64,000 nt of DNA from Desulfobacterales bacterium (lineage in GTDB: Bacteria > Desulfobacterota > Desulfobacteria > Desulfobacterales > SpSt-501), in NCBI GenBank assembly GCA_030834695.1, contig JAUQXK010000089.1, forward strand, positions 62,001 to 126,000, written 5' to 3'. The translations under genes were made by a program, and so were the position numbers. Below, piece by piece: positions 1 through 64,000 of the stretch (the stretch's first letter is position 1; each line of letters begins with the position of its first letter). The notes beneath the pieces were generated by a model, which was not told the DNA's origin, searched no databases, and saw only the letters and a list, made by a program, of their open reading frames with translations.

Positions 1-19
1 CTTCTGACAGGAGCACCCA

Positions 20-640
20 ATGCCCATCGAACTCTGGCTCGCCTTTGTCGCCGCCTCGGGAGTGCTGCTGGTGATCCCCGGGCCGACGATCCTGACCGTC
101 ATCAGCTACTCGGTCGCCCACGGGCGGCGGTCGAACGCGCCTTTGGTGGCGGCCGTCGCGTTGGGTGATTCGACCGCGTTGGTCTTGTCCCTTCTCGGCC
201 TCGGTGCGCTGCTGCAGGCCTCCGCCGTCTGGTTTACCCTGGTCAAGTGGGCTGGCGGCCTGTACCTGCTTTGCCTTGGAATCAGAATGCTCCGTGCCGG
301 GGCGTCGCCCGCCGTCCTGTTGACCCCGGCCGCGGAGGCATCGCGCTGGAAGCTCTTCGCGAACACGTATCTCGTCACCGCTCTCAATCCCAAGGGCATC
401 GTGTTCTTCGTGGCGTTCCTCCCCCAATTCGTGAGCCCCGGCGCCAGCGCTGCGCACCAGCTCTGGATCCTGGCCATTACGTTTGTGGCGCTGGCCATCC
501 TGAACGCGAGCCTTTATGCCGTATTTGCGGCCTCCGCCCGCAAGCTCATGTCCTCACCCCACGCCAGCCGCCGCTTCAATCTCGCCGGCGGAACGCTCCT
601 ATCCGCCGCAGGCATATGGGCCTTGATGGCCAAACGGTAG
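20..640 (+). CDS. LysE/RhtB-family amino-acid exporter
   Basis: A 206-residue inner-membrane protein built almost entirely of hydrophobic helices. It carries the family signature near the N-terminus (residues 15-24, GVLLVIPGPT) and the conserved NPKG segment near residue 123. The length is typical of LysE/RhtB transporters, which export amino acids such as threonine, homoserine, lysine or leucine using the proton gradient; the substrate cannot be told from sequence. A good ribosome binding site AGGAG (9-13) precedes the ATG. The gene is complete, lies at the left edge of the window and converges on the sirtuin gene, so its operon partners, if any, lie outside. Confidence 0.88.
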   Translation: MPIELWLAFVAASGVLLVIPGPTILTVISYSVAHGRRSNAPLVAAVALGDSTALVLSLLGLGALLQASAVWFTLVKWAGGLYLLCLGIRMLRAGASPAVLLTPAAEASRWKLFANTYLVTALNPKGIVFFVAFLPQFVSPGASAAHQLWILAITFVALAILNASLYAVFAASARKLMSSPHASRRFNLAGGTLLSAAGIWALMAKR

Positions 641-663
641 GTATGAAAAATTAGATTTATCAG

Positions 664-1416
664 TCAGAACCGCTGATGATGGACAGCAACGGCCAGAGTC
701 GGCCCAATCTCGGCGTTCATCACCAGGTCCGCAAGGGAATCGAGCGGGGTGGGGTCGCGATTGAGGATGACGAGGCGGGCGCCGTTGCGTCGGGCAAGCT
801 CTGGGAAGCCGGCGGCGGGGTAGACCACCAGCGAGGAGCCGACGGCCAGGAACAGGTCGCAGGCCAGGGTGGCTTCCTCGGCCCGGCGCATGGCCTCCGG
901 AGGCATGGCCTGGCCGAAGGAGATGGTGGCGGTCTTGACGATCCCGGCGCAGCGGTCGCAGACCGGCAGGCTCTCGTCCCGTTCGAAGGCCGCGCGAATC
1001 GGCGCCAACTCGAAACGCGTGCCGCAGTCCAGGCAGGCGGCATAGGTGGTGTTGCCGTGAAGCTCGATCACCTGCTCCTCGGGGATGCCGGATGCCTGGT
1101 GCAGACCGTCCACGTTTTGAGTGATCACGAGCGCGGCCTTGCCGGATCGAACGAGCTTTGCAACTGCCAGATGTCCGTCGTTCGGTTTGGCCTCCCGGAT
1201 GTCCCGGTCCACCACAAACTTCAGGCGCCAGTATTCGCGGCGCTTGGCCTGGCTCGCCAGGAAGTCTTCGAAGTAGATCGGCTTATGACGGCTCCAGATG
1301 CCTCCGGGGCTGCGGAAGTCCGGGATCCCGGACTCCGTGCTGATACCGGCCCCGGTGAAGACCACCACCCGGCGGCTGGAGTCGATCAGGTCGCGCAGCC
1401 GGTCGGCGCCCTTCAT
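664..1416 (-). CDS. cobB: NAD-dependent protein deacylase, SIR2 family
   Basis: A 250-residue sirtuin that removes acyl groups from lysines using NAD. Seen: GAGIS (22-26) and PDFR (32-35) of the NAD pocket, TQNVDGLH (99-106), the catalytic His at about 120 in ELHG, four zinc-binding Cys in two CxxC pairs (128/131 and 153/156), and VGSSLVVYP near 192. This is a bacterial CobB/NpdA-type enzyme; the name does not mean the B12 enzyme CobB. Its ATG overlaps the stop codon of the upstream comM gene in an ATGA arrangement, so the two are probably translationally coupled. Substrate preference (acetyl or succinyl) is not clear. Confidence 0.93.
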   Translation of the reverse strand: MKGADRLRDLIDSSRRVVVFTGAGISTESGIPDFRSPGGIWSRHKPIYFEDFLASQAKRREYWRLKFVVDRDIREAKPNDGHLAVAKLVRSGKAALVITQNVDGLHQASGIPEEQVIELHGNTTYAACLDCGTRFELAPIRAAFERDESLPVCDRCAGIVKTATISFGQAMPPEAMRRAEEATLACDLFLAVGSSLVVYPAAGFPELARRNGARLVILNRDPTPLDSLADLVMNAEIGPTLAVAVHHQRF

Positions 1417-2951
1417 GCCGACAGCCGCGTGCCCCGATCCAGGTTGCGGTACTGGATCGCCTCGGAGATGTGGGAAGCGCCGACGTCGGGAACGCCTTCC
1501 AGATCGGCGATGGTGCGGGCGATCTTGAGCACCCGGTTGAAGGCCCGGGCGGAGAGGCCGAACTTGTCGATCGCGGCCTCCAGCAGACGGCGGGACGAAT
1601 CATCGATCCGGCAATGGGCGCGGATGTGACGGCTGCTCATCTGGGCGTTGCAGAAGATGCGGCTGCGGCTGAAGCGCTCGGACTGGACGTCCCGGGCGCG
1701 CGTCACGCGCTGTCGGATCTCGACCGAAGGCTCTCCCTGGGCGTCCTGCAAGAGGTCCGCATAGGGCACCGCCGGCACCTCAACGTGGATATCGATGCGG
1801 TCGAGCAGCGGCCCCGAGATCTTCGCACGGTAGCGGTGGATTTGAGGGTAGCTGCAGCGGCAGGCGTGCTTGCGGTCGCCGAAATAGCCGCACGGGCAGG
1901 GATTCATGGCCGCCACCAGCATGAAGCTCGACGGATAGGTCAAGGCCGAGGCGGCGCGGGAGATGGTCACTTTCATGTCTTCCAGCGGCTGGCGCAGAAC
2001 TTCCAGCACATGCTTCTTGAACTCCGGCAGCTCGTCCAGAAAAAGCACGCCGTGATGCGCCAGGCTGACCTCCCCCGGCCGGGGGATATGGCCGCCGCCG
2101 ATCAGGCCGGCATCGGATATGGTGTGATGCGGCGAGCGGAACGGACGGCGCGTGATCAGAGCCTCGCCTTTCTCCAGCATGCCCACCACGCTGAACACCT
2201 TGGTGGTCTCGATGGCCTCCGCAAAGCTGATGGGCGGAAGGATCGTCGCCAGGCGCTTGGCCAGCATGGTTTTGCCGGAGCCCGGCGGCCCGATCATGAT
2301 CAGATTATGGCCGCCGGCCGCCGCGATTTCCAGTGCGCGTTTGACGTGCTCCTGCCCCCGCACCTCGGCGTAGTCAACATCAAATTCGCCGTCTCTGTTG
2401 AAAATGGACTGAATGTCCGCCCGCACGGCGGCCACGGCGATCTGGCCGCGTAGCATCTCCACCGTTTCGGACAGCGTCTTGACCGGCAGCACGTCGATGC
2501 CGTCGACGACCGACGCCTCCAAACCGTTTTCATAGGGCACGATAATGGCTGAAAATCCGGACTGGCGGGCGGTGATCGCCATCGGCAGGGATCCCCTGAC
2601 CGGCTTGACGCGGCCGTCGAGGGAAAGCTCGCCCAGCACCAGGTAGCGCGAAATGGCCGCCTGCGGAATAATGCCGGTAGCGGTTAGAATCCCCAACGCG
2701 ATGGGCAGATCGAAGCCGGTGCCTTCTTTCTTGATGTCGGCCGGAGCCAGGTTGACCGTGATCCGATCGTCCGGGAAGCGGTACCCGGAATTGGAGATGG
2801 CCGATTTGACCCGTTCCCGGCTTTCCTTGACCGCCGCCTCCGGCAGGCCGACCGTCGCAAACGCAGGCAGCCCGGAAGTGATGTCCACCTCCACTTCCAC
2901 CCGATACGCATCGATTCCAAGCACCGCACTGCTGAGGACCTTGGCGAGCAC
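1413..2951 (-). CDS. comM: ComM/YifB family Mg-chelatase-like AAA+ ATPase
   Basis: About 512 residues, the usual length of YifB/ComM. The order is an N-terminal Lon-protease-like fold (1-180), then an AAA+ Mg-chelatase domain with Walker A GPPGSGKT (221-228), a Walker B LFLDELPEF near residue 300, and a Cys-rich insert near 365-380. In naturally competent bacteria ComM is a helicase promoting branch migration during recombination of incoming DNA; the role here is inferred from family. The reading frame is open further upstream, but I place the start at the GTG at 2951 because AAGGAGG lies just before it and homology begins there (VLAKVLSSAVLGID). Coupled to the sirtuin gene downstream. Confidence 0.92.
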   Translation of the reverse strand: MLAKVLSSAVLGIDAYRVEVEVDITSGLPAFATVGLPEAAVKESRERVKSAISNSGYRFPDDRITVNLAPADIKKEGTGFDLPIALGILTATGIIPQAAISRYLVLGELSLDGRVKPVRGSLPMAITARQSGFSAIIVPYENGLEASVVDGIDVLPVKTLSETVEMLRGQIAVAAVRADIQSIFNRDGEFDVDYAEVRGQEHVKRALEIAAAGGHNLIMIGPPGSGKTMLAKRLATILPPISFAEAIETTKVFSVVGMLEKGEALITRRPFRSPHHTISDAGLIGGGHIPRPGEVSLAHHGVLFLDELPEFKKHVLEVLRQPLEDMKVTISRAASALTYPSSFMLVAAMNPCPCGYFGDRKHACRCSYPQIHRYRAKISGPLLDRIDIHVEVPAVPYADLLQDAQGEPSVEIRQRVTRARDVQSERFSRSRIFCNAQMSSRHIRAHCRIDDSSRRLLEAAIDKFGLSARAFNRVLKIARTIADLEGVPDVGASHISEAIQYRNLDRGTRLSA

Positions 2952-3090
2952 GAAGCCTCCTTGACGACTGCGGCCGGACGCGGTGGGCAACCCCCGAACC
3001 GCTATGAACATCATACCAGAACCCCGCTGGACCGACAATCCTCGCCGCAGGCAGCGTCCTGCCGACGAAGGCCGCATGCCTTTTCCGCCG

Positions 3091-3858
3091 TCATGGGTCC
3101 AGGCGGGCGTAAATGTCTCCCGAAACGACGGCCGGGCCCAGGCTGTCGATCATCTGCTCAACGCGCGACGCGGAAACCCACTCCGGGCTTTCCAGGCGCA
3201 GCCGCTCCCGCAGGCTCCAATTGAATCGATAGCCTCCCAGGGCCGTCAACCGGCGCAGGCAGGCCTTTGCCCCGCCGGCATCAAAGCTGATGAATTCGAA
3301 CGAAAGTGCCGGGATCGGACGGGAAAGACCGGCAAGAGCCTGCGCTTCATATCCTTCCACATCGATCTTGCAGAAATCGGGCATTCCGTAATCTTCAATC
3401 AGCCGGTCCAGGGTGGTCACTTCCACTTCGACCCGATCCTCCCAGCGTTCGCGCTGGATGGCGGCGGCAGCCATGGCCGATCTCCAATCGGCCGGCGACA
3501 GGGTGCTGATGGTGGGATTCATGCGGTTGATGTGCATACTGGCGTTACCCGCATGAGCGCCGACGGCCTTGGGAATCAGCGTAAACATTGGCTCGCCGCG
3601 CCAGCGCTTGCGAAGATAGGCGGCGCATGCCGGCTGCGGCTCCAATGCGATGACCCGGGCGTCGAGATCCAGAAACGCCCGGCTGCGGCTTCCCAGATGC
3701 GCCCCGATGTCGAAGCCCAGAGAACCCGGACGGACGAACTGCCGGTAGAACCGGCGAAGCCTGCGCCGGGTGAATGGTTTCCAGAAGTAGATCGCCTGGG
3801 ACCGCAGCAGGCCCAAGCGGCTTTTCAGATCAGCCATCGCTTCCCGGGTCGCTTCCAT
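3091..3858 (-). CDS. FkbM-family SAM-dependent methyltransferase
   Basis: A 255-residue methyltransferase of the FkbM type. It shows the SAM-binding motif GFDIGAHLGS (48-57), an acidic residue after the second strand (ALEP, 71-74) and the FkbM hallmark KIDVEGYE (164-171). FkbM enzymes O-methylate sugars, polyketides or other small molecules; the acceptor here is unknown. Its start lies inside the end of the upstream methyltransferase gene (29-base overlap), so the two proteins are very likely made together and may modify the same product. No glycan or natural-product genes adjoin, so the pathway stays open. Confidence 0.83.
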   Translation of the reverse strand: MEATREAMADLKSRLGLLRSQAIYFWKPFTRRRLRRFYRQFVRPGSLGFDIGAHLGSRSRAFLDLDARVIALEPQPACAAYLRKRWRGEPMFTLIPKAVGAHAGNASMHINRMNPTISTLSPADWRSAMAAAAIQRERWEDRVEVEVTTLDRLIEDYGMPDFCKIDVEGYEAQALAGLSRPIPALSFEFISFDAGGAKACLRRLTALGGYRFNWSLRERLRLESPEWVSASRVEQMIDSLGPAVVSGDIYARLDP

Positions 3859-4723
3859 GCTTTTCGAAAACCAGCAGCCGATAATCGATCAGGCCTTCCA
3901 GATAGCATTTTTGCTTGGCATCCCCGCCCACCAGCGCTTTGAGATAGGTATGGCGCTCCATCCGGCCTCCGAACAGTCGAGAAAGCAGTGCAATCGCCCG
4001 ATCCCGCGGCCGGCTCAGGCGCAGCTGCGGGGTCAGGTTCCAATCCCGGATGAGGCGGAAGCCTTGTGCTTCGGCGATGGAATTGAGCGCGGCAACACCT
4101 CGCAGACCCGGCAGAAGCCAATTTCGACGGTAAACGTCGAGCAGCCTCGCGTGCCGAGCGGGCAGATCTCGGCTGGGCATTGCATCGCTCAGGCAATCGT
4201 CGATGAGGGCGAGCCTGCCACCGGGCGGCAGCACCTGCGCTTGAACACCGAAAAAGATTTCCGGATCCGGACCGTGCGCAAAGGCTTCGATGGCATAGCA
4301 AAAGTCGGCCCCGAACCGCTCGGCCGGCAGCTGCAAAAAACAGCCTTCTGCGATATGAAACCGGTCCCTTTGATTTTCAGGAATCCGGCGGCGGGCATAG
4401 TCTACTTGAACGGGGCTCAGGCTGATGCCTTGCAGCAATCGGAGGCCGGGCAGCCGCCGGCCGAGATAGAAAAGCGTGCCGCCCACCCCGCAGCCCAAGT
4501 CGAGCACCCGGTCGGCCGGATACGGGCAGCGCTCGATTTCGCGGGCGACCAACTCATTGGCATAATTCATGGCCTCACCCAGCGAACGAACTCCCGGAGG
4601 CCATAAGGCCCCATGGATGTTGAAAGTGCCTTCATCCTTTCCCCAGCGCAGGAAGCGCTCGGTATTATGATCGTAATACTCCCTTACCTGCCGAGGATGC
4701 CTGGATCGTTCCACGTTGTCCAT
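3830..4723 (-). CDS. Class I SAM-dependent methyltransferase
   Basis: A 297-residue Rossmann methyltransferase. Motif I is DLGCGVGGT (75-83), followed by a GISLSPVQVDYARRR segment that resembles the sterol, tocopherol and small-molecule C/O-methyltransferase group. The N-terminus (YYDHNTERFLRWG) is also typical of that group. It is the first gene of a two-gene unit with the FkbM methyltransferase, overlapping it by 29 bases. A gap of about 180 bases separates it from the divergent ATPase gene and probably holds both promoters. The substrate cannot be assigned. Confidence 0.8.
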   Translation of the reverse strand: MDNVERSRHPRQVREYYDHNTERFLRWGKDEGTFNIHGALWPPGVRSLGEAMNYANELVAREIERCPYPADRVLDLGCGVGGTLFYLGRRLPGLRLLQGISLSPVQVDYARRRIPENQRDRFHIAEGCFLQLPAERFGADFCYAIEAFAHGPDPEIFFGVQAQVLPPGGRLALIDDCLSDAMPSRDLPARHARLLDVYRRNWLLPGLRGVAALNSIAEAQGFRLIRDWNLTPQLRLSRPRDRAIALLSRLFGGRMERHTYLKALVGGDAKQKCYLEGLIDYRLLVFEKHGSDPGSDG

Positions 4724-4905
4724 GATTGTTTTTCGCCGGGAGTCGGCCGCACCGCTTTATTCTTACACCTTTCTCGACAGATGGGGCAATCTGGAAATTC
4801 TTGCCCTGGCGAAAATATCATCCAGCCGATTGACATTGCATCGACCCTGGTTAATTTTTACACCAATGAAATTTAGACTTGACTATCTTTCAGTGATATG
4901 AAACA

Positions 4906-6135
4906 ATGCCGGCCATGCTGGATCGTCCGCTGTACCGAAATACATGGAGGGAACTGACCCGCGAAAAACGCATGGTTTTTTTGGCGGGAGCGCGTCGCGT
5001 CGGGAAGACCACCTTTGGGGGAATGATCGGGCAGTCGTATCCGAACCATGTTTACGTGAACTGGGAAATACCGGAAGACCGCACGCGGTTGATCCGCACC
5101 CCCACGTTCTTTGAAGAAGCCGAGCGCAGGGACGAATCCACGCCGTTCGTGATGTTCGATGAGATCAACCGGCACCGCGGCTGGCGCAGATACCTCAAGG
5201 GCGCCTTCGACCGGGTAGAAGGCGATTACCAGTTCCTGGTAGCCGGCAGCAGCCGGCTGGATTACCCCCAGCGCCGGGGCGACTCCCTGGCCGGACGCTA
5301 TTACTTGCTGCACCTGTGGCCGTTCACCCAGGCGGAGATGGGCCGTGCCAACCTGACGCCGGAAGCCTTTTTCGACAACCCGCTGCAGGTCAGCATGGAC
5401 CGGCAATCCGAACTCGGGGCGCTGTGGAATACGCTTTCAGAGCAAAGCGGCTTCCCGGAGCCGTTCCTCTCCGGCCGGAAGACCTCCTACCGGCGCTGGT
5501 CTACCGCCTACGCTGAGCAGGTGATCCGTGAGGATATCCGGGACCTGACAGGGGTCAAGGGAATCGCGGAGCTGGAAACGCTCTACCACCTGCTGCCGGC
5601 CCAGGTGGGGCGCTTGCTGTCGGTGCCGGCCCTGGCTCAGGGTCTCCAGGTGGCATACAATACGATCCGCAGTTGGCTGATGACCCTGCAACGGTTTTTT
5701 GTAATTCTCAGCCTCGCGCCCTGGTCGCAGGATGTGCCCCGGGCGATTCAAGAAGGGCAGAAAATTTACTTATGGGACGTTCCCCGGGTGCGGGATGCCG
5801 AAGCGCGCTTTGAGAACATGGTGGCGCTGGAGCTTTGTCGGGCGGTTTCCAGCTGGAACGAAATGGGCTATGGCCGCTTCAGCCTGAATTTCATCCGCAC
5901 CAAGGACCAGCAGGAGGTCGATTTCGTCCTGAGCGACGACGGTCGACCGGTCCTGTTGGTGGATGCCCGGGCGCAGGAGCACCAACCGTCGGCCGCTTTG
6001 ATGAAGTTCCAGGCCGCCCTGAAAGTTCCCGCCGTCCAGCTGGTGCAGGCGGCGGCAGGCTACCGCCGGGTATCCAACGATGAGCAAAGCATTCTGATCG
6101 CGCCGGCCTGCCAGTATCTGGCGGGGCTTCCATAA
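4906..6135 (+). CDS. DUF4143-type AAA ATPase (AAA_14 family)
   Basis: A 409-residue protein with Walker A GARRVGKTT (28-36), Walker B FVMFDEI (81-87), and a sensor-like LVAGSSRLD stretch. The C-terminal half has the DUF4143 pattern, with a winged-helix-like segment and a nuclease-like strand near the end (QEVDFVLSDD...VLLVDA). Proteins of this group are widespread, often horizontally spread, and mostly of unknown role. It stands alone between divergent methyltransferases and the polyamine cluster, and the AT-rich flank (6150-6260) would fit an inserted gene. Function not assigned beyond ATP binding. Confidence 0.8.
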   Translation: MPAMLDRPLYRNTWRELTREKRMVFLAGARRVGKTTFGGMIGQSYPNHVYVNWEIPEDRTRLIRTPTFFEEAERRDESTPFVMFDEINRHRGWRRYLKGAFDRVEGDYQFLVAGSSRLDYPQRRGDSLAGRYYLLHLWPFTQAEMGRANLTPEAFFDNPLQVSMDRQSELGALWNTLSEQSGFPEPFLSGRKTSYRRWSTAYAEQVIREDIRDLTGVKGIAELETLYHLLPAQVGRLLSVPALAQGLQVAYNTIRSWLMTLQRFFVILSLAPWSQDVPRAIQEGQKIYLWDVPRVRDAEARFENMVALELCRAVSSWNEMGYGRFSLNFIRTKDQQEVDFVLSDDGRPVLLVDARAQEHQPSAALMKFQAALKVPAVQLVQAAAGYRRVSNDEQSILIAPACQYLAGLP

Positions 6136-6407
6136 CGTCGAGCCGAAAGGAGGGATGCCGCAGTCAAAGTCCATACTTTTAAAAACTATTTGGAATCACT
6201 AACAAAAAATAGTATTGCAAAAAAAAAATTTAGTGCTATTTTTACGCCTCTTTAAAATGCGGAAATCCCGTATCCCGGGGATGAGCCGCGAGCGGCTGGA
6301 GCGGACTTTTGATGACCCACGGCGCCTATAACAAGGGGCCGCATCTGAAGTCCAGGGGGCAAACCTCGAATCAGGATTTTTTATGAGACTAAAGGGGAAC
6401 ACAGGGA
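6136..6407 (+). other. Leader region before the arginine decarboxylase
   Basis: A 272-base gap without a gene. The first half is AT-rich (near 6175-6245) and the second half is GC-rich with self-complementary stretches, including GGACTT near 6302 and AAGTCC near 6350 that could pair around an inner GC-rich loop. I recognise no known riboswitch. It probably holds the promoter and a structured leader for the polyamine genes. An AGGGG about ten bases before the GTG start could be the ribosome binding site. Confidence 0.3.
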
Positions 6408-6992
6408 GTGGAAAAAGAAGATATCTTGCACGTGGAAGGTCGTTTGGGTGAGCTGATCATTGGTAACCGCATCCCCAAAGACTACTTCGTTACCAGGGGG
6501 ACGGGTCAAAGCGACCTCACCGTTCACGCGGGTTCCTATCATCTCGCCCTCAAGGCGGCAGGCGTCGAGATGTGCAACATCATGACCTATTCCTCCATCC
6601 TGCCGAGCATCGCCAATGAAATTCCAAGGCCGGCGCGCCTGGTCCACGGCTCCGTCATGGAGTCCATCTTCTCCGTGTGCACGGTGAACAAGGGTGAACG
6701 CGCCACCGCCGGGATCATCTACGGCTGGCTCTACGACAAGAAGACGCGCCACAAATACGGCGGGCTCGTGTGCGAGCTCTACGGCGACCACTCGATCCAG
6801 GAGATCGAGCGCCGGCTGCACGCCAGCGTCGAGGAGCTCTACTACAATGGATACTCGGACGATTTCGAGCTGAAGGATCGGCGCCTCATCACCGAAAGCT
6901 TCGTGCCGGAGAAGAAATACGGAACGGCGCTCGCGGCCCTGTGCTTTGTGAATTACCATTACCCGATCCTGCGGGTAAATTTGAACGCCTGA
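6408..6992 (+). CDS. pdaD: Pyruvoyl-dependent arginine decarboxylase
   Basis: A 194-residue proenzyme that would self-cleave to form a pyruvoyl cofactor and convert arginine to agmatine. The key feature is a Ser-Ser pair followed by ILP (residues 62-65 in TYSSILP), matching the cleavage site of the archaeal and chlamydial enzymes. Upstream are GNRIPKDYF and GTGQSD, typical of the beta chain. The start is a GTG at 6408; there is no in-frame ATG near it. The stop overlaps the agmatinase ATG by one base, so product and next enzyme are coupled. This PLP-independent decarboxylase is the first step of the local putrescine route. Confidence 0.92.
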   Translation: MEKEDILHVEGRLGELIIGNRIPKDYFVTRGTGQSDLTVHAGSYHLALKAAGVEMCNIMTYSSILPSIANEIPRPARLVHGSVMESIFSVCTVNKGERATAGIIYGWLYDKKTRHKYGGLVCELYGDHSIQEIERRLHASVEELYYNGYSDDFELKDRRLITESFVPEKKYGTALAALCFVNYHYPILRVNLNA

Positions 6993-7849
6993 TGTCCGAT
7001 TTCGGTGCGATCCCAGCCGAATATGCCGGGGAAGAAGCGGCACGCATCGTCGTGTTGCCGGTTCCCTACGACGAAACCTCCACGTGGATGAAGGGCGCCG
7101 ACCGCGGTCCGCAGGCCATCATCGCGGCCTCGGCCAATATGGAGCTCTTCGACATCGAAACCGGCAGCGAGGTTTTTCGTCAGGGCATCTTCACGGCCCC
7201 GGCCGTTACCGAGCGGACATCGCCCGAAGTTCTGGTAGCCGCCGTGCGCGAGCGTGTCGGCGGCTATGTCGACAAAGGTAAATTCGTCATCGTCGTCGGC
7301 GGCGAACACTCGGTGAGCGTGGGCAGCATACAGGCCCATGCCGCACGCCACCCGGGCATGGCCGTGCTTCAGCTGGACGCCCACGCGGATCTGCGCGATG
7401 AGTATGAGGGCAGCCGGTTCAACCATGCCTGCGTCATGGCGCGGACGCGGGAGATCTGCCCCATGGTCCAGGTCGGAATCCGCAGCATGGACCGGGCCGA
7501 ACAGGCGAGCCTGACGCCCGGCAGTGTCTTCTGGGCGCACGACATCGCCGACGACGCGGGCTGGATCGACGCCGTGCTCGCACGGCTGCCGGCAGCGTGT
7601 TACGTCACCATCGACCTGGACGTATTCGACCCAGCGGTCATGCCGTCCACCGGCACGCCGGAGCCCGGCGGCCTTTTCTGGTACGATGTAACCCGCCTGT
7701 TGCAGGCGGTGAGCCGGCGCTGCCGGGTGGTGGGGTTCGATGTGGTCGAGCTCTGCCCAAGCGACCACAACCGCGCACCGGATTTCCTGGCCGCCAAGCT
7801 GATCTATAAATTTCTAAGCTGGTGTTTTGAGCGGACCCCACAACCGTAA
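6992..7849 (+). CDS. speB: Agmatinase (ureohydrolase family)
   Basis: A 285-residue ureohydrolase that would split agmatine into putrescine and urea. The binuclear manganese site is intact: GGEHS (103-107), DAHADLRD (129-136), FNHA with a conserved His (near 145) and DLDVFDP (208-214). The open frame extends upstream inside the decarboxylase gene, but the ATG at 6992 overlaps the decarboxylase stop (TGATG) and homology begins at that point. Arginase is less likely because the neighbour makes agmatine. It is the second step of the cluster. Confidence 0.92.
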   Translation: MSDFGAIPAEYAGEEAARIVVLPVPYDETSTWMKGADRGPQAIIAASANMELFDIETGSEVFRQGIFTAPAVTERTSPEVLVAAVRERVGGYVDKGKFVIVVGGEHSVSVGSIQAHAARHPGMAVLQLDAHADLRDEYEGSRFNHACVMARTREICPMVQVGIRSMDRAEQASLTPGSVFWAHDIADDAGWIDAVLARLPAACYVTIDLDVFDPAVMPSTGTPEPGGLFWYDVTRLLQAVSRRCRVVGFDVVELCPSDHNRAPDFLAAKLIYKFLSWCFERTPQP

Positions 7850-7955
7850 AACGGGTAAGCCACCACCCGAAACAGGGCGGTCCCAGGTTGCCCCCTCAAA
7901 TTCAGGCCCTCCACCAGAGGTGAGGGGTTTAGAAAAAAGCTAAGGACGTTGTCGG

Positions 7956-8969
7956 ATGAAAAAGAAAGCGCTTCTCAAAAAACCCGTGCGGCACGTTGAC
8001 GTCACCTCGTTCGACGCCACTCCCATTATCGACGCCATGCGCGAGATGTCCTTCACCTCGCGGGACACTGCCGCTGCGGCCGACATTTTCGAGCGCATGC
8101 TGCGGGACAAGGGCTGCACCATCGTGCTGTCGCTGGCCGGCAGCACCAGCGCGGCGGGCTGTATGCAGGTGTACGCCGACATGGTCCAGTACAACATGGT
8201 GGATGCCGTAGTGGCCACCGGCGCATCCATCGTGGACATGGACTTCTTCGAAGCCCTGGGCTTCAAACATTACCAGGGCTCGCCCAACGCGGACGACCGC
8301 CAGCTGCGCGAGCTCTACATCGACCGCATCTACGACACCTACATCGACGAGGAGCAGCTGCAGGCCTGCGACATGACGGTCAAGAAAATCGCCGACGCGC
8401 TGCCGCCCAAGCCTTATTCCTCCCGGGAGTTCATCCACGAGATGGGGCGCTACCTGACGGAGCACGCCGTCAAGAAGGGCTCGCTGGTCGAACTCGCCTA
8501 TCGCCACAACGTTCCCATCTTCTGCCCGGCCTTCACCGATTCGAGCGCTGGCTTCGGTCTAGTCAAGCATCAGGTGGAGCGGCCCGACCGGCATCTGACC
8601 CTGGACTCCATCCGTGACTTTTACGAGCTCACCCGGATCAAAATGGAGGCCAAGACCACCGGCGTCTTCATGATCGGCGGCGGGGTGCCCAAGAATTTCA
8701 TCCAGGACACGGTCATCTGCGCCGAGGTGCTGGGCCGGGACGTACCCATGCACAAATACGCCGTGCAGATCACCGTCGCCGACGCGCGTGACGGTGCCTG
8801 CTCGAGCTCCACCCTCAAGGAAGCCTCCTCCTGGGGCAAAGTGGATACGGCTTTTGAGCAGATGGTATTCGCCGAGGCGGGGTCGGTGCTCCCGCTCATC
8901 GTCAGCTACCTGTATCACCAGGAAAGCTGGCGCAAGCGCAAACGGCGTGAATGGGCGAAGCTTTTTTGA
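7956..8969 (+). CDS. Deoxyhypusine-synthase-family protein (polyamine aminobutyl transferase)
   Basis: A 337-residue NAD-dependent enzyme of the deoxyhypusine synthase (DHS) family. It keeps the lysine that carries the aminobutyl group, in the motif SSWGK (291-295), the NAD-side segment ATGASIVD (87-94) and GGGVPKN (241-247). In eukaryotes and archaea DHS modifies eIF5A, which bacteria lack; relatives in bacteria and plants make homospermidine from putrescine. Since it follows an arginine-to-putrescine pair by 106 bases on the same strand, a polyamine such as homospermidine or spermidine is the likely product. A true protein target is an alternative but less likely. It is shorter than human DHS by about 30 residues. 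Confidence 0.85.
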   Translation: MKKKALLKKPVRHVDVTSFDATPIIDAMREMSFTSRDTAAAADIFERMLRDKGCTIVLSLAGSTSAAGCMQVYADMVQYNMVDAVVATGASIVDMDFFEALGFKHYQGSPNADDRQLRELYIDRIYDTYIDEEQLQACDMTVKKIADALPPKPYSSREFIHEMGRYLTEHAVKKGSLVELAYRHNVPIFCPAFTDSSAGFGLVKHQVERPDRHLTLDSIRDFYELTRIKMEAKTTGVFMIGGGVPKNFIQDTVICAEVLGRDVPMHKYAVQITVADARDGACSSSTLKEASSWGKVDTAFEQMVFAEAGSVLPLIVSYLYHQESWRKRKRREWAKLF

Positions 8970-9018
8970 TCTTTTAAGGACCTGGCCTGAAGACGGATTC
9001 CAACCCGGTGGTCGTTTC

Positions 9019-10383
9019 TCACGCGAACCCGCGCATGAGCATGATTGCGAGCTGGAAATAGACGGTGATCCCGATGGCGTCGATGATCGTAGCCATCAAG
9101 GGACCTGCCGTCAGCGCCGGATCGAGGTTGGCACGCTTCAGTACCAACGGAATGAGTGCGCCGCCCAGATTGGCCAGCATCAGGGTCGCCAGCAACGCCA
9201 AGCCGACGATGGCGGCCAGCATAAGATTGTGGTCCTGCAGAAAGACTCGGAAGTAGGCCATCAACCCCAACGTGACTCCCAGGGCTGCACCCATCCACAT
9301 CTCCCGTCCGAACACCCGCAGGAAGTCCTTCGGGCAGACTTCACCCAGCGCCAGCGCACGCACCACCATGGTCGCCGACTGGGTTGCGGCGTTGCCGCAG
9401 GTACCGATCACCATGGGGATGAAGAAGGCCAGCGCCACCATCTCCTTCAGCGTAGCGGCATTCCATTCCATGATGGTGGTCGAAATCAACGAGGTGAACA
9501 ATAGGATGGCCAGCCAGCAGAAACGGCTCCAGAAAAGCCGCGGCATGGGGCGTTTAAAGTATTCCTCCTCAAACGGGACCACGGCCGAAATCCGTTGGAA
9601 GTCCTCGGTGTTTTCGGCCTCGATGATGTCGATCACGTCGTCGACCGTGATGATCCCCAGCAGCCGGTTCTCTCCGTCCACCACCGGAATCGCAAGGAAG
9701 TCGTATTTCTGGATCTGGGCCGCAGCGGATTCGACATCCAGGTTGTGATGCACCGCAATGACGTTTTCTTCCATGATGTCCCGGAGCCGGGCCTGCGGCT
9801 TGGACATGATGATGTCCCGGAGCGATGCCACCCCTAGCAGATGGTGCCCTCCGTCGGTGAGATACACCTGGTAGATGGTCTCCTTGTTGGGCGCCTGCAG
9901 ACGAAGAGACTCCAGAGCGTCCTTGACGTTCATCTCGGGCGGCAGGTTGCAATAATCGGTGGTCATGACGGCGCCGGCCGTGCCTTCATCGTAGTTCCAG
10001 AGGCGTCGGATCTCATTACGCTCGACCTGGGCGATGAGCGGCATGATCGCCTCGCTGATCTCGGAATCCACCTTCTTGAGCAGATCGACCCGATCGTCGG
10101 GCTCCATGTTCTCGATGAACTGCAACATGGTTCGAGTCCGACCGGTTTCCAGGCAGCTCTGTTGAGTTTCCAGGGACAGGTGCTCAAAGGCCTCGATGGC
10201 GATCGTGTTGCCGATATTTACCAGGGTTTCCACGATCTCCAGCGGGCTCAGACCGCTGTTTTCAAGGTATTCGGCGATATCGGCCGGATGGCGGTCGCGC
10301 AGCGTCTCCACCTCTTGACGGTCTTCGAGACGGCATGCAGACAAATTTTCAGGGATTAGTTGCGGGGAAGTGGAAGTGGTCAT
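9019..10383 (-). CDS. mgtE: Magnesium transporter MgtE
   Basis: A 454-residue MgtE channel. Seen in order: a cytosolic N domain of helical repeats (about 30-140, with HPADIAEYLE), a tandem CBS pair (about 145-275, with DYCNLPPEMNVKDALESLR and VIDIIEAENTEDF), a connecting helix, and five membrane helices from about 300 to the end. The pore-region residues GTCGNAATQSATMVVRALALGE are present. MgtE lets magnesium into the cell and closes when the CBS domains bind it. AGGAG precedes the ATG. No magnesium riboswitch could be confirmed upstream. Confidence 0.95.
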   Translation of the reverse strand: MTTSTSPQLIPENLSACRLEDRQEVETLRDRHPADIAEYLENSGLSPLEIVETLVNIGNTIAIEAFEHLSLETQQSCLETGRTRTMLQFIENMEPDDRVDLLKKVDSEISEAIMPLIAQVERNEIRRLWNYDEGTAGAVMTTDYCNLPPEMNVKDALESLRLQAPNKETIYQVYLTDGGHHLLGVASLRDIIMSKPQARLRDIMEENVIAVHHNLDVESAAAQIQKYDFLAIPVVDGENRLLGIITVDDVIDIIEAENTEDFQRISAVVPFEEEYFKRPMPRLFWSRFCWLAILLFTSLISTTIMEWNAATLKEMVALAFFIPMVIGTCGNAATQSATMVVRALALGEVCPKDFLRVFGREMWMGAALGVTLGLMAYFRVFLQDHNLMLAAIVGLALLATLMLANLGGALIPLVLKRANLDPALTAGPLMATIIDAIGITVYFQLAIMLMRGFA

Positions 10384-10721
10384 CGGGCATCTCCTACCCG
10401 CCTTGGGTCCATCGATTCGAGGCCAAAACGGTCAGGAGCCTGCCCTTACATCAGGGGCGCGTCGCTCGCTGGCCGGCGTTCTGATCTCGGACAAATAGAC
10501 CCGGCATTGAAACGTGTTTGGCTCTTCGGTGACTCGGACTACTGCCAGGGTCGCCTGTGTTCATGTATTCCGTCCTTGAATGGTTGAGTGGTTCCGGCAA
10601 TGCGCCCGAAGGCCAGGCGTTGCCGGTTGCTTGAAGTCCTGTCTCTTTTAAGTAAACCGCTGGGGAAAAGCAAGCGAAAAAAATCAATGCCGAACACGCT
10701 GACCGCCGATGGGTGGGGATT
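10384..10721. other. Intergenic region between mgtE and rlmI
   Basis: A 338-base stretch with no supported gene. Read on the minus strand it contains a hairpin-forming segment (CCGGCAA near 10625 with TTGCCGG near 10594) and, about 50-70 bases before mgtE, an AGGCTCCT that recalls the M-box riboswitch but without room for the rest of that RNA. It may be a promoter with a structured leader for mgtE; nothing firm can be said. Confidence 0.3.
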
Positions 10722-11954
10722 TCAGACCGCCGCCAATTTCCGTATCCCCATGCATTTCAGGTACGAGGTCTCGGGCATGGACAAAAGCACCGGATGGTCT
10801 TCCGCCGGGCCACCCCGATAGATCACGTGGGCGAGACCATGTTCTTTGGCGACGGCTTCGGCCAGCAGGTTGAGAAAATCGCTTTCGGCAAGGTGATAGC
10901 TGCAGCTGCAGGCGAACAGCACGCCCCCCGGCTTGAGCCTGCGCCAGGCCAGGCGGTTCAGTTTCTGATAGGCCTTGATGGCTTGCGGCAGGTTTTTTCG
11001 TGACCTAACAAAGGCCGGCGGATCGGCCACCACCGCGTCGTATGAATCCTCGCAGCGGGCCAGAAAGTCAAAAACGTCTCCATGGCGGAGGTCGGCCCGT
11101 TCCGGTGCGATCCCGTTGGCGGCAAGCCCCCTTTCCACCAGGGCCAACGCATCGCGGCTCTCATCGACGAAGGTGGCATGCGCAGCGCCTTCTTTCAGAG
11201 CCCGCAGCCCCCAGCCGCCGGAATAGCAAAACAGGTCCAGGACCCGGCCGGAAGGCACTTCCCGAACCAGGGAGCCGAAGTGCATGCGATTGACGCGCTG
11301 GTCGAGGAAGAAACCGGTTTTTTGACCGGCGACCAGGTCGGCGGCGTACCTCACCCCATCCTCGTACACCTCCGCCCGCGCCAGAACGGCCGAATCTCCG
11401 CAAACGACCTTCCGGAACGATTCCACCGCCTCAAGCCGACGCACGGCCGAGTCGCAGCGCAGCACCAGCCCCCGGAGCGGCACCTGAAACACTTCTTCAA
11501 TCAACACCGGCACGCGTTCGGTCAACCTCGTCAACATCAGATCCATGCCGGCGGTGTTGCTCTGGAGCACCGCATCGGGTGGAAAGAAATCGATCACCAG
11601 CCCCGGCAGCAGGTCCGCCTCCGAAAAAACGAGGCGTGCACTGCGTCCGTTCTCTAAAGGCAGGCGCTTGGAAAATGCCAAAAGCAGCCGATCGTCCAAC
11701 AGCCGATTCAGGCTGCCGACTTCGCCGCGGGTAACCGCCCGGCCGGCAATCAACGAATGGCGATTGAAGTAGCCGGTCGCAACAGTGCGGCCTTCGTGCA
11801 CGAACCGACACCAGTATGCCGGTTCGTGCTGCTCGTCGCGGCGTTCGATTTCATTCGAATAAACCCACATGAACCCGCCCGCCAGGCGGCGGGCGGCGCG
11901 GGAGGAAATGACGATTGCGGGCAATGCAGCCGGGTTGTCGGATAGCGCCGTCAT
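10722..11954 (-). CDS. rlmI: Class I rRNA large-subunit cytosine methyltransferase (RlmI-like)
   Basis: A 410-residue protein of the RlmI (YccW) family. It starts with a PUA-like RNA-binding domain (about 10-95, with RRLAGGFMWVYSNEI), then a middle region with GLVIDFF, and a Rossmann methyltransferase domain with DLFCYSGGWGL (near 244) and the target-binding DPPAFVRS (near 314). E. coli RlmI makes m5C1962 in 23S rRNA; that activity is inferred from family. Residues FACSCSYHL near the end include the Cys region typical of the group. The gene stands alone, upstream of mgtE in the same direction. Confidence 0.9.
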   Translation of the reverse strand: MTALSDNPAALPAIVISSRAARRLAGGFMWVYSNEIERRDEQHEPAYWCRFVHEGRTVATGYFNRHSLIAGRAVTRGEVGSLNRLLDDRLLLAFSKRLPLENGRSARLVFSEADLLPGLVIDFFPPDAVLQSNTAGMDLMLTRLTERVPVLIEEVFQVPLRGLVLRCDSAVRRLEAVESFRKVVCGDSAVLARAEVYEDGVRYAADLVAGQKTGFFLDQRVNRMHFGSLVREVPSGRVLDLFCYSGGWGLRALKEGAAHATFVDESRDALALVERGLAANGIAPERADLRHGDVFDFLARCEDSYDAVVADPPAFVRSRKNLPQAIKAYQKLNRLAWRRLKPGGVLFACSCSYHLAESDFLNLLAEAVAKEHGLAHVIYRGGPAEDHPVLLSMPETSYLKCMGIRKLAAV

Positions 11955-12020
11955 AGCTGTTCTCCTTCACTCAAAGCAACGCTGTGCGGGGCAAGGGGGG
12001 ATCCCGGGCCGGGCGCCGAT

Positions 12021-12839
12021 TCAAAGATCGAACCGGTTCGCATCCCACCCATCGGCGATGCAACGGATCGAATCGCGAAGGTCTTCCACGTTGAAAATTT
12101 CGAGCGTCACCACCCGATCCGCGTGTGCGTCCAATAGCCGCTGCAGCAAAGCATCCAGAAGCGACCGCTCCAGATGATGGATGGACCGGTGGTCGACACC
12201 GTTCTCGATGCCGTGCAGGTGCACCACTCGGGTCCTGGCAAGGTGGCGGTCCAGGTAACGATGCACATCTTCTGCGCACAGCAGCAGGTGGCCGATGTCC
12301 GTGCAGACGGAGAGTCCAAGCTCACGGACGAGATCGGCCACCCGTTCGAAGGGATAGTCCAGGTTTTCGATGCAGAGTTTTTCAGGCGAAACCTCTTGGA
12401 TAATCGCCCGGACGGAATCCCGGTGACGGGCCTGCCATCGCGGTATGTCGTCGGAAGGGGAGTCCCCGCGGCGCTCGCCGACAAGGTGAAGCACGTAGGC
12501 GAAGGGGTCCAGCGGCCCCATGCGCGCGATGATGCGGCGGCAGACGTCTATCGCCCGGCGGCGCTCGCCGGACTCGGCGTGGCCGGTGTGAATGTCGATC
12601 GGCAGGTGAACCGTGTAGGTCAGATCGTGCTGCGCGGCAAGCTCCTTGAGCGTGCGGACAGTCTCCTCGGAGGGAAGGTTGGATAAGCCGGTTGACTCGA
12701 AGAGCACGATTTCAACATCATCCACCTGGTCTGCCAGAAATCGGACGTTCGGGATGATATCGTCCGGTATCACATACGAGGGGGTGCCCAGTCTGAATGG
12801 CAATCGATTTTTCAACAACGGCACCATGATGGTTTCCAT
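12021..12839 (-). CDS. cbiR: Cobamide-remodelling phosphodiesterase CbiR
   Basis: A 272-residue TIM-barrel protein of the AP-endonuclease-2/sugar-phosphate-isomerase superfamily. The start (PFRLGTPSYVIPDDIIPNV) and the metal-site strands (HLPIDIHTG, CIENLDYPF, CTDIGHLL, VVHLHG, TLEIFN) match CbiR, an enzyme that clips the nucleotide loop of cobamides so the lower ligand can be exchanged. Assignment rests on remembered family features and on context: it lies on the same strand 275 bases after a riboswitch-controlled cobaltochelatase. A generic sugar isomerase is the alternative, but the context makes that less likely. Confidence 0.78.
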   Translation of the reverse strand: METIMVPLLKNRLPFRLGTPSYVIPDDIIPNVRFLADQVDDVEIVLFESTGLSNLPSEETVRTLKELAAQHDLTYTVHLPIDIHTGHAESGERRRAIDVCRRIIARMGPLDPFAYVLHLVGERRGDSPSDDIPRWQARHRDSVRAIIQEVSPEKLCIENLDYPFERVADLVRELGLSVCTDIGHLLLCAEDVHRYLDRHLARTRVVHLHGIENGVDHRSIHHLERSLLDALLQRLLDAHADRVVTLEIFNVEDLRDSIRCIADGWDANRFDL

Positions 12840-12841
12840 AG

Positions 12842-13036
12842 TCCGAAGAAACTGTTTCCGTCAATAGGGAATGGAAACCGTTCCGGCAGGGCTTCATCGA
12901 ATACATCGACACCTGTCCGCGTGCAGGCAAGAACTGGCTGGAATCCTTTATGACTTATTGCCGGTCGGATTCGAAGAAACGTCGCGAGTGTGCCGGCTGC
13001 ATCCGGCGCTTGAAAACTGCCGAACGCCGTAAATAA
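12842..13036 (+). pseudogene. Possible Cys-rich ORF fragment without a start codon
   Basis: On the plus strand, opposite the cbiK-to-cbiR gap, a 64-codon open frame between stops reads like real protein in its second part: EWKPFRQGFIEYIDTC, GKNWLESFMTYC and ECAGCIRRLK, with a Cys pattern that could bind metal. There is no ATG, GTG or TTG at its beginning, only an internal ATG at codon 42. It may be the tail of a lost gene or chance. Confidence is low. Confidence 0.2.
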
Positions 13037-13082
13037 CCGCAGCGTCCTCGGTAGAGCGTCTGTTCGGCCGGCGCCTGGCAAT

Positions 13083-13108
13083 ACAGCAGCCGGCATGCCG
13101 GCTGCTGT
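13083..13108. repeat. Perfect 26-base palindrome after cbiK
   Basis: Arms ACAGCAGCCGGC and GCCGGCTGCTGT around a two-base AT centre, lying six bases past the cbiK stop codon. It would form a very stable hairpin in the mRNA on either strand. The minus strand has no run of T after it, so it is not a standard terminator; it may protect the 3' end of the cbiK message or act as a Rho-dependent or processing signal before cbiR. Confidence 0.6.
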
Positions 13109-13113
13109 CCCGA

Positions 13114-13992
13114 TCAAAAATGTGAAAACGCTGCCTTCAGGTGCTCCAGCCAGACATCCACGATCTCCGGGTGTTCCGCGCTTCCTTTCAAGATCGGCTC
13201 CACCTTGAATCCCTTCTCGGCCAGGATCGACTTCCAGCTGTCCGCCTCGTCTCCGGCCATGTCGTTCTTGGCGTGGTCGCCGGCCACCGACATCAACGGA
13301 ACAAGAAACACCTTCTTGACTTTACGCTTCTTGAGTTTGGGGATGACGTTTTCGAGCGAGTTGCTCCCCTCGACTGCCGCCACGTAAGCAATCGAATCAA
13401 GTTCCTGGAAGACCTGGTTCATCGCCAGATAGACGGCATCGGCGGGATGATGCTCGGTGCCGTGACCCATAAAGATCACTGCTTCCCCTGCCTTGCGGCC
13501 GGGGATGTTCTGCAAGAGAACCTGAGCGACGGTTTCCATGTCCTTGGCAGAGGAAAGCAGAGGGCGTGCCACCAGGATGCGCTGGAATCCGCCGGCCATC
13601 TGGCCGAAGAGATGGGCGTTCTGATAAAGTTCATGGAATTCCTCTCCCGGGATCGTATGCAAAGAAAGAACGGCCACATGCGTGAAACCGTCGCTCATGA
13701 GCCTGGCGAGGGCCGTTTCCGGTGAATCCAATGTCCTGCCCTCCTTGGCCAGCTTGGCCCGGATCATGCGGGAGGTATAAGCCCAGCGCAGCTCCACACC
13801 GGGGAACCCCAGACGTGCCCGCTTTTCAACCAGGTCAAATGCCTTGGCCGCCTCCGGGTCGCTAGTCCCAAAGGCCACCAGCAGGATCGCTTTCTTGACG
13901 GTCGGCTTCTCGCCGTGCTTAGCCACGGCTTCCGCTGCCCCGAAGAGAAATAGTGCCGTCACGACAACAGATAAAATCCGCTTTGCCCGCAT
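13114..13992 (-). CDS. cbiK: Periplasmic sirohydrochlorin cobaltochelatase CbiK
   Basis: A 292-residue class II chelatase that inserts cobalt (or iron) into sirohydrochlorin. Residues 1-24 form a signal peptide (basic MRAKR, hydrophobic core, AEAVA), so it should be exported, as for the CbiK of Desulfovibrio known as CbiKp. The metal-handling histidines are seen in SLHTIPGEE (His 112) and FMGHGTEHH (His 177 and following), with VPLMSVAGDHAKNDM further on. It follows a cobalamin riboswitch and an 85-residue unknown gene by 58 bases. A periplasmic chelatase cannot easily serve cytosolic B12 synthesis, so a role in tetrapyrrole or metal handling outside the cytoplasm is also possible. Confidence 0.92.
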   Translation of the reverse strand: MRAKRILSVVVTALFLFGAAEAVAKHGEKPTVKKAILLVAFGTSDPEAAKAFDLVEKRARLGFPGVELRWAYTSRMIRAKLAKEGRTLDSPETALARLMSDGFTHVAVLSLHTIPGEEFHELYQNAHLFGQMAGGFQRILVARPLLSSAKDMETVAQVLLQNIPGRKAGEAVIFMGHGTEHHPADAVYLAMNQVFQELDSIAYVAAVEGSNSLENVIPKLKKRKVKKVFLVPLMSVAGDHAKNDMAGDEADSWKSILAEKGFKVEPILKGSAEHPEIVDVWLEHLKAAFSHF

Positions 13993-14050
13993 GGTGCCTC
14001 CTTCATAACTTTATTTGGTTCTTCTTTTGCACGGTGTGAACTAAAAAAAT

Positions 14051-14308
14051 TCAGCCGCAGAGCCGCATGGAACGCCCTTCGGGCTCCAGTTTGGCCTCAA
14101 TTGGGTTGTAGCGGGCTCGCAGGCAGCACACCTCCTGCACCCCCTGCGCAACCATTCGCCACCATCCGTCGGAAATGTCATCCTCGGAAGTCGCCAAATG
14201 GATGCGCTGAACACCCAGTTGCTGAAGCAGCGAGCTCAAATCAGGGCCGGAGCCTGAGAAAACGTCTTCTTTCCTGCCCGTCACATACAAAATCACGCCC
14301 TTCTTCAT
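14051..14308 (-). CDS. Unknown 85-residue protein, first gene after the cobalamin riboswitch
   Basis: I do not recognise this protein. It begins MKKGVILYVTGRKEDV, is soluble, has an alpha/beta look in its first 40 residues, and carries adjacent Cys residues (VQEVCCLRARY) plus a Cys near the C-terminus (MRLCG) that could bind a metal or tetrapyrrole. AGGAGGGGATATG-type spacing gives a good ribosome binding site. It is the first gene below the cobalamin riboswitch and its terminator, 58 bases upstream of cbiK, so its expression should fall when B12 is plentiful. It may be a metal- or corrinoid-handling accessory; that is inference only. Confidence 0.7.
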   Translation of the reverse strand: MKKGVILYVTGRKEDVFSGSGPDLSSLLQQLGVQRIHLATSEDDISDGWWRMVAQGVQEVCCLRARYNPIEAKLEPEGRSMRLCG

Positions 14309-14356
14309 ATCCCCTCCTTTTTATGTTTATGAACCGACACCGATCATCCCCTCAGC

Positions 14357-14392
14357 AAAAAAAAATCCTCGGAGCCGCATGGCTCCGAGGAT
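14357..14392 (-). terminator. Riboswitch-controlled intrinsic terminator
   Basis: On the minus strand a 12-base-pair perfect stem (ATCCTCGGAGCC with GGCTCCGAGGAT, four-base loop) is followed by a run of nine T residues. It lies between the cobalamin aptamer and the 85-residue gene. A competing CTGAGGA just upstream (complement of 14412-14418) can pair with TCCTCGG of the left arm, giving a plausible antiterminator. This is the expression platform of the riboswitch. Confidence 0.88.
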
Positions 14393-14500
14393 TGCACCCT
14401 GGTTTGCTTGGTCCTCAGGCGGTTACCCCGGCAGGCCCACGTGCCGGATCACCTTGAAGCGCTTCCAGAAGCCTTGTTTCTAAAAGCGCCCCTTTCCCCA

Positions 14501-14665
14501 ACCGGCAGGTTTTCTGACTCTCGGATCTCTCTAATTTCCGGGCCTTCCCATTTCGCTTTCGCAAAACAGTGGCTTACACCGGATTTCGTCCCCGATCACA
14601 GCGGCGGGACCGTTCCCGAATCGCACGGGATTCCCTTTTGCGCATGGCGCACCGGATGGATTGGT
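14501..14665 (-). ncRNA. Cobalamin (AdoCbl-type) riboswitch aptamer
   Basis: The minus strand shows the conserved cobalamin-riboswitch blocks in order: GGTGC (14649-14653), GGGAA, the B12 box variant GCCGCTGTGATCGGGGACG, GCCACTG, GGGAAGG, and the closing AGTCAG...ACCTGCC (about 14502-14520). It is followed by a strong intrinsic terminator and then the 85-residue gene, cbiK and, further on, cbiR. High cobalamin should favour termination and switch off these genes. The upstream permease pair ends just before it and is not under its control. Confidence 0.93.
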
Positions 14666-14707
14666 ATCGTTTTTCTTTTATAGTTTTTTAGGGATGCCTG
14701 TCAACGG

Positions 14708-15499
14708 TTAAAAATCGTCATCGCCGCCCGTCAGGCGAAGCGGCCCCTTGCCGGACGACGGCAGCTCGAAGACATACGGAAAACGCGGCCGCTCCATTTT
14801 TTCGATGGCCTCTGCTGCCAGAAAGGCCCTGTCCTGGACCATCGAGAAGGGGGCCTCGGCCGTGCCGCCCAGATCGGTGATCGGGACGCCCTCCGGGAGC
14901 GGCTGCACTCGTCCGAAGACGACGATCCAGTCGCCGTCCCTTGGCGCGGGAATCCCTTCGCCGGCTACTATCATGCCCATGGCGATGGCATCCGCCAGAC
15001 AGCACACCATGTTTCCCCGCAACAGGGCGAATTTCCCAAGCCGGTCCAACTGGGCGCTGCGCTTGACGACCCCGCGCGTCACATAGCGCTGATCCGACAG
15101 CGCGGCCGGATCGGCCTGCGCGGACAGGAAAAGCCGGGCCGGATTCGACTTGAGATAACGATCTCCGTTCCTGACCACATAGGGGTCGGGAACGGCCCGG
15201 ACTTCGGGGGGAGGCTTGACGGCGAATCCGGCCGAGCCCTTTAGAGTGCCGCTTCCGGCGTGCAGGGCCAGCATGCCTAAGATTGCAAAGCACAGCGTGC
15301 GCAGTATGTCGGTGCCGCCGGCGGGGCGAACCAGGAATGCCGACCCCACGATGCAGAACCCAACGGCCGCTGCAGCGGTGAGCGGGCGGAACTTGGGATT
15401 CATAAACGCCGTATAGACCTCGGTTTGGGTGAGAAGCAGCATGTAAAGACCCAACCCGAGGACAAACGCCCCATCTAGCGCCAGCAGGGTACGTTTCAT
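14708..15499 (-). CDS. TIGR03943-family protein, permease partner (YcgQ-like)
   Basis: A 263-residue protein with membrane helices in its first 100 residues (LLALDGAFVLGLGLYMLLLTQTEV, PLTAAAAVGFCIVGSAFLV) followed by a soluble domain that contains CCLADAIAMGMIV and GDWIVVFGRVQP. This is the layout of YcgQ/TIGR03943 proteins, which are encoded with a DUF318 permease. In Bacillus the pair is under zinc control. Its ATG overlaps the permease stop (ATGA), so the two are made together. It may help the permease move a metal or thiol compound; substrate unknown. Confidence 0.75.
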   Translation of the reverse strand: MKRTLLALDGAFVLGLGLYMLLLTQTEVYTAFMNPKFRPLTAAAAVGFCIVGSAFLVRPAGGTDILRTLCFAILGMLALHAGSGTLKGSAGFAVKPPPEVRAVPDPYVVRNGDRYLKSNPARLFLSAQADPAALSDQRYVTRGVVKRSAQLDRLGKFALLRGNMVCCLADAIAMGMIVAGEGIPAPRDGDWIVVFGRVQPLPEGVPITDLGGTAEAPFSMVQDRAFLAAEAIEKMERPRFPYVFELPSSGKGPLRLTGGDDDF

Positions 15500-16431
15500 C
15501 CGCCTATCTGGCCAACCATCCTAAAGAAGAAAGTGAAACCGAACACGCAGGCCACCGGTACGATGACCAGCATCCATGCCATTTTTTTCGGAAACGCCGA
15601 AAAATACATGCCCATCAGCTTGAGATCCACCATCGCACCCAAGGCCATGAAGCCCAGCTGAGCGGCCGGGGGCACATAAACAAAGGAGGCGGCGACAAAC
15701 GCATCCGCCTCCGAGCAGACGCAGAGCAGAACCGCCAGGATCATCAGCACGACAATAGACAGAGAAGCGTTGCCTGCCAGAGTCTGAACGAGCTGCCAAG
15801 GCAGGAAAACCTTGAAGGCAGCCGAGGCCAGGGCGCCTAAGACGAGGTATTTGCCCATTTCCAGGAATTCGGAAGCGCCGCTGCTGAGAAGATCCAGAAC
15901 CATCCGGCAGGTGCGCCCGCCCGCCGAAAAGTGCTCGGCGCCGTGTGCATGCGGATGGTTCAAGTCCGGCAGCGAGACCGACCGATTGGAGTCGGCCGGC
16001 CGATCAGCACGGAGGCATCCGCGGCAAAGCCATCCGGTCAAAGCAGCGCTGCCGGCAACAGCAAGAACCCGGCCGGCGACCATTTGTAAGTTCCCGCTGA
16101 AGGCCACGTAAGTGGACAACACCACTACGGGGTTGATCACCGGCGCAGCCAGCATGTAGGTGACAGCGCTCAACGGTGGGACTCCCTTTTCCAACAGGCG
16201 CCGCGCCAGGGGCACCGACCCGCACTCACAGATGGGCATGAGCATGCCACCCAAGAGCCCGACCATGATGCGGCCAATCGCCCCTTGGGGGATTCGGCTC
16301 GCGATTCGCCCCATGTCCACATATCGGTCGACGGCTGCCGACAGCAGGGATCCAAGGAGCAGGAAAGGAGCGGCCTCCAGGACGATCGAAACTGCAATGC
16401 GGGACATCAGTTGAATATCTTGAAGCGTCAT
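15496..16431 (-). CDS. DUF318/ArsP-like permease (YcgR/YraQ family)
   Basis: About 311 residues with eight or more membrane helices. Key motifs are MPICECGSVPLARRLLEKGVP in the first half and CVCSEADAFVAASF in the second, the duplicated Cys-containing signature of this permease family. A His-rich loop (NHPHAHGAEHF) sits in the middle and may bind metal. I choose the ATG at 16431 (MTLQDIQL); the open frame extends to a GTG at 16509 but no ribosome site supports it. Related proteins export organoarsenicals or are tied to zinc control. Forms an operon with the TIGR03943 gene and sits beside the B12 locus. Confidence 0.82.
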   Translation of the reverse strand: MTLQDIQLMSRIAVSIVLEAAPFLLLGSLLSAAVDRYVDMGRIASRIPQGAIGRIMVGLLGGMLMPICECGSVPLARRLLEKGVPPLSAVTYMLAAPVINPVVVLSTYVAFSGNLQMVAGRVLAVAGSAALTGWLCRGCLRADRPADSNRSVSLPDLNHPHAHGAEHFSAGGRTCRMVLDLLSSGASEFLEMGKYLVLGALASAAFKVFLPWQLVQTLAGNASLSIVVLMILAVLLCVCSEADAFVAASFVYVPPAAQLGFMALGAMVDLKLMGMYFSAFPKKMAWMLVIVPVACVFGFTFFFRMVGQIGG

Positions 16432-16616
16432 CAAATTGTTGTCTACACCCCCACCCGTGGGCCTGCTTCCGGGTGAACGCGGACTTGTCGGTTGATGGAT
16501 TAAAACCACTTATAGGCCATCGCGATTGGCATGTCATCTGATTTCGCGTATAACCTTCTCGCAGATTCAACCGCATCGACCCTTTTCTCAGCTTTCCGAC
16601 AGGAAGGATAGGATCC

Positions 16617-16946
16617 ATGAAAATGCAGTCGATTGCCTTCGAGGCCACCGATTGGTCTGCCATAGAAAAAACCGAACACGCGGGCATCGGAGGGGTTGCC
16701 TGCTGGCGCACCCGGCAGTTCAATGATATCCGCGTGCGAATGGTAGAATACCCCCCCGGCTACCTGGCGGACCACTGGTGCGCCAAAGGGCACATCCTGT
16801 TGGTGCTTGAGGGCGAGCTTGAAACCGAACTTGCTGACGGCCGCAGGTTCACGCTCACCGCGGGCATGAGCTATCAGGTTGCCGATGGGGCGGAGCCGCA
16901 CCGCTCATCCACCCGGACAGGAGCCAGGCTTTTCATTGTGGATTGA
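16617..16946 (+). CDS. Small single-domain cupin (DHCW-motif type)
   Basis: A 109-residue one-domain cupin. It shows ADHWCAKGH (51-59), the region that gives the DHCW-motif cupin family its name, then GELETELADGR and a second motif with GAEPHRSST (His near 95). These residues usually hold a divalent metal. Small cupins of this kind bind small ligands or act as stress enzymes, but the function is unknown. AGGAAGGATAGGATCC-like purine-rich sequence precedes the ATG. It stands alone between the divergent permease operon and the S8 protease. Confidence 0.8.
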   Translation: MKMQSIAFEATDWSAIEKTEHAGIGGVACWRTRQFNDIRVRMVEYPPGYLADHWCAKGHILLVLEGELETELADGRRFTLTAGMSYQVADGAEPHRSSTRTGARLFIVD

Positions 16947-17256
16947 AGGCTTCTCTAACCAAGCGCGTGAAGTGCCCGGAGCGATTTCACCTTGTCCGAT
17001 CCGGTATTACTTGACTTTGACAGAGCGCCTCCTTAGTTTTCCTCCATTCTTAGCTTTGAAACATCAGCTGAGCGTTGAATATTCCTCCTGATCCTTCCAT
17101 TGCGCGGTTTCACAAGGGTACAACAGCCGCTCGGCTTCGAAGCTACCAACCACTCCCCAAGCCCGTTGAAAAGGGCGCGCAGACAAGACCAAAAATCGAA
17201 AAACAGTTCTTTGGTTTCCCCTTGAACCTGCTATAGCAGACAGGAAGGAGGCTACA
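16947..17256 (+). other. Intergenic region before the S8 protease
   Basis: About 310 bases with no supported gene. A weak sigma70-type pair (TTGACT at 17011, 17-base spacer, TAGTTT at 17034) is the best promoter candidate. A strong ribosome site AGGAGG lies just before the protease ATG. Several short GC-rich inverted repeats occur around 17115-17170 but none is followed by a T-run. Nothing else stands out. Confidence 0.3.
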
Positions 17257-19101
17257 ATGAAACGCTTGTGGATGAAAGCGATAGCCGTCGGAATCATGGT
17301 GTTCATGAGTGCTGCGGTGAGCTACTCTCAGGAGCGCACGCCGGAAGACGTCCAACGGCTGATGGAACAGAAAGCGCCGCCGGCACCCTTATTCGTGCCC
17401 GGCGAAGTCATCGTGCGCATGAAACCCGCCCTCCGGCTCAGGGGAGCGGATTTAAGCCGTCTGGGGGTTCAAGAGAAAGAGAGCGTCACCTCCGGCGGCG
17501 AAATCATCTATCGCATTTCCCCTAACATCCGCACCACGATGTCGCGGGCTCAGCTCCTGGACCGCACCCTGCAGCTCGTTCGCCAGTTCGCCGCCAGACC
17601 GGATGTCGAATATGCCCAGCCCAACTACATCCTGCGCATCTCCGACAAAACTCCCAACGATCCGCGCTACCCGGAGCAGTGGCATTACTTTTCCAACGGG
17701 GCCGGGGCCGGGCAGTCCCCGGGCGGCATCAATCTTCCCAAAGCCTGGGATGCCTCGACCGGAAGCTCTGCCGTCGTGGTGGCCGTTGTCGACACGGGTA
17801 TTCTGCCGAACCACCCGGATATCCAGGGGTCTCCGAATGTGGTACCGGGGTACGACATGATCAGCGATGCGTTCATCAGCAACGATGGCGGCGGCCGGGA
17901 CAGCGACTCGACAGACCCCGGGGATGCGGCGGCGGCCGGCGAATGCTACCCCGGAAGCCCGGCGCTTCCTGATAGCTGGCATGGAACGCACGTTGCCGGC
18001 ACCATCGGCGCGGGCCACACCAACAACGGGATCGGGGTGGCCGGCATCAACTGGAATGTCAAAGTCCAAGCCGTCCGGGTCTTGGGCAAATGCGGCGGCA
18101 CGACCGCAGATATCAACGACGGCATCCGCTGGGCTGCAGGCCTGTCGGTTCCGGGAGTTCCCGCCAATCCCACGCCCGCCAAAGTCATCAACATGAGCTT
18201 GGGGACGCCTCCCGGAAATCCCTGCTCGATGTCGCCGTCCACCCAATCGGCCATAAACGATGCGATCGCCATGGGGGCGACGGTCGTGGTGGCAGCGGGA
18301 AACGATGCCACGGACGCCTCCCAGGTGTTTCCGGCAAGCTGCAACAACGTCATCACCGTTGCGGCCGGGGACGCCCGCGGCTATCTCGCCACGCGCTATT
18401 CCAATTATGGATCCACCGTGGAAATCATGGCTCCGGGCGGCGACGTCCGCCGGGACGACAACGGCGACGGCCGACCGGACGGCGTTCTAAGTCTGGTGCA
18501 TCCCAATGCCGGCACCTATGCCTACTATAACGGAACGTCCATGGCGGCTCCGCATGTGGCCGGTGTGGCGGCCCTCATACTGGCCCAACAGCCTTCGCTC
18601 GTGTCGTCCCAGGTGCTGGCCCACTTGCAAGCGAATGCGCTGCCGCGCACGGCAGCTCAATGCCCGCAGCCTTGTGGCGCCGGCCTGTTGAGCGCAGTTG
18701 CACCGGGAGCCCCCCCGCCGCCGCCACCGCCTCCTTCCCTGGCAGTGTCCTTAAGGCTCGACTCCAGCGACCTGCAGACCGGTGAATCCACGACCGCCAA
18801 GGCCATCGTCACCCAGAACGGCGCTCCGGTCGCCGGCAAGTCCGTCGCCTTCAACACCGGGAATGCGGGCGTCGCCAGCGTCGCGCCCGCCGCGGCCGTC
18901 ACCGACGCGAACGGACAGGCCCAGACGAGCGTGAAGGGAGAATCCAAAGGTGAGACCACGCTGAGCGCAACTGCCAACGGTGCCACCGCCAATGCACCGG
19001 TAAGAGTGCCGGATCTATCACTTACCGCCGTCGTCTTTATCGCCGCATTGGCTGTTATTATCGTCATAAAGCGAAACCGAAAAAATTCCGGCCAGGTTTA
19101 A
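17257..19101 (+). CDS. Exported S8 subtilisin-like protease with C-terminal sorting signal
   Basis: A 614-residue protein. Order: signal peptide (1-24), propeptide-like segment (45-125, ending DVEYAQPNY), S8 catalytic domain with Asp 179 (AVVDTG), His 242 (HGTHVAG) and Ser 428 (GTSMAAPH), a proline run (486-493), one Big-type immunoglobulin-like domain (about 495-582), and a tripartite C-terminus: VPDLSL (584-589), a hydrophobic helix (590-604) and KRNRK (605-609). That tail is the layout of exosortase substrates; the motif resembles the IPTL-type or JDVT-type signals but matches neither exactly. The exosortase-like gene starts five bases after its stop, so it is very likely the dedicated substrate. 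The target of the protease is unknown. Confidence 0.9.
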   Translation: MKRLWMKAIAVGIMVFMSAAVSYSQERTPEDVQRLMEQKAPPAPLFVPGEVIVRMKPALRLRGADLSRLGVQEKESVTSGGEIIYRISPNIRTTMSRAQLLDRTLQLVRQFAARPDVEYAQPNYILRISDKTPNDPRYPEQWHYFSNGAGAGQSPGGINLPKAWDASTGSSAVVVAVVDTGILPNHPDIQGSPNVVPGYDMISDAFISNDGGGRDSDSTDPGDAAAAGECYPGSPALPDSWHGTHVAGTIGAGHTNNGIGVAGINWNVKVQAVRVLGKCGGTTADINDGIRWAAGLSVPGVPANPTPAKVINMSLGTPPGNPCSMSPSTQSAINDAIAMGATVVVAAGNDATDASQVFPASCNNVITVAAGDARGYLATRYSNYGSTVEIMAPGGDVRRDDNGDGRPDGVLSLVHPNAGTYAYYNGTSMAAPHVAGVAALILAQQPSLVSSQVLAHLQANALPRTAAQCPQPCGAGLLSAVAPGAPPPPPPPPSLAVSLRLDSSDLQTGESTTAKAIVTQNGAPVAGKSVAFNTGNAGVASVAPAAAVTDANGQAQTSVKGESKGETTLSATANGATANAPVRVPDLSLTAVVFIAALAVIIVIKRNRKNSGQV

Positions 19102-19106
19102 AAAAA

Positions 19107-19655
19107 ATGATGGATAGCCTTTGCATCGGCTCGGCCTGGAGCCGCCCGACAGGGCGTTTTATAATTCGCGTTTCAACCCTCATGCTCCTCTTGCTGATGG
19201 TCTACCGCGACGATCTGTTGGGACGGCTCCTCGGCCCGTGGGAAGAATTGACTGCTCGGATGACGCTGTCCTTGCTGCATGCCTTTAAGATTGAGGCGGT
19301 GCGGCTTGGCTCTCAGATCCATCATCCCGGAGGGTTTGCTTATGAGATTTACTACCGCTGCACGGCCTTTCTGCCCGTGGCGCTCCTGGCGGCGCTGATC
19401 GCCGCTACACCGGTATCCGTGCGATCCAAACTGATTGGCGTATGCGCAGGAGCTCCCGTACTGGTCGCCCTGAATCTCATCCGCCTTGTACAGCTGTTCC
19501 ATACCGGTGTTTTCCACCCGGCGTTTTTCGATCTGGCCCACGGGCTGGTGTGGGAGATCATCTTGATGATGGCCACGCTGGGCATATGGTGGAGGTGGAG
19601 CCGGTGGGCAACGCACTCGAATCCATTGAGGAGGAAATGGAATGACCCCGTTTGA
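19107..19655 (+). CDS. Exosortase-family membrane transpeptidase/protease
   Basis: A 182-residue membrane protein with four or five helices. The exosortase catalytic triad is visible: Cys 85 in IYYRCTAF, Arg 126 in ALNLIRLV and His 145 in DLAHGLVW. These enzymes cleave a C-terminal signal of exported proteins and pass them to a surface glycan or lipid. The size is that of short exosortases such as XrtH rather than the long EpsH type. It lies directly after the S8 protease that carries a matching tail, and overlaps the next gene by 14 bases. No exopolysaccharide cluster adjoins. Confidence 0.82.
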   Translation: MMDSLCIGSAWSRPTGRFIIRVSTLMLLLLMVYRDDLLGRLLGPWEELTARMTLSLLHAFKIEAVRLGSQIHHPGGFAYEIYYRCTAFLPVALLAALIAATPVSVRSKLIGVCAGAPVLVALNLIRLVQLFHTGVFHPAFFDLAHGLVWEIILMMATLGIWWRWSRWATHSNPLRRKWNDPV

Positions 19656-20286
19656 AGCGTTTGAACGCATGCTGGCCGATACGGAACGGGGAACTATCAA
19701 CGGGCTGACAAGCCCTGCGAGTATACAGGCATTCCTGGATGATATCGCCTACAGCACCGACGACTTCTACCGATGTCCGTTGCGGGTGCTGAGAGAGCGC
19801 ACCGCCCACTGCTTCGATGGGGCCGTGTTTGCTGCGGCTGCATTGCGCCGCCTCGGCCATCCGCCACTGATACTGGACCTTTTGTCCAACGGCCGGGACG
19901 ATGAGCACCTGCTCGCCCTTTTCAAGGTCGACGGCCACTGGGGCGCGGTCGCCAAATCCAATTTCGTCGGCCTGCGTTTCCGCGAGCCGGTTTACCGCAG
20001 CCTGCGCGAGCTGGCGATGTCATACTTCGAGCAGTATTACAATATCGAACGCGAAAAGACCCTGCGCGGGTACACCGGCCCGCTCAATCTGAATCGCTTC
20101 GACCGCTTCGACTGGATGACGAGGGACGAGCCCTTAGAACTCATCGCCCGGCGCACCGACGAGATCCGCCGCATCAACCTGCTGCCGCCCGCCTTAGCGG
20201 ACAGACTATCCCCGGTCGATGAACGCTCTTATCAGGCCGGGTTGGCGGGAGCTGATCCGAAAGGCCTTTTTAAGCCATCGCAATAA
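19642..20286 (+). CDS. Transglutaminase-fold protein
   Basis: A 214-residue protein with the core of a transglutaminase-like cysteine enzyme: AHCFDGAVFAAAALRRLGHPP (Cys 57), then DDEHLLALFKVDGHWGAVAKSN (His 89 and His 99 region). This resembles bacterial transglutaminase-like peptidases. There is no signal peptide, so it should act inside the cell. GAGGAGG precedes its ATG, and it overlaps the exosortase gene by 14 bases, so the three genes 17257-20286 form one unit. It might act on the protease, its anchor or an unrelated substrate; that is open. Confidence 0.68.
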   Translation: MTPFEAFERMLADTERGTINGLTSPASIQAFLDDIAYSTDDFYRCPLRVLRERTAHCFDGAVFAAAALRRLGHPPLILDLLSNGRDDEHLLALFKVDGHWGAVAKSNFVGLRFREPVYRSLRELAMSYFEQYYNIEREKTLRGYTGPLNLNRFDRFDWMTRDEPLELIARRTDEIRRINLLPPALADRLSPVDERSYQAGLAGADPKGLFKPSQ

Positions 20287-20302
20287 GGGGTGCAGCGCAT
20301 AG

Positions 20303-21403
20303 TTAGATGCGCTGGTGGCGCCTGAGCTTGTCATCCATCTCCATGCGCGCCGCAGCCCGTGCCTGGGCCCGCAGGATGAAGGCGTCGCGTTGGTTTTTGG
20401 GAATCTCCGGTTGAAGCTCGGCAGACTTGCGCGCCAATGTGAGTGCGCCGCTCGGGCAGGTGCTGACGCATAGCCCACATCCGATGCAGCGGTCGGTGTT
20501 CAGCGAGGCGCGGCCGTCCGTCATAGTGAGGGCGTCCATCTGGCAGCGTTCGATGCAAGCTTCGCATCCCACGCACAGATCCGCATCATAGGCTGCAATG
20601 AAGGGCGAAGAAACCGCAAGTGCGGGTTTAGGGTGCCTTTTCAGATGCAAGAGCATTTGGCAGCAGTCCCCGCAGCAGCAGCAGATGTTCACGATGTCTT
20701 GGGCGTTGCTCGGCTGCAGCACCAGGCCTTCCGCCTCCGCTGTCTTGATTATCTCCAGCGTTTCTTCCAGGGTGATGAATCGTCCCAGCCCGTTGCGGGC
20801 ATAATATTCGGCACCCCAGCCGAAAACGAGACAGGCCTCCATTAGTTTGTCGCAACCCGCTCCCTTGATGTGATGTTCCCGGCGGCAGATGCAGGGGGCA
20901 ACTAAGAATTTCGACTGCTGACGAACGATCGCCTCGGCCTTCTCGTAGGGGAGGACCTCCAGGCCCGCATGGATGCTTTGGCCGACCGGTACGGTTCGAA
21001 GCTGCGGTATTCGGCCGAAAGCTTCCCGCCCCAGGTAGGGCAGGTACTCATCCATGTCCCGCACGAATTCGGGGTCAAGGTCGTTCACATGGTATTCCCA
21101 GATGCCGACCACGAACTGGGCGGCCATGTAACGCGGCTCGCGGTCCGGGCTTTCGATACTGAATATGAGTCCCTTCCGGGAGAGCTGTTTGAGGCGAACC
21201 TCGGCTTCTTCTTGCGAAAGACCGGCCCTCTCGGCGATGGCGGTTGCTGATTCGAGCTTCATGGTCACTTTCAACGCCAGCTGGGCTTCGTCCGGCGCGA
21301 AGAGCCGCTTCAAAATGCGCAATTCCACGCCGCTTTGGGTTGATGGAAACCCTGAAGGCAGGCCGTCCAGGTGCTCGCGCAGTTGGGTATAAACGTCGGA
21401 CAT
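20303..21403 (-). CDS. 4Fe-4S ferredoxin-type protein with N-terminal HTH-like region
   Basis: A 366-residue protein. Residues 20-95 look like a winged-helix unit (SATAIAERAGLSQEEAEVRLKQLSRKGLIF). A Cys-rich middle contains APCICRREHH, GCDKLMEAC and NICCCCGDCCQML. The C-terminal part has two classic 4Fe-4S motifs, CVGCEACIERCQMDA and CIGCGLCVSTCPSGA. It recalls reductive activators or electron donors found near corrinoid methyltransferases in anaerobes, but no methyltransferase of that type is nearby. It is a single gene, convergent with the transglutaminase gene. Role: redox protein, exact partner unknown. Confidence 0.82.
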   Translation of the reverse strand: MSDVYTQLREHLDGLPSGFPSTQSGVELRILKRLFAPDEAQLALKVTMKLESATAIAERAGLSQEEAEVRLKQLSRKGLIFSIESPDREPRYMAAQFVVGIWEYHVNDLDPEFVRDMDEYLPYLGREAFGRIPQLRTVPVGQSIHAGLEVLPYEKAEAIVRQQSKFLVAPCICRREHHIKGAGCDKLMEACLVFGWGAEYYARNGLGRFITLEETLEIIKTAEAEGLVLQPSNAQDIVNICCCCGDCCQMLLHLKRHPKPALAVSSPFIAAYDADLCVGCEACIERCQMDALTMTDGRASLNTDRCIGCGLCVSTCPSGALTLARKSAELQPEIPKNQRDAFILRAQARAAARMEMDDKLRRHQRI

Positions 21404-21613
21404 AGCAGGATCCCCCCTGAAAAGGTTTCATGGCCGGTACCGGTTCGGGTCAATGTCAATCATTTCTTGCACGCATTGTTCTTTTTGTAAAGGATGGGAG
21501 AGCCGGGGACAGCGTGAATGGACTGTATCAAGGTGGATAAGGAAACTATTCGGTCGGCAGCCGATCGAAGGCGCACGGCTCCGGAATGAGTGATTGCCGC
21601 AGGATCCGTTGAG

Positions 21614-21868
21614 TTACTGCGGAGAGGCTTCTCCGGCCAAAAGAAAACGCTCAAGCTCGGTGTCGAGTACTTTCCACCCCTTGCCGAGCTTCTGTGCTCG
21701 AATTTTGCCAGTTGCAATTAGTTTCAAAAATGTAGGCCGTGAAATACGGAGGTAATGACATGCTTCGCTAGTGTTGAACACCGGCGGCAGGGTGCTGATC
21801 GCAGAGAGATTGTTCCGGCGGGACCGGTCGATACGCGGGCTACCCGTTTTATCATCGTCCACGTTCAT
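21614..21868 (-). CDS. Excisionase-like HTH DNA-binding protein
   Basis: About 84 residues, with a MerR/excisionase-type helix-turn-helix: FNTSEACHYLRISRPTFLKLIATGKI then QKLGKGWKVLDTELERFL. Such proteins bind DNA and often regulate neighbouring genes or assist excision; no phage integrase is near. Three ATG codons lie in a row (21874, 21871, 21868); I take the last because it leaves six bases after AAGGA. It follows the PilZ-domain gene by 44 bases in the same direction, so it is probably part of that operon. Confidence 0.78.
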   Translation of the reverse strand: MNVDDDKTGSPRIDRSRRNNLSAISTLPPVFNTSEACHYLRISRPTFLKLIATGKIRAQKLGKGWKVLDTELERFLLAGEASPQ

Positions 21869-21912
21869 CATCATTCCTTTTGTTTTGTACAGCCGAGAAG
21901 TGGAAATCAAAA

Positions 21913-23082
21913 TCAATCCATGTGTTCAGGAGAATTGCCGGGGACATTTTTGCCCTGGTTTAGAAAACCTACGCTTTGCGCAAAAGCAAAAAATGCGCCA
22001 CCTAACACTGGAGGCAAATCGTCGAATCTGATTCCTAAAGATAGATAAATTTTACCATGATCCACCACCTTTTCCTTCCGGACTATCTTGCCTGAAATAA
22101 CCAATGACATTTTTTCTATAGACAAAATTACCCGAACCTCTGGTTTATGGCCATCAAGAATAGCTTTGAAGACGGTCTGATGGCTGTCTTCAACAAGATT
22201 ATCCGGCGATAGGAAGCACAGGCCGGTAACGGACCAGTCTCTCGCAAATCCCGCCATGCGGATCGAGGCGGTTTCATCCTTTTCTGGAATTATTTCGACA
22301 GCTATTGGGGTGGCAATGTTGTACCGCTTCGCTTTTCGAGCTAACGTAGAATCATTTTCCGTCTTTCTCAAATTTCGGATTTGAAGAAGATCGATAATCT
22401 TAGCTTCAAAATGAGAATGCACTCTGCACAGGCGAATGATTTTTTCCTTTTTAATACTAACTAGTTCAGTTCTCTTGAGCGTTACGATATGCGACTGGGA
22501 CCGGATGTCTTCAGAAAAGGGGTAAATGACGCCAAAAATATCGTTCGGCTTCAGCACCTGAATGGGTTTCTTGAACTTGACCTGCTGATCTTCGATCATC
22601 CGATAGTTGGACTCTTTGAGCTCTCCAGATACCACAAAATTTAATGCCCGCTCCACCCCCCCTAGCTGTTTCACTGTTATTCCGGATGGATAACATACAT
22701 TCTCGACGATTTGGCATAGATCTAGGAGCTCGTCTGCGGTCAGGCTCTTCCAAAATGCTGCAGCCGGCTTTCCATCAGAGGCTTGGCTTTGAAAAACTGA
22801 AATAAACCTTTCTACCTCTTCCTTACGTGGCTTGACCGCTTGCCACTGCGCCATTTTTGTCGCAACCCCGCTTAAAAACTGGCCTTCTTTTAAATAAATC
22901 TGCGTGGCACGGTCATAATGGTTGGCAGCTGCTTGAAGATGGGCATTCACCGCCAAAAGGTTTGCGTAGATTTTCAACAGTTGCGGGTTGTCTGGAAACC
23001 GCTTGAGCCAATGCCCGAGAACCTCCAGGGAATTGATTACGATGCTGCCGTCTAAAATGTATTCCAGCAATCGAGTGTTCAT
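21913..23082 (-). CDS. PilZ-domain protein with degenerate cyclic-nucleotide-binding-like domain
   Basis: About 389 residues. An N-terminal helical, TPR-like part (1-100, with ANHYDRATQIYLKEGQF) is followed by a CRP-type cNMP-binding-like fold (about 110-235) in which the phosphate-binding cassette is not clear, then a PilZ domain. The c-di-GMP signature is complete: R-x3-R (249-253, RKAKR) and DWSVTG (282-287). It should therefore bind c-di-GMP. The start at 23082 overlaps the stop of the upstream small gene in ATGA. The likely role is to couple c-di-GMP to surface behaviour or gene control; partners unknown. Confidence 0.83.
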   Translation of the reverse strand: MNTRLLEYILDGSIVINSLEVLGHWLKRFPDNPQLLKIYANLLAVNAHLQAAANHYDRATQIYLKEGQFLSGVATKMAQWQAVKPRKEEVERFISVFQSQASDGKPAAAFWKSLTADELLDLCQIVENVCYPSGITVKQLGGVERALNFVVSGELKESNYRMIEDQQVKFKKPIQVLKPNDIFGVIYPFSEDIRSQSHIVTLKRTELVSIKKEKIIRLCRVHSHFEAKIIDLLQIRNLRKTENDSTLARKAKRYNIATPIAVEIIPEKDETASIRMAGFARDWSVTGLCFLSPDNLVEDSHQTVFKAILDGHKPEVRVILSIEKMSLVISGKIVRKEKVVDHGKIYLSLGIRFDDLPPVLGGAFFAFAQSVGFLNQGKNVPGNSPEHMD

Positions 23083-23336
23083 TCTATAACTGTCTTTTTT
23101 AAGTGTGGATGAGAGCACTTTTCCCAGTTATAACTTCTTGTTCTGCCCCACTCGTTGCAGACACCGCAGGTTTTCTTTTCGGCGCAATCGAAAACCACTT
23201 CTTGATCGGATCCATCCGCGGCGGGTTCATCTGTATCCGGGAAAAAATTAATCGAAGTCAGGATCACATTGCGGCTCAGCCTATCGCAGTGAAATGGCGT
23301 ATAGACCAGCTGGGTGGCAGGCATTTTCACCTCCAT
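23079..23336 (-). CDS. Small Cys-rich protein of unknown function
   Basis: An 85-residue soluble protein that I do not recognise. Its second half contains CAEKKTCGVCNEWGRT and WEKCSHPH, which may form a zinc site from four Cys and a His. Two in-frame ATGs are possible, 23336 and 23324; the second has a closer GGAGGT. The stop overlaps the PilZ-gene ATG, so the products are coupled. It may be a small zinc-finger regulator that works with the PilZ protein and the HTH protein. Confidence 0.65.
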   Translation of the reverse strand: MEVKMPATQLVYTPFHCDRLSRNVILTSINFFPDTDEPAADGSDQEVVFDCAEKKTCGVCNEWGRTRSYNWEKCSHPHLKKTVIE

Positions 23337-23464
23337 CCATTTTTCTCCTTTTATAAAATTAACTTATTGAAAATATATTATTTATTTCCGTACAAAACGG
23401 AGGCCGCCCCCATTCGTACTGATCCTATTGAATTATCGGTAGGTTACCTTTTTTCTTTAATTTT

Positions 23465-24115
23465 TTAAGAAAAGGCCGGCGGAATCGGCGATTCGATTAG
23501 TATATCTTCCATTGCGGGCGAGCTAAAACGGACGGCAAGCGCATGCAGCATAAGGCGGGGGTATTTTTTTTGAAGCGATTTGTCGCCGTATAGGGTATCG
23601 CCCACAATCGGATGACCGATGCTGAAGAAATGAGCGCGGATCTGGTGCTTGCGGCCGGTCCGGGGATAGACCTTTATCAGTGTATAGCCGGAAAAGCGCC
23701 TTTCCACTGTGAATTGAGTGATGCAAGGCTTGCCTTTTTCCTGATCCTCTCCCATTCTGCCCGAACCGAAGCGCCTCAGAGGCTTGTCGATGGTGCCACT
23801 GTCTTCCTCGATCAACCCATGGACGAGGGCGAGGTAGGTTTTGTGTATTTTGCGCTGCTCAAACAACCGGTTCAGATACCGATGGGTTTCAGGGTTCTTG
23901 GCGAACAGGATGACCCCGCTCACCTGTTTGTCCAGGCGGTGGACGACGTATAATTTTATCTGGCGCGCTTCGGATAGAATCTTGAGCAGGGATGTTTTTT
24001 CAGGGTTGCGCTCGGGAATCGAGGCGAGCTTCACCGGTTTATCGACGGCGATAAGGTGTTCATTTTCATAGAGAATAGCGATCGTGTGAAATTCGGTGAC
24101 TATGGCAGCGGTCAT
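23465..24115 (-). CDS. RluA-family pseudouridine synthase
   Basis: A 216-residue RNA pseudouridine synthase of the RluA/RluC/RluD group. The active-site motif HRLDKQVSG is at 59-67 with the catalytic Asp 62, followed by KTYLALVHG and the GRKHQIRAHF motif near 163. No S4 RNA-binding domain is seen, so it is the short form, like RluA or TruC. The RNA target cannot be told. It is divergent from the PLP racemase gene, with about 145 bases between the starts. Confidence 0.9.
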   Translation of the reverse strand: MTAAIVTEFHTIAILYENEHLIAVDKPVKLASIPERNPEKTSLLKILSEARQIKLYVVHRLDKQVSGVILFAKNPETHRYLNRLFEQRKIHKTYLALVHGLIEEDSGTIDKPLRRFGSGRMGEDQEKGKPCITQFTVERRFSGYTLIKVYPRTGRKHQIRAHFFSIGHPIVGDTLYGDKSLQKKYPRLMLHALAVRFSSPAMEDILIESPIPPAFS

Positions 24116-24259
24116 GTCATTCCTTTCAAGCCGGAAAATTCAGGTTCATCCTATCAGCAAACTCCGCTTGAAATCCAACGGCGCTTTATCCGCTGAGGAT
24201 TGTTTGTTAAGCTTAGCACAAACGAATTCAGGGTGTGCAGGCGCTCAAAAGGAAAAACA

Positions 24260-25267
24260 ATGTCAAACGCACGGCTGCGAATCGATCTTGAGAAAATCGT
24301 TCATAACACCCGTCGGGCGTTGGCGATCAGCCATAAGCACGGGTTCGGGGTCATGGGGGTGACCAAAGGGGCGGCGGGTCTTCCCGAGGTGGCGAAGGCG
24401 ATGCTCGCTGGCGGCATTGAAGCACTGGGGGATTCGCGGCTCGAAAATATTGCACGCCTCAGGGCCGCGGGAATCCAAACCCACACAACGCTGCTGAGGT
24501 CTCCCGGTCCGAGCGACACCGCCCGCACGATTGAGCTGGCCGATGCCAGCTTGAATTCCGACATGGAAGTTGTTGAGGCCCTCTCCATTGAAGCGCGGAT
24601 GCAACGCAAGATCCACGGAGTGATTCTCATGGTCGACCTACACACCGGGCGGGAGGGGCTGCCGCCGGAACGGGTTGTGGCCGCCTGCCGCAAGCTGCGA
24701 TCTTTTCCGGGAATTCAGTTTCAGGGGATCGGGGCCTATTTTCATGTTGCCAGCGGCAGCGAACATCATCTCCAGGGCTTGCAGGGTTTTGTTTCCCTGG
24801 CAAAGCAAATTGAAAAAGAGCTGGGGAAGCCGCCGGCCATGCTATCCGGAGGTTCGTCGAACATTTTCCGCTCCATCGCGGTGGAAGGGCATCCCAACCC
24901 GGGGATCAACCATCTGCGCATCGGGACGGCCATTCTGCTGGGGTTCTCCTCCTCTCTCAATCCGATTACCATCGACGGTTTTGAACGCGATACGTTTGTC
25001 CTTCAGGCGGGAGTGATCGAAGTCAAAGCGGGAAAAACCGGTGAGGCGATCCTCGCCCTGGGCAAGCTCGACACCGACCCCCAGTTTCTTTTTCCAATGA
25101 ATCGCGGCGTGAAGGTTCGGGATGCGTCCAGTGACCACCTCATGGTCAGAATGGACCCGCCCCCCCAGGTCGGGGACTGGGTGTCCTTCCGTCTCGGTTA
25201 CCCAGCGCTATGCCGGCTGATGGCCTCGCCGTATATCAAATTAGAGTTCGTGAAGAGTAACTTGTAG
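24260..25267 (+). CDS. PLP-dependent alanine/ornithine racemase-like protein
   Basis: About 335 residues with a fold III PLP barrel. The PLP lysine is at 36 in GVTKGAAG, with AGGIEALGDSRLENI next. The C-terminal half has a beta domain with DWVSFRLGYPALCRLMASPY. It resembles the ornithine/alanine racemase family found in anaerobes. The start is the ATG at 24260, with AAAGGA upstream; the open frame extends to 24200 without a better start. It converges on an amino-acid ABC transporter operon, so a substrate such as ornithine, lysine or alanine is plausible. Confidence 0.82.
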   Translation: MSNARLRIDLEKIVHNTRRALAISHKHGFGVMGVTKGAAGLPEVAKAMLAGGIEALGDSRLENIARLRAAGIQTHTTLLRSPGPSDTARTIELADASLNSDMEVVEALSIEARMQRKIHGVILMVDLHTGREGLPPERVVAACRKLRSFPGIQFQGIGAYFHVASGSEHHLQGLQGFVSLAKQIEKELGKPPAMLSGGSSNIFRSIAVEGHPNPGINHLRIGTAILLGFSSSLNPITIDGFERDTFVLQAGVIEVKAGKTGEAILALGKLDTDPQFLFPMNRGVKVRDASSDHLMVRMDPPPQVGDWVSFRLGYPALCRLMASPYIKLEFVKSNL

Positions 25268-25281
25268 TTCCTGGCGCATAG

Positions 25282-26022
25282 CTAATGCGTCAGAATTTTG
25301 CTGAGGAACAGCTTGGTCCGCTCGCTCTTGGGATGAGAGAAGAACTCGCCCGGCGGGGCAATTTCGGTCAGTTCCCCGAAGTCCATGAAGGCCACCCGAT
25401 GGGAGACTTCGCGCGCGAAACCCATCTCATGGGTGACCACGATCATGGTCATTCCCTCGCGCGCCAGATTGCGCATGACCTCCAGTACCTCGTTGATCAT
25501 CTCCGGATCAAGAGCCGATGTGGGTTCGTCAAAGAGCATGATCTTCGGCCGCATGCACAGTCCGCGCGCGATGGCAACGCGCTGCTGCTGACCGCCCGAA
25601 AGCTGGGCCGGGTACTGGTGCAGTTTGTCGCCCAGCCCCACTTTTTCCAGTGAATACCGCCCCATGTCATCAGCCTCTTTCCTGGCAATCTTGCGGACTT
25701 TCATGGGCGCCAGCGTCACGTTCTGCAGGGCGGTCATGTGAGGGTAAAGGTTGAACTGCTGGAAGACGAAACCGATCTCGGCCCTTAGTTTGGTCATGTT
25801 GGTTTTCGGGTCGTGGACCTTCATGGCGTCGACGACGAGCTCGCCCTTCTGGATGGGTTCCAGCCGGTTGATGCTGCGGATGAGCGTACTTTTGCCCGAA
25901 CCACTCGGTCCGCAGACCACCATCACTTCCGCTTGAGCGACTTCGAGGTTGATGTCCTTCAACACGTGGAGGTCGCCGAACCACTTGTGGACGTTTTTGA
26001 ATTCGATCATCGCCCTCTGCAC
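25282..26022 (-). CDS. Polar amino-acid ABC transporter ATP-binding protein
   Basis: About 246 residues of the GlnQ/HisP type. Seen: Walker [11 protein letters not shown]-loop ([12 protein letters not shown]), signature LSGGQQQR, Walker [13 protein letters not shown], and the H-loop (VVTHEMGF). I place the start at the GTG at 26022, one base after the permease stop with AAAGG upstream; the ATG at 26010 is an alternative. It powers the two permeases upstream and with the binding protein forms a complete polar amino-acid importer. Confidence 0.92.
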
Positions 26023-26023
26023 G

Positions 26024-26716
26024 CTATACCTTTCCACGGGTATATCCCGATGACATGCGTTTTTCCAAACTGTTGGACAGCTGGATGAGCGGATAGCAGA
26101 TAATGAAGTACAACAGCGCCACCAGGCCGAAAACCAGCAAACCCTGTGGGACGCGCTGTACCGTGAGCCAGCCAACCCGGGTAACGTCCACCACGCCAAT
26201 GGCCGATACGACTGAGGAGTCCTTAATCAGGAGCACATACTGGCCGACCAGCGGCGGCAGGATGACGCGCATGGCTTGGGGCATGATGACGTTGCGCAGC
26301 TGTTGGTACCAGTTCAAACCGGTTGAGATGGCTGCCTCCCGCTGGCCCCAGGGAACGGCTTGGATTCCTGCCACGACGATTTCGCAGATAAAACAGGCTG
26401 CCAAATTCGTTAGAGCGATCACGGCTGCAGGAAATGCCTCCAGCTGAATGCCGAATTCAGGCAGAATGAAAAAAATGATGAAGACCTGAACCAGAAACGG
26501 AGTTCCACGGATGATGTCCACCCAGGCGCCGACGAGTGCCTTCAATGTCCGGTTTTGCGAGGAACGGATGATGCCCCAAAGGAAACCCAAAAGAGTGCCA
26601 ACGACAAGGCTGATACCCGATACGGCGATCGTCATCCACAGCCCCTTGAGGAAAAAGGGCAGGCTGTGCATCAACTGTTCTATATAGAAGCCCCACATGA
26701 GTACTTGCGCCGCCAC
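26024..26716 (-). CDS. Amino-acid ABC transporter permease (second)
   Basis: A 230-residue HisM/GlnP-type membrane protein with five helices. The EAA loop is visible as [27 protein letters not shown], and [10 protein letters not shown] is the usual conserved segment in the preceding loop. It would pair with the other permease to form the membrane channel. It lies 16 bases after the first permease and one base ahead of the ATPase start, so it is part of one operon. Confidence 0.92.
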
Positions 26717-26732
26717 TGTCTGAATTCGGTTT

Positions 26733-27398
26733 TCAGGCCTGCATGTAAATCAGCCGTTTCTGGGACCAGGCCGTCATCCATTTCAGCATATAATAGATCA
26801 AAAGATAAAAAACCGCCGAAGTCAAAAATCCCTCGGCTGGCATAAACCGCTCCGAGGTCATGATCTGGCCTGCGCGGGTCAACTCCGGCAACGAAATCAG
26901 CGATAGCAGCGCCGAATCTTTCACCAGCACGATAGCCTGGCCCAGCATGGGCGGCAGGGTCACGCCAATGGCCTGCGGCAGGATGATATGACGCATACGC
27001 TGGATGTAACTCAGGCCGGAGGCAACGGCAGCCTCAACCTGACCGTGAGAGATGGATTGGATCCCGGCCCGGATGATTTCCGCCAAGTAAGCTCCGCTGT
27101 TCAGAGCGAGCGCTAAAATTCCAGTGGCGGCTTCGGACAAGCGAATACCCAACGAAGGCAGCCCGAAGTAAAAGAAAAACAGCTGGACCAATAGGGGAGT
27201 AGAGCGGATGCTTTCGATATAGGCAGCGGCAACAATAGCGATCAGTTTATGGCGCCCGATACGCATGCTGCAGGCCAGGGTGCCGATTACCAGCGCCCCG
27301 ACAAGCCCGGCAGCCGAGAGCCAGAGCGTAGCCAGAAAACAGCTCCCGAAGAGGGGCAGGTACTCAAAGATCACTCTGAAGTTGAAGGTTTCAAGCAT
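26733..27398 (-). CDS. Amino-acid ABC transporter permease (first)
   Basis: A 221-residue HisQ-type membrane protein with RSTPLLVQLFFFYFGLP and the EAA loop GQVEAAVASGLSYIQRMRHIILPQA. It partners the second permease. About 190 bases separate it from the binding-protein gene upstream, which holds hairpins that may lower its expression relative to the binding protein. Confidence 0.92.
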   Translation of the reverse strand: MLETFNFRVIFEYLPLFGSCFLATLWLSAAGLVGALVIGTLACSMRIGRHKLIAIVAAAYIESIRSTPLLVQLFFFYFGLPSLGIRLSEAATGILALALNSGAYLAEIIRAGIQSISHGQVEAAVASGLSYIQRMRHIILPQAIGVTLPPMLGQAIVLVKDSALLSLISLPELTRAGQIMTSERFMPAEGFLTSAVFYLLIYYMLKWMTAWSQKRLIYMQA

Positions 27399-27521
27399 CG
27401 CGCCGTTTGCGAAACATTTTCATCATGTGAGGGCGGCCCGGTTCATGGCCATGTTTTTCGGGAACGATGACCGCAGACGCCTTTGCGGTGGGATGCAGCT
27501 TTCACACAACTGGTAGTCGGG

Positions 27522-27560
27522 GGAAATAGGGACTGCCTGCCCCGGGCAGCCCCTATTTCC
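27522..27560. repeat. Long hairpin between binding-protein and permease genes
   Basis: Arms GGAAATAGGGACTGCC and GGCAGCCCCTATTTCC pair almost perfectly (one A-C mismatch) around a short GC loop. It lies in the transcribed gap of the ABC operon. No T-run follows on the minus strand, so it is probably an mRNA stabiliser or processing site protecting the binding-protein message. Confidence 0.6.
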
Positions 27561-27586
27561 GATAAAATAAAGCCGCTTGCGGCTGC
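27561..27586 (-). terminator. Weak intrinsic terminator after the binding-protein gene
   Basis: Just past the binding-protein stop the minus strand reads AGCCG, loop CAAG, CGGCT, then TTATTTTAT. The stem has only five pairs, so termination should be partial. Together with the next hairpin it would make more binding protein than permease, as is common for these operons. Confidence 0.5.
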
Positions 27587-27587
27587 A

Positions 27588-28376
27588 TTAGTGATCTTTT
27601 TTCCAGTCCAGACTGTTGACCCAGTAGTTCAGGTTCTGGTCAAGCCGGCCGTCCAGCCCCGCATTGTGGAAGAAGAGGTTCACCAGTTCAAGCAGATCCT
27701 GTGAATCGTAGCGAACCGCAAAAGCCAAAGGTTCCTTGGAAAGCATGTCCGGCAGGATGCGGATGCTGTTGGGCGGGTAACTGGCCAGCCCACCTATCAC
27801 GGCAGAGGCATCGTTGACCCCGAAATCCGCCTGCCCCTGCATCACGGCGTCAAGCAATAAGGGGCCGCCGCCTTTGTAGGATTTAAGTTCGGCCTGCGCG
27901 AAGGTTTTCTTGGTAATGGTTTCACCGGTCGAACCGAGCAGCACAGCCGCTTTCAAATTGGCCTTCTTGGCATCTGCGATGACCTTGATCGGGCTGTCGG
28001 TCTTTACGAAGGCGACGGCGCCGGTGTACATGAATGGCTTGGTAAAGCCAATTTTCATGGCGCGCTTGACCGTGGGCGTCATGTCGGCTGCCAGAATATC
28101 GGCTTTCTTTGAAAGCAGGGCCGGGATGAGCCCGTCCCAGTCAAAGTCCAGAAAAGTGACTTTGACGCCCATATCCTTGGCCAGCATTTCGCAAAGCTCG
28201 ATCGAGCTTCCGGCGCGTTTGCCGTTCTTGTCGATGAAGCTGAAAGGAGGTCCTTGGGTTTGGCACGCCACCCGCAGCTCACCCCGCTGGGCGATTTCCT
28301 CAAGTGTGCCCGCAACTGCCACCGATGCAAACCCGACCACCATTAAAAACGCGATTAACCATTTGGCACGTTTCAT
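27588..28376 (-). CDS. Amino-acid ABC transporter periplasmic binding protein
   Basis: A 262-residue family 3 solute-binding protein. It has a signal peptide (1-22, MKRAKWLIAF then hydrophobic, ending AVA), then RGELRVACQTQGPPFSFID and the GSSIELCEMLAKDMGVKV segment typical of amino-acid binding. The substrate is unknown. It is encoded upstream of two permeases and an ATPase and downstream of the saccharopine-dehydrogenase-like gene (36-base gap), so the whole set 25282-29579 is probably one transcript. Confidence 0.92.
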   Translation of the reverse strand: MKRAKWLIAFLMVVGFASVAVAGTLEEIAQRGELRVACQTQGPPFSFIDKNGKRAGSSIELCEMLAKDMGVKVTFLDFDWDGLIPALLSKKADILAADMTPTVKRAMKIGFTKPFMYTGAVAFVKTDSPIKVIADAKKANLKAAVLLGSTGETITKKTFAQAELKSYKGGGPLLLDAVMQGQADFGVNDASAVIGGLASYPPNSIRILPDMLSKEPLAFAVRYDSQDLLELVNLFFHNAGLDGRLDQNLNYWVNSLDWKKDH

Positions 28377-28412
28377 GATCCCTTCCTCCTTGATTTTGGG
28401 TTGGTTGCAGTC

Positions 28413-29579
28413 CTACTCCATCTCTTCCGTAACGACGATCCCCCTCTGGGCCAAAGCGGCCATGAACGGGGCATACGGGACATGCAGGGCAGGATTGAGA
28501 ACACCTTTCTGGTCGATTTCGCCGCCGGCGATCATCTGGGCGACGATGCTGGCTGGGAATCCGACCCCCAGGCTCATGCCGTAGAGGCCTGATTTCAGGT
28601 CGCGTTCGATAACCAGCGCGGTCTTCAGGTTCTTGGGGCGGCCGTCTTTGATTCCCGAGAAGACATTGTACATGGCGACGACGTCTTTTTCGCCATCCTG
28701 GTATTGAAGCTGAGGTTCCAGGAGCTTAACCATGAACTGGTGCGGCGTGACGGCGCAGTCCAGACCTTTTAACGGCTCATCGGAGAGCAGGCCCAGGCGT
28801 TTCAAGGGCCGCCAGAACGCAGCCCATCCCGGCCAGCGCAGGAGATAGCGCCCGGCCTCGCGGATTCCGGGTGTCACCCCCAGCAGGTCGGTGTAGAACA
28901 CAGCGTCCCCGTTCGGCACCGCTTCCATGTCGCCGAGGCCTGGGAACGGGATCGTATGAATCATTTCGGACTCGTGCTGCTGCTCGGCCGGCACCTCGAT
29001 TTTTTTGCCCGCTCGGATGAAAACCGATGCCCGTTTCTGGGAACGCAGCACCATGTCGAAATTCCAGCTGATCTTGTAGTCAAGCGGATTGGTGCACGCC
29101 TTTTTTTCCGGGATGCCGCCGCAGTAGGAATTCAGCACGTGCAGCTCGTCGAACTGGCGCACGGCATGACCGCAGATGACGAGATCAATGCCGGGATCGA
29201 GTCCGCATTCCGGCATGAGGCTGACGCCGGCGGCCCGGGCGGCTTCGTGCAGGTGGTGGATGGGCTTGCCGTAGTTTGTGCTGACCAGGGGCACCCTGGC
29301 CTCCAGGGCCGCCTCGAAGGCGTTGACCATGAAGGGCAGCGGCAAGAGATCGATGACGGCGTCGAAACCCTGCTTAAAGAGGGACACCAGTGCCTGCCTT
29401 GAGGCCCCATCCACCTGGACCGGTTTGATCTTGGCGATGTCGGTAATCGCCTCCATTCGGTTCCAGTCCTTCAGGCTGTAATCGGCGCAAACAACTTCTT
29501 GGACCCGCGTGCTGCGCGCTAAGTCCAAAAGCGCTGCCTTGCCCTGCATGCCCAGCCCGCCTAAAACCGCTATTCTCAT
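28413..29579 (-). CDS. Saccharopine-dehydrogenase-family oxidoreductase
   Basis: A 388-residue protein with an N-terminal NAD(P) fold (VLGGLGMQG, residues 4-12) and a C-terminal catalytic domain with MPECGLDPGIDLVICGH and YCGGIPEKKACTNPLDYKISW. This matches the saccharopine dehydrogenase group, which includes saccharopine, carboxynorspermidine and other amino-acid dehydrogenases. The reaction here cannot be named. It is the first gene of the amino-acid transporter operon, which suggests that the imported compound, perhaps lysine or ornithine, or a derivative, is its substrate. Confidence 0.8.
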   Translation of the reverse strand: MRIAVLGGLGMQGKAALLDLARSTRVQEVVCADYSLKDWNRMEAITDIAKIKPVQVDGASRQALVSLFKQGFDAVIDLLPLPFMVNAFEAALEARVPLVSTNYGKPIHHLHEAARAAGVSLMPECGLDPGIDLVICGHAVRQFDELHVLNSYCGGIPEKKACTNPLDYKISWNFDMVLRSQKRASVFIRAGKKIEVPAEQQHESEMIHTIPFPGLGDMEAVPNGDAVFYTDLLGVTPGIREAGRYLLRWPGWAAFWRPLKRLGLLSDEPLKGLDCAVTPHQFMVKLLEPQLQYQDGEKDVVAMYNVFSGIKDGRPKNLKTALVIERDLKSGLYGMSLGVGFPASIVAQMIAGGEIDQKGVLNPALHVPYAPFMAALAQRGIVVTEEME

Positions 29580-29751
29580 GGAATCACCTGATGGGGAGGA
29601 AACGATTTAATGGCGGCAGTAAATAGATATTCAGAGCTTTTGTCAACATGGAATTCGGAGCGTAAGGAACAGATTTGAGCCGGCGAAAGCGCTAATCAAG
29701 GCAGGCATGCCACGGTCTCTTATCTAGTTGGAAAACCGTAGTTTGTGTAAT

Positions 29752-31176
<1,425 letters not shown>

Positions 31177-31255
31177 TGATCTGGGATAAATGTATAAATT
31201 TTTGAACATTATATACACCGCTCCCAATAACAGCAACCTTACAAACTATACATTG

Positions 31256-33769
31256 ATGGAAAAAAGCTTCGACTTTCTTGCTTCCATTGAAAAGCCGAGC
31301 CGGTACCTGGGTTCCGAAATCAACGCAGTTCGTAAGATCGCAAACGAAACGCGATTGCGTGTGGCACTGGCTTTTCCGGATCTTTATGAAATCGGCACGT
31401 CTCATTTCGGACTTCAGATCCTTTATCACATCCTCAACAGCCAGCCGGATGTCGCCGCCGAAAGGGTCTTTGCACCCGCTCCGGATATGGAAGCGTATCT
31501 CCGCCATTCGGAAAGGCCTCTTTTTTCCCTGGAATCTCATACTCCCCTGAACCGGTTCGACATCATTGGCTTCAGCCTGCTGTATGAGCTGAATTACACG
31601 AACATGCTCACCATGCTGGAGCTTTCAGGCATTCCATGGCTGGCGGCCGAACGGGACTTGTCCCATCCATTCATAATCGCCGGCGGCCCCTGCACCTGCA
31701 ATCCCGAGCCGGTGGCCGAATTCTTTGATGCCATGGTCGTGGGCGACGGAGAGGCTGTGGTGGTCGAGCTCGTGCGCGCATGGTTTGAGTGGAAGCAATC
31801 CGGTACCCGCGATCGTCAGGCTCTTCTGGAACGCTGGTGCGTTATCGAGGGCGTGTATGTCCCGGCATTTTTCGAAGCGCGCTATGATGCCTCCGGGTTA
31901 CAGACGGTTGTTCCCCGGTTTAATAGCTATACGACCGTCAGGCGGGCGATAGCCGGAGACCTGGATGATGCGCCTTTCCCGTATCACCCGGTAATTCCCT
32001 TTGGGAAGCCGGTTCACGACCGGTTGCGGATCGAGGTGTCGCGCGGATGCACGCGCGGGTGCCGATTCTGTCAAGCGGGAATGCTTTACCGTCCGGTGCG
32101 GGAACGTTCGCCGGGAAAAGTCTTTGATCTGGCCGTACAAGCCCTGGCGGCCACGGGCTATGAGGATCTGTCGCTGCTGTCCCTCAGCACGAGCGACTAT
32201 GGATGCATCATTCCCTTGATGCAGCGCTTAATGGGCCGCTATGCATCCGAACGGGTGGCGATTTCGCTCCCGTCGTTGAGGGCCGGCACCCTTTCTCCCG
32301 ATCTAATGGATCTTATCCGGCAGGTTCGCAAGACCGGCTTCACGATTGCACCGGAGGCCGGAAGCCAGCGACTGCGGGACGTGATCAACAAGAACATCAG
32401 CGAACCCGAAATCATCGAAACGGTGGGGGACGCGTTTCGGATGGGATGGCAGCTGGTCAAGCTTTACTTCATGATTGGCCTGCCCACCGAATGCGATGAA
32501 GACCTAAATGCCCTTGTGGATCTTGCATTCCGCCTGCGCAAGCTCAAGGGGCCGGGCGGCCGCCGGGGCCAGATCAATATCAGCGTGGCCACATTCATCC
32601 CCAAGTCCCATACCCCGTTTCAATGGGCACCTCAAATAACGTTGGCTGAATCCCGCGATCGGCTCAGATGGCTTCAGGGAAGACTGAAACCCGCCGGCAT
32701 TGAATTCAAGTGGCAAAACCCTGAGATGAGCCGGCTGGAGGGATCCTGGGCCAGGGGCGATCGCCGGCTCGGGCCGGTTCTGCGGGCCGCGCACCGCCGG
32801 GGATGCCGGTTCGACGGATGGAGCGACCATCTAAATTTTAGGGCATGGATGGAGGCGTTTGCCGATGCAGGGGTTGACCCGGACTTCTACCTGACCCGGA
32901 CGCGTGACGTCCGTGAGCCGCTTCCATGGGATCATATCGACATTCTGGTCGACCGGGCGTTCCTGGCCTCAGAATGGGAAAAGGCCCTTGCCGCATCCGG
33001 CCTGACTGCCGACTGCCGGTTCGGGGCGTGTAATGCCTGCGGAGTCTGCGATTTCAAAGCGATCGCTCCCCGGGTTAATTCCCAATTTGCACCGCAGGAG
33101 GATGAGACCGATCATTCTACCGGCTTGCCTACAGCCCCCTATCGCAAGCTTCAGGTTTCCTATTCGAAGCTCGGCTCAGCACGCTTTTTTGGGCATCTGG
33201 AGTTGGTCAATATTTTTTTCAGAGCCCTGCGGCGCGCCGGGATCCGCTTGAAATACTCTGAGGGCTTTCACCCCAAGCCCAAGGTGTCCTTTGGCAATCC
33301 GCTCCCCACCGGGATGGAGAGCGAAGACGAGCGCATGATCATTAGCGTCGCCGACAGCGTGAATCCTGCCGCGTTGCTGAGGAGATTGAATGCTCAGCTT
33401 CCGGAAGGTTTACAGGTTCATACCTGTACCGAGGACATTCAGGATCAGCCTAAGCGCTGCGCGTTCCGGGTTTGCTTTGGTAAGAATCCTATCGAGGGAC
33501 TGGAGTCCTCTTTGGACAAGCTTGATTACGATCAAAATCTTGTGATCGTGTCTCCCAAAGGAAAGTTGAAAAAGGTAGCATTAAGAGATATCCTGTTGGA
33601 TGTTCGGCCGGCGGATTCCAACAGCCTGGACATGATTCTGGGTTGTGAACCCGGCAAGACTGTGCGTGCAACGGAAGTGCTTAAACAGGCTTTTGGGCTC
33701 ACCGAAGAAAAGGTGAAAACGGTCGGCATTCGCAAGCTTAAGACGGCGGCCACGATCGAAAAGCAATGA
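31256..33769 (+). CDS. TIGR03960-type radical SAM protein fused to a DUF2344 domain
   Basis: About 837 residues. The N-terminal part (1-240) is B12-binding-like, followed by the radical SAM motif SRGCTRGCRFC with Cys 265, 269 and 272. A Cys cluster GACNACGVCDF lies near 595. The last third, from about 631 (QVSYSKLGSARFFGHLELVN), is the DUF2344/TIGR03936 domain, often a separate gene. The family is nearly always beside rng and ribosomal protein L21/L27 genes and is thought to act in ribosome or tRNA metabolism, but the reaction is unknown. The ATG at 31256 is chosen by homology (MEKSFDF); the frame also has an ATG at 31190. Confidence 0.88.
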   Translation: MEKSFDFLASIEKPSRYLGSEINAVRKIANETRLRVALAFPDLYEIGTSHFGLQILYHILNSQPDVAAERVFAPAPDMEAYLRHSERPLFSLESHTPLNRFDIIGFSLLYELNYTNMLTMLELSGIPWLAAERDLSHPFIIAGGPCTCNPEPVAEFFDAMVVGDGEAVVVELVRAWFEWKQSGTRDRQALLERWCVIEGVYVPAFFEARYDASGLQTVVPRFNSYTTVRRAIAGDLDDAPFPYHPVIPFGKPVHDRLRIEVSRGCTRGCRFCQAGMLYRPVRERSPGKVFDLAVQALAATGYEDLSLLSLSTSDYGCIIPLMQRLMGRYASERVAISLPSLRAGTLSPDLMDLIRQVRKTGFTIAPEAGSQRLRDVINKNISEPEIIETVGDAFRMGWQLVKLYFMIGLPTECDEDLNALVDLAFRLRKLKGPGGRRGQINISVATFIPKSHTPFQWAPQITLAESRDRLRWLQGRLKPAGIEFKWQNPEMSRLEGSWARGDRRLGPVLRAAHRRGCRFDGWSDHLNFRAWMEAFADAGVDPDFYLTRTRDVREPLPWDHIDILVDRAFLASEWEKALAASGLTADCRFGACNACGVCDFKAIAPRVNSQFAPQEDETDHSTGLPTAPYRKLQVSYSKLGSARFFGHLELVNIFFRALRRAGIRLKYSEGFHPKPKVSFGNPLPTGMESEDERMIISVADSVNPAALLRRLNAQLPEGLQVHTCTEDIQDQPKRCAFRVCFGKNPIEGLESSLDKLDYDQNLVIVSPKGKLKKVALRDILLDVRPADSNSLDMILGCEPGKTVRATEVLKQAFGLTEEKVKTVGIRKLKTAATIEKQ

Positions 33770-33867
33770 AAGCATACTTTTTTGAAAAGAACGATTTCCT
33801 GAGCGTTGAAGTCATATGCTTCGGTCAGTGGGGTATAGCTCGTTCGATTGCAGCTAAAAAACATTAG
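33766..33867 (+). CDS. Possible 33-residue ORF between the radical SAM gene and rng
   Basis: An ATG overlaps the radical SAM stop codon (ATGA) and opens a 33-codon frame beginning MKAYFFEKNDFLSVEVICF and ending with a TAG ten bases before the rng start. The tight coupling makes it a good candidate for a translated leader or coupling peptide, and it could keep ribosomes moving into rng. No homologue is recognised, and it may be chance. Confidence 0.35.
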   Translation: MKAYFFEKNDFLSVEVICFGQWGIARSIAAKKH

Positions 33868-33877
33868 GATTATAGAT

Positions 33878-35413
33878 ATGTATAAACAGCTTATCATCAA
33901 CGTTAACGAACACGAAACACGGGTTGCGTTGCTGGAGGACGGTACCATCGTGGAACTTCATGTGGACCGTGGCGACGATTCCGATATTGCCGGCAACATA
34001 TATAAAGGAAGGGTCCTTCGGGTGTTGCCCGGCATGCAGGCGGCATTCGTGGACATCGGTCTGAACCAGGCTGCCTTTATTTATGTTGATGATGTATATC
34101 AAAATAATTTCAAAGACATAGAAAATTTTTTCGCCATGCGATCCGAAGATCCGGAAACCCCTTCGGATGAGGAAGCACTTCCCCTTCCACCTCAAAAACG
34201 TGATTTTCTGATCGAAGAACTGCTGGTGGAAGGTCAGGAAGTGCTCGTCCAGGTAGCAAAATCACCCATTGGAACCAAAGGCGCCCGAATCTCGTCGCAC
34301 ATATCCATTCCGGGTCGGTTTCTGGTCGTGATGCCATCATCCAGCCACATCGGTATCTCACGGCGTATCGAGGATGAGACGGAGCGCGCCCGGCTCAAGC
34401 GGCTGGTGCACGACCTGCGAAAAGACAACTTTGGATATATCATTCGAACGGCTGCCGAAGGAGAAACCGAAGAGAAAATCGTTTATGAGATGGGTTTCCT
34501 GACCAATCTTTGGGAGAATATCCAACGGAAGTTTTCGACCGCCCCTACCCCTTCAATGATCTACCAAGATCTTTCTATCAGCCTGCGGGCGGTGCGGGAT
34601 TTACTGATTCATGAGGTTGAAAAACTGGTAATCGATTCAAGGCCTACTTACGAAGCTGTACTTTCCTTTTTAGACACATACATGCCGAGCCTTAAAGAAA
34701 ATGTCATCCTGTACGACGGACCAGAACCTGTCTTCGACGCCTACAACCTGGAAGGTGATATCTCAAGGGCATTGAAGCGCAAAGTTTGGCTTAAATCAGG
34801 TGGTTATATCCTTATTGAGCATACTGAAGCGCTCACCGCCGTAGACGTCAATACCGGCCGTTACGTTGGCAAACACAATCTTGAAGAAACCATTTTGAAG
34901 ACCAACCTAGAGGCGGTAAAAGAGATTGCCTACCAGATACGTCTGCGCGACATCGGCGGCATCATAATTATCGACTTCATCGACATGGAAAAGAAATCCA
35001 ATCAGGAAAGAGTGTTTACCGCTTTCAGGGAAGCTTTGAAGCGCGACAGGAGCAAGACCCACGTCCTTCCAATGTCGGAAATGGGGCTGATCCAGATGAC
35101 CCGTAAGCGCACCCGCGAGCCGCTGACCCGCATTTTGTGTGAGCCATGCTTTTATTGCGATGGAGAAGGCTACATCGTTTCGCGGCAATCCGTATGCTAC
35201 CACGTCTACCGTGAGATCCTGCGCAATTCAGGAGATGTTATCGGCCAGCGTGTGGCTATCCGGGCAAACCCTCAAGTGGCGGAGTTCCTGCACCGGGAGG
35301 AAAACCATCTCATTGCCAACTTAGAACGGGTTCTTGGCAAACAGATTGTCATCTACCCCGAGCCGCAGTATCATATGGAGCAGTTTGACATATTTGAAAT
35401 CCAAGAGAATTGA
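33878..35413 (+). CDS. rng: Ribonuclease G/E family endoribonuclease
   Basis: About 511 residues. It has an S1 RNA-binding domain (about 38-130), an RNase H-like and DNase I-like catalytic core with metal-binding AVDVNTG (near 322) and IIIDFIDM (near 367), and the zinc-link motif CEPCFYCDG. There is no C-terminal scaffold, so it is the RNase G form. It matures 16S rRNA 5' ends and degrades mRNA. The ATG at 33878 (MYKQLIIN) is the family start; the open frame begins at 33848. Confidence 0.94.
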   Translation: MYKQLIINVNEHETRVALLEDGTIVELHVDRGDDSDIAGNIYKGRVLRVLPGMQAAFVDIGLNQAAFIYVDDVYQNNFKDIENFFAMRSEDPETPSDEEALPLPPQKRDFLIEELLVEGQEVLVQVAKSPIGTKGARISSHISIPGRFLVVMPSSSHIGISRRIEDETERARLKRLVHDLRKDNFGYIIRTAAEGETEEKIVYEMGFLTNLWENIQRKFSTAPTPSMIYQDLSISLRAVRDLLIHEVEKLVIDSRPTYEAVLSFLDTYMPSLKENVILYDGPEPVFDAYNLEGDISRALKRKVWLKSGGYILIEHTEALTAVDVNTGRYVGKHNLEETILKTNLEAVKEIAYQIRLRDIGGIIIIDFIDMEKKSNQERVFTAFREALKRDRSKTHVLPMSEMGLIQMTRKRTREPLTRILCEPCFYCDGEGYIVSRQSVCYHVYREILRNSGDVIGQRVAIRANPQVAEFLHREENHLIANLERVLGKQIVIYPEPQYHMEQFDIFEIQEN

Positions 35414-35464
35414 TCGCCAGCTGCCCCCCCTCCACACGAATCTCATTTTATTGGTCGTAAGTTC

Positions 35465-35493
35465 TTGACAGACTTCATCTCTTGTGATTTATT
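35465..35493 (+). promoter_or_regulatory. Probable sigma70 promoter of the rpmH operon
   Basis: A perfect TTGACA (35465-35470), a 17-base spacer and TTTATT (35488-35493) that matches the -10 consensus at four of six positions. It lies about 110 bases upstream of rpmH, right for the strongly expressed rpmH-rnpA unit. Upstream sequence is AT-rich. Confidence 0.5.
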
Positions 35494-35604
35494 TCGAAAG
35501 TTTTATATCAGGCAGCCGGATTTAGGCGTTGGTCGTATGACCATTTTGTTTGTGCAACCCGGCTGCATTGCTGTTTCATTGAGCTTCATGAAGGATGTGT
35601 GATT

Positions 35605-35739
35605 ATGAAAAGACCATTTCAACCCAGCAGATTGCGTCGGGCTAGAAACCACGGTTTTCGTAAACGTATGGCCACCAAGAGCGGTCGTAAAGTGCTGAGC
35701 CGCCGGCGCGCCAAGGGTAGGGTGCACCTTGCAGGCTGA
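35605..35739 (+). CDS. rpmH: 50S ribosomal protein L34
   Basis: A 44-residue basic protein reading [20 protein letters not shown] and then [18 protein letters not shown], the unmistakable L34 sequence. AAGGA lies ten bases before the ATG. It begins the conserved origin-proximal block rpmH-rnpA-yidD-yidC-mnmE and is separated from rnpA by 45 bases. It is a component of the large ribosomal subunit. Confidence 0.98.
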
Positions 35740-35784
35740 TTTCTTGCCGGTGAACCAGATTAAGCCCTTTAAGAGAATGAATAG

Positions 35785-36138
35785 TTGCGTTTCTTTTTTA
35801 AAAAAACTGATCGTCTCTTAAAACGTTACGAGTTTATAGGATTATCAAACTCGGGAAGACGGCTGACCACCCGCTTATTCATCGTGTTGGCCGCTCCGGC
35901 TGAAGGCGGACGTTCGCGGATCGGCGTCACCGTGAGCCGCAAGGTCGGAGAGGCGATACAGCGCAACCGGATCAAACGATTGGCAAGAGAGACTTTTCGA
36001 CTGAATCGACATCTTCTTGCCAAACCTTTGGACATCAGCCTGATTGCCCGCAAGGCCGCAGCCGAAGAGCCAAATCAGGCTATCGCCCGGTCGCTGAAGG
36101 ACCTTTACGAGATGCTGTCGAGGCAACTTGAATATTAG
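35785..36138 (+). CDS. rnpA: Ribonuclease P protein component
   Basis: A 117-residue basic protein that assists the RNase P RNA in cutting tRNA leaders. The RNR motif region is clear: [23 protein letters not shown] (about 47-69), with RLKR near the start (RLLKRYEF). The start is a TTG at 35785; no ATG lies in frame nearby. The 3' end overlaps the yidD start by 11 bases. The length is the family norm. Confidence 0.95.
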
Positions 36139-36355
36139 ACGGTGGTTAACCTTTCTATTTCTTGCGCTGATAAAGACATATCAATTTGTCGTTTCTCCGG
36201 TTCTGGGTCCCACGTGCCGTTTTTATCCTTCCTGCTCTGAATATGCCTACCAAGCGATCGTGCGTCATGGACCGGCAAGAGGCTCTTTTTATGCTGTCAG
36301 GCGCCTGCTGCGATGCCATCCTTTCCAGCACGGAGGAGTGGATCCGGTCCCCTGA
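36128..36355 (+). CDS. yidD: Membrane protein insertion efficiency factor YidD
   Basis: A 75-residue protein with the YidD signature [18 protein letters not shown] (28-45), [12 protein letters not shown] and the ending GGVDPVP. It aids insertion of membrane proteins by YidC. The start is a TTG at 36128 inside the end of rnpA, so rnpA and yidD are coupled. The usual order in this block is kept. Confidence 0.94.
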
Positions 36356-36449
36356 TCGTTTGACCGGCGCATGGCGTGGTTGCAATTGCCGAATACAAGG
36401 ATCAAGGTTTACAAAAAAGTTGTTTGAAGGATAGTCTTAGGAGATCAAT

Positions 36450-38108
36450 ATGGATCAAATGCGGCTGCTCTTGGCTCTTGTGCTTTCATTTCTGGTCTTC
36501 ATGCTTTGGAATGTTTTCTTTGGCCAGGAAGCCCAGCAAAAACCTGCACCTCAACTCCGGCAGGAAGCTCAAAAAGAAGAAAAGAGTGAATCGGTCACCC
36601 CTGCGCCAGCACCGCCTGCCGTTACCAAGCCGGTATTGGAAAGTGCGGCGACGCTTAAACCGGAGAGGCCATCTCGTCAGATCTCGGTTGAAACGCCGCT
36701 TTATAAAGCCATGCTCTCCGAGAAAGGCGCCGGGATCAGCAGCTTTATTCTAAAAAAGTTCCGCGCGGCCGCTGGCGCAAACGCGCCTTTAATGAATCTT
36801 CTTCCCGACAACAGCACCATGGATGGGCTGCTCGTGGGACTGTCCAGCAAGAGCGCGGGCGCCTTTGAAAATGAACTGTTCCAGGCAAACCTTGACGGCG
36901 ACCAGCTAAGCCTTACCGATGGAACCCGGGAAATCGTTTTTAGCTCAACAAATCAAAGCGGGCTGCAAGTCGATAAGGTCTACCGGTTCGCTGCTGACTC
37001 ATATGCTATCGGCTTTGAAGTCCGTTTAACTAACCATACCGATCAGCAGGTAAAAGACGGCCTTGTCGTCGCGCTTCGAAATTCATTTCCAACTAAAAAG
37101 AATTCCCAAGCCTTTGAAGGCCCCGCAGCGCTGGTCAACCGCAGCATCGAGCAGATCCCTGTTGATGAAATCGAGAAAAAAGGCCACCTAAACGGTCAGA
37201 TCAGTTGGGTGGCCCTGGAGTCTCGTTATTTTGCAACCAGCCTGATGCCGCTCAAAGATCAGGAAGCCGCCGTTCGTTTTACGGTGCTACCCGGTCATGT
37301 GGTGGAAGCACAGTATGTCGAACCCGAGCTCACACTCGCTCCCCGAAGCCGCAACATTTTTGAATATCAACTGTTTTTCGGCCCTAAAAGCATGAATGCC
37401 GTCAAGCAGGTCGGGCATGAACTGTCGCGGATTGTCGATTTCGGAACTTTCGATGTCCTTGCCAAGCCCTGCCTGTGGCTGATGAACTATCTCTATGCCA
37501 TCATTCCAAACTACGGCGTGGCCATAATCATTCTGACGCTACTCAGCAAAATTCTTCTCTGGCCGCTCGGCACCAAGAGTTACAAGTCCATGAGTCAAAT
37601 GAAGAAACTGCAGCCACTGATTCAGGAACTGCGAGGAAAATACAAGAATGACCGAAAAAAAATGAACGAAGAGATCATGCGCCTGCACCGAACTTACAAT
37701 ATCAACCCGTTAGGCGGTTGCTTACCCATGCTGGTTCAGATCCCGGTCTTTTTTGCACTATACCGCATGCTCGACCAAGCGATCGAGTTGCGTCATGCTC
37801 CTTTTATCTGGTGGATTAACGATCTTTCCGCTCCGGACCGGCTTTTTCATTTCGATTTCTCCATTCCCTTCATGGAACCACCTTATGGAATTCCGGTTCT
37901 TACCCTTGTCATGGGAGCGACCATGTTTTGGCAGCAGAAAATGACGCCGCCGGCCGGTGACCCGGCTCAGGCCAAGATGATGATGCTGATGCCGGTGGTG
38001 TTCACTTTTATCTTTATAAATTTTTCAGCCGGCCTGGTTCTTTACTGGCTGATCAACAACGTTCTTTCCATCGGTCAGCAATATTATACTCAAAAAAAAT
38101 TCGGGTAA
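36450..38108 (+). CDS. yidC: Membrane protein insertase YidC
   Basis: A 552-residue Oxa1-family insertase. It has an N-terminal helix (about 5-25), a large periplasmic domain (about 60-340) as in Gram-negative YidC, and five C-terminal helices starting near YAIIPNYGVAIIILTLLSKI, with the conserved LGGCLPMLVQIPVFFALYRML. It inserts inner-membrane proteins alone or with SecYEG. The periplasmic domain and the length show a diderm host. It follows yidD by 94 bases. Confidence 0.97.
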   Translation: MDQMRLLLALVLSFLVFMLWNVFFGQEAQQKPAPQLRQEAQKEEKSESVTPAPAPPAVTKPVLESAATLKPERPSRQISVETPLYKAMLSEKGAGISSFILKKFRAAAGANAPLMNLLPDNSTMDGLLVGLSSKSAGAFENELFQANLDGDQLSLTDGTREIVFSSTNQSGLQVDKVYRFAADSYAIGFEVRLTNHTDQQVKDGLVVALRNSFPTKKNSQAFEGPAALVNRSIEQIPVDEIEKKGHLNGQISWVALESRYFATSLMPLKDQEAAVRFTVLPGHVVEAQYVEPELTLAPRSRNIFEYQLFFGPKSMNAVKQVGHELSRIVDFGTFDVLAKPCLWLMNYLYAIIPNYGVAIIILTLLSKILLWPLGTKSYKSMSQMKKLQPLIQELRGKYKNDRKKMNEEIMRLHRTYNINPLGGCLPMLVQIPVFFALYRMLDQAIELRHAPFIWWINDLSAPDRLFHFDFSIPFMEPPYGIPVLTLVMGATMFWQQKMTPPAGDPAQAKMMMLMPVVFTFIFINFSAGLVLYWLINNVLSIGQQYYTQKKFG

Positions 38109-38184
38109 TTTGCCAATCCGACGTTGACCGTAAATCCGATCCACAAGCCCTGTCCACTTGGCGACCGGATGGGTGTTGGTTGTT

Positions 38185-39594
38185 ATGGATGACTCCACCA
38201 TCGCCGCTATTGCCTCCCCCGCCGGCACCGGCGGCATCAGTATTGTAAAAATATCTGGACCGAGTTCCATCCCTATCGCTGCAAGCATCTTCAAGCCGGC
38301 CTCGAAGCCAAGCAGGGGCCAATTCATGCCTGTCAACTTTGAGTCTCATCGCCTATACTATGGCCACATCTTTGATGATAAAGGGGGACGATCTCTTGAC
38401 GAGGTTCTGCTGGCAGTGATGAGGGCCCCGCGAAGTTACACTTGCGAAGACATTGTGGAGATTAATTGTCATGGCGGAGCTGCAGCGGTTCGTGCGGTTT
38501 TAAAGCTGGTTTTGCGCAAAGGTGCGCGCTTGGCCGATCCTGGGGAATTCACTCGGCGCGCTTTTCTGAACGGGCGTATCGATCTCACCCAGGCCGAAGC
38601 AGTGATCGACATAATCAATGCTCGCACCGATCAAGCACTTGAGGCTGTCTCCGCTCAGGTTGGCGGTGCCTTACGGAGGGAGGTCGAGAACATTCGCAGC
38701 TTCTTAATAGACCGGCTTGCCCACAATGAAGCCGCCATCGACTTTCCAGAAGTGGAGGATGTGGAGCAACCCCCTGACGGGAATTTGACGAGTCAAAGCT
38801 TGAAGATAGAGGTCATCCAGCCGATAGAGCAGTTGCTCCGCAATTATTATGAGGGGAGAGTGATCCGTGAAGGATTGACGGTTGCTATTGTCGGACGACC
38901 TAATGTCGGCAAATCCAGCTTAATGAACCGACTCCTCTCAAGTGAGCGCGCAATAGTAACACCGCACCCCGGCACCACACGGGATGCCATTGAAGCTGAT
39001 TTGGTGATCCAAGGTATGCTGATCAGCCTATGGGACACAGCTGGACTACACAAATCCGCGGATCCGATTGAAGCTATCGGAATACAGAAAACCATTGAGC
39101 GCGCTGGGCAGGCGGATTTGATTCTATTTGTGATAGAGGCGCACCGGCCTCTCACTGCAGAAGATTATTCAATTTATCAAAAAATAAATTCCAAACCTAT
39201 TGTGTTCGTCTTAAACAAGATCGATCTCATAGACGAATACTCCCAGCCCAACATAATCCCTGGTGATTGGGTTGAAACATCACGAACACCTGTATCAGCC
39301 CTGAGTGGACAGGGGATTGAAGCTGTTCGGGAAGCGATTTTAAATTATACAATTGGAGATGGCCTCTTGGAAATGGCACCGGTGATCATTCCAAACCTGA
39401 GGCAAAAATCTCTTTTGGAACGGTGTGTTCAGGCGGTGGAAGCAGCTGCGGTCGGCCTTGAAAACAATGAATCGTATGAGCTAATCGACATTCATCTCAG
39501 GCAGGCACTTGACCGAATTGACGAGACCTTAGGGCTTAGCGCTAGAACGGAAATTATCGACAGTATCTTCAGTCGCTTCTGCATCGGCAAATAA
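38185..39594 (+). CDS. mnmE: tRNA uridine-5-carboxymethylaminomethyl modification GTPase MnmE
   Basis: About 469 residues. N-terminal tetrahydrofolate-binding domain (1-120, IASPAGTGGISIVKISG), helical domain, then an inserted G domain with GRPNVGKSS (237-245), a G3 motif DTAG and G4 NKID, and the C-terminal CIGK that carries the catalytic Cys. With MnmG it modifies U34 of certain tRNAs. The ATG at 38185 is chosen by homology; the frame opens at 38158. The usual jag gene is not between yidC and mnmE. Confidence 0.95.
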   Translation: MDDSTIAAIASPAGTGGISIVKISGPSSIPIAASIFKPASKPSRGQFMPVNFESHRLYYGHIFDDKGGRSLDEVLLAVMRAPRSYTCEDIVEINCHGGAAAVRAVLKLVLRKGARLADPGEFTRRAFLNGRIDLTQAEAVIDIINARTDQALEAVSAQVGGALRREVENIRSFLIDRLAHNEAAIDFPEVEDVEQPPDGNLTSQSLKIEVIQPIEQLLRNYYEGRVIREGLTVAIVGRPNVGKSSLMNRLLSSERAIVTPHPGTTRDAIEADLVIQGMLISLWDTAGLHKSADPIEAIGIQKTIERAGQADLILFVIEAHRPLTAEDYSIYQKINSKPIVFVLNKIDLIDEYSQPNIIPGDWVETSRTPVSALSGQGIEAVREAILNYTIGDGLLEMAPVIIPNLRQKSLLERCVQAVEAAAVGLENNESYELIDIHLRQALDRIDETLGLSARTEIIDSIFSRFCIGK

Positions 39595-39615
39595 GCATGG
39601 ATTTTAAATTGATAT

Positions 39616-39631
39616 TGTTTCACGTGAAACA
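39616..39631. promoter_or_regulatory. parS site 1 (chromosome partition)
   Basis: A perfect match to the 16-base parS sequence TGTTTCACGTGAAACA, bound by ParB. It lies 22 bases past the mnmE stop codon. Together with the next site it marks the origin-proximal segregation centre. Neither parA nor parB is in this window. Confidence 0.92.
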
Positions 39632-39663
39632 TTAAGGCTTGGCCGCGGAATAAATAATGCGGC

Positions 39664-39679
39664 CGTTTCACGTGAAACA
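39664..39679. promoter_or_regulatory. parS site 2 (chromosome partition)
   Basis: CGTTTCACGTGAAACA, one base off the consensus at the first position with the 14-base palindromic core intact. It is 48 bases from the first site, close to a whole number of helical turns (about 4.6 turns). Two neighbouring sites would favour ParB spreading. Confidence 0.88.
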
Positions 39680-39788
39680 CCGCCATTAATCCCTATCTTA
39701 TTTAGGGAGTTCCTAATGGGATTCCACCAATTTAGCCAATTTTGACTGGAAATGAGCCGGTCGTCCAACAAACGAGGGCAGGTGAACA

Positions 39789-40490
39789 ATGGGCTTTGAT
39801 TTCGCACCTTATTATGAAAAATATGAAAAACTTGTCGCTGCTTCTGATGCTGCATTTGAACGTGTAAAAAAGGCGCATGCCGAATGCGTAAGGTGCAGGG
39901 AAGGCTGTGCCGATTGCTGTCATGCAGTCTTTGACCTTACCCTGATTGAAGCACTTTACATAAACCACCGATTCAATCAGGAATTTAAAGGTATTGTCAA
40001 AGCCGAATTAGAGGAGAAAGCAAACCGAACCGACCGGCTCATGGCAAAGATCAAGCGTCGTGCGCAAGAGGACCTTCTCGCCGGAAGGTCCGAGGCGGAA
40101 ATCCTAACGGACTTGGCTAAGGAACGCGTCCGTTGCCCCCTACTGAACACCAGGGACCTATGCGACTTATATCAGTATCGCCCTTTGACGTGCAGATTCT
40201 ATGGGGTACCAACCGCGATCGGCGGAGGCGGCCACACCTGTGGGATGTCCGGATTCAGGGAAGGAGAAACCTACCCAACGGTCAATTTGGACACTATTCA
40301 CGCCCGGCTCCAGGAGATATCGGCTGAACTGATCCGCGACCTGAAATCTCGCTACATTAAGCTGGCAGACATTTTAGTTCCGTTATCGACGGCTCTTATT
40401 ACAGAATATGATGAGATCTACTTCGGGTTGAAGGAAGATCCGCCCGATGAGCCATCCCCAAAAAGGCAACGCTCAAGGAGGCATTCATGA
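39789..40490 (+). CDS. YkgJ-family cysteine-cluster protein
   Basis: A 233-residue protein. The motif CVRCREGCADCC (33-44) and later CPLL, CDLYQYRPLTCRFYG and HTCGMSG give the eight-Cys pattern of the YkgJ zinc or iron-sulfur family. The function is unknown. AGGGCAGGTGAAC-type sequence provides a ribosome site before the ATG. The stop overlaps the next gene in ATGA. Confidence 0.82.
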   Translation: MGFDFAPYYEKYEKLVAASDAAFERVKKAHAECVRCREGCADCCHAVFDLTLIEALYINHRFNQEFKGIVKAELEEKANRTDRLMAKIKRRAQEDLLAGRSEAEILTDLAKERVRCPLLNTRDLCDLYQYRPLTCRFYGVPTAIGGGGHTCGMSGFREGETYPTVNLDTIHARLQEISAELIRDLKSRYIKLADILVPLSTALITEYDEIYFGLKEDPPDEPSPKRQRSRRHS

Positions 40491-40846
40491 TCGAGTTATC
40501 ACTCGACGAGGCGGAGCGTCGCAAAAAAGCAGTATTTGATGGCATGTCGCCCCGTCGTCAGAAACATATCCTTAAACGGGGTTATGATAAGTGGGACCCG
40601 TTTGAAGAACCTAAGGATCCCATTGATATTCGTAAAGATAAGACCAGGCGCACCACTCAGGACCTCGTCCGTGAATTCCTCCAAACCCGCTCTGGTGAAG
40701 CGCAGAATAATTCCTATAACCGGGGTGTTCTGGAGATTGCTTTGGGCCTTGTCAATGGAGAGGATCGATTTAGAGGGATGTACGAGTTCGCTTGTTGGTA
40801 CCATGAACTTCTTATCAAGGAAGGCTTTTGCCAGACCACGACTTGA
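40487..40846 (+). CDS. Conserved hypothetical protein
   Basis: A 119-residue soluble, charged protein (MIELSLDEAERRKKAVFDGMS, then a helix-rich middle and MYEFACWYHELLIKEGF near the end). I do not recognise the family. It is translationally coupled to the YkgJ-type gene through an ATGA overlap, so the two probably act together. Its 3' end overlaps the convergent HNH gene by 32 bases. Confidence 0.7.
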   Translation: MIELSLDEAERRKKAVFDGMSPRRQKHILKRGYDKWDPFEEPKDPIDIRKDKTRRTTQDLVREFLQTRSGEAQNNSYNRGVLEIALGLVNGEDRFRGMYEFACWYHELLIKEGFCQTTT

Positions 40847-41198
40847 TGTAATCCTCCCATTCCATGGGCAGGAGCTGTTTTTTGGCGTTATTGCACACTT
40901 TACAGCATGGCACCACGTTGCCCTTGACGGTCTTACCGCCCCGCGAAATTGCAACGACGTGGTCCATGGTAAGTTCCCGCGGTGGAAAATTTCTGCTGCA
41001 ATAGTGACATCTCCCTTTGGCAAGCTGGCGTTTCCACCACTGACTTTCACGCAATTCTCGCGCTTTACCGCGCTCGCGCTTGAGATCCTCCTCTTCTGGA
41101 AGAAATAATGTCAGATTCTTTTCGGATTTTAATCTCATATTATTACTGATATCGCCAAGCCGTTCTTGTAAAAAATCGCTGGAACCGGTGCTTTTCAA
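40815..41198 (-). CDS. HNH endonuclease-domain protein
   Basis: A 127-residue protein with a compact HNH nuclease core: CHYCSRNFPPRELTMDHVVAIS, then GGKTVKGNVVPCCKVCNNAKK. The two CxxC pairs bind zinc and DHVV supplies the catalytic His. The rest is a charged helix. The start is uncertain: a TTG at 41198 overlaps the upstream stop (TTGA), an ATG at 41138 is an alternative. Role unknown; it might be a homing, phage-defence or repair nuclease. Confidence 0.75.
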   Translation of the reverse strand: MKSTGSSDFLQERLGDISNNMRLKSEKNLTLFLPEEEDLKRERGKARELRESQWWKRQLAKGRCHYCSRNFPPRELTMDHVVAISRGGKTVKGNVVPCCKVCNNAKKQLLPMEWEDYIKSWSGKSLP

Positions 41199-42022
41199 TC
41201 ATTGACGGTTCTCAACCAGCGCTTGATTGCATTTGTCAGGATTCGATAATACTCTGCAGATCCGCCAATCCCTACTCTTCCGAAAAAATAATTGATCTCC
41301 AGCAAAAAGGGAAGCGGGCTGCCTTTGCCTTCGCCGAAGATCACATCCAGCCCGGCTAAATTGACTCCAGTGCTACGACAAAAATGCGATACCAATTTCT
41401 CTGCCGCTTCCCTTGACGTAGGATCTCCAGCCTGGTCAATAACAGCGCCTTTTGATAAGTTCGCACGAAATCCACCTTGATCTTTGCAGGTTCGCCAGTA
41501 GGATATCATGCTGTCGCCTATAACCGCCACCCGCAGAGACCGGTTGCCAGACGGAATGTACTGTTGCAGCAGGAAACCGCTTTGCCCGGATGCCTCGCAA
41601 CGAGCAGCATGAACAATTAGTTGTTCCAGCTCACTTAATGATTGGACAAGAAACACGGTGTCTCCCTCTCCACCCCAGTCAAACTTGAAAACAAGGGGCA
41701 GGGTTGGAGATTCAAAACCGTAATAGCGACTGTTGAACTCGGCTAAGCTGTTGAAAATTTCGGTGGGCGGATGCGGTACGGATTTTTCAAGAAAAAGCCT
41801 GGCTTGGCCAACCTTGCCGGGATAACGAAAGCGAACATCATAGTTTGGGAAGACATTCGGGCAGTTATTTTTTGCCATGAAATAAAGTTGTTGCGGACAT
41901 CCTTGAGGTAAAATCACCGCTTGTGCGCTGCGTATAGCAGAAAGTTCTGAAGAACCCGGTTCCCGGCCGGCGCAGAGTATATTACGATCCGCTCTGAAAA
42001 GCGGGTGAAAGGATAGGATCAT
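41195..42022 (-). CDS. ATP-grasp superfamily protein (RimK-like)
   Basis: A 275-residue protein. It has an N-terminal segment with GREPGSSELSAIRSAQAVILPQG, an ATP-grasp core with LPLVFKFDWGGEGDTVFLV (ATP lysine region), QYIPSGNRSLRVAVIG, and a C-terminal metal-binding stretch LDVIFGEGKGSPLPFLLEINYFFG. It should use ATP to join a carboxylate to an amine. Its target is unknown. The gene comes before the HNH gene with a four-base TTGA overlap. Confidence 0.78.
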   Translation of the reverse strand: MILSFHPLFRADRNILCAGREPGSSELSAIRSAQAVILPQGCPQQLYFMAKNNCPNVFPNYDVRFRYPGKVGQARLFLEKSVPHPPTEIFNSLAEFNSRYYGFESPTLPLVFKFDWGGEGDTVFLVQSLSELEQLIVHAARCEASGQSGFLLQQYIPSGNRSLRVAVIGDSMISYWRTCKDQGGFRANLSKGAVIDQAGDPTSREAAEKLVSHFCRSTGVNLAGLDVIFGEGKGSPLPFLLEINYFFGRVGIGGSAEYYRILTNAIKRWLRTVND

Positions 42023-42283
42023 AAAATTTTATCGATGGCGTTTATCAGCACCTTTCGGAATCAACTTGGGACCGGGATTCTTTGTAACGTTAAGTACCAC
42101 GCATGGATAAAGCCAGACTTCAGTTCGGTATCATGCCTGCTCCGGCTGGCTCCAGTCAACACTTATCTGAAATTAAGTTTTATTGGAGAACGACCGCTCT
42201 TGCTTCGCATTAAGAGCTTGTTCTAAGTTAAAAAATCCCACTCTTCGTTGAAATGGATCGCGGGTTAGCAACTATCCTCGTTT

Positions 42284-45200
42284 TCAATAGTGGACTTCCA
42301 TCCAGTAAGTTACGCCCATTTTAGGCGCCTTTTCATTTAGTTGCTCGATACGGCCGGTTGACGAGCTCATGTATTTCCTCTCAAGTGGACTTTTTGGATT
42401 ACTCCCGATTTGTAGAATAGATGGAGGCTGTAAGTTCCCCATGAATTCTATTCCAGACGGAGGCAGCTCTTCACTGACTCCATCTTCATCAAAATCGATT
42501 TTAACGAGATCTTTGGCGTTGATGTTGCGATCACCGGAAATATCAAACAAGGCGCCCCCCGCAGCTCCACCGGTAAAAGCGTTCAGTTCCATAAAAATGG
42601 AATTGCCTCCCGGACCGCAGGGATCTTTGTTGGGTATGAATCCGATTGCCAAGAGGTGGCCATCGCGGATAATGACATCGCTGATTACTCGTTCACCAGA
42701 ATTCAGATCGAAATAATATCCGACGTCGTTATCCGTCGATTCAGAAGGATTAGGCTTCTGCCGGATAGGGTGATCTGTGTCCGGTTGAGTCTCCCATGAA
42801 AGTTTGGAGCTAGTAAGCACCCTGATGCGGTGTTCGATCCCGCCACTCTGCACAGTGAATAGCCTTTGGTTTTGCCGGAGGAGCTTGACAGTGGTTGGTT
42901 GATTGCTCAGCTGTGGAGAAATACTGCGGTTGAAACTCCCAATATACTCCAAGTCGTCGTCGTCACTCCATTTTTTGCTTTTTAGGGTGTAGACCCGATC
43001 GCCATAATCCCATATGCCGTAGACTGACTGCACCGAGTTGTCGTTGAAATCACTGTCTCCAAGATATCTTCCGGTAGCAAAACAAACGATGAAGCCATGT
43101 TTGTCCGGATGATACATCACATCCGGGCGAATCGTAATCGGTTGTATCGAACCGGCCGGACCTTTGGCTTGAAAAAGCGGCTGAGGTACCGAGTCTCTAT
43201 TGTATGCAACTTTCCATTGATCGGTATTCTTGTCGCTCAGGTCGAATTTCCAGAGTTTTCCGTGGAGGTCCCCGGCATAAATGAAATCGACTGTACCGTC
43301 GTAAGTGGCATCGATAGCAACAGGGCTGGAAAGGCCGTTTTCTGGACCTGGATCAGCGTCGATTTTCTTAACCAGATCACCGGTTGTGGGACATATGATA
43401 TAGAGAGCCGATTTGCCGCTTTCGCTGTTGTAGCCATTTCCAAAGATCACCACCCACGGGTAGCTGCTGCTATTTGACTTTACGATTACCGGCTTACTGA
43501 ATGAGTAGCCCATGTCTGGATCTGCGGATTTTGGAAACTCCCAAAGTACCCTGCCGGATAGCTCTGCCTCTGTCGAGAGATTCTTGGCTCCAGTAATATC
43601 CAAGCTGAAATAACCCTTGCCGCCTTTACCTAACCCGCCCACAAGCAATGTTTTCTGCCCAACGCCGCCTAACAGCCCTTCTCCCTTCTTAATGCTGGGA
43701 GTCAGGTCCACATAGAATTTATGTTTGTAACCAGGCTCTGCCAACAAGTGCAAATTTCCAAAAACCAGATTGGGCACATGTGCAAACAACTCCTGCCCGG
43801 TTTCGGCATTAAAAGCGTGCAACATACCGTCGTTGGCTCCGCAATAAACAACATCGCCTTCAAAAACTGGGGCTGAATTCACAATATCGCCCAATTTCTT
43901 GGAACGCAGCCGCCAACCGTTCACGTTTGCGCCGCGCAAGTAGTTAACCTTATTTGCAGGGTCTTCCTCCAGGGCGGCGCGCTGACTGTCGGTAAGAAAT
44001 CCCTCCCTGAAGGGAACCCCCTTGGTACCGGAGAATGTGCTGATCAGCCTTTTATCCCATTCCATGGTATCGAGTTGCTGGGCGGCGGACCATTTAATTG
44101 GATTGGCAATGATGTCGCCGCTATCCTGGTCGAGTCGGAACGCCCGCAAATCTCCGGTCCATTCATTGTCCTTATTGCTGAAGCTTGCCTGATAAATGTA
44201 GGTGTTGCTACGAATTTTCCCGAACAGAAAATCCCCATTTACCGTGACGGAAGACGCAGATCCGATCAGAATTTCCGATATCGCTTCCATCAGATCTTTA
44301 ATAGCGGCTGCCAGTTCTTGCGGATTGCCCGCATTTAAAAAATTCCCTCTGCCGTTCACCGTGGCGTGCCATAGATCATCAATGGTTTGCGGCGATCGAT
44401 CAGTATTAACTTCAGGCCAGGTTACCGGTTGCCCAGTCGCCTTATGTTCAAAAGCGGAATTGTAATCTGCAGGATTCAGGCTGCCGCTGACCCCAAAGGA
44501 AACAGCGTAAGTCACCATATGCTGATGAGCAGCCCTGTCGAATCTGCTGAGCGGAACCAAATTTGGCAACGTGCTGAGATCGTTGGTGTAATAATACATG
44601 GCGATGTCCGCGAGGCTATGAGAAAAAGCATCGGAATAAGGCGCACCTTTTTCTCCGTCGGCGTTGCCAACATAAGATGGTTTATGTGAAAGATCGCTAT
44701 AGTACCCATCTGTTAGAACTACAGCGAACGACTGCTGGCAACCCGCTCCTTCTCCCAGGCTCCCGTAGGGCTTAGGACCGGTAGTTCCGGCCAGAGATCC
44801 GGAGTTTTCTCTGTAGTAACGGCCGACTGCGTCGAGTCCTTCTTTAAGCGGAGTGCCGCCTTCAGACTGGTATTGATAAAGCTTTTCGATAAGAAGCGCC
44901 GTACTATCAACAATGTTAGCCCCCTGAGTAATCCGTATCGGTGCTAAAGGGCAGATGATGCGTCGATTGATCCCATAAATTCCAACCCGAACGTCGGAAA
45001 GAGTTTGAAGGACGGTTGCTATAGCGCTTTTAGCTACGAATTCCCTTCGACGATGATACGTAAACCAGTTTGAAAAATTCTGGCGCTCCTGGTCGTATGT
45101 TCGCCCCGTCACCACATCCAACGGCGGAGCGGTGTCTATGCTGAGACCACATACTTTTTCTGCCAGCCCGCTGCCCATTACCATTACCATATAATGCTTT

Positions 45201-45844
45201 ATAGATGATTCCGCTTTGTCAATAATAACCAGGTAAGGCCTGTTTGCTGAGGTTGAATAAACATAGTAGTGGGAATGGGGAATGATAACACTGTCTAAAT
45301 GTAAGGAAATCCCCGCCAGGTCAACTTGATGTCCGTCGGTTGAGGCTGGATGGGTTTTAGGTTTATCGACATCCGCATTCGGGAAGATGTTACTGGCGTA
45401 GCTGGGCCATGGCATGTAATTCACATTGGGATTGTAGTACATTACATTGACAGCGTACCATTGTGATTTCCAATACTTCCTGCCTTCCGATCCAGCATAC
45501 CAATCAGGCTGATCTGAGGCTTTGTAAACATTGTCGCCGGTATCATCGAAAAGGTAACAAAAACCGCGTTGATCCGAAGAATTGGTCGGATTAGGGAAAC
45601 TGCCGTCATACCCTCCGCGCACAAGGATATCAAAATTCATACTGCCGGAATCGTCCAATACAAACATGATGTTGGCCGGTGGCGGAAGAACACGAGTAAA
45701 CATAGGGCAATCGGATAGATCGATTTCCGCAACGACCGCTGGCGCGATTATCAGACCTATCGCTAAAAATACGAAAGCCGCTGAATGCAATAGACAAATC
45801 AAAACAACTTGAACAACCCGTAATGCAAGAGGTTCTTTTTTCAT
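42284..45844 (-). CDS. pilY1: Type IV pilus tip adhesin PilY1 (PilC family)
   Basis: A 1186-residue exported protein. After a signal peptide (about 1-39) comes a von Willebrand A domain beginning VLDDSGSMN (about 60-70, MIDAS), then a long middle, and the PilY1/PilC beta-propeller (about 640-1000) with IDATYDGTVDFIYAGDLHGKLW, the usual calcium-loop region. Near 1100 there is a DISGDRNINAKD element like a dockerin calcium loop. It is the last gene of a minor-pilin operon. PilY1 promotes pilus extension, adhesion and surface sensing. The base composition is less GC-rich than the first 30 kb. Confidence 0.9.
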   Translation of the reverse strand: MKKEPLALRVVQVVLICLLHSAAFVFLAIGLIIAPAVVAEIDLSDCPMFTRVLPPPANIMFVLDDSGSMNFDILVRGGYDGSFPNPTNSSDQRGFCYLFDDTGDNVYKASDQPDWYAGSEGRKYWKSQWYAVNVMYYNPNVNYMPWPSYASNIFPNADVDKPKTHPASTDGHQVDLAGISLHLDSVIIPHSHYYVYSTSANRPYLVIIDKAESSIKHYMVMVMGSGLAEKVCGLSIDTAPPLDVVTGRTYDQERQNFSNWFTYHRRREFVAKSAIATVLQTLSDVRVGIYGINRRIICPLAPIRITQGANIVDSTALLIEKLYQYQSEGGTPLKEGLDAVGRYYRENSGSLAGTTGPKPYGSLGEGAGCQQSFAVVLTDGYYSDLSHKPSYVGNADGEKGAPYSDAFSHSLADIAMYYYTNDLSTLPNLVPLSRFDRAAHQHMVTYAVSFGVSGSLNPADYNSAFEHKATGQPVTWPEVNTDRSPQTIDDLWHATVNGRGNFLNAGNPQELAAAIKDLMEAISEILIGSASSVTVNGDFLFGKIRSNTYIYQASFSNKDNEWTGDLRAFRLDQDSGDIIANPIKWSAAQQLDTMEWDKRLISTFSGTKGVPFREGFLTDSQRAALEEDPANKVNYLRGANVNGWRLRSKKLGDIVNSAPVFEGDVVYCGANDGMLHAFNAETGQELFAHVPNLVFGNLHLLAEPGYKHKFYVDLTPSIKKGEGLLGGVGQKTLLVGGLGKGGKGYFSLDITGAKNLSTEAELSGRVLWEFPKSADPDMGYSFSKPVIVKSNSSSYPWVVIFGNGYNSESGKSALYIICPTTGDLVKKIDADPGPENGLSSPVAIDATYDGTVDFIYAGDLHGKLWKFDLSDKNTDQWKVAYNRDSVPQPLFQAKGPAGSIQPITIRPDVMYHPDKHGFIVCFATGRYLGDSDFNDNSVQSVYGIWDYGDRVYTLKSKKWSDDDDLEYIGSFNRSISPQLSNQPTTVKLLRQNQRLFTVQSGGIEHRIRVLTSSKLSWETQPDTDHPIRQKPNPSESTDNDVGYYFDLNSGERVISDVIIRDGHLLAIGFIPNKDPCGPGGNSIFMELNAFTGGAAGGALFDISGDRNINAKDLVKIDFDEDGVSEELPPSGIEFMGNLQPPSILQIGSNPKSPLERKYMSSSTGRIEQLNEKAPKMGVTYWMEVHY

Positions 45845-45886
45845 ATAATGTTGATCTCCGTTGATAGCGATCTCGGGTTGTTCCGT

Positions 45887-46390
45887 CTAATACGCCGCTT
45901 GATAACCCATTTTTATGACCGATGCCCCGTTCCAGGCACATCGTCCATAGATACCGATGGAATGAGCAGTCGATCTTCCCATGCTTATCGAGAACCCCTT
46001 TGCGGTTCCCTCGTGCCCGATGATGAAAAAGGTGTGGCTCGGATCCACAACAGAGGCCTCGGGGATCACGGCATCGCCGTTGCCGACGGTATGGTCCCAA
46101 TATTCTCTAACGCTGTCCATGTTCAGTTCTTCGGTTGCCATTTCCATCCAAGATTGGAGGTTTTCTTCCAGATTTCCGTACTGGCTTAAATGATCGGCTG
46201 CTTCCAGTGCCGCGCCTTCTGCAAGATAGAAGTTGCGACGATAAACGACCTCATTTCTCGCTATAGTGACTTCAGTGATGCTTACGCGAGAGGCCGATAT
46301 GCCGATGACGGTAAGCAGTGCCAGAATGACCAGGGCGCCAATGATGGCTAAATAACCATCTTCGTTTTTAAAGAAGGATGAAAAGAACAT
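45887..46390 (-). CDS. pilX: Minor pilin assembly protein PilX
   Basis: A 167-residue protein with the PilX-type start: NEDGYLAIIGALVILALLTVIGISASR (about 9-35), a single N-terminal helix after a short leader, then a soluble part with YRRNFYLAEGAALEAADHL. It is one of the minor pilins that prime the pilus and connect PilY1 at the tip. It lies 36 bases after pilW and 42 bases before pilY1 in one direction. Confidence 0.82.
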   Translation of the reverse strand: MFFSSFFKNEDGYLAIIGALVILALLTVIGISASRVSITEVTIARNEVVYRRNFYLAEGAALEAADHLSQYGNLEENLQSWMEMATEELNMDSVREYWDHTVGNGDAVIPEASVVDPSHTFFIIGHEGTAKGFSISMGRSTAHSIGIYGRCAWNGASVIKMGYQAAY

Positions 46391-46426
46391 CGAATAAAGA
46401 CTCCGTTCATGGGGATCATTGATCGC

Positions 46427-47092
46427 TCACAAGCCGATATTACGCAGACGGACCCTTGATGAGTAGGTCCGTGTAGTGGTTTTTCTTAACCCCGCAGGCT
46501 CTTCTATGGTGAGTGTGAAAACCACTGCACGAATCCGCTCGCGGTCAAGGTTTTCCGTGACTTCGTTGTTCTCGCTGTCCAAGAATGTGAAAAGCGGTGC
46601 CCCATCGGGATTTGGAGCTACTCGGTCGATTAAATTTATACAGGTCTGGCGATTCGGGTCGCTTTCATAAAAGCAGCGCCGCAGGCTTCTACGATGGCTA
46701 TCGTATTGGTAGGTCACTTCTTCAGACTGGTCATTCAAATCCCCATCCGGTGACGGCTTGTCACATCCGGATGAATTGATCGGCTGATCACAGCGGTCAA
46801 CAGTGAAGCGCAACTTCGTGCCTGTTGCTGATATTTCTTCAATCCCAGCGCCAGCGGTTTTATGAGGGTCCAGGCCAGCCATGCAAAGATCATGAATAAC
46901 GTATTCGACCCCAGCTCTGGCCGAGTGCTGAGCTTCAGCGGCGGCATTTTGCGCCACGGACAAACGAATGAGGGTCATAAAGAAGGCAACCATCATCCCG
47001 AAAATAATGGAGACCAGCCCCAAAGCTATCATCAGTTCCACTAAGGTAAAGCCGTCATCGGACCGGGTAGGAAGACACGGCATCGTATTCAT
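46427..47092 (-). CDS. pilW: Minor pilin PilW
   Basis: A 221-residue prepilin-like protein. A type III prepilin leader is clear: SDDGFTLVELMIALGLVSI (cleavage between G14 and F15, with Glu five residues later). The large soluble domain is of PilW type (HSARAGVEYVIHDLCMAGLD). Its ATG overlaps the pilV stop (ATGA). It assembles into the tip complex of the type IV pilus. Confidence 0.87.
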   Translation of the reverse strand: MNTMPCLPTRSDDGFTLVELMIALGLVSIIFGMMVAFFMTLIRLSVAQNAAAEAQHSARAGVEYVIHDLCMAGLDPHKTAGAGIEEISATGTKLRFTVDRCDQPINSSGCDKPSPDGDLNDQSEEVTYQYDSHRRSLRRCFYESDPNRQTCINLIDRVAPNPDGAPLFTFLDSENNEVTENLDRERIRAVVFTLTIEEPAGLRKTTTRTYSSRVRLRNIGL

Positions 47093-47535
47093 GTGCCGTC
47101 ACCTCTAGTGATGGTGGTCAACTCGATCGTCCGGTTAGTGCCCAAGCGATTCCAACTAACCGATACGCGGATGCGTCGTGCCGTATCATAGCCAATCGGG
47201 TCATCAATAACCCAGCTGCGATTGAATATGCCACCGCTCTGGCCCCGGGCATCGATAGGGTTATTCGCATCAGAATACGCTCCGGCCGCCAAATCCAACA
47301 TTGTTTCCTCTTTCAGGCTCTCCAAAGTTTCCACGGCAAGCAGGGTGGCTTGGGTGAGAATGTTCCCAGAGGTATTATTAGCGGTGGTGGATATAATCAA
47401 AGTCCCTACCGCTGCAAACCCAATTGAAAAAATAGCGACCGCAATCATGACTTCGGCCAAGAGATACCCTCTGGTATCAGCGGCAAAGGAAGATAGGCCC
47501 TTGGGCGGGTTCCCACAGAATGAGGCTGGTTTCAT
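47089..47535 (-). CDS. pilV: Minor pilin PilV
   Basis: A 148-residue prepilin-like protein with leader TRGYLLAEVMIAVAIFSIGF (cleavage after the Gly at 23), typical of PilV with its Tyr in place of Phe after the Gly. The soluble part is short. Coupled to fimT upstream and pilW downstream by ATGA overlaps. Confidence 0.85.
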   Translation of the reverse strand: MKPASFCGNPPKGLSSFAADTRGYLLAEVMIAVAIFSIGFAAVGTLIISTTANNTSGNILTQATLLAVETLESLKEETMLDLAAGAYSDANNPIDARGQSGGIFNRSWVIDDPIGYDTARRIRVSVSWNRLGTNRTIELTTITRGDGT

Positions 47536-48098
47536 TTTAGGCTTTCCGTCCTAATTTTACCAATTGAACTGATAACGATTTTTCTGCTTTTCTTAGCGAG
47601 ATTGCTAACAACCAGAGTACCTGGTGTGGCCCCTCCTCGCGAGGTAAAGGCCATTCGATGGTTGGTTAAGGAATAATCCGGGTGGGATGAGTCGATTCGA
47701 AGTTCTGGCGGCAGCGTTTCCTGTTTCAGTGCCACAACTTGATTATCCGAATTGATATACGTGATTAGATACCAACTTTCTGCCGGCTCGAATTGTACGG
47801 TAATTGTAGTATTGTGCTTGGTAGCCAGAGCCTTAGCAGATTGCAAATCGCCCAACAACTCGTTGATCGTACCCTGCAAGCGCATACTGGCACGCCAGGA
47901 AATGAGATTTGGGACGACCGCCGCAGTCGTGGTAGCGAGGATAAAAATTACTACAAGCGCTTCAAGCAAAGAGAAACCCCAGTCCGTTCGGGCGAGGTAA
48001 TGGCGGTTGATGGCATAAGAGGGGCAGAGAGCGAACGGGTGGTGGTTCTTTGAGAGGTGCTTACCAATATATAGTGGAAATGATTCCAACATATACAT
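47532..48098 (-). CDS. fimT: Minor pilin FimT/GspH family
   Basis: A 188-residue pseudopilin with the leader cut site WGFSLLEALVVIFILATT (Gly 41-Phe 42) and a GspH/FimT-type soluble part (LQGTINELLGDLQSAKALATKHN). The leader before the cut site is unusually long (41 residues), so the true start may be later, but no in-frame ATG is nearer. It is the first gene of the pilin operon, under the sigma54-like promoter. Confidence 0.8.
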   Translation of the reverse strand: MYMLESFPLYIGKHLSKNHHPFALCPSYAINRHYLARTDWGFSLLEALVVIFILATTTAAVVPNLISWRASMRLQGTINELLGDLQSAKALATKHNTTITVQFEPAESWYLITYINSDNQVVALKQETLPPELRIDSSHPDYSLTNHRMAFTSRGGATPGTLVVSNLAKKSRKIVISSIGKIRTESLK

Positions 48099-48186
48099 AG
48101 GCTTTAGCGTTACTATTTGTCAAAAGTGGACTAGTATGCGCTGTCCGGGGCAGAGCCGCCAAGTCAAAGTAAGCAGCCGAGTTTTT

Positions 48187-48202
48187 AGCAACATTTATTC
48201 CA
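48187..48202 (-). promoter_or_regulatory. Candidate sigma54 (-24/-12) promoter of the minor-pilin operon
   Basis: On the minus strand TGGAAT, five bases, TTGCT. The invariant GG and GC are ten bases apart as required, and seven of the ten usual consensus positions in TGGCAC/TTGCT match. It is about 90 bases ahead of fimT. Type IV pilin genes are often sigma54-controlled, which supports the reading. Confidence 0.5.
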
Positions 48203-48721
48203 ACACATTTCTGATTAATAAATATCTTTTATATTAACTAGTTATGGTTTTTTATTTCTTTAATGTCGTGCGTTCATATATCTCCAATTTCTTATCTTGA
48301 GTAGCAAAATCTTATGCAATTATGTAAATAATACCATAAAACCAGATGGTTGCCGATTTTTCTTGATCTGTTCATTTGTTGTTTCAGCAAGAATATTTAT
48401 TACAAAAATACCTGTCGCCATGTAACCGATATGGGTGCCAGGGGCAACTAATAGGCCATGATTCTCTGCTATGGCGAAGATACGAATTGGCGCTAAGGCT
48501 ATGAGTAAAGATAGGGAAGATTGTTCTTGACGCCGCTTTTGGACGTGATATATTTCGCTTCAAATTTTGCTGGGTTGGAGATGATGACAACGGGTGAACA
48601 GGTTGACTTCTCCGCTGATCGGTTTTTTAGGACGATGAAACGTCACAAAAAAAAGTAAAAGGAAGTTAAAAATTCCCCGCTAAAGAAAGCAAAAAGGGGT
48701 AAACAATTCGCTCATCGGGGT

Positions 48722-48748
48722 GGCCTTCGACGAAAGGCCTTTTTTTTT
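48722..48748 (+). terminator. Orphan intrinsic terminator upstream of the glucan synthase
   Basis: Stem GGCCTT/AAGGCC with loop CGACGA, followed by nine T residues on the plus strand. No gene precedes it on that strand back to 48099, so it ends a leader RNA or a small RNA. A CCCC...GGGG and further GGGG elements just upstream (about 48675-48720) could fold into alternatives that open or close it. Confidence 0.72.
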
Positions 48749-48797
48749 GGAGCCAGAATAATGAGCAGCGGCCTCCCGGCTTAGAGCAAAATGCAAA

Positions 48798-48817
48798 TGG
48801 CTAGAAATTTCTAGCCA
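48798..48817. promoter_or_regulatory. 20-base perfect palindrome before the glucan synthase
   Basis: TGGCTAGAAATTTCTAGCCA, directly ahead of the ribosome site AAGGAG of the glucan-synthase gene. It could be an operator for a dimeric regulator or a hairpin in the 5' leader that limits translation. Confidence 0.6.
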
Positions 48818-48834
48818 AGGAGAACTTCAACACC

Positions 48835-51474
48835 ATGCGCAAGACTTTGTGGATCATTTTAGGCATCACCTGCGCGTTCAACATCGCCTTGTGGTCCGTG
48901 TTTAACCGTCCGGAAAACCCAGAGCCAGACTGGTCGGGCACTTTTAATTATGTATCGTTCAGCCCGTATCGAAGCGGGCAAGATCCTATCGAAAACAAGT
49001 TCCCTGCCCCCGAAGAGATCATGGACGACCTGGTCTTCCTCAGGGGCAAGACCAAGGGGATTCGAACTTACTCGTCTCTGGACGGGATGGAAGCCATCCC
49101 CGGAATGGCCACACGTTTGGGATTCGAGGTCACGGCCGGCGCCTGGATCGACGGCCGCTACGAGCGCAATGAGGACGAGATCTACAATCTTATCCAAAAT
49201 GTTAACCGCTACCCGTCAACGATCAAACGAGTCATCGTAGGAAACGAATCGCTCTACCGCACCGATCTCACGGTTCCTGAAATTATCACATATTTGGACC
49301 GGGTTCGGAGCGCCGTGAAAGTGCCGGTCGGCACGGCCGAGCCATGGCATGTCTTCATCAAGAATCCGGAACTGGTCAAGCATGTGGATTTCATTGCCAT
49401 CCACGTGTTGCCCTATTGGGAGCGGGTTTCCTTCGGCGATTCGATCGGGTGGGTCCTTGATCGTTTCAAGCAGGTGAAAGAGGCTTTTCCTGACAAGCCG
49501 GTCTTTCTCGCGGAAGTGGGCTGGCCGAGCAACGGTGAAAATTTCGGCAAAGCCAAGCCGAGCCGAGAGGACGAAGCCAAGTTTTTGCGGCGGTTCCTGA
49601 ATATCGCGGACCAGCGCCAGCTGGATTACTGTATCATGGAGGTCTTCGACCAGCCGTGGAAAAAGCCCCATGAGGGAGTGGTTGGGGCTTTCTGGGGAAT
49701 TTACGATATCGAACGCAAGCCCAAATTTTCATTCCAGGGGCCGATCCAGGCTGGAACCTTGCTTTACAGCGGGATCGCAGCCGTGCTAGCGGGGATGCTG
49801 CTGGTTTGGCTCTATCTGCGCAATCAACCGTCTCAGCCCTTCAACGGCAAGTTGTTCTTCGCACTGCTGCTTCAAACCACAGCCTCGGTCTCTGTTTGGG
49901 TGCTGGCCTCTCCGCTCATCGGTGAATTTCTTATCTGGGAAACGCTCATATGGGCGCTGCTGCTGCCCATGCAAGCGGGGCTCCTCATGATCATCCTGAT
50001 CAACGGTTTTGAAATGGCCGAGATGATCTGGCCGGAGGGACTGAAACGCCGCTTCGTGCCGATCGCTCTCAATGATGAACAGGCTATTCCGCGCGTTTCC
50101 ATACATGTGCCAATATGCAAAGAGCCTCCCGACATGGTGATTGAAACGTTGAACAGCCTGGCGGCGCTGGACTACCCGGACTATGAGGTGCTGGTCATTG
50201 ACAACAACAATCCGTATCCGGAACTCTGGCAGCCAGTGCAGGCGCATTGTGAAACGTTAGGCGCCAAATTCCGTTTTTTTCACCTTGAAAAGATCGATGG
50301 TTATAAAGCCGGGGCATTGAATTTTGCTCTTCGTCAGACCGCCCCAGAGGCCGATGTCGTAGCTGTGGTAGACAGCGACTATATCGTGAGACCGGACTGG
50401 CTTAAGCTGCTGGTGCCTCACTTCGAACGCCGGGAAGTGGGAGTCGTGCAAGCCCCACAGGACCATCGCGGCTGGCAGGGTAGCTTTTTCAAAGAGATCA
50501 TCAACTGGGAATATCATGGTTTCTTTGAAATCGGCATGGTGCACCGCAACGAACGCAATGCCATCATCCAGCACGGCACCATGACGCTCATCCGCAAGTC
50601 GATTTTACAGGGCTCCGGCGAATGGGCTGAATGGTGTATCTGCGAAGACGCTGAACTCGGCCTGCGGATTCAGAGCCTGGGATATGATACCGTTTACGTC
50701 AAGGAAAGCTTCGGCAAGGGCCTTACTCCGGATTCGTTCGCGGGTTACAAACGCCAGCGGTTCCGTTGGGTATATGGTGCCGTCCAAATCATCAAGCGCC
50801 ATTGGTCGATCCTGTCGCCTTTCAGCCGCAAGAGCGGCTTGAACCTGGCGCAGCGCTACCATTTCATAGCAGGGTGGTTGCCGTGGTTCGGGGACGCCAT
50901 CAGCCTGATCATGAACGTACTTTGCATCATATGGGCGATCGGGATGGCGCTATTTCCGAAGTACTTCGGAGCGCCGCTTTACGTGCTCATGCTGCCTCCG
51001 ATTGGAGCATTCCTGTTTAAATTGCTGCATTTCATGTGGCTCTACACGGTGCGAGTGCCATGCAGTTTCCTGCAGCGGTTGGGCGCAGCGCTGGCCGGAA
51101 CGGCCTTGACCCACGCCATCGCAATGGCGATTCTGCGCGGCATTTTCACTAAAAGCATGCCCTTCCTGCGTACGCCTAAATGCGAAAGCAAGAGCGCGCT
51201 GATAAAAGGGCTAACCATGGCGCGCGGCGAGGCGTCGATGATGGTGCTGCTTTTCTTTGCGGTGGTGGTTAATTACAACTTCGGAAACGACCAGACCGAA
51301 GAAAGGGTGATTCGCGCCGCGCTGCTGCTGATCCAGGCCCTTCCCTACGCTGCGGCACTCCTGCTGTCGCTCTTCAGCGTCATTCCCGAAGGTCTCCGAT
51401 TGCCGTGGAGCGTCAAGCGGCCCGCTCATACCGAAACCGTGCCCGCTTCCAACCAGCTGCTGGTAGGTCCTTAA
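48835..51474 (+). CDS. GH17-GT2 fusion beta-1,3-glucan synthase (NdvB-like)
   Basis: An 879-residue membrane enzyme. After one N-terminal helix, residues 35-290 form a glycoside hydrolase 17 domain with acid/base Glu in VGNESLYR and nucleophile Glu in LAEVGWPS. Then come helices and a GT2 synthase domain with DNNNPYPE, the DSD in AVVDSDYIVRP, CEDAELGLRI and QRFRW of cellulose-synthase-type enzymes, followed by several helices. This order matches the NdvB glucan synthases of Pseudomonas and Bradyrhizobium, which make cyclic beta-1,3-linked periplasmic glucans. The sugar linkage here is inferred. Strong terminator follows. Confidence 0.86.
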   Translation: MRKTLWIILGITCAFNIALWSVFNRPENPEPDWSGTFNYVSFSPYRSGQDPIENKFPAPEEIMDDLVFLRGKTKGIRTYSSLDGMEAIPGMATRLGFEVTAGAWIDGRYERNEDEIYNLIQNVNRYPSTIKRVIVGNESLYRTDLTVPEIITYLDRVRSAVKVPVGTAEPWHVFIKNPELVKHVDFIAIHVLPYWERVSFGDSIGWVLDRFKQVKEAFPDKPVFLAEVGWPSNGENFGKAKPSREDEAKFLRRFLNIADQRQLDYCIMEVFDQPWKKPHEGVVGAFWGIYDIERKPKFSFQGPIQAGTLLYSGIAAVLAGMLLVWLYLRNQPSQPFNGKLFFALLLQTTASVSVWVLASPLIGEFLIWETLIWALLLPMQAGLLMIILINGFEMAEMIWPEGLKRRFVPIALNDEQAIPRVSIHVPICKEPPDMVIETLNSLAALDYPDYEVLVIDNNNPYPELWQPVQAHCETLGAKFRFFHLEKIDGYKAGALNFALRQTAPEADVVAVVDSDYIVRPDWLKLLVPHFERREVGVVQAPQDHRGWQGSFFKEIINWEYHGFFEIGMVHRNERNAIIQHGTMTLIRKSILQGSGEWAEWCICEDAELGLRIQSLGYDTVYVKESFGKGLTPDSFAGYKRQRFRWVYGAVQIIKRHWSILSPFSRKSGLNLAQRYHFIAGWLPWFGDAISLIMNVLCIIWAIGMALFPKYFGAPLYVLMLPPIGAFLFKLLHFMWLYTVRVPCSFLQRLGAALAGTALTHAIAMAILRGIFTKSMPFLRTPKCESKSALIKGLTMARGEASMMVLLFFAVVVNYNFGNDQTEERVIRAALLLIQALPYAAALLLSLFSVIPEGLRLPWSVKRPAHTETVPASNQLLVGP

Positions 51475-51497
51475 ATTCATTCCATCAATTTTAGCTA

Positions 51498-51532
51498 TAA
51501 GAAAAGCGAAGCTGAACGCTTCGCTTTTCTTA
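51498..51532. terminator. Bidirectional terminator after the glucan synthase
   Basis: A 15-base-pair perfect stem (TAAGAAAAGCGAAGC with GCTTCGCTTTTCTTA, five-base loop), A/T-rich at its base on both sides. It should end the glucan-synthase transcript and perhaps the convergent era operon. Confidence 0.85.
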
Positions 51533-51661
51533 TTTGATATCATCAGGATTTAGTTTAAATGGGTATCAGACGGACCGAGGCGGTGGAAATACGGAAAGAG
51601 TTCGTGCGTGTTAAGCGATGATCCAGCGTATAGACGTTTTTATCGTTTGCAGACGTCCTTG

Positions 51662-52573
51662 CTAATAGCCGAAGCGCTCGATGGCTTTGATGTCCTTACG
51701 CCAATTCTTCTGCACTCGTACAAAAAGCTTTAAGAAAACCTTCCTTCCTGTCATCCGTTCGATATCCTGCCGCGCCTCGGTGCCGATGCGCTTAAGCATA
51801 GCGCCTTTCCTGCCGATGATGATTCCCTTCTGGGAATCACGCTCCAGGTGGATGGTAGCCTCGATGCTCACTCGCATTTCATCGGTACTCAGCTTGAAGG
51901 CCTCTACGGTGACGGCCGATGCATAAGGGATCTCCTCTCCGGTCAGCCGGAGGATTTTTTCTCGGATAAGCTCGGAGGCGATGAACCGTTCGGTGGTATC
52001 GGTAAGGCTGTCTTCCGGGAAGTAAGGCGGCCCATCAGGGAGCGCCCGGATGATGGCTCCGACGAGTTCATCCACCTGGGTACCGTCCAGGGCAGATATC
52101 GGAACCAAATCAGCGAGTGCCGGCTGGGTCGACCACCGGGCGATAATTTCCAGTAGCACCTCCTTGTCAGCGATAAGGTCGATCTTGTTCAATGCCAGAA
52201 TGATCGGCAATTTTTGGCTGCGGATCTTCTCGGTCAAAAGCGCCTCTGCATCCGGATTTGAGTTAGCAGCATCTACGACCGCCAACAGCACGTCCGCATC
52301 ACTGATGGCGCCGAGGGCCGTGTCCACGATCCTTGCGTTAAGAGGGTCATTCGGTATGAAAATGCCGGGCGTGTCGTAAAATACGATCTGGGCGCCGGAA
52401 CGGTGACAAACGCCTAAAATCCGGTGGCGCGTGGTTTGAGGTTTGCTAGAGATTATCGATATCTTCTCTCCTAAAATCCGGTTAAGTAAAGTGGACTTGC
52501 CGGCATTAGGCGCTCCGACAATGATGACGTAGCCAGATTTGAAAGGGGGATTTCTTGGAACAGCATCGGTCAT
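51662..52573 (-). CDS. era: GTPase Era
   Basis: About 303 residues. G domain with GAPNAGKST (G1), DTPG (G3) and NKID (G4), and a C-terminal KH domain with the GRKGAMLKRIG loop. Era binds 16S rRNA in 30S assembly. I choose the ATG at 52573 (MTDAVPRN); the frame opens with TTG at 52585. It is the last gene of the operon running from hisI and ends near the shared terminator. Confidence 0.95.
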   Translation of the reverse strand: MTDAVPRNPPFKSGYVIIVGAPNAGKSTLLNRILGEKISIISSKPQTTRHRILGVCHRSGAQIVFYDTPGIFIPNDPLNARIVDTALGAISDADVLLAVVDAANSNPDAEALLTEKIRSQKLPIILALNKIDLIADKEVLLEIIARWSTQPALADLVPISALDGTQVDELVGAIIRALPDGPPYFPEDSLTDTTERFIASELIREKILRLTGEEIPYASAVTVEAFKLSTDEMRVSIEATIHLERDSQKGIIIGRKGAMLKRIGTEARQDIERMTGRKVFLKLFVRVQKNWRKDIKAIERFGY

Positions 52574-52674
52574 CACGGCATCCAATCCATTATGGCGGCA
52601 ATCGGTTCCAGCAGTTTTGGATCACGGAATAAAATCCTGCAGTCCATAGCTACTGTGGCTCGCTTGCATAGCCC

Positions 52675-53280
52675 TCAGGCTCGTTCATCTTCGGGCGGAG
52701 CCGTCGCCAACTCCGCAATTACTTTCCATAACGTATCCCGGCCTTGGCGAGACTTGGATGAGAAGAACACCCAGTCGCTCGGATTCACCTTTAGCGTGTC
52801 AGCGATGAGCTGCAACTGCTTGGCTTGTGCCGTTTTCGATAGTTTATCGACTTTGGTAACAACCGGGACCGAGGCGATTTCGTGTCGATCCAGCCAGTCG
52901 AGCAGCTGCTGGTCTTCCGCGCTGGGCGTCCGGCGGATGTCCAATATGACAACAACGGCTTTCAGGTTTTTCCGCTCGGATAAGTACTGCTCAATCATGG
53001 GGCGCCATTTACGGCGCTCGACCTCTGGTACCCGTGCAAAACCGTAACCCGGCAGGTCGACGAACATGAAAGTGTCGTTCACACGGAAAAAATTGATCAG
53101 TCGGGTTCTCCCAGGTGTCGAACTGGTGAGCACCAGTTTTTTGCGACTGACCAACGCGTTGATCAGGCTGGACTTGCCCACATTGGACCGGCCGGCAAAA
53201 GCAAACTCCGGCAAATCCCCCGGCGGGTACTGCTTTGCCAGGACGGCGCTGGTGACGAATTCCGCCGATTTGATGAGCAT
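52675..53280 (-). CDS. engB: Ribosome-biogenesis GTP-binding protein EngB/YsxC
   Basis: A 201-residue small GTPase with GRSNVGKSS (G1), DLPGYG (G3) and TKVDK (G4), the EngB form. It helps assemble the 50S subunit. It lies 60 bases after the aminotransferase gene and 101 bases before era, in the same direction, and is likely cotranscribed. Confidence 0.95.
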   Translation of the reverse strand: MLIKSAEFVTSAVLAKQYPPGDLPEFAFAGRSNVGKSSLINALVSRKKLVLTSSTPGRTRLINFFRVNDTFMFVDLPGYGFARVPEVERRKWRPMIEQYLSERKNLKAVVVILDIRRTPSAEDQQLLDWLDRHEIASVPVVTKVDKLSKTAQAKQLQLIADTLKVNPSDWVFFSSKSRQGRDTLWKVIAELATAPPEDERA

Positions 53281-53340
53281 CGTATCGCTCCGCTAAAGAA
53301 AACGTGGTATTCAGAAGGTATTCAGTCGATGCTCCGCGCG

Positions 53341-54507
53341 CTAAATGCCCGGATAATGATCGCGGAAATACTTCTCAAGCCGATTCATGCCCTCGGTGAG
53401 ATTTTCCATGGAGTTGGCATACGAGAACCGTAGATACCCTTCCCCGTTCCGGCCGAAATCGATCCCGGGGCTGACACCGACCCGGGCTTTCTCCAGGATG
53501 TCAAACGCCAATTTGTAGGAGTCCATCGAGTAACGTTTGGCGTTGGCGAAGACATAAAATGCTCCAGTCGGTTCGACGGTGATACCGAGGCCGATCTGTC
53601 TGAGCCTCCGGATCAGGAACTGGCGGCGTTCGTCATAGATGGATTTCATGCGAACGACATCTTCGCCGGCACATTTGAGCGCAGCGATCGCTGCTTTCTG
53701 GACCATTGAATTTGCGGAGATGAAGAAGTTCTGCTGCAGTTTCTGCATGGGCCGAATGAGCGACGGCGGTGCGATCACATAACCCAAGCGCAGTCCGGTC
53801 ATTGCAAATAGTTTGGAAAATCCGTTCAGCACAAAGGCCCGATCGGTAAACTCCAGAATGCTGTGCTCTTTGCCCTTGTAGACGAGACCGTGATAGATTT
53901 CATCGGAGACAATCATGGGCGATTGCGGTCCTGCAGCAAGGGTCGCAATTTGTCGCATGCGATCGGCTTCCAGCAGGTTGCCGGTTGGGTTGGAAGGCGA
54001 GTTGATAAAGATGGCCTTGGTTCGCGGTGTGATTTTTCTTGCGATCACTTCCGGCCGGAATTGGAAGCCGTCCTCCTCAAATACCGGAATACTGACCGGA
54101 ACGCCTTGAACGAATTTGATGAAATTGGGATAGCAAGCGTAATGCGGATCGGAGATGATCACCTCATCACCCGGATCGAGCAGGGCTGAAAACACCAACA
54201 GGATCGCCGGGGAGGAACCCGAAGTTACGATGATCTGATTGGATTGTACCTGCACGCCGTAAGTTTTACCATAATAGTCCGCAATCGCGTCCCGCAACTC
54301 GTAATTGCCCAAACTGTGGGTGTAATGGGTGTGTCCGTTGGCCAAGGCCTGGCAGGCCGCTTCTTTCACACAAGCAGGCGCGTCAAAATCGGGCTCACCC
54401 ACCTCGAGATGCACAATATGAGCGCCTTGTCGCTCCATCTCGTTAGCCTTCTCCAAAACGTCCATAACGATGAAGGACGTCAGTTCCTGGGTTCTCTGAG
54501 AAACCAT
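53341..54507 (-). CDS. PLP-dependent aminotransferase, class I/II (AspB-like)
   Basis: A 388-residue fold type I aminotransferase. It has NSPSNPTGN, the SDEIYHGL segment and the PLP lysine in LNGFSKLFAMTGLRLGY (about 230-246), plus RFSYANS near the end with the conserved Arg. It transfers amino groups from aspartate, aromatic or alanine-type donors. It lies between hisG and engB, so a histidinol-phosphate role was considered, but the sequence is closer to AspB than HisC. Confidence 0.88.
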   Translation of the reverse strand: MVSQRTQELTSFIVMDVLEKANEMERQGAHIVHLEVGEPDFDAPACVKEAACQALANGHTHYTHSLGNYELRDAIADYYGKTYGVQVQSNQIIVTSGSSPAILLVFSALLDPGDEVIISDPHYACYPNFIKFVQGVPVSIPVFEEDGFQFRPEVIARKITPRTKAIFINSPSNPTGNLLEADRMRQIATLAAGPQSPMIVSDEIYHGLVYKGKEHSILEFTDRAFVLNGFSKLFAMTGLRLGYVIAPPSLIRPMQKLQQNFFISANSMVQKAAIAALKCAGEDVVRMKSIYDERRQFLIRRLRQIGLGITVEPTGAFYVFANAKRYSMDSYKLAFDILEKARVGVSPGIDFGRNGEGYLRFSYANSMENLTEGMNRLEKYFRDHYPGI

Positions 54508-54571
54508 GATATCTTTTCCTTGAATGGTTCTTTATACAATGGAACGAATGGCTAATTTAAAAAAACTGCTA

Positions 54572-55447
54572 TTAAACTACTTTATTCAGCGGGTACTCGA
54601 TGATGCCCTCCGCACCATGCGAAAGCAGTCGCGGGATCAAGTCCCGGACGATTTCACGGCTTACCATGATCTCCACTGAAAAAAAATTTGACCGGTAAAG
54701 CGGTGCGACGGTCGGCGCCTTAAGGCTAGGCAGCATGGCAACGACCTCTTCCATGCGCTCCTCGGGCACGTTCATTTTTAAGCCGACCATCTTCTCGCCG
54801 AGCAACGCGCCCTTGAGCAGCAATGCGATTTGTTCAATCTTCTCACGCTTGTCGGAATTCTTCCAGACATCGTGGTTGGCAATCAGTTGCGTGTTGGTCT
54901 GCATCAGTTCATGGATGATGCGTAGGCCGTGGGCTTTTATGGTACTCTCCGTTTCCGTGACTTCAACGATCGCATCCGCCAAGCCGGAAACGACTTTGGC
55001 TTCAGTGGCTCCCCAGGAGAACTCAATGGTGACCTCAATTTTGCGTTCGGCAAAATACCGGCGAGTGAATTCGACCAACTCGGTGGCAATTTTTTTACCC
55101 GTCAGGTCTTCCAGCCGGCAGATTTTGGAATCGTATGGCACGGCCAAGACCCAACGCGCCGGTCGGGAACTGACTTTGGAGTAAACAAGGTCAGCGACCA
55201 CATGGACCTTTGAATTGTTTTCAGCGATCCAGTCTTTTCCGGTAAGCCCGGCATCCAGAGTTCCATTTTCAACGTAGCGGGACATTTCCTGGGCGCGGCA
55301 TATCGCACATTCAATCAAATCATCATTGATTTCGGGAAAATAACTGCGGCTGTTGACACTAATATTCCATCCGGAACGCCTGAACAGAGAGATCGTCGCT
55401 TCTTGAAGGCTCCCTTTAGGGATGCCCAATTTTAGTTTTTGGCTCAC
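54572..55447 (-). CDS. hisG: ATP phosphoribosyltransferase, long form
   Basis: A 291-residue HisG with the C-terminal regulatory domain of the long form (about 215-291), so no HisZ is needed. It joins ATP and PRPP in the first step of histidine synthesis. It has GLTGKDWI and the PRPP loop [18 protein letters not shown]. It starts with a GTG at 55447 that overlaps the hisI stop (GTGA). Confidence 0.93.
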
Positions 55448-55821
55448 TTTTTGTAGACCTCCTTGGGATCGAAAACCGGCTTTCCGACGACCTGAATGGA
55501 CCCGTTTTGAATCCGTTTGTGAAAACAGCTGCGATGGCCGGTGTGGCAGGCGGCGCCACCGATCTGTTCAATTTTCAAAACAATCGTGTCATCGTCGCAA
55601 TCGATCAAGATTTCCCTAACGATTTGGATATGTCCGGAGGTCTCGCCCTTCACCCATAGACTCTTGCGGCTGCGACTGTAATACGTAGCCCGGCCGGTTG
55701 CCAGGGTGGTCTCCCACGCTTCCTGGTTCATAAATGCAACCATCAGGATTTCGCCTGTGCAGAAATCCTGGGCGACCGCTGCAATGAGCCCTCCCAGTTT
55801 GTCGAAGTTAAGCGTGACCAT
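55444..55821 (-). CDS. hisI: Phosphoribosyl-AMP cyclohydrolase
   Basis: A 125-residue HisI without the HisE domain. It opens the AMP ring in the third step of histidine synthesis. The zinc and active-site Cys are in DCDDDTIVL and [11 protein letters not shown]. It is the first gene of the operon hisI-hisG-aminotransferase-engB-era, divergent from PBP1A. Other his genes are outside the window. Confidence 0.94.
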
Positions 55822-56030
55822 CGAGGCTCTACCCCTACGAAACCGGACGATCTCGACAAGTCTTGAACTCGACCTCGGCCGGCGTTATGCTTTAGTCACA
55901 TGGGCGATTTGATGGATTTGGTTTTTCAAAAACTTATCTACTAATACCTGTAAGGCGCTTGAGTCAAATATTTTTTATTGTTGAGACGTTTGTTTTTTGC
56001 TATTAGTGTCGAATTTAAGGTTTGTCAGCC

Positions 56031-58460
56031 ATGGCCACAAAACAATCTGCTCCACGGAAGTCGGGTAAGCCCCCCTCGGCCCCAAAAAGGCGTTTTTTCA
56101 GGCGGTTCATCATAGTACCATTTCTGGTGCTGATGATTCTTGGCCTGATGGCGCTCATGGCCGCAGTGGGAGGCTACCAGTACATCAGCCAAGATCTTCC
56201 GAAAATCAATTCGTTAATGGATTACCGGCCCCCAATCATTACTACGGTTTATGCCGAAGACGGCCGTAAGATAGCAGAATTTTTTAAGGAACGTCGCATC
56301 GTAATCCCCCTCGGCGAGGTACCACCGTTGTTGGTCAAGGCGTTCGTCGCCGCCGAGGACTCACGGTTTTTTCAGCATCAGGGAATCGATCCCTTCAGCA
56401 TCCTGCGCGCGGCACTGAAAAACCTGGAAGCCGGAACCATCAAACAGGGCGGAAGCACTATCACTCAGCAGGTCACGCGATCATTTCTACTTACTCCTGA
56501 GAGAAGTTACATCCGGAAGATCAAAGAAGTTATTCTGAGCTACCGGATCGAAAAAGCGTTCACCAAAGAGGAGATCCTCTTTCTTTACCTCAACCAGATC
56601 TATCTCGGCCACGGCGCCTACGGAGTGCAGGCAGCGGCGGAAAATTATTTTGGAAAATCGGTCAAGGAATTGAGCCTTGCGGAGTGTGCCGTTTTAGCGG
56701 GGTTGCCCCAGGCGCCGACCCGCTACTCGCCATTCCGTCATCCCGAACAGGCTCGCGCACGGCAGGTGTATGTTCTCAACCGGATGGTCGAAGAAGGCTT
56801 CATCACCCGTGAGCAGGCCGACGAGGCGCTGTCGGTGAAGCTGGATATCAAGCCCCGCCGGAATATTTACGTAGAACAGGTGCCCTACTACACGGAACAT
56901 GTCCGTCGCTACGTGGAAGGCAAATACGGTGTAGACGCCCTATACAACCAAGGCCTCCAAATCCACACGGCAGTGAATATCGAATTCCAGAAGATGGCAG
57001 AGCAGGAAGTCAACAAAGGGCTGATTGAGATCGACAAGCGCCAGGGATACCGCGGACCGTTGAAGTCCCTTGCCGCCTCTGAGATCGATGCCTTTCTGCA
57101 GGAACAAGCAACGGACCTGGAAAGCTCGCCTCTGCTCCCAGGTAGAATCGCCCAAGCAGTGGTGGCCCAGGTGAACGATCAGGCCAAAACAGTGGGGGTC
57201 AGGATCGGCAAAGAGTTGGGCATCCTAACGCTGGCCGATATGGCGTGGGCACGCAAACCAAACCCGGACCTCGCACATTACGAGGCCAAGATTCGGCAGC
57301 CGAGCACGGCGTTGAAGCCGGGCGACGTCATTTTCGTAAAGATCAAAGATTCCCGTAAGAATCTTCAAGATCCCTGGCACGTGGCGCTTGAACAGGAGCC
57401 TTTGGTGCAGGGTGCGATGTTGTGCCTGGAAACCGAAACCGGCTTAGTGAAAGCCATGGTGGGTGGCCGCGACTTCAATGAGACTCAGTTCAACCGCGCG
57501 ATCCAATCGCGACGTCAACCCGGTTCTTCTTTTAAGCCCATTATTTACGCGGCAGCGCTGGATCGCAAGTTCAGCGACCCCAAAAAAGTCTACACTCCGG
57601 CGACGATGATTATCGATTCTGCGGTGGTCTTCGAAGATCGGACGGGAGAGCAAAGCTGGAAGCCGAAAAATTACAAGGAAACATTTTACGGCCCGACGCT
57701 CTTGCGCGAAGCGCTGGCCCAGTCGCGCAATGTCGTCACGGTAAAGATCCTTCAGGACATCGGCGTCGATTACACCATTGAATACGCCCGCAAGCTAGGA
57801 ATTACCGCTGATTTAACCCGCACGCTCTCGCTAGCATTAGGAGCTTCGGGCGTATCGTTGTTTGAGCTTACCCGGGCCTATTCCGTTTTTGCCAACCAGG
57901 GATTTCTGGTCGAGCCGGTGTTTGTCTTGAAAATCACTGACCGGGATGGAAATGTTCTTGAAGAAGCTGTCTCAGAACGCCGGAAGGCTATCGAGAAGGA
58001 CACCGCTTTCATCATGACCAACTTGATGGAAAGCGTGGTCCAGCATGGCACGGGCCAGAGAATAAAAGCATTGGGTCGGCCGGCTGCTGGAAAAACCGGG
58101 ACGACGAACGATATGTATGATGCTTGGTACATCGGCTATACTCCGGAATACATTACCGGGGTTTGGGTAGGGTTCGACACGGAAGCGCCCTTGGGTAAGA
58201 CTGAAACCGGTGCCGTGGCTGCCAGCCCGATCTGGCTGGGATTTATGAAACAAGTTCTCGCCAATGAATCCGTCAAAGCGTTTCAGGCGCCGGATGGAGT
58301 CATTTTTGCGAAAATCGATGCGGAGACGGGGTTGCTCCCGGTGACTGAGACCCGCAAAACGTTTTTTGAATGTTTTAAGGAAGGCACGGTACCGAGCGAT
58401 TTCAGCAAACGGCCCGGAGAAGTAAAGGAGACCGAAGACTTTTTCAAAAAGGACTTATGA
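56031..58460 (+). CDS. mrcA: Penicillin-binding protein 1A, bifunctional
   Basis: About 809 residues. A short cytosolic tail and one helix (about 28-55), then the GT51 transglycosylase with EDSRFFQHQGID and GGSTITQQVTR, an OB-like insert, and the transpeptidase with QPGSSFKP (Ser-x-x-Lys near 499), SRNVV (near 564) and KTGTT (near 687). It polymerises and cross-links peptidoglycan. The ATG at 56031 is preferred over a TTG at 56022. It is a single gene divergent from the his operon. Confidence 0.95.
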   Translation: MATKQSAPRKSGKPPSAPKRRFFRRFIIVPFLVLMILGLMALMAAVGGYQYISQDLPKINSLMDYRPPIITTVYAEDGRKIAEFFKERRIVIPLGEVPPLLVKAFVAAEDSRFFQHQGIDPFSILRAALKNLEAGTIKQGGSTITQQVTRSFLLTPERSYIRKIKEVILSYRIEKAFTKEEILFLYLNQIYLGHGAYGVQAAAENYFGKSVKELSLAECAVLAGLPQAPTRYSPFRHPEQARARQVYVLNRMVEEGFITREQADEALSVKLDIKPRRNIYVEQVPYYTEHVRRYVEGKYGVDALYNQGLQIHTAVNIEFQKMAEQEVNKGLIEIDKRQGYRGPLKSLAASEIDAFLQEQATDLESSPLLPGRIAQAVVAQVNDQAKTVGVRIGKELGILTLADMAWARKPNPDLAHYEAKIRQPSTALKPGDVIFVKIKDSRKNLQDPWHVALEQEPLVQGAMLCLETETGLVKAMVGGRDFNETQFNRAIQSRRQPGSSFKPIIYAAALDRKFSDPKKVYTPATMIIDSAVVFEDRTGEQSWKPKNYKETFYGPTLLREALAQSRNVVTVKILQDIGVDYTIEYARKLGITADLTRTLSLALGASGVSLFELTRAYSVFANQGFLVEPVFVLKITDRDGNVLEEAVSERRKAIEKDTAFIMTNLMESVVQHGTGQRIKALGRPAAGKTGTTNDMYDAWYIGYTPEYITGVWVGFDTEAPLGKTETGAVAASPIWLGFMKQVLANESVKAFQAPDGVIFAKIDAETGLLPVTETRKTFFECFKEGTVPSDFSKRPGEVKETEDFFKKDL

Positions 58461-59537
58461 AAATCCAACCCGCGGCCGGCTGCATGGGCTGGGCTTGTAG
58501 ATCCTTATGATCCGACCTCCCGGCAGCGCGACGAGGTCATCTTCCAAGCCGGAGTCTGCAACTACCCGCACTTCTGAAAATCCAAACTCACTTTTCAACG
58601 CGGCACAATTCGCGTTGCCCTGGCCACGCAAGCGCGAAATGCCTTTTGGATGCACGCGCAGTTCGATCATGTCTCTTAAAACAGGGCGACGGCGCAATGC
58701 CTCTCTGACGGCTGCCAGATAGCATGCGCTTTGAACCAAATGCCCGAAAGCGGGGTGGAATGGACCGGCAACCACCCCGCGGCCAGCAGCAAGATCCTCA
58801 GAAGCCTGAAGCCCGGTGCGAATGACCGGAATCCCGCGCTGCCGAAAAAAACGGTAGACTTTCATGGAAAGGTCGACGGCTTTGTCGAGAGTGAGTGGTC
58901 GATAACGCTCTGCGCGGAACCACATCGCCAGAGGGCTTCCATCCAGCACCAGGGTCGGATAGATACGAACGAAAGCGGGGTCTAAATCGGCGACGCGCCG
59001 CCCGGTCTCCAGCAGACGCACCTCGTCATCTCCAGGCAATCCCACCATGAGCTGCAGTCCCACTTCGTACCCCTTGGCCTTTAGGAGCTGAGCGGCACCG
59101 GTCGTGTCCGCTGCGGTGTGACCGCGCTGGGACCAGCGGAGCACATCGTCGTCCATGGACTGGGCGCCCAGTTCTACGCATTTTATCGGGAAGGCACTGA
59201 TCAGATCCAGAGTGTGGGCGGCAACGGTATCGGGCCGGGTGGAGAAACGGATGCCGTCGAGTTCACCCCTGTGAACCCATTCTGATGCCGTGGTCAGCAG
59301 ATAACGGATCCGGTCCGCCCGAAGTCCGAGAAAATTGCCTCCGAAGAAAGCAATCTCAGCCGGCCCTGAGCGGCGCCCTCGGAAACGCATGAATTCGCTC
59401 ACAGATGAAAATTCGTTTCCAGTCTCAGGATACTTATCAGAATGGCCGGTGACTAGTTCTTGATTGCAGAAGATGCAACGGTGGGGACAGCCGGCGTGCG
59501 GAATGAAGACCGGCACGATGAAAGGTCGTTGGTGCAT
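58455..59537 (-). CDS. Radical SAM protein, Elp3-like
   Basis: About 360 residues. The radical SAM motif is HAGCPHRCIFCNQ (Cys about 15, 19 and 22), then GGNFLGL and SRPDT, and the ELGAQSMDDDVL segment seen in Elp3-type enzymes. No acetyltransferase domain follows. The start is set at the ATG at 59537 (MHQRPFIVPV). It follows rnc in the same direction. The substrate is unknown; related proteins act on tRNA or in coproporphyrinogen-like chemistry. Confidence 0.82.
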   Translation of the reverse strand: MHQRPFIVPVFIPHAGCPHRCIFCNQELVTGHSDKYPETGNEFSSVSEFMRFRGRRSGPAEIAFFGGNFLGLRADRIRYLLTTASEWVHRGELDGIRFSTRPDTVAAHTLDLISAFPIKCVELGAQSMDDDVLRWSQRGHTAADTTGAAQLLKAKGYEVGLQLMVGLPGDDEVRLLETGRRVADLDPAFVRIYPTLVLDGSPLAMWFRAERYRPLTLDKAVDLSMKVYRFFRQRGIPVIRTGLQASEDLAAGRGVVAGPFHPAFGHLVQSACYLAAVREALRRRPVLRDMIELRVHPKGISRLRGQGNANCAALKSEFGFSEVRVVADSGLEDDLVALPGGRIIRIYKPSPCSRPRVGFS

Positions 59538-59597
59538 GGGACCGTTTCGGGTGGTACCCGGTTGAGGGTGGAGGCACAGATGCAAGCCATCCGGTCA

Positions 59598-60293
59598 TTA
59601 TTGAGGCTTGAGCCGGATCAACGCTTTTCGAGCTGCATCCTGCTCAGCTGTTTTTTTGCTCTTCCCAACCCCCTCGGTTTCAACCTCCTTGACTCGCAGT
59701 TGCACCCAGAAGGTCTTGTCATGGTCGGGGCCTTCCTCGCGGATGACAGTATAAACGGGCATATGGCCCGAGCGAATCTGTACCATCTCCTGGAGCTGGC
59801 TTTTGAAGTCAATGTGCTGATTGGCATGTTCCATCTGACATACCAACGGCAGGAACATGGATTGAACAATTTCGAATGATGAGCCAAAGCCGCCATCCAG
59901 GTAGACAGCTGCGATCAGCGCCTCAATGGTTCCAGCCAAAATCGAGCTTTTTTCATGCCCCCCGGTTTGAGCTTCACCCTTACCGAGCCGGATGTGGGTG
60001 CCGAGGTCAAGACGGCGAGCGAGTTTGGCCAGCTGCTGCTCGTTGACCAACGCCGACCGCATGCGTGAAAGGTCGCCCTCGTTCAGGTCGGCATATCGCT
60101 CCATAAGGATGTGCCCCACTGCGAGGTTCAATACCGCATCTCCTAAAAACTCCAGGCGCTCATTGTCACGCAGGTCGGTCGTTGGGGCCTCGTTGACATA
60201 GGAACTGTGCCGCAACGCCTCCTCTATCAAACGTTTGTCCGTGAAAGAGTAGTTAAGAACATTTTCGACCGAAGAAATCGGCAGAGAAAACAT
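59598..60293 (-). CDS. rnc: Ribonuclease III
   Basis: A 231-residue double-stranded RNA endonuclease. The RNase III signature NERLEFLGDAVL (about 43-54) is present, with catalytic Glu and Asp, a second metal site in GTIEALIAAVYLDGG, and a C-terminal dsRNA-binding domain (about 155-229, ending KTAEQDAARKALIRL). It matures rRNA and some mRNA. It is followed by the radical SAM gene (60-base gap). Confidence 0.96.
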   Translation of the reverse strand: MFSLPISSVENVLNYSFTDKRLIEEALRHSSYVNEAPTTDLRDNERLEFLGDAVLNLAVGHILMERYADLNEGDLSRMRSALVNEQQLAKLARRLDLGTHIRLGKGEAQTGGHEKSSILAGTIEALIAAVYLDGGFGSSFEIVQSMFLPLVCQMEHANQHIDFKSQLQEMVQIRSGHMPVYTVIREEGPDHDKTFWVQLRVKEVETEGVGKSKKTAEQDAARKALIRLKPQ

Positions 60294-60426
60294 GCACCGA
60301 ACCTTAAATGATTACTTTCTTGTGAAACGATCAGTTGGTATCATAAGGACGACCGTACGGATTGAAACTAAAATGCGGGACAATTCCAGAAGCCGTGACG
60401 ACGCCGACCGGGACGTCGAAGCACGC

Positions 60427-61296
60427 TCAGCGTTCTATCAGTTTTTCATAGAGTGCATAGGGGACTTGAAAATCCCCCTTACCGATTCCCATTTGGATCT
60501 CGGGTTGGATGTCTCCATGAAAATCGGTGCCTCCAGTCATCAGGAGGTCATGGCGACGGGCCAGATCAGTATATTGCCGGGTCTGCTCGGGGGAGTGTTG
60601 AGGGTAATAAACTTCAAGGCCCTTTAGCCCCATGGCCATCATCTCCTGCAAGAGCTCATCAAGTTGCTCCACGCCTTCCAGCTCCAACAGGCAAGGATGG
60701 GCTAGAACCGGAATTCCACCAGCGGCATTGATGAGTTCAATGGCATGGATGGATTCAATCCGGACTTTGTCCACATACGCCGGTTTTCCCTTTCCAAGGT
60801 ACCGATCAAACGCTTCATCGATCGATTTCACGACTCCTTTTTTGACCAATAGTTTGGCAATGTGGGGTCTGCCAGGCTGTCCGTCGGCAGCCTCCTTTTC
60901 GATTTCTTCAATCCGCATGGAAATACCCTGCTTGTTCAAACGGGCGATGATCTCCGGGTTGCGCTGCCTACGGGAATCCTGAAGCTTTTCAAGCGCTCGA
61001 TTCAACTCCGGGTCATCCAGTCGGAGGCCGTATCCTAAAATATGAATGCTCCCGCCGCCAGGATAGAAAGGTGGAGGCTCGGCGCTGATTTCAACCCCTG
61101 TCAAAAAACCAAGCGTATCGGGAATCCCATCCAGAAGGGCTTCACGGGCGCCGGCGATGGAGTCATGGTCGGTTATAGAAATGGCACATACACCTATACG
61201 CAGGGCCAGAGCGACGATTTCGGCAGGTGAGAGCGTTCCATCCGATGCCGTTGAGTGAATGTGAAGGTCTATGCAAGCGGCAGGTCTAGATTCCAA
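60427..61296 (-). CDS. PHP-domain phosphoesterase (TrpH/RNase AM-like)
   Basis: About 289 residues with the PHP metal sites: DLHIHSTASDG, ITDHDSI, GVEIS, AHPCLL and GGTDFHGD. Relatives include TrpH/YciV, which removes 5'-phosphorylated nucleotides from RNA ends, and 3',5'-bisphosphate phosphatases. A TTG at 61296, inside the end of the DksA-type gene with GGAG upstream, is my start; another TTG at 61335 is possible. The overlap couples it to the DksA-type gene. Confidence 0.85.
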   Translation of the reverse strand: MESRPAACIDLHIHSTASDGTLSPAEIVALALRIGVCAISITDHDSIAGAREALLDGIPDTLGFLTGVEISAEPPPFYPGGGSIHILGYGLRLDDPELNRALEKLQDSRRQRNPEIIARLNKQGISMRIEEIEKEAADGQPGRPHIAKLLVKKGVVKSIDEAFDRYLGKGKPAYVDKVRIESIHAIELINAAGGIPVLAHPCLLELEGVEQLDELLQEMMAMGLKGLEVYYPQHSPEQTRQYTDLARRHDLLMTGGTDFHGDIQPEIQMGIGKGDFQVPYALYEKLIER

Positions 61297-61648
61297 GCGC
61301 TTTCTCCAAGGATTCCTCCTTTGCCTTGCACTCAATGCACTGAGTCGTTACCGGGCGTGCTTTAAGCCGTTTGATCGAGATTTCCTCGCCGCAGGATTCG
61401 CAGATGCCGTAAGTTCCGTTTTCGATCCGTTCGAGCGCCTGTTTGATTTTTTTAATCAGCTTGCTCTCACGATCCCGGATCCGAAGCATGAAGTTGCGGT
61501 CGGCCTCCAACGAGGCCCGGTCGGTGGGATCCGGAAAATTTTCATTGGTCGTCGTCATGCCGGAAACAGTGTCATCGGCCTGGCTCAGCAACTCCTGCAT
61601 CCGCTGATGCAAATGCTTTTTAAAAAAATCCAAGTCTTTCTTCTTCAT
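61286..61648 (-). CDS. DksA/TraR-type zinc-finger transcription factor
   Basis: About 120 residues. The zinc finger reads CESCGEEISIKRLKARPVTTQCIECK, with four Cys, and the coiled-coil part carries the acidic tip region (SQADDTVSG... DPTDRAS). It likely binds RNA polymerase and, with ppGpp, controls stringent response or rRNA promoters. I take the ATG at 61648 (MKKKDLDFF), which has GGGG upstream; an ATG at 61660 is an alternative. It is first in a unit with the PHP phosphoesterase gene. Confidence 0.9.
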   Translation of the reverse strand: MKKKDLDFFKKHLHQRMQELLSQADDTVSGMTTTNENFPDPTDRASLEADRNFMLRIRDRESKLIKKIKQALERIENGTYGICESCGEEISIKRLKARPVTTQCIECKAKEESLEKALGI

Positions 61649-61855
61649 GACAGGCCCCATTGCATGATTTGGCTAATTTAACCGATTTAAAACGATATTA
61701 TCTATCACAGTGAAATGTAAAAGTAAATAAATAACCAACGCTCTGAAACGCCTCACGAAACCGGTCTTTATTCTTTGAAGGTTGGGGCATCGCCCTAATC
61801 GGGCGGTCGCAACGTGGTGCAGATGCGACATCCAAATAAAGGCGATTTGATGACG

Positions 61856-63109
61856 CTAACGGTGTAACCGTGGCGCGCAGACTACACCGATACCGGCCTT
61901 GACCAAATCCTGGGCGGTCAGTTGCACCGAGTGATGCTTTTCCATGTAGTTTCTTTCTAGAGCCGGCATCAGCCCCCCTTTTTCCGCATCGGCCTTGGCG
62001 AGAAAGTAATCGAGAATGTCCGATGGGTGCTCAAGCGTTTGTTCGATTTCCGGCTCGCCACCCTCATGCTTGGCAGAAATGTTGGGAACCTCCTGCGCGA
62101 TTTCCACCAGCTCTGCGCGGCGATTATAAGGCTGGCGCACAATGGATTTCCAGGTTTCGGTAATGTGGTGCTCGAAACGAACGACCGCCTCCAGCCCCAG
62201 AGCCCGGCGAATATAGGAAGCCTGGCGCAGTGTTTCGTTGTCGGCGGAGTTGGATAGGTTGAAGCCGATCAGCGATGTACCTCCGCCCTCGCGTACGAAA
62301 AGCCTTGCCGTCAGCAGAGTCCACAGAATGGCGAAGGGGTTGTCATTGCCCATGAAGACCGAGATCTTGAATTCGTTGTCGATCCCGAGGCGGTGCATCA
62401 GATACCCCACTAGCACGGTGCCCGGATTGATGTTGAGCACCTGGCGAATGCCATAGGTGGTATAGTACTTCAAGAACTCGTCGGCCCACATGAGGGGGTA
62501 TTGATTGGGTTGGCCGATGCCGCCGAAGTAGCCGGTGATGGTTTCGGGGCCGCCCAGGTGGACATTGGATCCGTCGGTGCCCTTGGTATCCAGGGTTTCC
62601 ACGTAGCTGGCACCCATAATCTGCATGGCCGCCGCCACCGCCATGATGTCTCCGTTATCGGTCTCCTGCTCGACCATCCGACGCACCCGGATGAACCGTC
62701 CGGGCATGAGCTCGCCCTCTTGAATGCAGCGCCGGGCCTCGGTGATCAGCCAGGGGAAATATTGCAAGGCGCTAATTTCGAGCGTCACGGCATTATTCTG
62801 GTTCAGTGCGGGCGCCCCCTTGACCTTGCGGTTATAGTCCGCCATGGAAATAAAAGCCTTCTGATCGCGCTGTTCGATCAGCCACCTGAGGTCCTTTAAA
62901 TAAGGGGAGTTGGCCTGCTCCAGTCGGGCCATCAGGTTTTCCAGCCGGGCGGCCGCAGCCGCTCGGCGATTGATTTCCTGCGGGCCGCCGTAGCGTTCGA
63001 TCACCTTGATAAGTCCGCTGATGACCGGATTATTCGGGTCGGTTAGCAGTGCATTAAGCTCATCGATCCGCTGAGTTGAAATCTTCAATACGCTTCTCAG
63101 ATCTGGCAT
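61856..63109 (-). CDS. Conserved protein of unknown function (417 residues)
   Basis: I do not recognise this family. It is a soluble 417-residue protein, helical at the start (RIDELNALL...EINRRAAAAARLENLMARLE), then with strand-like segments such as SYVETLDTKGTDGSNVHLGG, VLNINPGTVLVGYLMHRLG and GGGTSLIGFNLSNSADNETLR that would fit a TIM-barrel enzyme. The conserved-looking HHITETWK and EGGEPEIEQTLEHPSDIL are notable. It stands between the DksA-type gene and a divergent ABC ATPase. Probably a metabolic enzyme, but I cannot name a reaction. Confidence 0.7.
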   Translation of the reverse strand: MPDLRSVLKISTQRIDELNALLTDPNNPVISGLIKVIERYGGPQEINRRAAAAARLENLMARLEQANSPYLKDLRWLIEQRDQKAFISMADYNRKVKGAPALNQNNAVTLEISALQYFPWLITEARRCIQEGELMPGRFIRVRRMVEQETDNGDIMAVAAAMQIMGASYVETLDTKGTDGSNVHLGGPETITGYFGGIGQPNQYPLMWADEFLKYYTTYGIRQVLNINPGTVLVGYLMHRLGIDNEFKISVFMGNDNPFAILWTLLTARLFVREGGGTSLIGFNLSNSADNETLRQASYIRRALGLEAVVRFEHHITETWKSIVRQPYNRRAELVEIAQEVPNISAKHEGGEPEIEQTLEHPSDILDYFLAKADAEKGGLMPALERNYMEKHHSVQLTAQDLVKAGIGVVCAPRLHR

Positions 63110-63224
63110 GGCTGCCTCCGTTGGTCGAGTAGGAGTTTAACCCATCGAGGCGTTGACTGAAATCAATTATAATTGTACTTTTTTAAGAAAAAACCAGCAA
63201 GGGCAATTTTTGGGAAGTGACCCA

Positions 63225-64000
63225 ATGACACCGCTCGTTTCTTTGCGCCAGGCCAGCTTGCGAATGCGCGACCGAGTTCTCCTTGAGGGCATAACCTGGG
63301 AAATACGCACGGGTGAGCACTGGGCGGTGGTGGGTCCCAACGGCGCGGGGAAATCCACGCTGGTGAAGGCATTGACCGGCGATGTCCCAGTGATCCGCGG
63401 CGAAATTTTCCCATCAGAGCCGGTCCGCCTCCGGCGGCAGGCGGCCTGCCTATCTTTTGAAAGCCAGAGGAAGTGGATCGCCCAGGAAGATCGCCGTGAC
63501 GAATACCACGCCTTCAGCGGCCGCATGGACGGGGGCGCACGGGTCGGCGACTTCATCCGACTGGCACAGCAGGGAGCAAAGCGTCGCACGTCGGATATTT
63601 TTGAGCGAATTCAAATTGGCCTTCTGCTCGACCGACATATCCGCGAGCTGTCCTCCGGCGAGATGCGGAGGTTTCAGATTGCATTGGCGCTTAGCACCAA
63701 CCCGCGTATCTTGATTCTGGATGAGCCTTATGAGGGCCTTGACCAGGAGTACCAGGCGGAATTGGCGAGGATCATTAACGAACTGATGGATCCCGACCGC
63801 GCGGTGGTGATGGTCACCCACCGCCGCAGCGAAATCCCCTTGAACGCCACTCACGTGATCGGGGTGAAAGCGGGACGGATCGTTTTTCAAGGCCGGCGCG
63901 AGGACCTGTTGGATGCCAGACGAATTGACAGCTTATATGCATTGCCGGAGGCACATTTATCGGAGCTGCCGGCGGCGGTAGGCGCCTCCTTGCGGCCGGG
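63225..64000 (+). CDS. ABC ATPase, ModF/PhrA-like (partial at right edge)
   Basis: An open frame from the ATG at 63225 runs out of the window without a stop. It encodes an ABC ATPase with Walker A GPNGAGKST, signature LSSGEMRR, Walker B ILILDEPYEGLD and H-loop VMVTHRRSEIP. The form resembles the first half of ModF/PhrA or YlmA-type proteins, which have two such domains and no membrane part. Only the first domain is visible here. The start has a weak GGGAAG upstream. Function tied to molybdate use or stress is a guess. Confidence 0.82.
   Translation, partial: MTPLVSLRQASLRMRDRVLLEGITWEIRTGEHWAVVGPNGAGKSTLVKALTGDVPVIRGEIFPSEPVRLRRQAACLSFESQRKWIAQEDRRDEYHAFSGRMDGGARVGDFIRLAQQGAKRRTSDIFERIQIGLLLDRHIRELSSGEMRRFQIALALSTNPRILILDEPYEGLDQEYQAELARIINELMDPDRAVVMVTHRRSEIPLNATHVIGVKAGRIVFQGRREDLLDARRIDSLYALPEAHLSELPAAVGASLRP

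Follow-up and report, generated by a model that had tools for sequence, protein, structure and literature searches.

Dedicated protein-sorting systems, in which an enzyme and its single target are encoded by adjacent genes, have been described for rhombosortase and for sortase (Haft and Varghese 2011, PMC3237569), so that the principle is already known. In the dedicated rhombosortase/GlyGly-CTERM systems, one enzyme and one target are specified by consecutive genes, and S8 proteases are found there, too, among the tagged families (PMC3237569). Exosortases of the PEP-CTERM/EpsH kind (XrtA, XrtC and XrtD types) recognize PEP-type or VPDSG-type tags and typically serve many substrates. XrtH (TIGR04177), the exosortase of the IPTL-CTERM signal (TIGR04174, IPTLSEWG), is a small enzyme of about 170-200 aa with Cys, Arg and His residues. 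To our knowledge, exosortases have hardly been studied biochemically, and a sequence-profile search found no solved exosortase structure.

Here we describe an S8 protease (subtilase) and an XrtH-like exosortase encoded side by side in a 64,000-nucleotide stretch of a Desulfobacterales genome (the window), which probably form a self-contained dedicated sorting system; cleavage and transfer are predicted activities.

Genes and domains of the locus

The genes for the S8 protease, the exosortase and a third protein are read in this order on the + strand of the window, as judged by open reading frames and their translations (Table 1). A gap of 5 bp separates the first two genes, and the third overlaps the exosortase gene by 14 bp; the coordinates, gap and overlap recorded in an earlier note on this DNA were all reproduced.

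Table 1. Features of the locus in the window and of the divergent gene in NC10
Feature	Position	Strand	Details
Cupin-like gene	16617-16946	+	Neighbour, not part of the pair; precedes the CPR-C4-like gene in relatives without the pair
S8 protease	17257-19101	+	614 aa
Putative Sec-type signal peptide MKRLWMKAIAVGIMVFMSAAVSYSQ	17257..17331	+	Read from the sequence by eye
Prodomain, fervidolysin-type	17368..17625	+	Residues 38-123; Pfam PF22148, 19.0 bits, just below the cut-off of 21
S8 catalytic domain	17767..18684	+	D179/H242/S428; Pfam PF00082 (Peptidase_S8), E 1.5e-54
Ig-like domain Big_1	18784..18999	+	Pfam PF02369, 35.8 bits, cut-off 34.9; E 8.5e-9
Predicted sorting tag VPDLSL	19006..19023	+	Residues 584-589; invariant in 6/6 exosortase-linked S8 proteases from two phyla
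Hydrophobic helix TAVVFIAALAVIIVI and basic tail KRNRKNSGQV	19024..19098	+	Read from the sequence
XrtH-like exosortase	19107-19655	+	182 aa; TIGR04178 over cut-off; C85/R126/H145
Third gene, CPR-C4/vasohibin-like cysteine protease	19642-20286	+	214 aa; neighbour, not part of the pair
NC10 divergent gene, locus L070	5403-6176	-	
NC10 divergent gene, locus L071	5415-6116	-	
NC10 divergent gene, locus L072	5324-6010	-	
NC10 divergent gene, locus L138	about 8762-9463	+	

The protease has the C-terminal arrangement that the earlier note had claimed for it, i.e., VPDLSL followed by a hydrophobic helix and a basic end, and this arrangement comes after an Ig-like domain that is probably a stalk. In an alignment of six orthologues (see below), 201/311 columns are invariant in the catalytic domain, 37/101 in the prodomain and 29/81 in the Ig-like domain; only 1/24 columns is invariant in the signal-peptide region, where poor conservation is expected.

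The window exosortase matches the exosortase/archaeosortase signature TIGR04178 with 40.5 bits (cut-off 23), and all 27 exosortases that were aligned share its C85, R126 and H145, so the triad named from the window sequence holds in relatives as well. The AlphaFold model of the enzyme (pLDDT 50) was too poor for use. Against the XrtH model TIGR04177 (cut-off 86 bits), the window exosortase (78.7) and that of a second Desulfobacterales genome, G005 (81.0), both fall below the threshold; three NC10 orthologues score 100.5 (L138), 101.0 (L071) and 89.6 (L070) and pass it, and on this sequence evidence the enzyme is therefore XrtH-like by descent. Placement in the Xrt tree had been suggested as a check: when 27 exosortases are arranged in a tree, those linked to S8 proteases, six in number, form a single clade with support of 100/100, and comparison thus indicates one common origin for them. 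The nearest other exosortases come from NC10 and have no subtilase beside them, and this placement is weak (78/53).

Distribution of the pair, its tag and its neighbours

A scan of contigs with the exosortase retrieved G005 (86% identity) and three loci in Methylomirabilota (NC10), two of them in CSP1-5 and one in PMV_4.88, and G535 emerged as a further carrier when 95 Methylomirabilota genomes were searched. This makes six pairs: one each in the window genome and G005, and four in three NC10 genomes. The exosortase gene directly follows the protease gene in all six. Relative to the window, the protease is 94% identical in G005 and 64-67% identical in NC10, where the exosortase is 44-47% identical; across six pairs, the pairwise identities of protease and exosortase are correlated (r = 0.85). 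Only 2/7 genomes of the genus have the exosortase, and no member of its clade was found in the other sampled Desulfobacterota (395 genomes sampled). With a protease that is 64-67% identical between the two phyla, the simpler reading is horizontal transfer, by which the pair probably entered this lineage. Contamination of the window assembly is unlikely, since the flanking genes match those of other members of the genus. A search for a plasmid home of the exosortase gave no match in the plasmid collection.

All six proteases end with VPDLSL, then the helix, then a mostly basic end. The six columns of the motif are all invariant, and none of the 25 columns that follow is (helix 0/16, tail 0/9), although their character is retained. 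In the C-terminal 117 columns of the alignment 36 are invariant; a hypergeometric count gives p of about 6e-4 for invariance of all six VPDLSL columns as a motif named in advance, and a permutation test for the longest invariant run anywhere in these columns gives p of only 0.05. The tag had been picked out in advance, from the window sequence only, which makes it unlikely that its invariance is due to chance. In S8 homologues without a link to this exosortase, the alignment mainly covers the prodomain and catalytic part, and the three of them whose ends were read have no VPDLSL-type tail. A motif, a helix and a basic tail would also serve as a plain C-terminal membrane anchor, beside which the exosortase gene would be an incidental neighbour, and sorting cleavage is a prediction. 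An anchor, however, would require the opposite of what is seen, namely a hexapeptide invariant over two phyla next to a fully variable helix, and the gene order is kept in 6/6 cases despite differing sequences downstream. We consider a plain anchor highly improbable and retain the reading of VPDLSL as a sorting tag.

Downstream of the pair, NC10 genomes have other sequence, e.g., a gene for a response regulator with PilZ in G535. In the window the next gene is the one described in the earlier note as attached and transglutaminase-like. The latter description stands at the superfamily level; the protein reaches only 15.6 bits against Pfam Transglut_core (cut-off 23), and its closer identity is CPR-C4, with E 4.5e-40 against PDB 7ob6. 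Its C57-H89-L111 have the same spacing as C61-H93-L115 of CPR-C4, and by sequence the protein is clearly a CPR-C4 homologue, a cysteine protease of the vasohibin-like kind. Here, then, is a CPR-C4/vasohibin-like protease (window 19642-20286) outside the Candidate Phyla Radiation, present genus-wide and usually beside a small cupin gene.

The overlap with the exosortase gene, which makes co-transcription probable, might suggest that this protein functions within the system, for instance as an additional processing protease. The gene, however, is present in 7/7 genomes of the genus, five of which lack the exosortase (and in one other among 146 genomes searched); on its 5' side it usually has the cupin gene; and the CPR-C4-like gene is not downstream of the NC10 pairs, where other genes are found. 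A working role is thus extremely improbable, and we rejected the gene as a component; neither its attachment nor a conserved three-gene order was upheld, only the order of two genes being kept (6/6). According to tblastn against the genus loci, the cupin gene lies about 15-40 bp before the CPR-C4-like gene in G001, G002 and G006; in G003 and G004 the distance is about 630 bp. The pair thus lies between genes that are neighbours in its absence, and the overlap reflects no more than position. G005 (L069/L028) lacks the cupin gene that adjoins the cassette in the window, but retains the permease gene further upstream.

The NC10 loci have a neighbour of their own, a divergently transcribed gene for a protein of about 230 aa, which adjoins all four of their pairs. 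The protein has an apparent signal sequence and prodomain-like segments at its start (FVPGEVLVKF) and end (ESAQPNYILRI), and Pfam PF22148 is over cut-off in 2 of the 3 tested. The gene is absent from the window genome and G005; all that matches it there is a piece of the prodomain of the protease itself. Its product, probably secreted, could be a trans inhibitor or folding aid of the S8 protease.

One enzyme, one substrate

Exosortases usually serve many substrates, and the exosortase of the window might likewise process further proteins with tags diverged beyond recognition, the neighbouring protease being merely the most obvious target. Sorting tags are short, and searches with a single tail or a single profile (here 39 columns) are weak and can miss strongly diverged tags. 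We ran the tail profile over the window genome, G005, CSP1-5 and PMV_4.88, and obtained five strong matches (E about 1e-20 or better), all of them proteases adjoining an exosortase; CSP1-5 accounts for two, and the other three genomes for one each. The weaker matches in the four genomes, when read, were not C-terminal tails. CSP1-5, with two tagged proteases, also has two exosortases. The window genome gave no second VPDLSL tail by single-sequence search, by the tail profile or by a degenerate DNA pattern around VPDLS, so the genome search that the earlier note had set as a refuting test found no second identical tail.

The IPTL-CTERM model TIGR04174 finds nothing over cut-off in the window genome; it matches weakly at four places, which could be taken for additional substrates, but, as far as the reading went (on one strand), these do not look like C-terminal tails. 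The same model does not match the window protease (E up to 10) or two NC10 tails (E up to 1). No curated sorting-signal model fits VPDLSL; the earlier note had said that the signal matches no common class exactly. The other two exosortases of the window genome are an XrtD fused to EpsI and an XrtC-like enzyme with its own neighbour, and the four PEP-CTERM matches over cut-off in this genome suit these two enzymes. A wider set of substrates for the XrtH-like exosortase is therefore unlikely.

Elsewhere in the window genome, contig C115 carries a second apparently dedicated pair (L047 5855-7342): a 134-aa protein ending in HNSVLDSSTMLLLGITLVGLSGYFGRRKFKR, a tag that resembles VPDSG-CTERM, is encoded 3 bp before the XrtC-like exosortase (163 bits, cut-off 300). 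Near this exosortase, at L047 9357-9962, is a gene for another protein whose end consists of GGGGGGGCFISSALSG, a helix and a basic tail (CFI/MYXO-like).

Within the sensitivity of the tail profile, a single target appears to lie beside the window enzyme, as in the definition of dedicated systems (PMC3237569). The dedicated pair with its own tag thus stands as proposed in the earlier note, the tails occurring only beside exosortases and both pair and VPDLSL being kept in 6/6 cases. Occurrence of this pair in a second phylum, with an identical six-residue tag, makes a true one-enzyme-one-substrate system likely. Comparison across the genomes searched supports the pairing, the one-to-one ratio of tails to enzymes, the invariant motif and the conserved triad; export, cleavage, the acyl-enzyme and transfer are predicted from knowledge of exosortases and sortases. 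The S8 protease, made as a pre-pro-enzyme, would be exported via Sec; its C-terminal helix would keep it in the inner membrane, and its basic tail would stay on the cytoplasmic side. On the outer membrane face, the exosortase would recognize VPDLSL, and C85, aided by R126 and H145, would attack in or near the motif, and the helix would be removed. The new C-terminus would then be passed to an acceptor or to water, leaving the protease attached to the cell surface, with the Ig-like domain as a stalk, or released.

Relation to known sorting systems

Rhombosortase, for all the similarity of gene organization, is an unrelated rhomboid serine protease with another tag. The third gene belongs with CPR-C4/vasohibin proteins (PDB 7ob6, PMC9108980), with which it shares the Cys-His-Leu(carbonyl) triad, a family that has no connection with exosortases. 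The XrtA, XrtC and XrtD types are of the same superfamily as the window exosortase and have targets with the same tripartite tail, and XrtD- and XrtC-like members are encoded elsewhere in the same genome; they are, however, about twice its size or fused to EpsI.

XrtH with its IPTL-CTERM signal is a close known system, although the window enzyme itself stays under the curated XrtH threshold. VPDLSL(I)G has P2, L4, S5 and, in NC10, also G8 of IPTLSEWG; it differs in lacking Trp-Gly and in going undetected by the model, and its partner is a subtilase. We infer from this resemblance over a short stretch that VPDLSL(I/T) is probably a diverged form of the XrtH signal. XrtH-type genes elsewhere in Desulfobacterota adjoin genes ending with VPTMTEWG, VPTLSEWG, IPTLSEW, APTMNEWG or VPALSGW, i.e., an IPTL-type gene, so a single neighbouring substrate is not unusual for the XrtH type. 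In G448, a distant member of Desulfobacterota, a 603-aa open frame (L074 1387-3198) includes an XrtH-like exosortase domain (E 4.3e-21) and may be a fusion. Our literature search did not find an XrtH variant that uses VPDLSL and has a subtilase as its partner; on XrtH or VPDLSL we found nothing beyond one mention of IPTL-CTERM in a paper on the Methylomirabilis S-layer. The novelty of a single-substrate system, as suggested in the earlier note, is thus partial: the tag is the system's own, but the enzyme is XrtH-like, XrtH-type genes lie beside an IPTL-type gene elsewhere, and dedicated systems are known (PMC3237569).

On balance, we lean towards the view that a clade of XrtH-type enzymes shifted its recognition from IPTLSEWG to VPDLSL and became specific to a single subtilase, with which it travels between phyla as a two-gene cassette. 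If so, these would be matched enzyme-substrate pairs from which the specificity code of exosortases might be read. A two-gene, one-substrate system whose substrate is an easily assayed enzyme would be a convenient model for cleavage, acceptor and motif specificity, and, since the tag of this XrtH-type enzyme has diverged, the IPTL-CTERM pairs lend themselves naturally to comparison with it.
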